Under the pieces are notes generated by a model that did no database searches, was not told the origin of the DNA, and was given only the letters and a program-made list of their open reading frames with translations. From assembly GCA_900314125.1 (NCBI GenBank), contig OMUD01000170.1, positions 1 through 34,848 on the forward strand: a DNA stretch of 34,848 bases. Reading direction: 5' to 3'. This document shows, in pieces, positions 1 to 34,848 of the stretch; positions within the stretch are counted from its first letter, which is position 1; every line of letters begins with the position of its first letter. Origin of the DNA: an uncultured Prevotellaceae bacterium (lineage in GTDB: Bacteria > Bacteroidota > Bacteroidia > Bacteroidales > Bacteroidaceae). Position numbers and translations under genes: made by a program.

Positions 1-722
1 ATATCAAGTTTGTTGCCACTTGCCCTGAATTCATCAAACATGTTCAGAGCTATAATCATCGGAACGTCCATGTCGAGCAGCTGGGTGGTCAGGTACAGGT
101 TGCGTTCCAAATTGGAGGCGTCAACCACATTGATGATTACATTGGGAGTCTTGTCGATGATGTGACGGCGTACATATAGCTCCTCTGGTGTGTAGGTGGT
201 GAGAGAGTAGGTGCCAGGAAGGTCAACTATCGAGAAATGGTAATCTTCAAAATCAAACACTCCTTCTTTGGCGTCAACTGTCACTCCGGAATAATTGCCG
301 ACTCTTTCGTGCGAACCGCTGGCGATATTAAACAAGGAGGTCTTGCCACAGTTGGGATTACCTACGAATGCAACGCTGATTTCACGCTCACGGCGGGAGG
401 CTATCTGTTGCATGTGCTTGCGACGGATTTCCGGACTCAATTCGTCAGCACTCAATCCTTTCAGTTCGGGTTGCTCTTTCTCCCAGGCTTTGGCTTCTTC
501 TTCACTCACCACTTCTATTAAAGCGGCCTCCGAGCGACGGAGGCTCACTTCATAGTCCATCAACTTGTATTTTATAGGGTCTTTTAAGGGGGCGTTGAGA
601 AGAACATCAACAGTTTTGCCTTTGATGAAGCCCATTTCAACAATGCGCTTACGGAAACCTCCGTGACCTTCTACTTTTACGATTACGCCGCTTTCGCCGC
701 TTTTTAGTTCACTTAACCTCAT
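1..722 (-). CDS. feoB: FeoAB fusion, ferrous iron transporter (5' part only)
   Basis: Ferrous iron uptake protein of the inner membrane, cut by the left window edge so that only the first 240 residues are present. I translated it from the complement, starting at the ATG at 722-720. Residues 1-72 look like a FeoA (SH3-like) domain, with MRLSELKSGESG and the typical GGFRKRIVEMGF. A charged linker follows, then the FeoB G domain: G1 GNPNCGKTS at 121-129, switch I threonine in SGVTVD (145-150), G3 DLPGTYS at 167-173 and G4 NMFD at 227-230. The transmembrane FeoB part lies outside the window. Separate FeoA and FeoB proteins are the rule in Proteobacteria, while fused forms are common in Bacteroidetes. 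A good promoter match lies 40 bp upstream, so the gene is probably transcribed on its own. Confidence 0.93.
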   Translation of the reverse strand, partial: MRLSELKSGESGVIVKVEGHGGFRKRIVEMGFIKGKTVDVLLNAPLKDPIKYKLMDYEVSLRRSEAALIEVVSEEEAKAWEKEQPELKGLSADELSPEIRRKHMQQIASRREREISVAFVGNPNCGKTSLFNIASGSHERVGNYSGVTVDAKEGVFDFEDYHFSIVDLPGTYSLTTYTPEELYVRRHIIDKTPNVIINVVDASNLERNLYLTTQLLDMDVPMIIALNMFDEFRASGNKLD

Positions 723-760
723 GTCAGGGTGTTTTTTGCCTTTTTTTCTCTTTTCAAAGG

Positions 761-793
761 CAAAATTACGAATAATTCATTTGGGGTGCAATA
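761..793 (-). promoter_or_regulatory. Predicted Bacteroidetes promoter of feoAB
   Basis: On the minus strand TAATTTTG (761-768) matches the -7 consensus TAnnTTTG exactly. TATTG (789-793) lies 20 bp upstream as a possible -33 box. The predicted start of transcription is near 755, about 30 nt before the feoAB ATG. The -33 part sits right at the end of the agmatine deiminase gene and inside a 6-bp palindrome (792-807). Confidence 0.55.
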
Positions 794-794
794 C

Positions 795-1856
795 TCATTT
801 GTGAGTAATTTCAACGCTATTTAGGGCATTTTCGGGAAATTGCATCGTGCTGCAATGGAGTGAGCCGTGCTGGCGGATCAGCACGCGGCTATCAATGCCG
901 ATAATATCACGATTGGGAAATATCTCTTGCAATTTGCTGAGAGCCGACTGGTCGTTCGAAGGCTGGCCGTATGTGGGGCAAAGTACAGCGCCATTGATAA
1001 TCAAAAAGTTTGCGTATGTGGCAGGCAAACGTTCTCCGTCTTCAATTATAGCGTCTGCCATTGGCAATCCTACCAGTCTGAAGGGGGTACCCTCTGCATT
1101 CTTGAATTGTTGCAACTCTTCCTGCATCAGTGACAACTCAGCATAGTGTGAGTCTGAAGGATCGCAGCACTCAACGTAAGCTATCGTATTGTTAGGGCAC
1201 AAACGGGCGAGGGTGTCTATATGGCCGTCGGTGTCGTCGCCTGACAAATGTCCATGGTTGAGCCATAGGATATGTGAGGCATTGAAATAATGTTGCAATC
1301 TTTCTGTTAATTCATCCTTGGACATCTCATTGCGGTTGGGCGACAAAAGACACTGGCTGGTCGTCAGGATCGTACCTTTACCATCACTTTCAATACTGCC
1401 ACCTTCAAGTACAAAATCAAGACAATTCACATAGCGCCCTTCCAATTTACCACTGTCCCACAACCGTTTGTTGATTTGGTTGTCATGATAGGCGGGAAAC
1501 TTCAATCCCCAGCCATTGAATTGAAAATCAAGGAATAAACATTCCTTTCCGTTGACACAGGTCAGAAAGCCATAGTCACGGCTCCAGGTGTCGTTGGTGG
1601 GACACTCAATGATTTGGATGTTGGAAATGCCTGAGGTTATCTCTTGGGCGAGTTTCATGTCCTCAGCCATGGCGACAACTTGCTCGTATGGGGTGATGGA
1701 CGAGATAAGCGCACGGTAATAGGACGCCACTTCGTCAAGTTGCTCACACCAGTCCGTGCCAGAGTGGGGGAGAGTGAGCAACACAAACGATTGCTTTTCC
1801 CATTCTGCGGGAAGGCGGAATGAGGAGTGGAATGAATCGGAAATGTTTTGATGCAT
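795..1856 (-). CDS. aguA: Agmatine deiminase (peptidylarginine-deiminase family)
   Basis: Cytoplasmic guanidine-group hydrolase of the PPAD/agmatine deiminase family, expected to convert agmatine to N-carbamoylputrescine and ammonia in putrescine synthesis. The 353 residues match the family length. Visible motifs are WSRDYG at 91-96, EGGSIESDG at 151-159, the DTDGHID substrate/catalytic loop at 208-214 and the catalytic cysteine Cys335 in GSLHCSTMQ. There is no signal peptide, which argues against the secreted peptidylarginine deiminases of Porphyromonas. It lies 51 nt downstream of ridA and is probably co-transcribed with it. The next pathway enzyme, N-carbamoylputrescine amidase (aguB), is not in this window. 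I am confident in the family and fairly confident in the agmatine substrate. Confidence 0.9.
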   Translation of the reverse strand: MHQNISDSFHSSFRLPAEWEKQSFVLLTLPHSGTDWCEQLDEVASYYRALISSITPYEQVVAMAEDMKLAQEITSGISNIQIIECPTNDTWSRDYGFLTCVNGKECLFLDFQFNGWGLKFPAYHDNQINKRLWDSGKLEGRYVNCLDFVLEGGSIESDGKGTILTTSQCLLSPNRNEMSKDELTERLQHYFNASHILWLNHGHLSGDDTDGHIDTLARLCPNNTIAYVECCDPSDSHYAELSLMQEELQQFKNAEGTPFRLVGLPMADAIIEDGERLPATYANFLIINGAVLCPTYGQPSNDQSALSKLQEIFPNRDIIGIDSRVLIRQHGSLHCSTMQFPENALNSVEITHK

Positions 1857-1907
1857 TTAAACAGAGAAGAAATAATACAGGAGACTTGCGATTTATGAAC
1901 TAGACAA

Positions 1908-2312
1908 CTATTTGTCACTAACCTCTTTCACGGCTATCGCTTCGATTTCAATTGGTGCATTCTTTGGCAAAGCGGATACGGCGAAAGCGGAACGGGCTGG
2001 GTATGGCTCTTCAAAAAAATCGCCATAAACTTCATTTACAGCCGAAAAGTCATTGATGTCGGTCAGGTAGATCGTCACTTTAACCACGTCTTTCATGGTG
2101 AAACCACCTGCTTCAAGAATGTGTTTGATGTTGGTGAGTGATTGGCGGGCCTTGCAGCGGATGCATCCTTCCTTGAATTCACCGTTTTCTGGGTCAATTG
2201 GCAATTGGCCACTCACAAAAATCATTTGGCCTTGCTGGCTGAATAACGATCTCACGCCCTGGCTGTAAGGGCCTATGGCTGCGGGAGCCTTGTCTGTAAT
2301 GATGGCTTTCAT
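1908..2312 (-). CDS. ridA: RidA family enamine/imine deaminase
   Basis: Small cytoplasmic RidA/YjgF/UK114 protein of 134 residues, the usual size. The family hydrolyses reactive 2-aminoacrylate and related enamines released by PLP enzymes. The N-terminal APAAIGPYSQG (9-19), FVSGQLPID (32-40), and the C-terminal PARSAFAVSALPKNAPIEIE (105-124) are the family signatures. Arg107 and Glu122 correspond to the active-site arginine and glutamate of E. coli RidA. The loop after the first motif (RSLFSQQGQ) looks one to three residues longer than in typical members. It lies between lptE (34 nt upstream) and aguA (51 nt downstream), so its expression is likely tied to this operon rather than to an amino-acid biosynthesis gene. 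Confidence 0.93.
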   Translation of the reverse strand: MKAIITDKAPAAIGPYSQGVRSLFSQQGQMIFVSGQLPIDPENGEFKEGCIRCKARQSLTNIKHILEAGGFTMKDVVKVTIYLTDINDFSAVNEVYGDFFEEPYPARSAFAVSALPKNAPIEIEAIAVKEVSDK

Positions 2313-2346
2313 GAATATCTTGTTTTTTGTTACAAATTATTGTTGA

Positions 2347-2859
2347 TCACCAGTTGGCCACGGTGGCATTGAATATCTGGTCAACGATGTCGTTGATCAT
2401 TTGCTGAACAAGCTCTTCCTGAACGGCATTCAACTGTTGAGACGAATCATATTCGGCTGTTGCGCTGAAAGTCTTCTCGAAATCCTCAGGATGGTGTGTG
2501 TTGTTCGTGAAGCGGACGTTTACCGTCATCTTCAATTGGGTCTGAGCTGAAAAACCATCACTGCTGATTGACTTGTTCAATTGGGAATATTCGGTGATCT
2601 CTCCTGAGAGATGGAGATCACCGTTGCGCTGAAGCACCTGAAGCTTTGTCTTGTTGGCATAAGCGTCACTCAAACTGGTGTAGAACATGCCTTCCATTGG
2701 GGACCATACATAGGCACTGCGGATTGGGAATTTTTCAATTGATATGCTCTTCACCTTTGTGTAGTCAATGCTCGAACCATTCAGGGAAAACGTGACCTTG
2801 CAACCCACCATCAGCAGGAGAAGCAAAAGCGTGGATATGTATAACTTGGTTTTCTTCAT
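2347..2859 (-). CDS. lptE: LptE family LPS-assembly lipoprotein
   Basis: Outer-membrane lipoprotein of 170 residues resembling the Bacteroidetes LptE family, the plug that works with LptD in placing lipopolysaccharide in the outer leaflet. The N-terminus MKKTKLYIST is followed by a leucine-rich stretch and a lipobox ending at Cys20 (LLMVGC). The mature part begins with a strand carrying FSLNGSSIDYTKVKSISIEKF, described here in two parts: FSLNGSSIDY and TKVKSISIEKF. This fits the 'sG.sid..vkti.i..f' pattern of the family. Regularly alternating strands and a C-terminal helix (residues 140-170) follow. It lies downstream of a sigma-54 activator, a pairing I recall as common in Bacteroidales. The 210-nt gap to that gene holds no exact TAnnTTTG site. 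A different lipoprotein cannot be excluded by eye. Confidence 0.78.
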   Translation of the reverse strand: MKKTKLYISTLLLLLLMVGCKVTFSLNGSSIDYTKVKSISIEKFPIRSAYVWSPMEGMFYTSLSDAYANKTKLQVLQRNGDLHLSGEITEYSQLNKSISSDGFSAQTQLKMTVNVRFTNNTHHPEDFEKTFSATAEYDSSQQLNAVQEELVQQMINDIVDQIFNATVANW

Positions 2860-3069
2860 TGATGTATTATGGGGGCTTCTATAAATTGTCTTTCAGAAAA
2901 TTTGGTGGATTTCTTTAGTTGATGGCTGTGCGGATGGAGGGAGCAATGTGGGCATTGTGACTGACTGACAAATAGCCAGATGCAAAGAAAGATCCAAATT
3001 GGCGAAAGTGTTTATACTGACCTTTTTCTTGTGATTTATAATGTGAATGGGGAATTTATAGAAGTCCCC

Positions 3070-4356
3070 TTATGATTCCTCTAAGCCGAATTTTCGGATT
3101 TTTCTGTATAATGTCCGCTCGCTGATTCCTAATTCCTGAGCGGCTTTCTTGCGGTTGTAGTTGTTGCGCGACAGCGACTCCATCAGACGTTGCTTATACT
3201 GCTCTTCTATCGTTAATGGCATCTTGTCCACATATTCGCTCGCCAGTTCTTCGTTGTTCTGATGTGAATAATCTTGCTGATGCGGTGATGTGATGTGTGA
3301 GGGATTCAGCTGAACCGAATCAGGAAAAGGATGGGATGGGGCATAATCATAGTTGTTGAATACGGATGGAGTTTTAAGGGTGCCCACGTCGTGAAGGTTC
3401 ACTTTTCCGCGTTCTTCAACAAGATTGTTGACAAGGGATTTTAAATCTGATATGTCTTTGCTTAGCTGTAAAAGCTGGGAAATCAGCATCTCGCGTTCAT
3501 TGGCGTAGCTATGCTTCGATTTCTCTTCTGTCTGAATAAGAGCGGGAAGACGCGTCAGTGAACTGTCGTCAGTGATGTTGTGCTCCAACAAAATCTGGGC
3601 ATTGATTTCACGCTCACGCGAGGTGATGCTGAGGTTCTCAACGATGTTGCGCAACTGACGCACGTTTCCTGGCCATTTGTATGACAATACCAGCTGCTTG
3701 CCATCTTCAGTAAGAACAATAGGCTGAATACGGTATTTCTCAGCCAATTCTGATGCGAATTTGCGGAATAGCAACACGATGTCTTCACCACGCTCACGGA
3801 GAGGTGGTATCTGAATCGGAATGGTGGCAAGACGATAATAAAGGTCCTCTCGAAACTTGCCTTCTTTGATGGCTTTCTGCATCTTCACGTTGGTGGCAGC
3901 CACGATGCGCACATCGGTCTTGCGTACTTCGTTGCTGCCCATGCGGATGAACTCACCGGTCTCAAGCACGCGCAGCAGTTTCACCTGAACCTCAAGTGGA
4001 AGTTCGCCAACCTCATCAAGAAACAAGGTGCCTTTGTCGGCTGTCTCAAAATAACCAGCATGGTCACTCACCGCACCCGTGAATGCACCTTTCATGTGGC
4101 CAAACAGTTCTGATTCTATTGTGCCGCTTGGAATGGAACCGCAGTTGATGGCAAAATATTTCTGGTGCTTGCGTGTGGAGTGGTCATGGATGATTCTCGG
4201 AAATACTTCCTTGCCTACGCCGTTCTCTCCTTCAATCAATACGGACAAGTCGGTATTCGCCACTTGAATAGCTATGTCAAGGGCGCGGTTCAGACCTTCG
4301 GCGTTGCCGATAATTCCGTAACGTTGTTTGATGGGTTGGAGTTCTCTGCTGTTCAT
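3070..4356 (-). CDS. Sigma-54 dependent transcriptional activator without receiver domain
   Basis: Bacterial enhancer-binding protein of 428 residues that would remodel RNA polymerase-sigma-54 (RpoN) using ATP. The AAA+ domain begins almost at the N-terminus (about residues 14-245): Walker A GENGVGKE at 43-50, the sigma-54-contacting GAFTGA loop at 90-95, Walker B GTLFLDE at 109-115, and FREDLYYRL with the arginine finger region near 168-176. A long Ser/Asn/His-rich linker (about 270-380) leads to a Fis-type helix-turn-helix (387-426, AAQELGISERTLYRKIRKFG). No receiver, GAF or PAS domain precedes the ATPase, so activity cannot be controlled by phosphorylation within the same chain. Its targets are not evident; the neighbouring lptE is one candidate. 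It starts 53 nt after the MBL-fold gene. Confidence 0.92.
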   Translation of the reverse strand: MNSRELQPIKQRYGIIGNAEGLNRALDIAIQVANTDLSVLIEGENGVGKEVFPRIIHDHSTRKHQKYFAINCGSIPSGTIESELFGHMKGAFTGAVSDHAGYFETADKGTLFLDEVGELPLEVQVKLLRVLETGEFIRMGSNEVRKTDVRIVAATNVKMQKAIKEGKFREDLYYRLATIPIQIPPLRERGEDIVLLFRKFASELAEKYRIQPIVLTEDGKQLVLSYKWPGNVRQLRNIVENLSITSREREINAQILLEHNITDDSSLTRLPALIQTEEKSKHSYANEREMLISQLLQLSKDISDLKSLVNNLVEERGKVNLHDVGTLKTPSVFNNYDYAPSHPFPDSVQLNPSHITSPHQQDYSHQNNEELASEYVDKMPLTIEEQYKQRLMESLSRNNYNRKKAAQELGISERTLYRKIRKFGLEES

Positions 4357-4409
4357 TTATGTTGTTTTGTTTTATGCCTTTGTGTGGAGAAAGGAAATGG
4401 CTCCGATAA

Positions 4410-5072
4410 TTATAAATAAGGATTGTAGAGTTTCTCGTGACCTATGGTCGTGGTGCCACCATGACCTGGATATACCTGAGTCGAATCAGGAAGCACACAG
4501 AGTTTCTCTTTTATGCTGCGGAGGAGCGATTGGTAGTTGCCACCTGCCAAGTCGGTGCGGCCCACACTGCTTTCAAAGAGTGTGTCGCCACTGATGAGGA
4601 TTTGCTCTTCGGCATTGTAGAAACAAATTCCGCCGGGAGAATGACCGGGAGTTGCTATCACATCCAAGTGGCTTTGGCCAAATCTCACTCGGTCTCCTTC
4701 CTTGAGGGAAGGCCCAACTGAATGCGTGAAGCTGTAGTCTAAAGATGATGCGACGGCTCCACCGAAGAACATGGCCACCTGCTGTTGAAGCTGGGTATAG
4801 TAAGGATGTTCCAGACTGCTGGCTTCGGGCTTCAATCCCAGCTCTTGCAATGCAAAACGGTTGCCAAATACGTGGTCAAGGTGGAAGTGAGTGTTCAGCA
4901 AGTGAACGATGTGGAGCGAACGGGAAGTGATGTAACCGTACAACTCTTCCCATTCTGACTTGGTCAGACAGCCACAATCGATTATCACGCCTTCGCCTGT
5001 GGAGTCGCTGAGCACGTAGGTGTTCACACCTATCGGATTGAATACGAACCGCTTTATTGTTATCATCGGCAT
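4410..5072 (-). CDS. Metallo-beta-lactamase fold hydrolase, glyoxalase II-like (YcbL type)
   Basis: Cytoplasmic binuclear metal hydrolase of 220 residues. Metal ligands are visible as THFHLDH (61-67), the histidine of PGHSPGG (142-148), the aspartate of SGDTLF (161-166) and the histidine of PGHGGTTTIGHE (202-213). GRTDL (171-175) and the short C-terminus ending NPYL match the YcbL/glyoxalase-II-like subgroup, which lacks the extra substrate-binding C-terminal domain of true GloB. The substrate is therefore uncertain: a thioester such as S-lactoylglutathione-like compounds is the family guess. The start ATG lies 1 nt after the rsmG stop codon, indicating translational coupling. Confidence 0.88.
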   Translation of the reverse strand: MPMITIKRFVFNPIGVNTYVLSDSTGEGVIIDCGCLTKSEWEELYGYITSRSLHIVHLLNTHFHLDHVFGNRFALQELGLKPEASSLEHPYYTQLQQQVAMFFGGAVASSLDYSFTHSVGPSLKEGDRVRFGQSHLDVIATPGHSPGGICFYNAEEQILISGDTLFESSVGRTDLAGGNYQSLLRSIKEKLCVLPDSTQVYPGHGGTTTIGHEKLYNPYL

Positions 5073-5073
5073 G

Positions 5074-5703
5074 CTAATTCTTTATGGTCACGTGTACCAC
5101 TTTTTTCTGGTCAAAATAGTCTTCATCATAGAAATCCTTGATGTCCCATGTGGTGCACAGGGATTTCATGCTGTTCATTTCTGCTGCAAGTTCTCCCCCC
5201 TTTAAGGCTATGATGCCGTTGGGAAGAACATTGTGCTGGTCTTTGCGGATATTCTTGCGGCTGCAACGCACTAAATCTGTAAGGGACATGGCGGCACGGC
5301 TAACCACAAAATCATAATCTCGCCCCTTGAGGTCTTCACCGCGGCTGTGGGTGAAACGGACGTTCTTTAAACCGATGGCGGTGCTTACGGCTTCTGCCAC
5401 TTTCAGCTTCTTGCCGATGCTGTCCACCAAATGAAAAGACACTTCGGGAAACATGATGGCTAAGGGAATGCCAGGGAAACCACCGCCGCAACCTAAGTCG
5501 AGGACGCAACTGCCTGGGGTGAAATGAATCACCTCGCTGATGGCCAGTGAGTGAAGGACATGATGCTCATAAAGGTTGCTGATGTCCTTGCGGGAAATCA
5601 CGTTGATCTTCTCATTCCAGTCGCTGTACAACTCATACAGGGAGCAATACTGGCGTTGCTGCTCCGCTGAGAGGGATGGATAATATTTCAGAAGGATGTC
5701 CAT
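5074..5703 (-). CDS. rsmG: 16S rRNA (guanine-527-N7)-methyltransferase RsmG
   Basis: SAM-dependent methyltransferase (GidB/RsmG) acting on G527 of 16S rRNA. The 209 residues match the family. The SAM-binding motif I LDLGCGGGFPGIPLA spans residues 68-82. YEHHVLHSL (45-53) and VSRAA (134-138) are the other conserved blocks. I chose the ATG at 5703-5701; an in-frame TTG two codons upstream (5709) would make a 4-base overlap with the preceding gene but is a less usual start. With the ATG start the gene begins 2 nt after the upstream stop and ends 1 nt before the MBL-fold gene, so the three are clearly one transcript. Confidence 0.95.
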   Translation of the reverse strand: MDILLKYYPSLSAEQQRQYCSLYELYSDWNEKINVISRKDISNLYEHHVLHSLAISEVIHFTPGSCVLDLGCGGGFPGIPLAIMFPEVSFHLVDSIGKKLKVAEAVSTAIGLKNVRFTHSRGEDLKGRDYDFVVSRAAMSLTDLVRCSRKNIRKDQHNVLPNGIIALKGGELAAEMNSMKSLCTTWDIKDFYDEDYFDQKKVVHVTIKN

Positions 5704-5705
5704 GG

Positions 5706-6539
5706 TCAATCTGTTGATAGAGTGGTGATGTCCGACAATTCATCGTATCCAAACTTGATGTCTATGCTGCCTAAGTAGAATGGTGCGATAGTGTAGTTTT
5801 TGTAGTGGAAGAGTATGCTGTCTTTCTCCAAGAGAATATTGGGTGAGATAAATATGTCCTTGAACCCCAACCCTTGCAGCTCTTCCTCATTTTTCACCTT
5901 GTTTTGCTTGATGAGTTTCTGTTTGATACGCTGGATCATTTCTGACTTACAGTTCTTCTTAAGCAATTTGTTCGGACGGACTATGTTGCCGTCGTTTAAT
6001 GAAAAGCTGTAGGCAAAACTCTCTTCGCCAGGGTGAGCGCCTCCCATGTAGCAGGATGTGTTGCCTGTGAAGCAGATGATGGTGTCGCCTAAGCCGAAAT
6101 GACATTCACTGTCAACGTTATTGTAGAAGGTGCAGTACAATTCTGTGTCATCGTAACCCGACAACAAGTCGGAAGACTCTTCATCGGAGGAACTGTAACG
6201 GCTTCGGGCAATGTCAAGCAGCTCCATCACGTAGGAATGTGAGATCTCACGAACAAGGCTGTCGCCATCTGTGGTTTTAAACCCCTCGCTCACCTGATCC
6301 TTGATGAAATTGTTGATGTTTTTCACTATCTTCTGCTCGCGTTCATCGTCCGAAGTGCTGCGGAGCATCGACAACCTCACGTCGGAGCGAAGGTCAAACA
6401 CATTTTTGCTGTGGGGATCTTGGTGAGTCACGCTGTCGCTGTAAAAAAAGTTTTCTATGACGATATGATGATCTTTCGTGCAACTTAAAGTCAGAAGATA
6501 CACGGAAATAATCAAAAATATGTGAATGATGCGCTGCAT
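5706..6539 (-). CDS. DUF3298 (RsiV-like) lipoprotein
   Basis: Predicted envelope lipoprotein of 277 residues. The N-terminal hydrophobic segment MQRIIHIFLIISVYLL ends in a lipobox TLSC with Cys20. The central part, with a helical region at about 65-115, and the C-terminal part with GGAHP at 166-170 correspond to the DUF4163/DUF3298 module found in B. subtilis RsiV, which binds lysozyme. In Bacteroidetes such proteins are free lipoproteins without an anti-sigma domain, and their role is unknown. Here it is the first gene of the rsmG-MBL operon, with a promoter-like TATCTTTG about 105 bp upstream. Confidence 0.8.
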   Translation of the reverse strand: MQRIIHIFLIISVYLLTLSCTKDHHIVIENFFYSDSVTHQDPHSKNVFDLRSDVRLSMLRSTSDDEREQKIVKNINNFIKDQVSEGFKTTDGDSLVREISHSYVMELLDIARSRYSSSDEESSDLLSGYDDTELYCTFYNNVDSECHFGLGDTIICFTGNTSCYMGGAHPGEESFAYSFSLNDGNIVRPNKLLKKNCKSEMIQRIKQKLIKQNKVKNEEELQGLGFKDIFISPNILLEKDSILFHYKNYTIAPFYLGSIDIKFGYDELSDITTLSTD

Positions 6540-6642
6540 GACGACGGTTGGTTTTGCCTTTTTGAGGAAGAATTTGCTTCCTGATTGCTTTGATTGTGGC
6601 TGGGCACAAACAATATTTTGGACGATTATCCTAAAATTTAAA

Positions 6643-6670
6643 CAAAGATACTACATTTTTTATAAACCAA
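6643..6670 (-). promoter_or_regulatory. Predicted promoter of the DUF3298-rsmG operon
   Basis: Minus-strand TATCTTTG (6643-6650) is an exact TAnnTTTG match. A weak TTGG (6667-6670) lies 16 bp upstream, shorter than the usual spacing. The region is very AT-rich, so a chance match is possible. Confidence 0.4.
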
Positions 6671-6765
6671 CTAAAAATATCCGCTTTCTTTCCACTTATT
6701 TTTCATAATTTAATTTTTAGCAACTATTTTTTTCTTTTTTAATCAGAGGTATGAAACTTTTTTCG

Positions 6766-6773
6766 TAAATTTG
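6766..6773 (+). promoter_or_regulatory. Predicted -7 element for the 6820-10658 operon
   Basis: TAAATTTG matches TAnnTTTG exactly, 47 bp before the first ATG of the plus-strand operon. I see no clear -33 TTTG at the right distance. The rest of 6540-6819 is AT-rich and holds only the two divergent promoter candidates. Confidence 0.45.
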
Positions 6774-6819
6774 CTGATTGGAATAAAAATCCATTGGATT
6801 TGGTTTTCTTTTTACCATT

Positions 6820-7434
6820 ATGGCGAACAACTATTACAGTCAGCATCCGGAAAAGTCGCATTTCTCTGATGCCGGTCTTATGATTGCACTGGCAGTATGC
6901 ATCGTCACCATCATCAAGCTGTTGATGTATGGCTTTACTTATGTGTCCCTGGCATGGCTGGCATTGACGATTGTTTATGTGGCCATTTCGTCTGCCACTC
7001 AAGCCAAGTCTAAGGTCAGGACTGCTGCCACCGCGGCTTTCATGGTGATATCAGCTGTGGCTTTTGTGGCGGCATTCACTTTTGATTATCCCATTCAGCC
7101 AAAGACGGAATCAAACCTGAGGGCTGAGCAAGACGAAAACAAACAGAATCAGCAGAATGTGGAGGAAATTCCTGTAGAAACTCCTAAGCCGGTGGTGGTT
7201 GAGACGGATGTCGTTTCAGAAGACGAATCTAAATTTGAGGACGTTGCACCTAATTCCATGCCTGAGGAATACCCTGAGGTTATGGCCGATCAGGACGAAG
7301 AGGATATTGAGGTGATTGACCTGCATGCAGACGAAGCTGCACAGGTTGAGCCAAATAGCAATGTCCAGCCAAATGCTGTAGAACATAATCAGGAAGAAGA
7401 AGCCATCACTGGATTTGATGAATCATTCCAATAA
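6820..7434 (+). CDS. Hypothetical membrane protein with long acidic tail
   Basis: I do not recognise this 204-residue protein. Residues 1-95 hold three hydrophobic segments (about 17-36, 39-56 and 69-89). The last 110 residues are strongly acidic and rich in Glu, Asp, Gln, Asn and Pro, with runs such as EDESKFEDVA and ADQDEEDIEVIDLHADEA. There is no signal peptide of the cleavable type and no cysteine cluster. The tail looks disordered and could act as a docking or metal/cation-buffering segment, but this is a guess. It is the first gene of a unit with the zinc-ribbon protein (26 nt downstream) and topB. Confidence 0.75.
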   Translation: MANNYYSQHPEKSHFSDAGLMIALAVCIVTIIKLLMYGFTYVSLAWLALTIVYVAISSATQAKSKVRTAATAAFMVISAVAFVAAFTFDYPIQPKTESNLRAEQDENKQNQQNVEEIPVETPKPVVVETDVVSEDESKFEDVAPNSMPEEYPEVMADQDEEDIEVIDLHADEAAQVEPNSNVQPNAVEHNQEEEAITGFDESFQ

Positions 7435-7460
7435 ATTCTTATTGAAATTTTTAAGAAGAT

Positions 7461-8477
7461 ATGAACAGTTTAATGAAATGCCCGATGTGTGGGAAAAAAA
7501 TTAACAGTGAGGCTACTCATTGCCCACATTGTGGAGAAGCTGTAAACAGGCGTGCTGTAAAGAAAAAAAGACTGATTATCGCTGCTGCTGCCATTGCTGC
7601 CATTGCTTTGTTGGCGTGGGGGGCTTATGCCATTTTCCATAAGGATAAATCAGACCTCATTGCCGACAACAACATGTCAGAACCTGACTCTTGGGAATTG
7701 ATCTGCCATTATAGGGACACCAATAATCCGGATTCTCTTGAAGGAGCACTTGAAAAATATATCAGGGCGTATGGTAAAGGACAGCATGCCTTTGATGTGA
7801 AAACTCTCCGTGAAAGGCTAAACAAGGAAAAGAAATATTGGAATAACGTGGAGGAGAGCGGAGCCAAGAGGGAAATGGTTGAGAAATATCTCAACGAATA
7901 TAAAGAGGAGGGATTCTTCTATCTCAGGGCCATCGACAAGCTTGATTCCATTACTTTTTTTGAAAAGCAGGAACTCAACACTGTAGAGGCGTACCAAGAT
8001 TATCTTGACCTTTATCCCGATGGAAGATACGAGGACCAGGCCAAGGCCAATCTTGCAAAACTCGACGCTGTTCCACTCACCGATGCGGAAGAGGAAAACG
8101 TGAAAAAGGTGATTGTCAAACATTTTGAGGCGATGGCACAGAAAGACACTATGGCCATCAATGCCACAATTGCAAAAAATCTTTCTTCATATCTTGGCAA
8201 GAAACCATGTAAGCCGAGAGATGTCAATGAATATGTGCGACACATGTTCCAGGATTCAGAAAGACAGGTGAAATTTGAACTCACTGATTTCAAAATCAAG
8301 AAAATCGTGATTATTGAGGATGGAGACCCAATCTACAATGTCACCTTTGTGCTTAATGAAACGATGAACAAGCCTGCAGAGCATGCCATTGTTAAGGATA
8401 CCGAAAGAGATTATGACGGTACTGCTATCCTCAACGACGATATGCTGATCACATCGTTGCTGCTTGAAGATATCTAA
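7461..8477 (+). CDS. Zinc-ribbon single-pass membrane protein, function unknown
   Basis: A 338-residue protein with an N-terminal zinc ribbon: CPMC (Cys7, Cys10) and CPHC (Cys21, Cys24). A basic stretch RRAVKKKR and one transmembrane helix (about 37-58) follow. The remaining 270 residues are probably outside the cytoplasm or in the periplasm. They contain a helical, TPR-like part (about 75-195, with FEKQELNTVEAYQDYLDLYP and a following repeat) and a C-terminal alpha+beta part (about 205-338) that may be NTF2-like. 'Zinc-ribbon + TM + TPR-like' proteins are common and unassigned in Bacteroidetes. The gene ends 21 nt before topB. Confidence 0.8.
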   Translation: MNSLMKCPMCGKKINSEATHCPHCGEAVNRRAVKKKRLIIAAAAIAAIALLAWGAYAIFHKDKSDLIADNNMSEPDSWELICHYRDTNNPDSLEGALEKYIRAYGKGQHAFDVKTLRERLNKEKKYWNNVEESGAKREMVEKYLNEYKEEGFFYLRAIDKLDSITFFEKQELNTVEAYQDYLDLYPDGRYEDQAKANLAKLDAVPLTDAEEENVKKVIVKHFEAMAQKDTMAINATIAKNLSSYLGKKPCKPRDVNEYVRHMFQDSERQVKFELTDFKIKKIVIIEDGDPIYNVTFVLNETMNKPAEHAIVKDTERDYDGTAILNDDMLITSLLLEDI

Positions 8478-8498
8478 ACGGAAATTCTTTTTTCTTTC

Positions 8499-10658
8499 AT
8501 GGTTGTTTGTATTGCGGAAAAACCAAGTGTGGCCAGGGATATTGCCCGTATTCTTGGAGCAGACCATAATATGGGAGGATTCCTCGAAGGAAATGGATAT
8601 CAGGTGACTTGGACATTCGGACATCTATGTGAACTGAAAGCACCAGATGAATATACTGATGAATGGAAAAGATGGTCGGTGTTTTCCCTTCCTATGATTC
8701 CTAATAAATTTGGAATCCGCCTCAAGGAAGATGACGGGGTGAAGAAGCAGTTTAATGTCATACAAACCATTATGTCGAAGGCTGAGATGGTTATCAACTG
8801 TGGGGATGCTGGTCAGGAAGGTGAACTTATCCAAAGATGGGTGATGCAGAAAGCACAGGTCAAATGCCCAGTCAAGCGACTTTGGATTTCTTCTATGACT
8901 GATGAAGCTATCAAGGAGGGATTTAGAAACCTGAAGCCTCAAGATCAATATCAGAATCTGTATTTTGCAGGACTCAGCAGGGCGGTTGGAGATTGGCTTC
9001 TCGGCATGAATTGCACGAGACTTTATACACTGAAATACGGTCATCAAGGACAGGTACTTTCTATTGGGAGGGTACAGACCCCAACGTTGGCTTTGATTGT
9101 AAAGCGACAGTCCGAAATCAATAATTTTGTTCCTGAACCTTATTGGATCCTATCAACTCTTTATCGAAACGTTGTTTTCCAGGCTGTTAAAGGAAAATTT
9201 CTAAAAAAAGAGGAAGGGGAAATGGCCTTGGCAAAAGTGCAAGACAAGGAACTGACCATTAAGTCGATTACGGCGAAAGATGGTAATGAGGCACCACCAA
9301 GACTCTATGACCTGACATCATTGCAGGTGGATTGCAACCGTAAGTTTGGGTATTCTGCAGATCTTACTTTGCAACTCATACAATCCCTATACGAGAAAAA
9401 ATACACCACTTATCCTCGTGTTGATACCACTTTTCTCAGTGATGACATTTATCCCAAGTGTCCGAATATACTCCAAGGAATCAAAGGTTATGAAGTCTTC
9501 ACACAGCCATTGTATGGACAGAAACTGCCTAAGAGGAAGAAAGTATTCGATTCATCGAAAGTAACGGATCACCATGCCATTATCCCAACTGGACAACCCG
9601 CGCAGAATCTCACGGATATGGAGCGCAATGTATATGACCTCGTCACAAGGGCCTTCATTGCAGCCTTCTATCCTGATTGCAAATTCAAGACGACTACTGT
9701 CATGTCAGATGTGGATGGTGTGGAATTTAAGGCCACTGGCAAGGTGATTGTCAGTCCGGGATGGAGAGCAATTTACCCTAAAACAACCAATCAGGATAAT
9801 CATGATGCCGATAATCTTGAGAGTAAGGCAAATGAAGAACAAAAAGAACAGACGCTGCCCGATTTCACAGTGGGAGAACATGGACCTCATTCACCCCAAC
9901 TTTTGGAAAAACAGACCACACCACCGCCATACTATACTGAAGCTACATTGCTGAGGGCTATGGAAACGGCTGGAAAGTCTGTGGAAGATGAGGAGTTGAG
10001 GGATGCATTGAAAGAAAATGGCATTGGAAGACCTTCAACCAGAGCTGCAATTATTGAAACCCTTTTCAAAAGGCGATATATAAAAAGGGAAAGAAAGCGG
10101 ATTGTCGCGACACCTACAGGAATTGAGCTCATTGGCATCATTCATGAGGAATTGCTGAAAAGTGCGGAATTGACAGGAATTTGGGAAAAGAAGTTGCGAG
10201 AAATAGAAAAGGGAACATACAATCCCCAAGTCTTCATTAACGAACTGAAAGACATGGTTAAAACGATTGTAAACACCGTGAAAGCTGATAACTCCCGTCG
10301 CATGGTGGCTGTCACGCTTCAGGAAGCTCCAAAATCTAAAGGCACGAAAGGAACCGCAAAGAAGAAAACGGAAATAAAGGAAGGGCAGGCCAAACCTGAG
10401 CAAGTGGTGGCAGGATTCAAACCGAAAACTAAAAATACTACGGATATATCCTCTAAAACCAATAAGTCTGCTGAGAAATCGAAAAAAGTCAAAGCTGCCG
10501 ACTCTTCGGCAAATATTGCTGCTCAAAATCAGCAAAATAATGATGAATGGATTGGACTTCCATGCCCTGTTTGTGGAAAAGGTGTGATTATAAAAGGAAA
10601 AACAGCGTATGGATGTAGCCGGTGGAAAGAAGGATGCCAGTATAGACGACTCTTTTGA
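8499..10658 (+). CDS. topB: DNA topoisomerase III (type IA)
   Basis: Type IA topoisomerase of 719 residues that relaxes or decatenates DNA through a single-strand break. The Toprim domain starts with VVCIAEKPSVARDIA (2-16) and carries the acidic motif NCGDAGQEGELI (100-111). The active-site tyrosine is Tyr305 in TTYPRVDTTFLS. GIGRPSTRAAIIETL marks the later core domain near 508-522. A Lys/Ala-rich linker (about 600-680) connects to a C-terminal single zinc ribbon, CPVC...CSRWKEGCQYRR. The overall plan matches Bacteroidetes TopB, many of which are housekeeping and others plasmid- or ICE-borne; the context here is chromosomal. Transcription most likely comes from the promoter at 6766 and stops at the hairpin at 10680. 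Confidence 0.95.
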   Translation: MVVCIAEKPSVARDIARILGADHNMGGFLEGNGYQVTWTFGHLCELKAPDEYTDEWKRWSVFSLPMIPNKFGIRLKEDDGVKKQFNVIQTIMSKAEMVINCGDAGQEGELIQRWVMQKAQVKCPVKRLWISSMTDEAIKEGFRNLKPQDQYQNLYFAGLSRAVGDWLLGMNCTRLYTLKYGHQGQVLSIGRVQTPTLALIVKRQSEINNFVPEPYWILSTLYRNVVFQAVKGKFLKKEEGEMALAKVQDKELTIKSITAKDGNEAPPRLYDLTSLQVDCNRKFGYSADLTLQLIQSLYEKKYTTYPRVDTTFLSDDIYPKCPNILQGIKGYEVFTQPLYGQKLPKRKKVFDSSKVTDHHAIIPTGQPAQNLTDMERNVYDLVTRAFIAAFYPDCKFKTTTVMSDVDGVEFKATGKVIVSPGWRAIYPKTTNQDNHDADNLESKANEEQKEQTLPDFTVGEHGPHSPQLLEKQTTPPPYYTEATLLRAMETAGKSVEDEELRDALKENGIGRPSTRAAIIETLFKRRYIKRERKRIVATPTGIELIGIIHEELLKSAELTGIWEKKLREIEKGTYNPQVFINELKDMVKTIVNTVKADNSRRMVAVTLQEAPKSKGTKGTAKKKTEIKEGQAKPEQVVAGFKPKTKNTTDISSKTNKSAEKSKKVKAADSSANIAAQNQQNNDEWIGLPCPVCGKGVIIKGKTAYGCSRWKEGCQYRRLF

Positions 10659-10679
10659 TTTGATTACCCCCAAAATAAT

Positions 10680-10725
10680 CATGAAAGCCAATGCTGTTAA
10701 CAAAGCATTGGCTTTCATGTTTTTT
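10680..10725 (+). terminator. Intrinsic terminator of topB, probably bidirectional
   Basis: A perfect 16-bp stem (CATGAAAGCCAATGCT, 10680-10695, with AGCATTGGCTTTCATG, 10704-10719) closes an 8-nt loop and is followed by six T (10720-10725). On the minus strand the stem lies 30 nt after the permease stop codon and is followed by a weaker T-containing stretch (GATTATTTT), so it may also end the efflux operon. Confidence 0.92.
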
Positions 10726-10748
10726 CTTGATTTTCGGTTTGAAGGCTA

Positions 10749-11966
10749 TTATTCGTAACGGATTGCCTCTATAGGGTCCATCCGTGCGGCTTTTTGTGCA
10801 GGGAAATAACCGAACCCAATACCGATGACTGTGCATACAGCAAAGGATACGAAGATGGACCAAAGCGGGATGCTGGCTGGAAGACCGAATTGGGCACATA
10901 GCAGGGTGCCTAACCATCCGATCAAGATACCTAAGATACCACCTGTGATACTGATTAAAACGGATTCTATCAAAAACTGATTGCTGATGTCTATGCCTCT
11001 CGCGCCAACCGACATGCGCAAGCCAATCTCTTTCGTGCGCTCGGTCACTGAAACCAACATGATGTTCATGATGCCGATTCCTGCCACGAGAAGAGAGAAG
11101 GCAGCGGCAACTACCAAAATAATTGTGATGGTGTCCATGGTCGAAGACATGGTTTCCATCATCTCTTGCTGACTGCGGATTGTGAAGTCATCCACATCTT
11201 CGCTTTTGATTTCATGCGATTCACGAAGGGTCGCTGTCAATTCATCGATGGCATCATCGGTCAGTTCCTCGGTGATGGCTGAACAGTTGATGGATGAATA
11301 ATAAGTCTGAGCCAGGATGCGCTTCATCACAGTGGTGTAGGGAGCGATCATCACGTTGTCCTGGTCCATGCCCCAGGAGTTGTAGCCTTTCGATTTCAAG
11401 ACACCTACGATGCGCATTGGGATGGATTTGAAACGGATGGTTTTGCCTACGGGGTCACTGCCATCGGGAAACAACTCATCCACAATCGTCTTACCGACCA
11501 CACACACTTTAGCACTTTTCTTGATGTCTTCCTCTGTGAAATAGTCGCCGTCCTGGATGTCCCACAACTTGATTCGCAAATAGTCTATGCCTTCGCCATA
11601 CATGCTGGTCGTCGTGTTGTTGGCGCCATAGATTGCCTGACCCGAGGAGGTCACTTCTGGGGAGACATAGGTCACGTATTTCTTGTTTTTCTCTATCAGT
11701 TCATAGTCTTTCTGCTTCAGAGTCTGCATGGCTGAAGGGTCCTGACGGACGCCACCACGCATCTCAGCGCCTGGGCGGATCATGATCACGTTGGTTCCCA
11801 TTTGAGCGATGTTGGCTCGAACACTTTCCTTGGAACCTTGGCCTATAGCCATCATAATGATCACTGCGGCCACACCAATGATAATGCCGAGCATCGACAG
11901 GAACGAACGGAATTTGTTGCTGGCAATGGCGCGTAAGGCTACTTTGAATAAATTGAGTATGCTCAT
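10749..11966 (-). CDS. MacB-type ABC transporter permease
   Basis: Inner-membrane permease of 405 residues of the MacB/FtsX family. It has an N-terminal transmembrane helix within NKFRSFLSMLGIIIGVAAVI (18-37), a large periplasmic MacB_PCD domain (about 45-275) and three C-terminal helices (about 280-400). The motif RTKEIGLRMSVGA lies between the second and third helices and the C-terminus ends in ARMDPIEAIRYE, both typical. Unlike E. coli MacB the ATPase is a separate gene, 27 nt upstream. With that ATPase, the lipoprotein adaptor and the TolC-like channel it forms a mechanotransmission-type tripartite pump. Substrates in the family include macrolides, peptides, siderophores and lipoproteins; the sequence does not tell which. 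Confidence 0.92.
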   Translation of the reverse strand: MSILNLFKVALRAIASNKFRSFLSMLGIIIGVAAVIIMMAIGQGSKESVRANIAQMGTNVIMIRPGAEMRGGVRQDPSAMQTLKQKDYELIEKNKKYVTYVSPEVTSSGQAIYGANNTTTSMYGEGIDYLRIKLWDIQDGDYFTEEDIKKSAKVCVVGKTIVDELFPDGSDPVGKTIRFKSIPMRIVGVLKSKGYNSWGMDQDNVMIAPYTTVMKRILAQTYYSSINCSAITEELTDDAIDELTATLRESHEIKSEDVDDFTIRSQQEMMETMSSTMDTITIILVVAAAFSLLVAGIGIMNIMLVSVTERTKEIGLRMSVGARGIDISNQFLIESVLISITGGILGILIGWLGTLLCAQFGLPASIPLWSIFVSFAVCTVIGIGFGYFPAQKAARMDPIEAIRYE

Positions 11967-11993
11967 CTGGTCATGTCTTTGAATTGGAGAAAA

Positions 11994-12761
11994 TTAGTCG
12001 TCCTGTGGTGCTGGAAGGCTGGCTAAGGCGTCAGCAGCAGAGAGGATGTTGTTGTTTACTACGTCTTCTCGGATTTTGCCATCACGGAGGTTGATGTTGC
12101 GGGAGGAGTATTTGGCGATGTCTGGATTGTGAGTCACAAATATGATGGTGCGACCTTGGTGGTAAAGCTCTTGAAACAACACCAGCATCTCAAACGAAGT
12201 ACGGGTGTCAAGGTTACCGGTTGCCTCGTCAGCCAATACCACAGCGGGGTCGTTCACTAATGCGCGGGCGATGGCCACACGTTGCATCTGACCACCTGAC
12301 ATCTGGTTCGATTTGTGCTCAAGGCGGTCACCCAAACCTACAGCCTGCAATGCTTTAATAGCAGCTTCACGACGTTGGGCGGCATTATATTTCTTGTTGT
12401 ACATCAATGGGAGCTCAACATTCTCTACAGCTGTCGTCTTTGGGAGCAAATTGTAATTCTGGAATACAAAACCAATCTTGCGGTTGCGAAGTTTGGCTCG
12501 TTGCGATTTCGACATCTTTCTCACAGGAGTGCCATCAAGGAAATATTCGCCTGAGGTGGGGGTGTCAAGACATCCTAACTGATTCAGCAATGTGGATTTG
12601 CCGGAACCAGAGGTGCCCATAATGGTCACAAACTCACCCTCGTATATCTTGAAACTCACGCCACGGAGGGCTTTCACCGTTTCGTCGCCTACCTTGAAAT
12701 AGCGCTTCACATTCTGAAGCTCTATCACAACTTTGCGGCTGTCTTCTTTCTTTTCTTCCAT
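11994..12761 (-). CDS. MacB-type ABC transporter ATP-binding protein
   Basis: Cytoplasmic ATPase of 255 residues, LolD/MacB subgroup. Walker A GTSGSGKST at 49-57, Q-loop Gln101, signature MSGGQ at 154-158, Walker B VVLADE at 174-179 and switch His211 are all intact. I chose the ATG at 12761-12759. The open frame runs 74 codons further upstream to 12983, but that part overlaps the end of the adaptor gene, is low in family similarity and is Thr/Ala/Lys-rich out-of-frame translation of the Asn/Gly-rich adaptor tail. It lies 52 nt after the adaptor and 27 nt before the permease. Confidence 0.93.
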   Translation of the reverse strand: MEEKKEDSRKVVIELQNVKRYFKVGDETVKALRGVSFKIYEGEFVTIMGTSGSGKSTLLNQLGCLDTPTSGEYFLDGTPVRKMSKSQRAKLRNRKIGFVFQNYNLLPKTTAVENVELPLMYNKKYNAAQRREAAIKALQAVGLGDRLEHKSNQMSGGQMQRVAIARALVNDPAVVLADEATGNLDTRTSFEMLVLFQELYHQGRTIIFVTHNPDIAKYSSRNINLRDGKIREDVVNNNILSAADALASLPAPQDD

Positions 12762-12813
12762 CGTTTGTCGGTTGAGGAGGATAACTTGAAGTGATATGTT
12801 CTCAGGCAAGAAA

Positions 12814-14322
12814 TTATCTCGACGGACGGTTTTGGTTGTTGCCGCCGCCTTGGTTGCCACCATTGCCATTTGCGTTGCCTCTTCTGTTCGAATTTGGACG
12901 GCGAGGCATGAATGGGTTGTTGTTCTGCGCCTCACCTTCTGTGGCTTCCTGCATGATGTTGAATTCTGTGATGATCTCATCACCCTCTTTCAAGCCTGAC
13001 AGAATTTCGGTTATAGTGCCGTTTGTGCTACCTACTTTCACTGGTATGGCTTTGAACTCATTACCTTGCTTTGTCCATACTTTCTGATCGCCTTCACAGT
13101 CGGATATGCTTTCACCATCCATAAGCAATGTCTCATTTGGGGCGAAACGGAGGGCTTTTGATGGAATCGCCAATACGTCGAATTTCTCCATCGTGAAGAT
13201 CGTCACATTGGCGGTCAGGCCCGGCTTTAACTTCAAATCGTCATTTGGTGCGGAAATCACAACCTCGTAGGTCACCACATTGCTTTCTGTCGTGGCTTCC
13301 TGGCGGACCTGAGTCACACCGCCTTGAAACACATCATCGGGAAAGGCATCAACGGTAAAGGTCACACGCTGACCTTCTTTCACGCCACCGATATCTGCCT
13401 CGTCAACTTTGGCAATCACTCGCATGTCGGTCAGGTCCTGTGCTAAGATGAAAAGGGTAGGGGTGGTCATTGCGGCTGCAACCGTCTGACCTTCTTCCAC
13501 TTCCTTACTCAAGACGATACCATCGATTGGAGAGGTGATAGTGGCATAGCCGAGGTTGGTGTGGGCTTTGCTCACGTTCTGCTTCTGAACTTCTACCTGT
13601 TGGCGAGCCTGCTCTGCCTGGCTGACCGACTGGTCGTACGACAGACGGGCCTGATTCACATTCTCTTTAGCCTGGTTGTTTGATGTCTGAGTGCCGTTGT
13701 AGCTCTGTTGGGCTTGGTTCATGCTTTGGATGGCATTGTTGTAGCTCTGCTGTGCATTATTCAATGACTGCTGAGCCTGCTCATAGTCGTTGGCCGAAAT
13801 CAAGCCTTTCTGGAACAATGTGCTGTAACGATTGTAGTTCTTCTGGGCTATTTCCACATCTTTCTTTGTGAATTCCACGTTCTTACGTGCCAATTCGAGG
13901 TTTCGCTTTGCCAACTCCAAGTCTTTGTTCGACAATTCAAAGTTATTCATCGTGATGTCCAGGTTCTTCGAAGCTGCATCGATGCTCTTGTTCTGGTAAT
14001 TGTGGGTGCTCACTGCGCTGGCCAGGTTGCTTTCTGCCGACACTAATTCAGAACTGAGGTTTGTCCGATCTAATTCTGCCATGATATCACCCTTGTGGAC
14101 ATAACTATTGTAGTCAACGTATATCTTGCTGATAATACCGGATACCTGGGTGCCGACTTCTACTTTGGTAACAGGTTCTATTGTACCTGTGGCGGTCACA
14201 CTGGTCGAGAGATTAGTCTTCTCTGCTTTGGCACTGCTGTAGGTCACTTTCTGCTCACTCTGACAGGCCATCATGCCTGCTGCCAGTATGCATAATAAGG
14301 TTGTTTGCTTGATTGTTTTCAT
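12814..14322 (-). CDS. MacA/HlyD-type periplasmic adaptor lipoprotein
   Basis: Membrane-fusion protein of 502 residues linking the MacB-like permease to the TolC-like channel. The chosen ATG (14322-14320) gives a lipoprotein signal MKTIKQTTLLCILAAGMMAC with Cys20; an upstream in-frame ATG at 14373 would overlap tolC. A barrel-sandwich half (VTATGTIEPVTKVEVGTQVSG) leads to a very long alpha-hairpin rich in Asn, Gln, Lys and Glu (about 85-260, repeats such as ELAKRNLELARKNVEFTKKD). The returning lipoyl half (ATITSPIDGIVLSKEVEEGQ), a beta-barrel and membrane-proximal domain follow. The last 35 or so residues are an Asn/Gly/Arg-rich tail. It starts 25 nt after the tolC-like gene. Confidence 0.92.
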   Translation of the reverse strand: MKTIKQTTLLCILAAGMMACQSEQKVTYSSAKAEKTNLSTSVTATGTIEPVTKVEVGTQVSGIISKIYVDYNSYVHKGDIMAELDRTNLSSELVSAESNLASAVSTHNYQNKSIDAASKNLDITMNNFELSNKDLELAKRNLELARKNVEFTKKDVEIAQKNYNRYSTLFQKGLISANDYEQAQQSLNNAQQSYNNAIQSMNQAQQSYNGTQTSNNQAKENVNQARLSYDQSVSQAEQARQQVEVQKQNVSKAHTNLGYATITSPIDGIVLSKEVEEGQTVAAAMTTPTLFILAQDLTDMRVIAKVDEADIGGVKEGQRVTFTVDAFPDDVFQGGVTQVRQEATTESNVVTYEVVISAPNDDLKLKPGLTANVTIFTMEKFDVLAIPSKALRFAPNETLLMDGESISDCEGDQKVWTKQGNEFKAIPVKVGSTNGTITEILSGLKEGDEIITEFNIMQEATEGEAQNNNPFMPRRPNSNRRGNANGNGGNQGGGNNQNRPSR

Positions 14323-14347
14323 ATTTGGAAGCTTGTTTAGTCTGTTT

Positions 14348-15706
14348 TTATAAGCGCATCTCATAACCTTCATAGAATTTCAATAAGGCGATGTTCAGCA
14401 AGGCGGTGTATTTCGATTGCAGCAGTTGCTGCTTGGCTTGAATCAGGTTGTTCTTGCCTGTGATGAGCTCGGCTATGTTCTTCAATCCCACATTGAACTG
14501 AGCGTCGAGTAATTCATAGCTGGCTTCATTGCTGGCCAAGTTCGATTTTGCATAGATGTATTGCTGCTGAGCGTTCTTTGCGTTCAGCCAGTAGGTCTCT
14601 ATTTGGGAGTATAGGGCTTGCTCAGCGTTTTGTAAATCCAACTCGCTGTTTTGCTGAGACAACTTGGCACGCGTCACGTTGGTCTTGTTCTGCTTCCCGT
14701 CGAAGATAGGGACTGACACGGAAAGGCCAAGCGAGTTGTTCATGTTGTTTTTAAGCTGGGTGAAGATGGCGTCGTCGGAAGCGCTGCTGTTGCTGCTGCC
14801 TATACCGGCCATCAGGCTGATTGTAGGGTAATAACCCCGCTTGGCGATGCTCAAGTCAATCTTCGATGATTCCACATTCAATTCTGCCGCGTTGATCTCG
14901 GGACGGAGCGAACGGGCAGCATTGTAAACGTCTCTTTTCGAAGGGAGAGGGGTGAGCACCTGTGAATCATCTATCGTTGGGATGGCCACATCGAATTGAT
15001 CCAACATGGCCAGTTCCAAGAGCTGCTTCAGCTGGAGTTTTGTGGTGGATAACTGTACCTCGGAGTTCACCACATTATATTCGTCTTGGCTCAGTTGAGC
15101 TTCCATTTGAGCTAAGTCGGCACGGGCAAGGCTGCCGACCTCCACCATTTCTTTAGCACGGTCACGCTGAACCTTTGCCCCTTCTGCGATTTCTTTGTTT
15201 ACTTTCACGGCTTCATCTTGGTACAGAATCTGAACATAATAATTCACAATCTGTTCCTGGATGCTGTTGGCAGTCTCCTGGATATTCTGTTCGGCTATCT
15301 CGGTCGATAATCTGTTTTTCTTCACATTCTGTTGAAGAATGCCACCATTCCAAACTGTCCAGTTGGCATTGATGCCGTAACTGCCGTTATAACTAACCTC
15401 GTTCGAGGAACTGGTGAACGTACCGCCACTCAGGTTTACGGTAGATTCACTGAACGGACGCCACGACACGTTCTGGTTCGTAGAGGCGGACAACGTCGGA
15501 AGCAAGGATGAGCGGGATTGTTCCAATTCTGCTTCCGACTGTGACTTCGAGATGATGCTTTTCTGAAGTTGGATGTTGTGCTTCAGCGCATAGTCAATAC
15601 AATTCTGAAGCGTCCATTGGGAGGGATACGACTGTGAATGGACAGAACCGCTGAATCCCCAAATCAATAATGATACGAATAAGAATACTGATTTTCTATA
15701 ATTCAT
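14348..15706 (-). CDS. TolC-family outer membrane efflux protein
   Basis: Outer-membrane channel of 452 residues. It has a signal peptide (MNYRKSVFLFVSLLIWGFSG, cleavage probably near residue 25, SVHSQ|S). Two OEP repeats follow, each with a helical hairpin; the first begins with WTLQNCIDYALKHNIQLQKS, the classic entry motif. LQNAEQALYSQIETYWLNAK and the closing ALLNIALLKFYEGYEMRL belong to the second half. It is the first gene of the four-gene efflux operon (outer-membrane channel, adaptor, ATPase, permease). Its start lies only 59 nt downstream of the RNase P RNA gene, and no exact TAnnTTTG promoter is visible in that gap. Confidence 0.93.
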   Translation of the reverse strand: MNYRKSVFLFVSLLIWGFSGSVHSQSYPSQWTLQNCIDYALKHNIQLQKSIISKSQSEAELEQSRSSLLPTLSASTNQNVSWRPFSESTVNLSGGTFTSSSNEVSYNGSYGINANWTVWNGGILQQNVKKNRLSTEIAEQNIQETANSIQEQIVNYYVQILYQDEAVKVNKEIAEGAKVQRDRAKEMVEVGSLARADLAQMEAQLSQDEYNVVNSEVQLSTTKLQLKQLLELAMLDQFDVAIPTIDDSQVLTPLPSKRDVYNAARSLRPEINAAELNVESSKIDLSIAKRGYYPTISLMAGIGSSNSSASDDAIFTQLKNNMNNSLGLSVSVPIFDGKQNKTNVTRAKLSQQNSELDLQNAEQALYSQIETYWLNAKNAQQQYIYAKSNLASNEASYELLDAQFNVGLKNIAELITGKNNLIQAKQQLLQSKYTALLNIALLKFYEGYEMRL

Positions 15707-15756
15707 ATATAAACAGATTGACAGATGACCGAACGGCGATCTGAGTTGTTGACAAT

Positions 15757-15764
15757 AAAAAAAA
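15757..15764 (-). terminator. T-run ending rnpB
   Basis: A run of eight T on the minus strand directly after the P1 helix of RNase P RNA. The helix is long-range (about 400 nt apart), so termination efficiency is uncertain and read-through into the tolC-like gene is possible. Confidence 0.5.
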
Positions 15765-16176
15765 GAAACAGTTGGCCTGTAAGCCGGGTTTTGTGTCTGA
15801 ACTTGACATCAAAAGAATGGATGTCGTCGTTCAGATGTCTGTCATTTATCTGAACTGTGTGTCACCACACAGCTTTAGCGTTCTACCCCTTGGCTGGGAA
15901 GGGCTACCTTTTTCGGATGGCTAAAGCCATCACACTGCCAATATACATGAACTTGCAGCACCCAAGATGCACAGCCAGTGTGTCACCACACCGCTGGTGG
16001 GCTCTTACCCCACCTTCTCACCTTTACCTGTCTGGCGACAGGCAGTTCTTTTCTTCTGCATTACTCAACCCTCACGAGCTCCTTCTGATTAGGAAGTGGG
16101 TTGCCCTTGGCTGCCCGGACTTTCCTCAAAACATCACCATGCGGTTTTGTTCAGCGACAGACCGTCCAACTGTTTC
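15765..16176 (-). ncRNA. rnpB: RNase P RNA (bacterial class A)
   Basis: Catalytic RNA of RNase P, which trims tRNA 5' leaders, about 412 nt long. The transcript's 5' end GAAACAGTTGG (16166-16176) pairs with its 3' end CCAACTGTTTC (15765-15775), forming helix P1. The near-universal GAGGAAAGTCCGGGC lies at 16113-16127 in the 5' part. GGGGTAAGAGCCCACC (about 15997-16012) and the 3' block AACCCGGCTTACAGGC (about 15777-15792) are the other conserved pieces. Eight T on the minus strand (15757-15764) follow P1 directly, so P1 plus the T-run could act as the terminator. Ends are placed from P1 and could be off by a few bases. Confidence 0.95.
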
Positions 16177-16181
16177 TTTTG

Positions 16182-16189
16182 CAAAAATA
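16182..16189 (-). promoter_or_regulatory. Predicted -7 element of rnpB
   Basis: Minus-strand TATTTTTG matches TAnnTTTG exactly and lies 6 nt before the first base of helix P1, the right distance for a transcription start at the RNA's 5' end. No clear -33 TTTG is visible. Confidence 0.6.
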
Positions 16190-16210
16190 TAAAATATTTT
16201 TGTTTTTAAG

Positions 16211-16232
16211 ACCTTTTTGGGAGAAAAAAGGT
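16211..16232. repeat. Inverted repeat between trmD terminator and rnpB promoter
   Basis: ACCTTTTT (16211-16218) and AAAAAGGT (16225-16232) can form an 8-bp hairpin with a 6-nt loop. On neither strand is it followed by a T-run, so it is not an ordinary terminator. It lies 20-40 bp upstream of the rnpB -7 element and might be an upstream control site. Confidence 0.4.
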
Positions 16233-16247
16233 TTAATCTAAACAACA

Positions 16248-16280
16248 AAAATCCGCATTTTAAGAAATGATGCGGATTTT
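16248..16280 (-). terminator. Intrinsic terminator of trmD
   Basis: The 11-bp stem AAAATCCGCAT (16248-16258) / ATGCGGATTTT (16270-16280) has an 11-nt loop. On the minus strand it lies 35 nt after the trmD stop and runs straight into a T-rich tail (TTTTTGTTGTTT). It separates the trmD transcript from rnpB. Confidence 0.85.
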
Positions 16281-16315
16281 ATTGGGATAAAGAAGAATGA
16301 CCGAGCATTTTGTGT

Positions 16316-17014
16316 TTACTCTGACAACAAGTCGGGACGAAGACGACGGGTACGTTCCATGGCCATCTGAAGTTCCCATTCCCGGATTTTCTTCGGATCA
16401 CCACACAATAGGATTTCTGGCACGTCACCGAAACCTTCATAATGTGCAGGACGTGTGTAGATTGGAGGGGCAAGCAAGTTGTCTTGGAAACAGTCGTCAA
16501 GGGCTGCCTGAGAATCACCGATGGCACCTGGTATCACACGTACAATGGCGTCTGTCATCACAGCTGCGGGCAACTCACCTCCAGAAAGCACGTAGTCACC
16601 AATCGACACCTCATGGGTGATGAGCTTCTCGCGGATGCGGTGGTCAATACCCTTGTAGTGCCCACAGAGAATGATGATGTTCTTCAATTGGGAAAGCTCA
16701 TTGGCCATTGGCTGGTTGAATTGTTTTCCGTCTGGGCTCGTGTAGATGATGGCGTCGTAGCTTTCGCCTTTATCTTCCATCAACTTGTCTTGTAGGCTTT
16801 TGATACAGTCGGCAATCGGCTGTATTTGCATGATCATCCCTGAACCGCCGCCAAATGGATAGTCGTCAACTCGATTGTGTTTGTCTTTCGTATAGTCGCG
16901 AAGATTATGGATGTTGATCTCAACCAAACCTTGCTTCCTCGCTCTGCCCACGATGCTTTCTGATAAGAAACCTTCAAACATCTCGGGAAGAACCGTTATG
17001 ATGTCTATCTGCAT
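16316..17014 (-). CDS. trmD: tRNA (guanine-37-N1)-methyltransferase TrmD
   Basis: SPOUT-class methyltransferase of 232 residues that makes m1G37 in tRNAs and so prevents frameshifting. The start [31 protein letters not shown] (53-63), the knot motifs [11 protein letters not shown] (116-126) and [14 protein letters not shown] (137-150), and YTRPAHYEG (186-194) are all family signatures. The length is slightly under that of E. coli TrmD (255). It is not in the common rpsP-rimM-trmD-rplS operon: upstream is carB (86 nt) and downstream a clear terminator, then rnpB. I see no exact TAnnTTTG site in the 86-nt gap, so it may be co-transcribed with carB. Confidence 0.96.
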
Positions 17015-17100
17015 TGACTGTCTGTTTTAATTGGATTTTCTTTGAATTATCTTTGAATGATACAAACTTGCATACTCACTTCTAAGTGATGTCTCTCACG

Positions 17101-20100
17101 TTAATATTCTTTCCATGATTTGATTGGAATATCATCGAGACCATAGTTGCAGAATGCATGAATGAACGCGGAGGCCAGACGGGAATTTGTAATCAAAGGT
17201 ATGTTCAAATCCACTGAGGCACGACGAATCTTGTAGCCGTTTGTCAACTCGCCTACGCTCAAGTCTTTTGGAACATTCACCACCATGTCAATCTCGTGAT
17301 TGTGGAGCAAATCAAGAGCCTGTGGTTGGGATGGAGCTTCTGAAGGCCAGAACACACGAGTGTTGGAGATGCCGTTCTCTTCCAAATAACGGCTTGTTCC
17401 ACCAGTGGCATAGATCTTGTAGCCGTGAGACTGCAATTCGCGGGCGGCATCAAGCATGGCGGCCTTCTCTTTGCCGGTACCTGTGGAGAGGAGGATGCTC
17501 TTTTGGGGAATGCGATGACCAACAGAAAGCATTGAGGCAAGTAGGGCGGTGGCGGTATTGTCACCTATGCAACCCACCTCACCTGTCGATGCCATGTCAA
17601 CACCCAGCACGGGGTCGGCTTTCTGAAGACGGTTAAAGGAGAATTGACTCGCTTTGATTCCAACGTATTCCAAGTCGAACAGGTTCTTTGATGGCTTTTC
17701 TACTTCAATACCGAGCATGATTTTGGTTGCCAACTCTATCATGTTCAGTTTCAATACTTTTGAGACGAATGGGAAGGAGCGGGAAGCACGAAGGTTGCAC
17801 TCAATAACCCTCAGGTGGTTCTGCTCTGCCAGGAACTGGATGTTGAACGGACCGGAAATATGAAGCTCTTTGGCTATCTGACGCGACACTTTCTTGATCT
17901 GTCGTACCGTCTCCACATAAATCTTCTGAGGAGGAAACTGAATTGTGGCATCGCCTGAATGAACTCCTGCAAATTCTATGTGCTCAGAGATGGCGTAGGC
18001 AATGATGTCACCATCTTTGGCTACGGCATCCATTTCTATCTCTTTGTTGTGCTCATGGAACTTCGATACCACCACTGGGTGGGTTTTCGACACGTTTGCG
18101 GCTAGTTTTAGAAAGCGGTTCAGTTCTTCGGGGTTAGAGCATACGTTCATCGCGGCGCCAGAAAGCACGTAGGAAGGACGAACCAGCACAGGAAAGCCTA
18201 CCTCTTCTATGAATTCATTGATGTCGTCCATCGAGGTCAATGCACGCCAGGCTGGTTGATCTACGCCTATCCTGTTCAGCATGGCGGAGAATTTCTCACG
18301 GTCTTCGGCATTGTCTATGCTGTGGGCAGATGTTCCCAAAACCGGAACGTGCTCCTCATCAAGCCGCATGGCCAGGTTGTTTGGTATCTGGCCGCCTGTG
18401 GATACGATCACGCCGTGGGGAGTCTCTAACTCTATGATGTCCATCACTCGCTCAAAAGTCAACTCGTCAAAATACAGACGGTCGCACATGTCGTAGTCGG
18501 TCGATACGGTCTCAGGATTGTAGTTGATCATCACCGAACGGTATCCGTTGCTGCGGATCGTATTCAGGGCTTGAACGCCGCACCAGTCAAATTCCACGGA
18601 AGAACCGATGCGGTAAGCCCCGGAACCGAGAACGATGACTGAGCGATGGTCTTGCTCATACTCTATGTCGTGGGACGTGCCACTGTAGGTGAGATAAAGA
18701 TAATTGGTCTGGGCCGGATATTCAGCGGCAAGCGTGTCTATCTGTTTCACGTATGGCACAATACCCAACGATTTTCTATAGTCGCGAACACTACGCATGC
18801 CAGAATCAACGCCTGACGACTGCTCCAAGCCGATGGCGCGGGATATCTGGAAGTCGGTGAAACCTTCAATTTTGGCACGGAGAAGCAGGTCTCTGTCTAT
18901 AGACGAAAGTGATTCCTTTGATTGGAGTTGCTTGTAGGTGTCCAAAATTTTAAACAGCTTTTGGAGAAACCATTTGTCAATCTTGGTCAAATCGTGAATC
19001 CTGTCAATGGTGTAGCCAGCCTCAAAGGCTTTCTCTATCATCAAGATGCGTTTGTCGGTCGGGGATTGAAGTGAATGGTCTATGTCGCTGATGTTGAGCT
19101 CTTTGTTGCCAACAAAACCATGAAGACCCTGACCAATCATGCGCAGCCCTTTCTGGATAGCTTCCTCAAATGTGCGGCCTATGGCCATCACTTCTCCCAC
19201 GGATTTCATGGAGGAGCCGAGCTCGTGGTCCACGCCATGGAACTTGCCTAAGTCCCATCTCGGGATCTTGCATACCACATAATCCAAAGCGGGCTCGAAA
19301 AATGCACTGGTTGTTTTGGTCACCGAATTTTTCAATTCAAACAATCCGTAACCCAAGCCTAATTTTGCGGCCACGAAAGCCAATGGGTAACCGGTGGCTT
19401 TCGACGCGAGGGCGGAAGAGCGCGACAGACGGGCATTCACCTCTATCACGCGGTAATCTTCTGATTCTGGGTCGTAGGCATATTGGACATTGCATTCGCC
19501 GACAATACCGATGTGGCGAACAATCTTGATTGACAAGGCGCGGAGTTTGTGATAGTCACGGTTGCTCAGGGTCTGAGAGGGAGCAATCACGATGGACTCA
19601 CCGGTGTGGATGCCGAGCGGATCGAAATTCTCCATGTTGCAGACTGTGATGCAGTTGTCGTAACGGTCACGCACTACTTCGTATTCTATCTCTTTCCAGC
19701 CTTTCAAACTCTTTTCCACCAGCACTTGAGGCGAGAACGAAAAGGCTTTCTCAGCCAGCTTGTCAAGCTCTTCTTCATTGTCGCAGAAGCCGGATCCAAG
19801 TCCACCAAGAGCGTATGCGGCACGGAGGATTACTGGATAACCTAACGATTTGGCTGCCTCACGGGCTGAAGCGATGTCTTCGCAGGCATGGCTTTTAATA
19901 TAATTGACATCAATCTCTGACAGTTTCTTCACAAACAACTCTCTGTCCTCAGTGTCGATGATAGATTGAACCGGGGTGCCTAGCACTTGAACATTGTATT
20001 TCGACAGAATCTGCTGTTCATAAAGAGCCACACCGCAGTTCAGGGCTGTCTGACCACCGAACGAAAGTAAAATACCTTGAGGGCGCTCTTTGGCTATGAC

Positions 20101-20325
20101 TTTCTCCACGAAAAAGGGGGTGACAGGAAGGAAATAAATCTGATCTGCCACTCCTTCTGAAGTCTGAACTGTGGCGATGTTGGGGTTTATCAGCACAGTC
20201 TCTATCCCTTCTTCCCGCAAGGCTTTCAAGGCCTGTGAACCTGAATAGTCAAATTCACCTGCTTCGCCGATCTTCAAAGCTCCAGAACCTAAAATAAGAA
20301 CTTTCTTTATATCTTTGTTTATCAT
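17101..20325 (-). CDS. carB: Carbamoyl-phosphate synthase large subunit
   Basis: Large subunit of 1074 residues (E. coli 1073) making carbamoyl phosphate from ammonia, bicarbonate and two ATP for pyrimidine and arginine synthesis. The first half opens with KKVLILGSGALKIGEAGEFD, and its ATP-grasp part shows EVNARLSRSSALASKATGYP. The second half repeats the pattern from about residue 560 (VIVLGSGAYRIGSSVEFDW) with the matching ECNLRASRSFPFVSKV. The C-terminal MGS-like regulatory domain begins near residue 950 with ARELQSHGYKIYATGGTSRY. It lies 96 nt downstream of carA. The gap has no terminator-like hairpin, so both subunits are probably made from one transcript. Confidence 0.97.
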   Translation of the reverse strand: MINKDIKKVLILGSGALKIGEAGEFDYSGSQALKALREEGIETVLINPNIATVQTSEGVADQIYFLPVTPFFVEKVIAKERPQGILLSFGGQTALNCGVALYEQQILSKYNVQVLGTPVQSIIDTEDRELFVKKLSEIDVNYIKSHACEDIASAREAAKSLGYPVILRAAYALGGLGSGFCDNEEELDKLAEKAFSFSPQVLVEKSLKGWKEIEYEVVRDRYDNCITVCNMENFDPLGIHTGESIVIAPSQTLSNRDYHKLRALSIKIVRHIGIVGECNVQYAYDPESEDYRVIEVNARLSRSSALASKATGYPLAFVAAKLGLGYGLFELKNSVTKTTSAFFEPALDYVVCKIPRWDLGKFHGVDHELGSSMKSVGEVMAIGRTFEEAIQKGLRMIGQGLHGFVGNKELNISDIDHSLQSPTDKRILMIEKAFEAGYTIDRIHDLTKIDKWFLQKLFKILDTYKQLQSKESLSSIDRDLLLRAKIEGFTDFQISRAIGLEQSSGVDSGMRSVRDYRKSLGIVPYVKQIDTLAAEYPAQTNYLYLTYSGTSHDIEYEQDHRSVIVLGSGAYRIGSSVEFDWCGVQALNTIRSNGYRSVMINYNPETVSTDYDMCDRLYFDELTFERVMDIIELETPHGVIVSTGGQIPNNLAMRLDEEHVPVLGTSAHSIDNAEDREKFSAMLNRIGVDQPAWRALTSMDDINEFIEEVGFPVLVRPSYVLSGAAMNVCSNPEELNRFLKLAANVSKTHPVVVSKFHEHNKEIEMDAVAKDGDIIAYAISEHIEFAGVHSGDATIQFPPQKIYVETVRQIKKVSRQIAKELHISGPFNIQFLAEQNHLRVIECNLRASRSFPFVSKVLKLNMIELATKIMLGIEVEKPSKNLFDLEYVGIKASQFSFNRLQKADPVLGVDMASTGEVGCIGDNTATALLASMLSVGHRIPQKSILLSTGTGKEKAAMLDAARELQSHGYKIYATGGTSRYLEENGISNTRVFWPSEAPSQPQALDLLHNHEIDMVVNVPKDLSVGELTNGYKIRRASVDLNIPLITNSRLASAFIHAFCNYGLDDIPIKSWKEY

Positions 20326-20421
20326 TTTTCTCTATAATAAATTATTGAAATTCTGATTGTTGTATAACTATGCTCAATTTTTAATCTAATGCATGACTCT
20401 TGTATATGCGTTGACTGTTTA

Positions 20422-21561
20422 TTACAAAAGTTTGATGAATTCATCAAATAAATATTCTGTGTCTGTAGGACCGGAACTGGCTTCTGGATGAAATTGAACG
20501 GAAAACCATGGGTTGGTTTTGTGACGGATACCCTCGTTCGAACCATCGTTCATGTTGACGAAGAATGGTTCCCAGTCTGAGCCGAGGGATTGGTCGTCAA
20601 CGGCATAGCCGTGATTTTGGCTGGTCACATAGCAACGGTTGGTGCCACATTCACGGACAGGTTGGTTGTGAGAGCGGTGACCATATTTCAGTTTGTATAT
20701 TTTCGCTCCGCCGGCTTTGCCTAACAACTGGTTGCCCATACAAATTCCAAATATCGGAGTCGAAGGGCGTAGCTGCATTGATTTACGGATGTTGTCAACG
20801 GTTGCTGTGGCGGTGTCGGGGTCGCCAGGGCCATTTGCCAGGAACAAACCGTCATAGGCAATTCCGGAAAAGTCGTAATCCCATGGCACGCGAATCACAT
20901 TTACACCACGTCGAAGCAGGCAGCGGATGATGTTTTCTTTCACACCACAATCAACAAGCAGCACCTGTTTCAGGCCATTCTGGGGAAGATGGGTGTTGAT
21001 ACCGTCATTGCTCGTCTCGCGCGACAAGCGGACAGACGAAGTGCCGTGATATATGGTGATGTCCTTGCAACTGACACGGGATATGAAGTTCACCTGGCTG
21101 TAATCTTCTATCTCTACTGCTGAACCATGACCTTCAAACAAAACCTTGCATTGCATTACGCCATGTTCACGCAATTTCTTTGTCAAACTACGGGTGTCTA
21201 TGCCTGAAATGCCGGGAATATGCTCACGGCGAAGCCAGGAGCCAAGGCTTTCAAGGCCGTTCCAGTGGGAGAATGTCTCACTGTAGTCACTCACGATGAT
21301 GCCGACAGCTTGAATCTTGCAGCTTTCCATGTTTGTGGACAGCCCGTTCTTCTCAATGCTGAATGGAGGAACGCCATAGTTGCCTACTAATGGATATGTC
21401 ATCACTATCATCTGGCCGGCATAAGAGGGGTCTGTCAGACTCTCTGGATAGCCGGTCATGGCAGTGTTGAAGACTATCTCTCCCGACACATTCTGCTCAT
21501 AGCCGAATGATTCGCCTTGATACTCACTGCCGTCTTCTAATAACAACCGTACTTTGCTCAT
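20422..21561 (-). CDS. carA: Carbamoyl-phosphate synthase small (glutaminase) subunit
   Basis: Class I glutamine amidotransferase subunit of 379 residues that feeds ammonia to CarB. The N-terminal CPSase domain begins MSKVRLLLEDGSEYQG and contains GEIVFNTAMTGYPESLTDPS (27-46). The glutaminase half has nucleophile Cys274 in FGICMGNQLL and the His358/Glu360 pair in QFHPEAS. The residue two after the nucleophile's Met-Gly is Asn rather than the usual His (GNQ against GHQ). I chose the ATG at 21561-21559; the frame stays open 23 codons further, but that part (Lys/Ser/Glu-rich) has no family match. The gene starts about 100 nt downstream of the spt terminator. Confidence 0.96.
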   Translation of the reverse strand: MSKVRLLLEDGSEYQGESFGYEQNVSGEIVFNTAMTGYPESLTDPSYAGQMIVMTYPLVGNYGVPPFSIEKNGLSTNMESCKIQAVGIIVSDYSETFSHWNGLESLGSWLRREHIPGISGIDTRSLTKKLREHGVMQCKVLFEGHGSAVEIEDYSQVNFISRVSCKDITIYHGTSSVRLSRETSNDGINTHLPQNGLKQVLLVDCGVKENIIRCLLRRGVNVIRVPWDYDFSGIAYDGLFLANGPGDPDTATATVDNIRKSMQLRPSTPIFGICMGNQLLGKAGGAKIYKLKYGHRSHNQPVRECGTNRCYVTSQNHGYAVDDQSLGSDWEPFFVNMNDGSNEGIRHKTNPWFSVQFHPEASSGPTDTEYLFDEFIKLL

Positions 21562-21661
21562 TTCAATCTTTTTACTTTTTGTTTCTATTGATTTTGATTC
21601 TCTTATTTTTTTAGTGTTGGCTGAAAACAATCTTTACCTGACTACACAATATAAAAGAAAA

Positions 21662-21699
21662 TCTGCCATACTTTACCAAAATAAGTAAAGCATGGCAGA
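21662..21699 (-). terminator. Intrinsic terminator of spt
   Basis: A 15-bp stem with one mismatch: TCTGCCAT-A-CTTTAC (21662-21676) pairs with GTAAAG-C-ATGGCAGA (21685-21699) around an 8-nt loop. On the minus strand it lies about 30 nt after the spt stop and is followed by TTTTCTTTTAT. Confidence 0.85.
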
Positions 21700-21731
21700 A
21701 TCGATTTGTTTATGTGAAGGTCTCTTTCATG

Positions 21732-22919
21732 TCAGTCAATGATGCCTAATTCTTTGAAGCTGTCATATAATGCGGAAACGCACGTATCAACTTGCTCTTT
21801 GGTGTGAGTTGCCATCAATGCCACGCGGACAAGTGTATCTTGAGGAGCGCAGGCTGGAGGAATCACAGGGTTGATGAAGATACCTTTTTCAAAAGCTTTA
21901 CGTGTCACCTCAAATGTTTTTGAAACATCGCGAACATAAAGTGGGATGATTGGACTTTCTGTGTCACCAATCTCAAATCCTGCTTTCTTAAACTCGTCAA
22001 GAGCATAGTTCGTAATCTTCCACAAGTTCTCCTGACGTTCTGGCTCGGATTGGATGATGTGGAGGGCTTCGAGAGCGGCTGCAGTGGCTGCAGGGGTGTT
22101 CGAAGCAGAGAAGATGTAAGTGCGAGAATTGTGGCGGATCCAGTTAATGGTGTCGCTGTCAGCAGCAATGAAGCCGCCGATAGAGGCCAGAGACTTGGAG
22201 AAGGTACCCATTATCAAATCAACGTCGTCGGTCACACCAAAATGATCGCATGTGCCACGGCCTTGACGACCGAACACACCGATGCCGTGAGCCTCGTCAA
22301 CCATTAAGGATGCATTATACTTATTCTTTAATGCAACTATCTCCGGCAATTTCGCCAAATCACCTTCCATGGAGAAAAGACCATCCGTTACAATCAATTT
22401 CAATGCATCGGGACGACAACGCTTCAACTCGCGTTCAAGGTCATCCATGTCGTTGTGTTTGTAATGGAAGAATGTGGAGACTGACAAACGGCGACCATCT
22501 ACGATGGAAGCGTGGTCACGGTCGTCACCTAAGATGTAGTCATTGCGACCGGTAAGGCATGAAATCACACCGGAATTCACAGTGAAACCGGTTGAATAAA
22601 CCAATGCGTCGTCTTTTCCTACAAATTCTGCGAGTTCTTTCTCCAATTGAACGTGAAGGTCAAGTGTTCCGTTCAGAAAACGAGAACCGGCACAACCTGT
22701 TCCATATTTCTGAATGGCTTTGGTGGCAGCTTCAAGAATACGTTTGTCGTAGGTCAAGCCCATGTATGAATTCGAACCGAACATCAAAACCTTTTTGCCA
22801 TCCATCGTAACTTCAGTGTCCTGATGACTGTCGATTTCTCTGAAATAAGGGTAAATGCCAGCCTCCATGAATTTCTGAGGCTCTCTGTACCTTTTGAATT
22901 TTTCTTGTAATAAACCCAT
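21732..22919 (-). CDS. spt: Serine palmitoyltransferase, sphingolipid synthesis
   Basis: PLP-dependent alpha-oxoamine synthase of 395 residues. It closely resembles the Bacteroides serine palmitoyltransferase, which condenses serine and an acyl-CoA to 3-ketosphinganine. MGLLQEKFKRYREPQKFMEA at the start, FGSNSYMGL (47-55), FLNGTLDLHVQLE (81-93), His136 in DDRDHAS, DEAHG (208-212) and the PLP lysine Lys242 in GTFSKSLAS are visible. I chose the ATG at 22919-22917; a TTG at 22931 would add four residues. Glycine C-acetyltransferase (kbl) and BioF are the close relatives; the N-terminal MGLLQEKF block favours Spt, and no threonine dehydrogenase (tdh) lies next to it. It ends in a clear terminator. 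Confidence 0.85.
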   Translation of the reverse strand: MGLLQEKFKRYREPQKFMEAGIYPYFREIDSHQDTEVTMDGKKVLMFGSNSYMGLTYDKRILEAATKAIQKYGTGCAGSRFLNGTLDLHVQLEKELAEFVGKDDALVYSTGFTVNSGVISCLTGRNDYILGDDRDHASIVDGRRLSVSTFFHYKHNDMDDLERELKRCRPDALKLIVTDGLFSMEGDLAKLPEIVALKNKYNASLMVDEAHGIGVFGRQGRGTCDHFGVTDDVDLIMGTFSKSLASIGGFIAADSDTINWIRHNSRTYIFSASNTPAATAAALEALHIIQSEPERQENLWKITNYALDEFKKAGFEIGDTESPIIPLYVRDVSKTFEVTRKAFEKGIFINPVIPPACAPQDTLVRVALMATHTKEQVDTCVSALYDSFKELGIID

Positions 22920-23029
22920 AATCTTTAACAAATCATTGTTATATTATGTACAAACGAAACATAACAATAATATAGTTTGTTTTACCTTTTTTGCAACCTC
23001 TTTTTCGGGGTTTGTTCCGTTACAGGCTA

Positions 23030-23037
23030 CAAAGGTA
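23030..23037 (-). promoter_or_regulatory. Predicted -7 element of spt
   Basis: Minus-strand TACCTTTG matches TAnnTTTG exactly, leaving a 5' leader of about 100 nt before the spt ATG. No convincing -33 box is visible. It lies back-to-back with the lipid-kinase promoter; the rest of the 290-bp gap (22920-23209) is AT-rich with poly-T/poly-A runs and no other feature I can name. Confidence 0.5.
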
Positions 23038-23105
23038 CTAAAAATATGTTTATCATCATTCTTTTTTTTGAAAAAAAATCGTTTTGGCAAAAAAACTGCA
23101 TCCTT

Positions 23106-23140
23106 TTTGATAATTCTTTTATACAAAAGTACTAACTTTG
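23106..23140 (+). promoter_or_regulatory. Predicted promoter of the lipid kinase gene
   Basis: TAACTTTG (23133-23140) matches TAnnTTTG exactly and TTTG (23106-23109) lies 23 bp upstream, at the long end of accepted spacing. The first ATG is 70 bp downstream. Confidence 0.55.
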
Positions 23141-23209
23141 CATTTCATTATAAATAATAACGATATCTCCACCTGCAACTTTTGGTTTAGGCATACAATT
23201 CCTGTTTAA

Positions 23210-24247
23210 ATGCATTCGAAAAAAAACATAGTTTTTATTGTCAACCCCATTTCAGGGACATCTTCTAAAAGAACAATTGTTAATCAAATTGATAAGTATA
23301 TCGACAACCAATTGTTCGATTTTAAAGTCGTTGACACTGAATATCAGGGACATGCAAGGGAAATCGCTCAGGATGCGGTTGAAAAGGGCGTGGACATTGT
23401 GTGTGCGATTGGAGGAGATGGTACCGTGAATGAGGTGGCGTCTGCGCTTGTGCATTCTAACACCGCATTGGCTATCATTCCATGTGGATCTGGAAACGGA
23501 TTGGCCAGACACCTCAGAATCCCAAGGGATGCGATCAGGGCCATTAAACTTATCAATAAGGCGGAACCTAAACTCATTGATTATGGGGTGATGAACGACC
23601 ATCCTTTTTTCTGTACTTGCGGAGTTGGACTTGATGCGTTTATTTCACAAAAATTTGCGGAATGTGGGAAAAGAGGCTTCCTGGCTTACATAGAGCAGGT
23701 GCTGAAGTATGCCCTCAATTATAATCCGGAATTCTATGAACTGGATGTGATCAACGAGCAGTCGTCCCATGTCTCTTACAAGGCTGCGCTCATTGCATGC
23801 GCAAATGCTTCACAATATGGAAACAACGTCTATATTGCTCCTGGGGCTTCTGTGCTCGATGGATTGATGGACGTCATCATTGTAGAGCCATACAAGATGT
23901 TGGATGCCACGCAAATGGGGATTCAGATTATGAATGGCACCTTGCATAAAAACAGTCATGTCAAACGGTTTAAATGCAAGTCACTGAAAATCAAACGTAA
24001 AGAACATGGGCCCGTGCATTTCGATGGCGACCCGATGACCACGGGAGAAGTGATTGAAGTGTCCATTGTGAATAAAGGCTTGTATGTGGTTTATGATGGT
24101 AAAGAAGGAATCAGAAATTTCGGAGAATCCATACAAAACACGGTAAAGATGTATTATAACAATCTTTACATGAAGTCGGGACAGCTTATTGAGGATGGCT
24201 CCAACAGAGGCAGGAAACTTTTGGGAATTTCCAAAAGTGAGAAATAG
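23210..24247 (+). CDS. Lipid kinase, diacylglycerol/sphingosine kinase family (YegS/DgkB-like)
   Basis: ATP-dependent lipid kinase of 345 residues with the DAGK catalytic fold. VNPISGTSSKR (11-21), the nucleotide-binding GGDGTVNEVASAL (68-80) and PCGSGNGLARHL (91-102) mark the first domain. The beta-sandwich domain follows, with HFDGDP near residue 272, matching the conserved 'h.DGEp'. The family phosphorylates diacylglycerol, phosphatidylglycerol-like lipids or sphingoid bases. Because it is divergently paired with spt, a sphingoid base is an attractive substrate, but the sequence alone does not show this. The tail after about residue 305 is longer than in YegS. An ATP-grasp gene follows 46 nt downstream. 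Confidence 0.9.
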   Translation: MHSKKNIVFIVNPISGTSSKRTIVNQIDKYIDNQLFDFKVVDTEYQGHAREIAQDAVEKGVDIVCAIGGDGTVNEVASALVHSNTALAIIPCGSGNGLARHLRIPRDAIRAIKLINKAEPKLIDYGVMNDHPFFCTCGVGLDAFISQKFAECGKRGFLAYIEQVLKYALNYNPEFYELDVINEQSSHVSYKAALIACANASQYGNNVYIAPGASVLDGLMDVIIVEPYKMLDATQMGIQIMNGTLHKNSHVKRFKCKSLKIKRKEHGPVHFDGDPMTTGEVIEVSIVNKGLYVVYDGKEGIRNFGESIQNTVKMYYNNLYMKSGQLIEDGSNRGRKLLGISKSEK

Positions 24248-24293
24248 TCTTCAGGCCCGATGGCTTTTGTTTCACTGGAGAATCAATGCGACA

Positions 24294-25457
24294 ATGTTCC
24301 AAAAAATCAAAACAGACATTCGAAATCTGTATCAAATTCCGGAAACAAAGGATTTTTCACTGCTTTTTGCTTTCAATCCTTCCCACGAAATGGCGTTGGT
24401 GAGGAATTGTGCAGATTATGCACCTACCAAAAATGTGGCCATGATGGAAAAGCAATTGTGGAAACTCCCGTTCATTTGGGCGGGAGAGGATGATTGTGTA
24501 TTCAACATCGGAACTGGAGAGATTTTTGATGCTCACGGAAATAGGGTGGATGTGTCATCAAGAATTCTTATTCCTTTTCCATGGGGATGGAATCTGGCAG
24601 TCCGTGAACGGTTTCTTGAAGCTGGGATTGATGAACGTGTTATGCCTGGAGAAGGATGCCTTCAGACTCTGAGGACTTTTGCGGGAAGAAGTTTCGCCTG
24701 CGATTATATTCACGAATTGCTGTCTTCAATCCCTGCTGACATGAGGGATAGATTGGTTGGCAATCACATGAAATTCCACCAATCGGTTGACACTGTGCGT
24801 TTTGATGCTGCAATGATGATATTCAAGCAGCCATGGTCAAGCAGTGGTAGGGGAAATTTCTGCGCTGCTTCTCTCGATGAAATGACTGTTAAAAGGCTGG
24901 AGGCAAGCGTGAAAAAGCAAGGGGGATTCCTTGCGGATATATTTTATCACAAAACGCTCGATTTTGCGATGGAATTCTATGTGTTTGCGGATGGAAATGT
25001 GGAGTTCATCGGATATTCGCTTTTTCAAGCGGAAAAAAACGGCAAATACGTGGGGAATATGGTGGAGAGCCAAAAGATAGTCCGCAAGACTATAGCTTTG
25101 GCAATGGGGGGAGACAATGGACTCTTGGATGCTTTAAAAGAAAAGCATCTGGAAATGCTCCGCAGGACAGTGGCTGGTCTGTATTGTGGATTCGTGGGAA
25201 TTGATATGATGGTCGTGAATAATGAAGACCATATCTCTGTGCATCCTTGTGTGGAAATCAATTTTAGGATGAACATGGGAATTATGGCCATGTATGCTTA
25301 TTTACGGCCTTTCCTCTTTGATTTTTTGGAGGAAGAAGAGGATTCTGAAGAAGGAGCTGTCTGGCGATCATCTATCCTCGAACCACCTTCGCTGATGCGG
25401 GAACGTGGATTCCACACGGTTCTCAAATCACGCTTCATTTCCATCAGATATTCCTGA
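24294..25457 (+). CDS. Uncharacterised ATP-grasp-like protein
   Basis: A 387-residue protein I cannot name. It starts at the ATG at 24294; an in-frame start at 24189 would overlap the lipid kinase by 59 bp and adds an unlikely segment. AFNPSHEMALVRN (26-38) and PWGWN (96-100) form a conserved-looking N-terminal part. FKQPWSSSGRGNF (177-189) resembles the ATP-grasp nucleotide lysine plus Gly-rich loop. GFVGIDMMV (299-307) with HPCVEINFRMNMG (317-329) resembles the metal-binding Asp/Glu-x-Asn motif. ATP-grasp enzymes join a carboxylate to an amine, thiol or similar group. The last 53 residues, including LEEEEDSEEG (345-354), are encoded opposite the 3' end of the GHL10 gene. Confidence 0.72.
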   Translation: MFQKIKTDIRNLYQIPETKDFSLLFAFNPSHEMALVRNCADYAPTKNVAMMEKQLWKLPFIWAGEDDCVFNIGTGEIFDAHGNRVDVSSRILIPFPWGWNLAVRERFLEAGIDERVMPGEGCLQTLRTFAGRSFACDYIHELLSSIPADMRDRLVGNHMKFHQSVDTVRFDAAMMIFKQPWSSSGRGNFCAASLDEMTVKRLEASVKKQGGFLADIFYHKTLDFAMEFYVFADGNVEFIGYSLFQAEKNGKYVGNMVESQKIVRKTIALAMGGDNGLLDALKEKHLEMLRRTVAGLYCGFVGIDMMVVNNEDHISVHPCVEINFRMNMGIMAMYAYLRPFLFDFLEEEEDSEEGAVWRSSILEPPSLMRERGFHTVLKSRFISIRYS

Positions 25458-26944
25458 GTGGCTGAGCTCTCATTGCCGAAACGGTCGCTCGCGCTGATGG
25501 CATAGTATTGGTAACCTGATATGTCGGGCGTGATGCGGAGAAAAGAACCGACTACACGGGTTTTCAGGAGGTTTCGGCTTGAAGTCACATCCACTGGATA
25601 GACATTCGAGCCATAGATGTTATAGAATACATAATCATCATCATTCATTTTCATCTTCCTTTCACCTTGATCGTCTGACCCTATCCAATATAGACATTTG
25701 CCATCAACATCGTGATACAAATCTCCTGGTTTGCTTGGAGCTATGGTGTCTATACTCCAAACCATGCGTGGTGTCAGGCTGAGGGTGGGGAAGAACTCTG
25801 TCTGGGATTTGGTGTAAAGACCTTTGCAGTTGCGGGTGAAAAAATCACTGCGGTACAGTGCCACTCCACCTAAGCCTGTGTTGCGGGCGGCGTGAATCTG
25901 GCTGCGAACATCGTCGAGCACCCAGTTGCCTTCAGATGGATCCAAAAAATAAATGCCGAGTCCAGGGGCTACTGGATGGCCATATTGGTGCTCACGCCAG
26001 TCATACATGAAAGGGAAGAAATTGTCACCTTTGAAGTACATCATTGGAAACAGCACATCCTGAAGATTGTCTCTCAGCCATCCTTGTGCGTCTTGATACA
26101 CAGCGTCATAGCTGTTCCAACCCTTCGAACTGTAGCGGCTCAGGTCACGGAACTTTCCAATAGGAGAACTTGACAGTTTCACCCATGGCTTGATGGGCTT
26201 GACCGTGTCGTGGATTTTCTTCACTATCCGCGTGATGTTCTGGCGGCGTTCCGAAGCGCTGCAGTTGTCTGAATAATTATAGACTTTTTCAGGATAGCGG
26301 ATATAGTCGAGCGATATGCCGTCTATGTCGTAATTCTCACACAACTCTTTGCATATCGAAGCCACATAGTCGCTGGTCGATGGGTTGTCGGGACGCATGA
26401 AGATGTTGTCGCCTGCGGATTTGCAAAGTTCTGGGTGACGGCGGGTGATGGAGGAATTCCCAAATCCACGTTGTTTTTTGGTGTCACCCAGGGGAATGGT
26501 CACGAGCCAGCAATGTAGTTCCATGCCGCGGCGGTGACACTCATAAATGGCGTAATGGAGAGGGTCATAGCCAGGATCTTTGCCGGGGGTGCCGGTCAGG
26601 CATTCGTCCCAAGGTTCTATCTTCGAAGGATAAATCACAGAACCACGGATACGTGTCTGAAGTATCACTGTGTTGATGTGGGCGGCTTGAAGCTGGTTCA
26701 AGATGGTGCACAGCTCGCGTTTCTGAGCTTCTATGCTCTCTTCGTCTTTGGCTTTCGTCTTTGGCCAGTCCAAACTCATGATAGTGGTCAGCCATACGGC
26801 ACGGATCTCTTCCTTTGGATACTGAACTGTGGTCGTCCAAGGATTGGTGTTGCCTGCTGAAAGAGTAGTGTAGGCTTGACCTTTGATTTCTTGTGCTGCA
26901 AGACACAATAAGGCCAATATGATGATATGGGAAATCGATTTCAT
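25298..26944 (-). CDS. GHL10 (DUF187) family glycoside hydrolase-like protein
   Basis: Secreted protein of 548 residues with a signal peptide (MKSISHIIILALLCLAAQEIKG, cut probably near residue 22). The TIM-barrel GHL10/DUF187 domain starts with EEIRAVWLTTIMSLDWP (45-61). It has NTVILQTRIRGSVIYPS (91-107), YDIDGISLDYIRYPE (205-219, Asp213 a likely catalytic acid) and VLFPMMYFKGDNF further on. A fibronectin-III-like domain (about 415-505) ends in ASDRFGNESSATQEYL. The Ser/Lys/Arg tail of about 40 residues is low-complexity. Relatives such as B. subtilis YngK are linked to cell-wall or peptidoglycan glycans, but activity is not settled. The 3' end overlaps the convergent ATP-grasp gene by 160 bp. 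Confidence 0.87.
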   Translation of the reverse strand: MKSISHIIILALLCLAAQEIKGQAYTTLSAGNTNPWTTTVQYPKEEIRAVWLTTIMSLDWPKTKAKDEESIEAQKRELCTILNQLQAAHINTVILQTRIRGSVIYPSKIEPWDECLTGTPGKDPGYDPLHYAIYECHRRGMELHCWLVTIPLGDTKKQRGFGNSSITRRHPELCKSAGDNIFMRPDNPSTSDYVASICKELCENYDIDGISLDYIRYPEKVYNYSDNCSASERRQNITRIVKKIHDTVKPIKPWVKLSSSPIGKFRDLSRYSSKGWNSYDAVYQDAQGWLRDNLQDVLFPMMYFKGDNFFPFMYDWREHQYGHPVAPGLGIYFLDPSEGNWVLDDVRSQIHAARNTGLGGVALYRSDFFTRNCKGLYTKSQTEFFPTLSLTPRMVWSIDTIAPSKPGDLYHDVDGKCLYWIGSDDQGERKMKMNDDDYVFYNIYGSNVYPVDVTSSRNLLKTRVVGSFLRITPDISGYQYYAISASDRFGNESSATQEYLMEMKRDLRTVWNPRSRISEGGSRIDDRQTAPSSESSSSSKKSKRKGRK

Positions 26945-26981
26945 GTGTATGGTGATTTGCTTTGTTCTTTCCTTTTGACTG

Positions 26982-26989
26982 CAAAGATA
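26982..26989 (-). promoter_or_regulatory. Predicted -7 element of the GHL10 gene
   Basis: Minus-strand TATCTTTG matches TAnnTTTG exactly, 38 bp before the ATG. No clear -33 box. Confidence 0.5.
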
Positions 26990-27060
26990 AGTGTTTTTTC
27001 CGATATTTTCGTGAATGGTTGACTTTTATTTCCTCCCACTTCAAAAATGTAAGTAAATCA

Positions 27061-27092
27061 TTGCGCTTTCAGGAAAATATTTACTAACTTTG
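27061..27092 (+). promoter_or_regulatory. Predicted promoter of cstA
   Basis: TTG (27061-27063), 21 bp spacing, then TAACTTTG (27085-27092), an exact TAnnTTTG match. This is among the best promoter candidates in the window; the expected leader is short, about 18 nt. Confidence 0.6.
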
Positions 27093-27116
27093 CCCGATTA
27101 TTAGAAAATCGTAATT

Positions 27117-28595
27117 ATGACAACTTTTGTTATTTCAGTTCTTTTACTGATTGGGGGCTATTTTATATATGGCCTCTTTGTAGAGAAAGTTTTCGGTGCG
27201 GATAACAATAATAAAACACCTTGTTACACTTCTCAGGATGGCGTGGACTACATTCCGCTGCCTACGTGGAAGGTGTTCCTCATTCAGTTTCTCAATATTG
27301 CAGGGACCGGACCGATTTTTGGTGCCATCCAAGGCATCCTCTTCGGACCTTCAGCATACCTTTGGATAGTGCTTGGCTGTATCTTCGGAGGTGCTGTTCA
27401 CGACTATATGTCGGGAATGATTTCTATTAGGAAAAATGGGGCAAGCCTGCCTGAAATTGTCGGCGGAGAATTGGGAAAGCCTGTCAAAATTCTCAATCTC
27501 TTGCTTTCTATGATACTCATGATTTTGGTTGGAGCAGTGTTTGTGACCACGCCTGCTGGATTGCTGACCAACCTAACCCAGTCATGGGGAGATAAGACTA
27601 CGTTGGCGCTCATCTGGACTGGCATTATTTTTGTTTATTACCTACTCGCTACTTTGCTTCCGATCGACAAGCTCATAGGAAAGATTTATCCTGTCTTCGG
27701 ACTGGCATTGCTCATTATGGCAGTCGGAGTGATGTATGGAATTTTTGCTTTCGATGGAAATCTACCTGAAATCACTGATGCATTAACCAACCATCATCCA
27801 AGCAGTAATCCTCTCCCAATTTTCCCGGGGCTTTGCATTACCATCGCTTGTGGGGCTGTCAGTGGATTCCATGCCACTCAGTCTCCAATGATGGCGCGTT
27901 GCCTGAAAAACGAAAAACTTGGACGACCGGTGTTTTACGGAGCAATGATTACCGAAGGACTTGTGGCGCTCATCTGGGCTGCCGCTGCTATCAAGTTTGC
28001 CGACAGTCTTGGAACGGGAGGCGACACACCATACGAGAAATTGCTTTCTGCCATGACCGATCCTGACACAGGCAAGCTTAATCCTGCCATTATTGTCAAC
28101 ACCATCAGCCATTCTTGGTTGGGTAGTGTGGGGGCTGTATTGGCTATTCTTGGAGTCGTGGCCGCTCCAATCACATCTGGAGACACCGCTCTCAGGAGTG
28201 CGCGTCTCATTCTTGCGGATTTTCTCAAAATCAAGCAGGATAAAATCGCAAAGAGGTTGCTCTTGGCATTGCCTATCTTTGCCATTTCGTTCATCCTGCT
28301 CAATATCGATTTCCAAGTGCTTTGGAGATATTTTGCATGGCTCAACCAGACCCTGGCTGTGTTCACGCTTTGGGCAATCACGGTTTATCTGGCGAAAAAG
28401 AAGGGATTCAGCTTTATGATTGGACTTGTCCCGGCTCTTTGGATGACGGCGGTCTGCACTTCTTATATCTTTCTTGCTCCCGAAGGTTTTTCGCTTAATC
28501 CCGACCTCAGTGTATACATTGGGGTGGGAGTTGCGTTCATCTCTATGATGATATTTATTGCCTGCCGTAACAAATTGATTCAAAAGATATTATAA
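27117..28595 (+). CDS. cstA: Carbon starvation protein CstA family transporter
   Basis: Inner-membrane transporter of 492 residues, shorter than E. coli CstA (701). The segment WKVFLIQFLNIAGTGPIFGA (51-70), GGAVHDYMSGMISIRKNGAS and HATQSPMMARCLKNE are strongly CstA-like. TTPAGLLTNL and APITSGDTALRSARL are further conserved blocks. About a dozen hydrophobic helices are visible. CstA relatives take up peptides or pyruvate when carbon is scarce. The short form is the one I expect in Bacteroidetes. It is followed 10 nt later by a 64-residue membrane protein and lies under its own good promoter. I see no CRP-like site. Confidence 0.92.
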   Translation: MTTFVISVLLLIGGYFIYGLFVEKVFGADNNNKTPCYTSQDGVDYIPLPTWKVFLIQFLNIAGTGPIFGAIQGILFGPSAYLWIVLGCIFGGAVHDYMSGMISIRKNGASLPEIVGGELGKPVKILNLLLSMILMILVGAVFVTTPAGLLTNLTQSWGDKTTLALIWTGIIFVYYLLATLLPIDKLIGKIYPVFGLALLIMAVGVMYGIFAFDGNLPEITDALTNHHPSSNPLPIFPGLCITIACGAVSGFHATQSPMMARCLKNEKLGRPVFYGAMITEGLVALIWAAAAIKFADSLGTGGDTPYEKLLSAMTDPDTGKLNPAIIVNTISHSWLGSVGAVLAILGVVAAPITSGDTALRSARLILADFLKIKQDKIAKRLLLALPIFAISFILLNIDFQVLWRYFAWLNQTLAVFTLWAITVYLAKKKGFSFMIGLVPALWMTAVCTSYIFLAPEGFSLNPDLSVYIGVGVAFISMMIFIACRNKLIQKIL

Positions 28596-28605
28596 TCTTA
28601 ATGTT

Positions 28606-28800
28606 ATGAAAAAAGCAGTGCTTCTCCCTCTCGTCCTTTTCTTGGCTGGTGTGGCGGTTTATGTCTATAATGGCATTTATCATCATGCATGGATGGACAA
28701 CCTCCCCAATATCATCATCTTTTTCTTCATCGTCGTTTTTCTTGCCATTGCATTGAGAAAAAAGGAAAAAATGTCGCAATGGCGAAAGGATAAAGAGTGA
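28606..28800 (+). CDS. Small two-helix membrane protein, cstA companion
   Basis: A 64-residue protein starting 10 nt after the cstA stop. It has two hydrophobic segments (about 4-22 and 34-50) around a short polar loop with HHAWMDN, and a highly charged Lys-rich C-terminus. It is not similar by eye to YbdD/YjiX, the small soluble partner encoded after cstA-type genes in Enterobacteria, but it occupies the same position. Coding is supported by the tight spacing, by the clean TM-loop-TM pattern and by a typical MKKAVLLP start. Confidence 0.7.
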   Translation: MKKAVLLPLVLFLAGVAVYVYNGIYHHAWMDNLPNIIIFFFIVVFLAIALRKKEKMSQWRKDKE

Positions 28801-28932
28801 TGAAGACAATGGGTGAGGAATACTGTCTGTTTTTATATGGCAAATGATGAAGGTACACATGGAAAGATGTTCATAACTTTTTTGTGTTCATAACTTATTC
28901 AAGCATGTTTTTTCGTTTTTCAAAATAATTAT

Positions 28933-28940
28933 TATATTTG
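28933..28940 (+). promoter_or_regulatory. Predicted -7 element for the gene at 28986
   Basis: TATATTTG matches TAnnTTTG exactly, 45 bp before the ATG. Upstream is AT-rich without a clear TTTG. The rest of 28801-28932 shows nothing else. Confidence 0.45.
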
Positions 28941-28985
28941 CAAATAATTTTCCACATTTGAATAAACTCATTTAATTATATAGCT

Positions 28986-29468
28986 ATGAAAAAGTTTTTT
29001 GCCACTTTCATTTGTGTTGTTGCTTTTGCAACAAATATGTCTGCGCAGTTCTCTGAAGGAACGAAGTTCTTAGGAGCATCACTCACTGGAGCTGACCTCA
29101 GTTATAGTAAAAATCAGAATCTGGGTTTGGGAGCTGAGGCCAAAGCGGGTTATTTCATTATGGATGACCTCATGCTCCAGGCTGAAGCCGGATTTGATGT
29201 GAGGTTCAAGGAATGCCAGAAAATATTTGTAGGAGGTAAGGGACGCTACTATGTGGCTGATAAAGTCTATGTGGGAGCTGGTGTCAAGCTGTTGCATGAG
29301 TTTAAAAACTACAATGATTTCATGATCTCTCCTGAAGTGGGATATTCGTTCTTGGTCAACAGCACTCTTGCTATTGAACCGGCATTTTTTGTCGATATCA
29401 GTACAACCAGCTTCTCCAAATACACGAAGGTGGGAGTGAAAATTGGTATCGGTATCTTTGCCGACTGA
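28986..29468 (+). CDS. Small outer-membrane beta-barrel type protein
   Basis: Exported protein of 160 residues with a signal peptide (MKKFFATFICVVAFATNMSA, cleavage before QFSEG at residue 21). The mature part alternates Gly/aromatic-rich strands, for example LGLGAEAKAGYFIMDDLMLQ and GRYYVADKVYVGAGVKLL, and ends in a strand GVKIGIGIF. This is the layout of a small eight-strand OmpA/OmpX-like barrel (outer membrane protein beta-barrel family, PF13505-like). Function is unknown. It has its own promoter-like site and a terminator hairpin, so it appears to be a single-gene unit. Confidence 0.8.
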   Translation: MKKFFATFICVVAFATNMSAQFSEGTKFLGASLTGADLSYSKNQNLGLGAEAKAGYFIMDDLMLQAEAGFDVRFKECQKIFVGGKGRYYVADKVYVGAGVKLLHEFKNYNDFMISPEVGYSFLVNSTLAIEPAFFVDISTTSFSKYTKVGVKIGIGIFAD

Positions 29469-29501
29469 TTTTGACAACAATTCTATTTTTTATCATTACT
29501 T

Positions 29502-29556
29502 ACCACAGGTGCATTGCAAGAGATTCATGAACCTGTGGTTTTCATTATCTTTTTTG
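29502..29556 (+). terminator. Intrinsic terminator after the small barrel protein
   Basis: ACCACAGGT (29502-29510) pairs perfectly with ACCTGTGGT (29531-29539) across a 20-nt loop, followed by TTTTCATTATCTTTTTT. The loop is long, so strength is uncertain. The next gene starts 28 nt after the stem. Confidence 0.7.
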
Positions 29557-29566
29557 GCTTTATATC

Positions 29567-32062
29567 ATGAATGTGAAATCTGATTGCTTCATATACTACG
29601 CTGACAGAGACAGTGCGGAAGCCACTATTGCTCAACTGAGAATGTATAATGGTGGAGGACGAATCTATCTTTTGGCTGATAATGCCAAGATGCCACCGAT
29701 TGATGGATGCACCACGATTATTGTGGACAATATCAACAGCTCGATGGCTGTTAGGGAGATTGCGCGTGCGGCTCAGACGGATTTCTTGTTTGTCTATTCA
29801 AAGGAAACTCCTTTGAAACTGTCATACAACACCTTGTATAGGATGGCTGATATTGCCTCGTCTTCTGAGGTGGACTTGGTCTATGCTGACCACTATTCAA
29901 TTGAAAACGGTAAGGTGGTGAAAGCGCCTTGCATCGACTGCCAGAAGGGTGCCATACGCAATGACTTCGATTTTGGGTCTTTGCTCCTTTATAGAACTGA
30001 TTCTGTACAAAAATATGTGGAGCAGGCTGCAGAATGCAAGTGGATGTATGCGGCAAATTACGACCTGAGGCTCTTTATTTCCAGAATGAAAGATGACAAT
30101 ATCTTTCATGTGAAAGAATTTCTCTACACGGAGCAGGAATTGGACCTGAGGAAAAGCGGAGAGAAACAGTTCGATTATGTCAATCCGAATAACAGGGACG
30201 TTCAGATTGAGATGGAGAAGGTGGCTACCAGGCATCTGAAGAACATTGGAGCGTTTATCGGTACCGAGTCTGTGGAGATCGTCAATGTGAAAAGTGGAGA
30301 GTTCGAATGCGAGGCATCGGTCATCATACCTGTGAAAAACCGGGCGAAAACGGTGAAGGATGCTGTGATGTCTGCGCTCTCACAAAATGCGGATTTCAAC
30401 TTCAACGTGATTGTGGTGGACAATCATTCAGATGATGGAACCACAGAAATTCTCAGCCAAATAGCAGCTGAGAATCCTCAATGCATTCATATTATTCCTG
30501 ATACGGACGATTTGGGAATTGGAGGATGTTGGAACCTGGCAGTGAACGACCCAAGATGTGGACGATTTGCTGTGCAGCTCGACAGTGATGACCTTTACAG
30601 TTCGGAACAGACACTGGCGAACATTGTCGCTAAATTTTATGAGGAGGGATGTGCTATGGTCATCGGATCTTATAGAATGTGTGACTTCAATCTGAAGACT
30701 TTGCCGCCAGGAATTATTGACCATCGTGAGTGGACTGATGAGAATGGACGGAATAATGCGTTGAGAATAAACGGATTGGGGGCACCAAGAGCTTTCTTCA
30801 CACCGCTTCTGCGAAAGTACGGAGTACCTAACACAAGCTACGGAGAGGATTATGCGCTTGGATTGCTTTTCTCCAGAATGTTTAAAATCGGACGTATCTA
30901 CGACGAGCTCTATCTCTGCAGAAGATGGGAAGGCAATTCGGATGCGGCATTATCAAGAGACAAGGTTAATGCCAACAATCTATATAAGGATTCGCTCAGA
31001 ACCATTGAAATCAAAGCAAGGCAGGTTTTAGGACGATCTTTTGAGGAGGCTTTTTCTGATAAGGAATTCATGCATTTTTTCAAAGATCAGCTTAACCAAT
31101 GGGATGAAGCGGCTTTGAGATATAAGCAGTTGGATAATGTCAGAGTGAAAAAATTACAGCAGGAGGATGTCAAACTGGATGTCCAGTTCAATCCCGCAAG
31201 AATCGTATCCACTGGAGCTGACATTTCTAAGGAGGCACTGAAGAAAAGGCCTTGTTTCCTTTGTCCGGAAAACAGGCCGGAGGTACAGTGTGAACTGCAA
31301 ATCATCAATAAATATCAGTTGTTGGTGAATCCGTTCCCAATTCTTCCTGTGCATTTCACCGTTCCGCATAAGAATCATATTCCTCAAGAAATTTTACCGA
31401 ATTATGGTGATATGATGGAAATTGCCGATCAGCTGCAGAAATTGTTCATTTTCTATAATGGACCACAATGTGGAGCATCTGCTCCCGACCACATGCATTT
31501 CCAGATTGGATTGAGGGGTGTAGTACCGTTTGAACGGGATTGGGACGACAACTACAGAATCTCAAGGTCAAGAATCTATCCAATTCTTGATGAGGAGTTC
31601 ATCGAAATCACCAAAATTGAGGAAACGGCCGACGATACGGGCATCTTCCTTGCCAGATATCTCTGTCCTACATTCGTTATTGTCACTCGCACTCCTAAAG
31701 CTAACGCCATTTTGTTTGAGAAACTCTATAAAGCATTGGAACAAGAGGATAATGGAAAGGAGCCGATGATGAATATTTTGGCATGGAATATGATCTCTAA
31801 ATCGGATGGGCAGAAAAGAGTTGTCAGTGTGGTTATACCAAGGAGAAAACATAGACCGGATTGTTATTTTGAGTCGGATGATGAGTTGAAGGTACTTGTC
31901 AGTCCGGGAGCTCTTGATATGGCGGGACTTGTCATTACTCCACGTGAACAGGATTTCAATAAGATGGACACGTCATTGGCTGTGAGCATTATCCAGGAAT
32001 GTGGCATTGAGCCAGAAGAGGAGATGGCGGTTATCAAACGGCTTAAAAGTATTAGATTTTAG
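29567..32062 (+). CDS. Fusion: tandem GT-A glycosyltransferase regions + HxHxQ nucleotidyltransferase/phosphorylase-like domain
   Basis: A cytoplasmic-looking protein of 831 residues with no signal peptide or TM segment. Residues 1-240 look like a GT-A fold that has lost its DxD ([17 protein letters not shown] at 102-118, [14 protein letters not shown] at 134-147). Residues 249-480 are a regular GT2 domain: [30 protein letters not shown] (281-292), metal motif LDSDD (338-342) and acidic SYGEDYALG (424-432). Residues 540-790 resemble the HIT-superfamily GalT/Ap4A-phosphorylase/VTC2 group. They carry [12 protein letters not shown] (561-572), [20 protein letters not shown] (585-604) and HMHFQ (642-646), an HxHxQ motif whose middle histidine would carry the NMP. 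I believe this corresponds to DUF4922. The reaction is unknown. It is followed 18 nt later by the SpoIID-like gene. Confidence 0.82.
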
Positions 32063-32080
32063 GTTTTTCGTTGAACTTAT

Positions 32081-33427
32081 ATGAAAGAATTTAAGGTCAG
32101 TGTCTGTGTGTTGCAGGCAACAAAACTTTCTGTTGGTCTGAACGGAAACTTTATGGCGAAAGGAGAAACCGTATCAGGCACTCAGATTGTGGAATATAAA
32201 GATGGGTGTATTCTCTGGAATGATAACTTATACCAGGAACTCAGTTTCATCCCGCAGCAAAAGGATGCGACTATTGAGGTTTATGACGTGAAAATCGGTA
32301 TCAATTTCCATTGGGAACGAACGGAGACTCAAACGTTCAAGGGGGCTATGAATATGCTGGCCGACAATGGGAAAATCTGTGCCATCAACATCCTTAATGT
32401 GGAGGACTATCTCATCAGTGTCATTTCATCAGAAATGAAAGCGACCTCCCCACTCGAATTTTTGAAATCACATGCCGTTATTTCCAGAAGTTGGCTCATC
32501 GCGCAAATCGAAAAAAGACGAAAGTTGTTGAAAAACAACCAGAACAACACTTTTTTCTCTTTCCATAAGAATGACCATTCATTGATAAGATGGTACGATA
32601 GGGAAGACCATATTCTTTTTGATGTCTGTGCAGACGACCATTGCCAGAGATATCAGGGAATTCAGCGAGCTGATAACCCTGCAGTCATTCAGGCGGTTAA
32701 CGAAACAAGGGGACTTGTCCTCATGTCGGAAGGTAAAATCTGTGATGCCAGATTCTCTAAATGTTGTGGAGGCATGATGGAACAGTTTGACGCATGCTGG
32801 GAAGATGTCAACATGCCATACCTGGTGGGTAAACGAGATGTCATCAATCCTGATGCAGATGCCTATGACAAATTGGACCTCACTGAGGAGAATGATGCCA
32901 AACAATGGATTCAATCTAATCCTCCGGCATTTTGCAACACCAGCAATTACAGAGTGCTGTCTAACATTCTCAATGCATACGACACCGAGACGATGGATTT
33001 TTATCGCTGGGAGCTGACATATAAGCAAGCGGAACTGGCTGAATTGATCAACAAGAAAACAAAAATCGATTTTGGCGAGATTATAGACCTCGTCCCTGTC
33101 AAAAGAGGGAAGTCCGGACGTATATATATGCTCAAAATTGTTGGTACTGAAAGATCATTCACTATCGGAAAGGAACTGGAAATCAGAAGGGTCTTATCCA
33201 CCACTCACTTGAAGTCATCTGCTTTCATTGTGCAACGCAATTTCAATAACGCGAAGCCCCCAACCGATAGCGTACCCGACAGTTTCACGCTGAAAGGGGC
33301 AGGCTGGGGACATGGAGTCGGACTCTGCCAAATCGGTGCAGCTGTGATGGGGGAGAGTGGATATGGATATCAGGAAATCTTGTCACACTACTATCCTGGA
33401 GCACAGATTACAGCTATTTATGAATAG
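32081..33427 (+). CDS. SpoIID/LytB domain protein (lytic transglycosylase-like), no visible signal peptide
   Basis: A 448-residue SpoIID/LytB family protein. SpoIID cuts denuded peptidoglycan glycan strands as a lytic transglycosylase. Visible motifs are VEDYLISVISSEM (107-119, Glu118 the likely catalytic acid), PLEFLKSHAVISRSWLIA (124-141), DVCADDHCQRYQG (181-193), ARFSKCCGGMMEQFDACW (223-240) and GWGHGVGLCQIGA (408-420). The N-terminus MKEFKVSVCVLQATKLSVGL has no hydrophobic export segment, odd for an enzyme of cell-wall glycan. It is flanked by the GT2-HxHxQ fusion (18 nt upstream) and an MFS gene (29 nt downstream), so the three are probably co-translated. Confidence 0.87.
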   Translation: MKEFKVSVCVLQATKLSVGLNGNFMAKGETVSGTQIVEYKDGCILWNDNLYQELSFIPQQKDATIEVYDVKIGINFHWERTETQTFKGAMNMLADNGKICAINILNVEDYLISVISSEMKATSPLEFLKSHAVISRSWLIAQIEKRRKLLKNNQNNTFFSFHKNDHSLIRWYDREDHILFDVCADDHCQRYQGIQRADNPAVIQAVNETRGLVLMSEGKICDARFSKCCGGMMEQFDACWEDVNMPYLVGKRDVINPDADAYDKLDLTEENDAKQWIQSNPPAFCNTSNYRVLSNILNAYDTETMDFYRWELTYKQAELAELINKKTKIDFGEIIDLVPVKRGKSGRIYMLKIVGTERSFTIGKELEIRRVLSTTHLKSSAFIVQRNFNNAKPPTDSVPDSFTLKGAGWGHGVGLCQIGAAVMGESGYGYQEILSHYYPGAQITAIYE

Positions 33428-33456
33428 ATGGTGAATAGTTGATGTAGGAGCTCTTT

Positions 33457-34758
33457 ATGCAGAATAAGAACATGAACAGGAAGCGGCGGAACAGCCCGTG
33501 GATTTGGATCCCGGCGCTCTTTGCCACAGAGGCCATTGCATCTGCCATGGTCACTTATGTGGCGTTGCTCATGTTTGTGCAGTTGGGAGCATCTTTCGCT
33601 AAGGCGGCATTGATGGCGGCATTGCTCATGCTCCCTTCCGTACTGAAACTGTTTCTCGGATGGAAGCAAAAATATAATCCCTATCTGAAGAGTATGCTTA
33701 TTGGGGTCAATCTACTCCTTTTTGCAGCTTTCTGCCTCACGGCATTTGTGGTTGACTATGTCTTCTCCAACATTTTTGTCGTTTTCTCTGCCACTTTCCT
33801 TCTGGCGCTTATCAATGCGGTCAATGAGAAATATATTGCGGTCTATTATAACAATGTTTTAGACAAGAGGGCGCAAAGTCTCCTTGAGAATTATAAATTT
33901 GTGGCTACTCAGGTGGCTTTTATTCTCACTTATGGAATTTTGATTATTTTCGTCGGATTTCATGAAATTTTCTTCAGGAATATTCATCTGGCATGGTCTA
34001 TGGAGTTTTTCATTGTGGCGGGAGTGATTTTGATTCTTTTGCCTTTCATCGTGCTTACCATGCAAAGACCTAAAAGAAAATCAGAAATCCATGACGTGCA
34101 TGTTTATTCAAGGATGAATAATGCAAAAATAAGATCACGAAACATAAGGTTTCTCCTCATCGTTTGTATTTTGCTATTGCCTCAGTCTCTTTTGCTCTAC
34201 ACTCGGGTGTTTTATCTGATGACTCCTGCATCTAAAGGGGGATTGGACTGTACTTTACAGGAAGTGGGATTCGCTCAGGGTACAATAGGAGTAATTGCAT
34301 TTATGGCGGGAACTTTCATTGGACAGCATTTGTTAAGACGCTTTGGGAATATCAAAATGTTCTGGACAATGATCCTACCGCTACTCATTTCTCCTCTTTT
34401 CTACCTGATGATGGTGCTGAATGGAAGACCTTCAGATTTCCTCTACATCTGTCTTATGACTTTTGCATCTCAAATCTGTTTTGGATTCGGACTGAACATC
34501 TGCGTTATTTTCATAAAAAGAACCACCGACATTTTCGATGAGAATATTCTCAGTCTTGTACATGTGCCATTGGTGGTGATGGCGATGTTCGTGCCGGCTG
34601 CGCTATCAGGCTATCTCTTGGAAATCATGCAGTTCAAGAATTTCTTTATCCTTAACGTGACTGTATCTCTTTTGGCTGTATGTTTGATTCTCATGAATAA
34701 GCGGTTTATCCAACGACATATTCTCAACTATCGAAAAATACGGTTGAATACTGCATAG
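33457..34758 (+). CDS. MFS transporter (possible muropeptide/sugar permease)
   Basis: Major facilitator superfamily membrane protein of 433 residues with about 12 hydrophobic helices in two halves, separated by a basic loop near residues 205-230 (MQRPKRKSEIHDVHVYSRMN). WIWIPALFATEAIASAMVTY starts helix 1. I see no motif that fixes the substrate; AmpG-like muropeptide permeases are one possibility given the SpoIID-like neighbour. An AGGAG lies about 7 nt before the chosen ATG; a second in-frame ATG (33472) is possible. It is the last gene of the cassette and is followed by a hairpin at 34800-34833. Confidence 0.82.
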   Translation: MQNKNMNRKRRNSPWIWIPALFATEAIASAMVTYVALLMFVQLGASFAKAALMAALLMLPSVLKLFLGWKQKYNPYLKSMLIGVNLLLFAAFCLTAFVVDYVFSNIFVVFSATFLLALINAVNEKYIAVYYNNVLDKRAQSLLENYKFVATQVAFILTYGILIIFVGFHEIFFRNIHLAWSMEFFIVAGVILILLPFIVLTMQRPKRKSEIHDVHVYSRMNNAKIRSRNIRFLLIVCILLLPQSLLLYTRVFYLMTPASKGGLDCTLQEVGFAQGTIGVIAFMAGTFIGQHLLRRFGNIKMFWTMILPLLISPLFYLMMVLNGRPSDFLYICLMTFASQICFGFGLNICVIFIKRTTDIFDENILSLVHVPLVVMAMFVPAALSGYLLEIMQFKNFFILNVTVSLLAVCLILMNKRFIQRHILNYRKIRLNTA

Positions 34759-34793
34759 CCCATAGCTTTAATTACAGTTTTAGAATATATGGC

Positions 34794-34833
34794 TAAAAAA
34801 ATAGGCTGATAATCAAAAGATTAAAAGCCTATT
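34794..34833 (-). terminator. Hairpin terminator at the window end, mainly for a minus-strand gene outside
   Basis: AATAGGCT (34800-34807) pairs with AGCCTATT (34826-34833), with an inner TAATC/GATTA helix around an AAAA loop. On the minus strand the stem is followed by T-rich sequence (34794-34801), so it would best stop transcription coming from the right. On the plus strand only two T follow, but it may still act behind the MFS gene. Confidence 0.65.
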
Positions 34834-34848
34834 CGTGTACACCCTAAG

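Follow-up and report, generated by a model that had tools for sequence, protein, structure and literature searches.

Two genes in an uncultured Prevotellaceae bacterium run into each other tail to tail, and both of their reading frames stay open through the same DNA. Do both frames encode protein there, and if so, which of the two messages was written first? The window, meaning the whole stretch of 34,848 nucleotides that was analysed, makes up the whole of contig C292 in a 2.74-Mb draft genome (323 contigs, 84.8% complete). Within it, an open reading frame on the forward strand (24189..25457) and one on the reverse strand (25298..26944) overlap by exactly 160 bp (25298-25457), and both stop codons lie inside this overlap. 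The earlier note had claimed such a tail-to-tail overlap, and its extent and the sequence ends are as described there (Table 1). The shared DNA reads YLRPFLFDFLEEEEDSEEG... in the forward (ATP-grasp) frame and ...SSESSSSSKKSKRKGRK in the reverse (GHL10) frame; the C-terminal ends of the two proteins are ...LEEEEDSEEGAVWRSSILEPPSLMRERGFHTVLKSRFISIRYS and ...QEYLMEMKRDLRTVWNPRSRISEGGSRIDDRQTAPSSESSSSSKKSKRKGRK, respectively. Taken alone, the 160-bp overlap in this one genome would fall short of proof, since a GHL10 frame facing a fixed ATP-grasp protein with random synonymous codons would stay open there by chance with a probability of 0.24.

Table 1. The convergent gene pair of the window and the features of its shared DNA.
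Feature	Position	Strand	Basis and remarks
Tail-to-tail overlap	25298..25457	.	160 bp; phase (123:213), third positions opposed; same phase in 12/12 genomes
ATP-grasp-like protein, 387 aa	24294..25457	+	ORF; 3' end within overlap; model and Foldseek
GHL10 (PF02638) protein, 548 aa, with C-terminal beta domain and basic tail	25298..26944	-	ORF; Pfam; Cwp19 profile match
Disordered ATP-grasp loop, residues 343-368	25320..25397	+	modelled pLDDT <50; mostly facing the GHL10 basic tail
ATP-grasp C-terminal beta-hairpin, residues 373-386 (putative older message)	25410..25451	+	model and relatives' sequences
GHL10 residues 497-548, putative overprinted tail: VWNPRSRI motif, then Ser/Lys/Arg-rich end	25301..25456	-	501-548 predicted disordered
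ATP-grasp stop TGA	25455..25457	+	faces conserved GHL10 Gln codon (CAG); TGA in 12/12 genomes
Weak terminator-like hairpin within the ATP-grasp gene	24917..24934	- (GHL10 strand)	364 nt beyond the GHL10 stop

The ATP-grasp gene likely starts at the ATG at position 24294, within the longer open frame 24189..25457. Upstream of this ATG (24189-24247) the frame is open, via a TTG start, into the end of the neighbouring gene (23210-24247, labelled by eye as diacylglycerol-kinase-like). The same upstream extension is present in G004; this openness is probably fortuitous.

The model of the ATP-grasp protein has a mean pLDDT of 84.8, and its top Foldseek matches are the ATP-grasp peptide ligases 8ynd/8ynq (best E 2.5e-9, 13-15% identity), with a query TM of 0.31-0.46 among the 50 matches listed. 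A search for Pfam families found none at E<=0.001, and the score with the NCBIfam model LdmS was 18.9 bits, below its cut-off of 475. On the other strand, the GHL10 domain PF02638 is recognized by Pfam with an E-value of 5.4e-45, and a profile built from seven GHL10 relatives matches the structure of Cwp19 (5oq2) with an E-value of 1.3e-95. Cwp19 is described as a demonstrated lytic transglycosylase (PMC6016235), and the GHL10 protein is probably a secreted peptidoglycan-cleaving enzyme; its putative export was judged by eye from a hydrophobic N-terminus, and its C-terminal beta domain looks FN3-like by eye. A second, distant GHL10 protein (G000:C143:1261-2697, L066; 30% identity) is encoded in the same genome, and its match spans residues 34-500, so that it stops before the tail region.

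We then asked where the two folds end relative to the shared DNA. The earlier note had placed both fold ends near or before the overlap, which is correct for one of the two proteins. In GHL10 the last predicted strand (492-497) ends where the overlap starts, at residue 497, so that residues 497-548 are written in shared DNA; residues 501-548 have pLDDT <50 and are modelled as disordered, in a model of modest quality (mean pLDDT 65.3, from seven sequences). For the ATP-grasp protein the placement does not hold, since two modelled strands (373-378 and 381-386, pLDDT about 74-80) form a hairpin inside the overlap.

To learn how far the overlap extends among relatives, we examined the gene pair in other genomes. 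In g1, the genus of the window, and in a related genus, g53, every genome with both genes adjacent carries the overlap (12/12: 9 of 13 genomes searched in g1, 3/3 in g53). Overlap lengths are 160, 166, 151, 157, 169, 178, 178, 178 and 151 bp in g1 and 169, 172 and 172 bp in g53. All lengths, which range from 151 to 178 bp, equal 1 modulo 3, and the phase is consequently a single one, (123:213), in which by base positions the third codon position of one gene lies opposite the third codon position of the other. The ATP-grasp stop is TGA in 12/12 genomes, facing the conserved Gln of a QE pair in GHL10. ATP-grasp matches occur in 9/13 g1 genomes and GHL10 matches in 12/13, with close GHL10 orthologs in those same nine. 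In the four other g1 genomes (G002, G007, G009 and G012, 56-81% complete), which were excluded from the 12, neither an ATP-grasp match nor a close GHL10 ortholog was found. The ATP-grasp gene of G011 is divided between two contigs, and its 3' end alone adjoins GHL10. Homologs of each gene also exist outside the pair: ATP-grasp relatives were found in 36 of 61 relatives searched and in 296 of 399 family genomes (E<=1e-25), and GHL10 homologs occur in other genera besides g1. Judged from these sequences, the overlap is real and conserved and both frames appear to be protein-coding.

Outside g1 and g53 the arrangement differs. The overlap is found in 0/11 genomes of genus g15 that have both genes in the fetched stretch; in 8/11 the two stops are separated by 0-11 bp and in 3/11 the genes lie 1.6-2.2 kb apart. 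Near-exact abutment is seen, for example, in L104 (3429-3435), L151 (4841-4842), L137 (4865-4868) and L146 (4845-4847). In two genomes of genus g21 the genes are separated by 151 and 254 bp; here (L135 4093-5109, L136 3985-4971) the ATP-grasp protein ends just short of the hairpin and GHL10 has a long Lys/Ala/Pro-rich tail, an arrangement that is possibly an escape from the overlap or an alternative to it. Among more distant genomes, some have overlaps (7, 7, 7, 18, 44 and 70 bp), so that short overlaps of the two convergent genes recur in distant relatives, and others have gaps (108 and 511 bp); in L006, also distant, both genes lie on one strand. At many loci, including all those of g18 and g20, a GHL10 match was not found within the fetched stretch.

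The distribution of the two protein ends suggests which message is the older. The C-terminal hairpin motif of the ATP-grasp protein (GFxA...GKLxI) is also found in g15, g18 and g20, genera without the overlap, and the hairpin end without an overlap (LTPKREHGFEAKLENGKLQIIYKQ in L004) can be compared with that of g1 (LSPKREHGFQASVEGGKLVITFCS). Because the hairpin is shared with genera lacking the overlap, the ATP-grasp end appears to be the older message and the GHL10 tail the overprinted one. The earlier note had suspected overprinting of at least one tail, and this suspicion is supported for GHL10; the converse candidate, an overprinted ATP-grasp tail, was rejected on the same ground. Distant relatives have an ATP-grasp C-terminus of another, longer form, and the protein has no hairpin in the two g21 genomes. 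The distance from the ATP-grasp EINxR motif to the C-terminus is 61-89 residues in 12/12 overlap genomes versus 11-59 residues in 38 genomes from g11, g15, g18, g20 and g21, five related genera (distant relatives are not in this count), with no value common to the two groups. The loop modelled as disordered (residues 343-368) lies within this lengthened stretch. LEEEEDSEEG is lineage-specific; in phase (123:213), Ser codons yield Glu/Asp codons on the opposite strand.

Read antisense in phase (123:213), GFQA becomes AWNP and GFNA becomes ALNP, exactly the motifs that GHL10 has in g1 and g53, so that the AWNP/ALNP motif is the antisense image of the ATP-grasp hairpin. Among the GHL10 proteins compared, this tail is restricted to g1 and g53. 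The last 20 GHL10 residues contain 6-10 Lys+Arg in 12/12 overlap genomes, a content that antisense windows elsewhere in ATP-grasp genes reach in 0-4.7% of cases; in G000, G004 and G010 (3/12), however, the GHL10 body itself contains a 20-residue stretch at least as basic as the tail. The GHL10 tails of g15 are also basic, without an overlap, and basicity was therefore retained or regained.

When did the overlap arise? In a GHL10 tree of 32 rows, overlaps longer than 100 bp need a single change, and g1 and g53 group with support of 72/60 when the tails are kept; with the tails cut off (row L110, which has no motif, was left uncut) support for this group is 52/34 and the overlap still needs one change. 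Most simply, the overlap arose in the ancestor of g1 and g53. An older origin, ancestral to a clade that includes g15 and g21, would imply that these two genera escaped from the overlap, for instance through a duplication of the shared segment that left each gene with a separate copy. The nearly touching stops of g15 with their basic GHL10 tails, the missing hairpin in the two g21 genomes and the low support of the tail-free tree are all consistent with such a history, and g21 and g15 could fall among g1 and g53 in the GHL10 tree. However, an older overlap needs more changes on the best tree, and the tails of g15 carry their own INVxxLINR motif, in which no match to the antisense hairpin is visible by eye in the alignments. 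We consider an older origin rather unlikely.

An open frame is not necessarily a used one, and the GHL10 tail might be a neutral read-through shadow, merely open opposite an ATP-grasp end that alone is functional. Such a shadow would agree with the presence of the hairpin in genera without the overlap, with the mirroring of GFQA in the conserved AWNP motif and with the predicted disorder of the tail. It would also agree with the sizeable chance, 0.10-1.0 per genome, that the GHL10 frame is open when the ATP-grasp protein is fixed and its synonymous codons are random. Over the 12 genomes the product of these chances is 2.6e-5, or 3.4e-5 when codons are shuffled instead, values that are not strict probabilities because the genomes are related. 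The corresponding products for the ATP-grasp frame given GHL10 are 0.15 (resampling) and 1.7e-4 (shuffling); since this frame would mostly be open by chance (0.15), openness alone tells little about ATP-grasp.

Codon choice and similarity argue against a mere shadow. The Phe of GFQ/GFH is encoded by TTC in 9/9 g1 genomes, where TTT would place a TGA in GHL10, and TTC accounts for 0.36-0.84 of Phe codons in those genomes. In g53 the next codon is Asn, there is no TGA risk, and the Phe is TTT in 1/3 genomes. With the ATP-grasp codons resampled, the similarity of the GHL10 frame over the last 32 codons gives z = 12.8 (11 of the 12 genomes, G011 excluded) versus -1.3 to 6.7 in eight upstream blocks of the same phase, and z = 11.2 versus -0.7 to 3.4 in eight g1 genomes. 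However, reading this block in the other antisense phases also gives raised values (z 4.5 and 8.3). In the reverse test, with GHL10 residues fixed and all 12 genomes included, the ATP-grasp frame gives z = 7.8, whereas 14 control blocks, the last of which enters the overlap by three codons, give 0.8 to 4.5; the nine g1 genomes give 5.6 versus 0.0 to 4.6. Control blocks of this reverse test reach z 11.0 in another phase, so that z is comparable within one phase only.

The phase itself offers a sharper measure, which sorts third positions by the frame in which they are silent. In the last 33 codons and over all 39 within-genus pairs, which are not independent of each other, transversions are found at 44/89 third positions that are 4-fold degenerate in both frames. 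Over the same pairs in the overlap the counts are 23/211 at positions 4-fold in ATP-grasp only, 8/70 at positions 4-fold in GHL10 only and 0/88 at positions 4-fold in neither. Outside the overlap, defined as all alignment columns except the last 60 and possibly including a few loop codons, they are 872/2017 at ATP-grasp and 2139/5622 at GHL10 4-fold sites. Sites that are 4-fold in both frames do not differ from those outside (p = 0.27), whereas protection is seen at sites where a change is silent in ATP-grasp yet alters GHL10. We repeated the comparison on two sets of five pairs, chosen so that no genome occurs in more than one pair of a set, and the contrast within the overlap was then weaker. 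For the GHL10 frame, one-sided p was 0.035 and 0.12 when the doubly 4-fold sites of the overlap served as reference, and 0.0008 and 0.003 when the reference was the ATP-grasp 4-fold sites outside it. For the ATP-grasp frame, p was 0.17 and 0.20 within the overlap and 0.07 and 0.06 against sites outside. The half of the overlap that holds the loop and the basic tail contributes few sites, with transversions at 1/13 doubly 4-fold positions.

These computations establish the anatomy of the overlap, its conservation and its phase, and within the aligned last 32-33 codons, which the selection evidence covers, they demonstrate purifying selection on the GHL10 frame. For the ATP-grasp frame the signal is weaker and suggests purifying selection, in agreement with the conservation of the hairpin in genera without the overlap. 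Together with the basic tail present in all 12 genomes, the protected sites, the GHL10-frame similarity and the invariant TTC make a neutral shadow improbable.

An alternative is that the shared DNA persists not because of the protein ends but because the two convergent mRNAs regulate each other as antisense RNAs. The convergent layout would permit this, and GHL10-strand terminator-like hairpins lie within the ATP-grasp gene in 3/3 g53 genomes, 44 nt beyond the GHL10 stop, and in 3/9 g1 genomes, at 97 nt in two and at 364 nt in the window. In g53 (L118, L120, L123) the hairpin is AGGGATGGACAACAGTCYGTCCCT followed by T-rich sequence, within ATP-grasp coding sequence. Such positions would give overlapping transcripts, the hairpins being consensus matches only. 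Against regulation as the reason for the overlap, protection tracks amino-acid degeneracy class, which RNA pairing does not predict. Moreover, the hairpins are not common across g1 (none was found in that region in the other six genomes), and the window holds five terminator-like sites versus a mean of 3.6 (sd 2.1) in shuffles, which is not above shuffles. A terminator shared by both genes in the overlap was also rejected, as no terminator-like site was found within the overlap of the window and such hairpins are scattered elsewhere. Antisense regulation is not needed as an explanation, and we regard it as very improbable. As for a faulty assembly or sequence in which a stop codon was lost, a draft of 323 contigs might harbor such a fault, and the earlier note had thought that orthologs without the overlap would point to an assembly error; but 11 other assemblies (eight other g1 genomes and all three of g53) agree with the window in overlap, phase and stop position, and we reject such a fault as practically excluded.

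The reading that we favor with good confidence is that the convergent overlap is genuine and conserved, that both frames are coding, that the ATP-grasp end is the older and that the GHL10 tail is overprinted. We infer the following order of events. In an ancestor, most simply that of g1 and g53, the 3' end of GHL10 would have extended into the antisense of the ATP-grasp end, so that its last beta domain now leads directly to a flexible tail whose first part is the antisense image of the hairpin. The Lys/Arg/Ser-rich last part would have been written opposite a disordered loop inserted in frame in the ATP-grasp protein. The overlap may be tolerated because order is paired with disorder, the hairpin with a disordered linker and the disordered loop with a disordered tail, and because third positions are opposed, so that a silent change in one gene is often silent in the other. 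The basic flexible tail could plausibly act as an electrostatic tether, holding an exported wall enzyme near the anionic cell envelope.

We tentatively extend this reading of an overprinted GHL10 tail one step further. The two protein ends may have co-evolved as one object, in which the ATP-grasp loop mainly holds the GHL10 basic tail and stop on the other strand and the hairpin is the template of the GHL10 linker. Neither gene end could then move without damage to the other, and the pair would be entangled across genera. We offer this extension as a possibility somewhat short of an even chance.

The pair provides a natural test set, with 12 genomes that have the overlap, relatives that do not, and a phase that sorts silent changes by the frame affected, to which structural models add order paired with disorder. 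A way in which two proteins may share DNA is suggested here, where one is folded, the other is flexible and an inserted loop provides the space. Methods for finding overlapping genes might be benchmarked on this pair.

In prokaryotes, long overlaps have often proved to be annotation errors (PMC2478687). As reported there, a survey of 338 genomes found 178 convergent overlaps longer than 60 bp, of which 124 were judged misannotations and 54 possibly real, most of these 54 being conserved only in very close species (Palleja et al., 2008). The ATP-grasp/GHL10 pair resembles the long overlaps described in that survey in being convergent, the sole orientation in which it accepted long overlaps, in exceeding 60 bp and in having homologs for both genes; unlike them, it spans two genera and offers third-position evidence for both frames. 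Phase (123:213) is reported for 18% of 1218 convergent overlaps of at least 5 nt, the rarest of the three phases, and the phases are said to even out in very long overlaps (Lillo and Krakauer, 2007; PMC2174442). Our pair shares the opposed third codon positions of that class, but holds the phase at 151-178 bp. Long conserved convergent overlaps are thus a known, rare kind, of which this pair is unusually long and well conserved; among the matches listed in our searches of the overlap and antisense literature, none by title concerned it. Finally, laoB and asa of EHEC are described as antisense overlapping genes, and laoB as having arisen by overprinting (PMC5810103, PMC6294744). They have in common with our pair a protein message antisense to another gene. 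However, laoB and asa as described are short novel genes, whereas in our pair overprinting appears to be confined to the C-terminal tail of one long, conserved gene.

Follow-up and report, generated by a model that had tools for sequence, protein, structure and literature searches.

A glycosyltransferase-DUF4922 fusion from a Prevotellaceae bacterium as part of a candidate muropeptide-salvage module

Why should a glycosyltransferase (GT) be joined in one polypeptide to a domain resembling nucleotidyltransferases and phosphorylases? The question is raised by P0001, a protein encoded in a contig of an uncultured Prevotellaceae bacterium (OMUD01000170.1, 34,848 nucleotides, analysed over its whole length and referred to here as the window). 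We propose, with moderate confidence, that P0001 represents, in fused form, a muropeptide-salvage module that is widespread and as yet uncharacterised. Specifically, we hypothesise, with a probability of roughly 0.5, that a cytosolic module of three activities, comprising a GT2 glycosyltransferase, an Ap4A-phosphorylase-like nucleotidyltransferase and a SpoIID-type lytic transglycosylase, processes muropeptide sugars imported by AmpG-type permeases, with nucleotide exchange carried out by the Apa2-like domain. That the pathway served is muropeptide-sugar salvage we regard as quite probable, while the particular division of chemistry among GT, DUF4922 and SpoIID set out below is offered tentatively. 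Put differently, the pathway is well supported, whereas the reaction is only inferred, and the assignments of donor, acceptor and nucleobase are putative. Knowledge of how Bacteroidota handle AmpG-imported wall fragments is itself incomplete. The features of P0001 are:

29567..32062, + strand: GT-DUF4922 fusion protein P0001, 831 aa (ORF from ATG to stop; Pfam)
29567..30301, + strand: degenerate GT-A-like half without DXD, aa 1-245 (residue comparison and a moderate structure match)
30302..31036, + strand: GT2 domain of inverting GT-A type, aa 246-490, with DSDD 339-342 and YGEDY 425-429 (PF00535, fold, conservation)
31037..32059, + strand: DUF4922 domain with Ap4A-phosphorylase fold, aa 491-831, with CxxC 563-566 and HMHFQ 642-646 (PF16269, Apa2 match, conservation)

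The ORF has exactly the bounds given in the original prediction (29567-32062, + strand, 831 aa, ATG to stop), and the motifs named there are each present in one copy (CFLC at 563, HMHFQ at 642 and DSDD at 339); YGEDY at aa 425 is likewise a single occurrence. The HMM check proposed for DUF4922 and GT2 found both families by Pfam, DUF4922 (PF16269) at aa 504-648 (E 1.3e-63; 213.7 bits against a gathering score of 23.6) and Glycos_transf_2 (PF00535) at aa 251-384 (E 1.3e-19), and these E values exclude chance domain matches; weak matches to the N- and C-terminal families of Ap4A phosphorylase were also seen. An assembly error does not explain the fusion, since many other genomes encode full-length homologues with 45-59% identity. 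Among 60 relatives the two activities are either fused over the full length or split between two neighbouring genes, one of about 490 aa and one of about 310 aa, and 80 named relatives, which include Leyella lascolaii, Segatella buccae ATCC 33574 and Prevotella multiformis DSM 16608, belong almost exclusively to Prevotellaceae or other Bacteroidales; how common the fusion is in Prevotellaceae was not mentioned in the original prediction. We take P0001 to be cytosolic because its first residues are already predicted to form a beta strand and a signal peptide is not evident. A full-length model (mean pLDDT 81.5, pTM 0.68) was used with its inter-domain geometry left aside.

Within the glycosyltransferase part (aa 1-490), the second half (aa 246-490) has what is expected of GT2 enzymes, a domain matching the GT2 profile with both a DXD and an E/D catalytic motif, and DSDD and GED are present in 100% of 103 GT sequences. 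In the full model this half matches the GT-A structures RmlT, TarP (with UDP-GlcNAc), TarS and WrtF at a VIA Z of about 20, and the stretch at about 368-406, where the GT is most conserved, has a pLDDT below 50. The N-terminal half had been described as an inactive-looking GT-A region. This description is borne out in part. The residues found opposite DSDD are T/S78 and K79, with no aspartates at all; aa 1-493 can be aligned with the double GT-A of the chondroitin polymerase K4CP, at an rmsd of about 20 A across the two domains; and a profile comparison of the halves finds them approximately in register, but the match is weak (E 0.002, probability 14%). An internal duplication is nevertheless likely, the profile support for it being weak. 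The standalone GT of relatives is already about 490 aa long, so the N-terminal half belongs to the GT.

Modelled separately (mean pLDDT 88, pTM 0.90), the DUF4922 domain superimposes end to end on yeast Apa2 (PDB 4i5t, 4i5v, 4i5w; Foldseek E 5e-11; VIA Z 21.2, rmsd 3.4 A, 266 aligned), as does the same region within the full-length model (Z 21.1). A HIT/GalT fold had been predicted for the 540-790 region, and the structure search agrees: the Apa2-like fold covers the whole domain and places it in the Ap4A phosphorylase branch of the HIT superfamily. A profile from 30 diverse DUF4922 proteins likewise finds Apa2 as its sole solved-structure match at E < 0.001, with HxHxQ aligned to DHKHLQ. The two also share a YN.GP..G.S motif, although they are only 16% identical and the invariant CxxC of DUF4922 is not seen in the aligned Apa2 stretch. 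To our knowledge, Apa2 is not found fused to, or in an operon with, a GT or SpoIID.

HxHxQ, the nucleophile motif of the superfamily, is kept in 112 of 115 sampled DUF4922 ORFs, in keeping with the expectation that HMHFQ would be conserved; CFLC is kept in the same proportion (112/115), and His596, His604 and Gln607 are likewise invariant among fused homologues. His644 is the predicted nucleophile. The zinc sites of GalT comprise a CxxC pair and, by analogy, the CxxC of DUF4922 together with a His could hold zinc. Of the original label "GalT/Ap4A-phosphorylase/VTC2-like", the Ap4A phosphorylase part stands, but GalT is not the nearest relative: DUF4931, ADP-glucose phosphorylase and GalT rank after Apa2 with Z of only 8-10, in a comparison that covered solved GalT and ADP-glucose phosphorylase. 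As Apa2 scores so far above GalT, a GalT-only reading was dropped, with NDP-sugar substrates still possible. GalT, ADP-glucose phosphorylase and the VTC2/GGP group are HIT-superfamily HxHxQ enzymes acting on nucleotide sugars, and the motif is common to them and DUF4922; one plant GGP group has been placed in the DUF4922 superfamily (PMC9871823). Divergent copies with an altered motif occur at two loci, HLHFY with CSFC in L172 (G284:C24) and HLHFH in L177. DUF4922 is also present in Synechococcus and Lactococcus control genomes, while the GT pairing data described below are from Bacteroidota only.

Two further genes follow in the same direction:

32081..33427, + strand: SpoIID/LytB-domain protein, 448 aa, no evident signal peptide, with Glu118 and a Cys183/His187/Cys188 motif (TIGR02669, PDB SpoIID matches)
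33457..34758, + strand: AmpG-like MFS permease, 433 aa, a divergent paralogue (TIGR00901 E 1.7e-13, below cut-off)

The SpoIID/LytB protein belongs to TIGR02669 (E 9e-53; 180 bits against a cut-off of 83) and is matched by solved SpoIID structures in the PDB. Its catalytic-type residues Glu118, Cys183, His187 and Cys188 are 100% invariant in 98 homologues, so that it shares the domain, the catalytic-type Glu and the C-H-C motif with the SpoIID/LytB lytic transglycosylases of C. difficile and other sporulators. Sporulator SpoIID acts outside the cytoplasm, whereas the module protein appears to be cytosolic, since it can be fused behind a GT that starts without a signal peptide; we regard it as a putative cytosolic lytic transglycosylase. 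The permease can be called only AmpG-like, as it reaches 50 bits against the TIGR00901 cut-off of 350. It is 24% identical to the AmpG of the Bacteroides-type operon, and a closer AmpG-like gene lies on contig C203 of the same genome. These partners, namely SpoIID (often a third fused domain) and an AmpG importer, and with them the link to muropeptide recycling, were absent from the original prediction.

The order GT-DUF4922-SpoIID-MFS recurs across loci, with the AmpG-type importer usually last. The DUF4922 ORFs counted take the forms GT+DUF+SpoIID (73), GT+DUF (9), DUF+SpoIID (1) and separate (33); every fused form preserves the module gene order, and where the genes are separate the median overlap is 4 nt at the GT/DUF, DUF/SpoIID and SpoIID/MFS junctions. 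Some lineages have the GT/DUF4922 pair away from SpoIID and AmpG. One genome, G014 (L161 on C1 and L162 on C9), has lost DUF4922 between the GT and SpoIID of its operon and has a second, fused GT-DUF4922 elsewhere.

A single draw of 296 genomes from the phylum gave strong matches to the GT in 40, to DUF4922 in 41 and to this type of SpoIID in 40. All three occur together in 39 genomes and none in 255, with only two discordant, G216 (no GT) and G283 (no SpoIID). Fisher values are about 1e-46 to 1e-49, a statistic that ignores shared ancestry, and several genomes keep the full set though the genes lie on different contigs. The GT accompanies DUF4922 in 40/41 genomes and, given this obligate pairing and the overlapping genes, it is plausible that the two share a nucleotide-sugar step. 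The original suggestion, of a protein that may make or recycle its own NDP-sugar, stays tentative. An AmpG-like MFS is present in 41/41 module genomes compared with 12/38 chosen others. These 38 comparison genomes are a non-random choice (AnmK is in 38/38 of them as against 190/255 over the full draw), and for this reason we give little weight to a further contrast, in which a strong match to NagZ (NF003740) is missing (best E > 1e-30) from 12/41 module genomes and 0/38 of the others.

The same order has been described in Tannerella forsythia, where Tanf_08345-08385 form one transcript, xanthan lyase, gtf, gtf, lytB, ampG, ybbC (NamZ), murTKQ (PMC5388701), under GppX control (PMC7670621), with gtf, gtf and lytB as separate genes, in contrast to the fused GT-DUF4922 of the window. 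T. forsythia AmpG is functional in E. coli, and AmpG and MurTKQ act in muropeptide/MurNAc use (PMC5388701, PMC5790795). The second gtf (Tanf_08355) is the presumed DUF4922 counterpart, matched by gene order and not by sequence. In the literature that we found, no reaction is assigned to gtf, gtf and lytB, and a search on DUF4922, Tanf_08350/55/60 and SpoIID in Bacteroidetes returned no functional study of the GT/DUF4922 pair; a predicted chemistry is now offered for these three genes of a well-studied operon. At one locus (L165) the extended operon also encodes two exo-muramidases of the NamZ type, a sodium symporter, an HGSNAT-like protein and an oxidase of FAD/4Fe-4S D-2-hydroxyacid type; the family of this oxidase adjoins the module outside Bacteroidales as well. 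The neighbourhood of R. marinus RmNag3, going by its description in a paper on GH3, does not correspond to the module.

The wider recycling genes of these genomes bear on the same pathway, in comparisons that are post hoc, uneven across families and made with statistics that ignore phylogeny. AnmK is present in 17/41 module genomes and 190/255 others (p 7e-5), and both MurQ and AnmK are missing from nine module genomes, the window's own (G000, 85% complete) included. The module genomes without MurQ (9/9) have a short MurU-like gene that scores under the NCBIfam cut-off, as do 6/32 of the rest (p 1.4e-5); in the window's genome this gene directly follows an APH-type kinase with a RapZ C-terminal domain. 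Since module genomes without MurQ and AnmK carry this gene, the data suggest that where the module exists MurNAc can return to UDP-MurNAc without AnmK. It would be too simple to see the module as a replacement for AnmK, because many module genomes keep AnmK and MurQ, and at least family f41 has neither AnmK nor the module. The strict three-gene signature of GT, DUF4922 and SpoIID across the phylum comes with the prediction of an AnmK-independent route. The AmpG-NagZ-AmpD-AnmK-(AmgK/MurU) recycling of E. coli and Pseudomonas resembles the module in AmpG import, in MurNAc reuse and in the AmgK/MurU-like pair of the window's genome, and differs in having AnmK, which most module genomes in our sample lack; we know of no GT, nucleotidyltransferase-exchange or SpoIID step in those routes. 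At L187:3-2216 (G000 contig C124), L186 and L185 a RapZ C-terminal domain is fused to, or encoded next to, an APH-type (AmgK-like) kinase, and a MurU-like nucleotidyltransferase comes directly after it, an arrangement which may represent GlcN6P-sensing control of MurNAc salvage.

We suggest the following working for the module. Muro-oligosaccharides or anhydro-disaccharides would enter through AmpG, as shown in Tannerella and presumed here, and in the cytosol the SpoIID domain, judging from its conserved residues, may act on the glycosidic bond of MurNAc or on its 1,6-anhydro bond. The GT2 domain would move a sugar, most likely GlcNAc, between NDP and the muro-sugar, an inverting GT being fitting for the beta-1,4 bond of GlcNAc-MurNAc. 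Consistent with the Apa2 fold and HxHxQ, His644 would then take up the nucleotidyl group and exchange it with phosphate (NDP-sugar + Pi <-> NDP + sugar-1-phosphate), and the nucleotide would therefore stay local to the GT. Products may feed re-use, in the window's own genome by way of the AmgK/MurU-like pair towards UDP-MurNAc. If true, this would join a GT and an Ap4A-phosphorylase-type enzyme in a partnership new to enzymology. A more specific version, which we consider improbable, is that GT and DUF4922 are the two parts of one glycoside phosphorylase, in which NDP is a cofactor that is recycled: the GT would run in reverse (GlcNAc-muro-sugar + NDP -> NDP-GlcNAc + muro-sugar), the Apa2-like domain would phosphorolyse NDP-GlcNAc to GlcNAc-1-phosphate and NDP, saving ATP, and SpoIID would open or cleave the (anhydro)MurNAc bond, giving an AnmK-free route.

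The same genes could instead serve biosynthesis, DUF4922 combining a nucleotide and salvaged sugar-1-phosphate into an NDP-sugar on the spot, the GT building a cytosolic glycan or modifying a muropeptide, and SpoIID trimming the product, for example a signal or surface glycan. The forward direction is normal for an intact inverting GT, GT4 genes adjoin the pair in three loci (L166, L170, L180), and the T. forsythia operon has been termed glycosylation-related (PMC5388701); the companions of the module, however, serve import, degradation or salvage (AmpG, NamZ, MurK/Q-type, D-lactate-type oxidase), with no flippases, polymerases or exporters among them, and we hold biosynthesis to be possible but the less favoured direction. 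Rather further down we place the idea that DUF4922 is an ordinary Ap4A (NpnN) phosphorylase clearing dinucleotides, its union with GT and SpoIID being regulatory or incidental. Apa2 is by far the nearest fold (Z 21) and the only solved structure reached by profile at E < 0.001, which favours such an enzyme, whereas near-perfect co-occurrence and repeated fusion with one particular GT and SpoIID would be unexpected for a housekeeping Ap4A enzyme.

A different doubt concerns the joining itself, which might be an accident of co-transcription, two independent operon enzymes having merged through stop-codon loss without substrate channelling. That the genes remain separate in many genomes speaks for this, while fusions that differ between lineages yet keep one order, and the 4 nt overlap of the separate genes, speak against it without making channelling a requirement; we judge the accident somewhat doubtful, and it bears on the mechanism and not on the pathway of muropeptide-sugar salvage that we prefer.

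Several minor observations concern the neighbourhood. A small predicted outer-membrane beta-barrel protein is encoded just upstream of the GT (window:28986-29468), likewise in L145 and L146. As operon partners, w3070 was rejected as a common sigma-54 regulator, and the upstream rlmN-, apbE- and pdxA-like genes of Prevotella (named from sequence) as plain lineage synteny. In family f58 (L166, L170, L180) the GT4 glycosyltransferase gene separates SpoIID from the GT/DUF4922 genes. In L189, L190 and L192 the AmpG-like permease gene has a BadF-type sugar kinase gene as its neighbour, and many AmpG-like ORFs are about 600 aa long, apparently through a large insertion.
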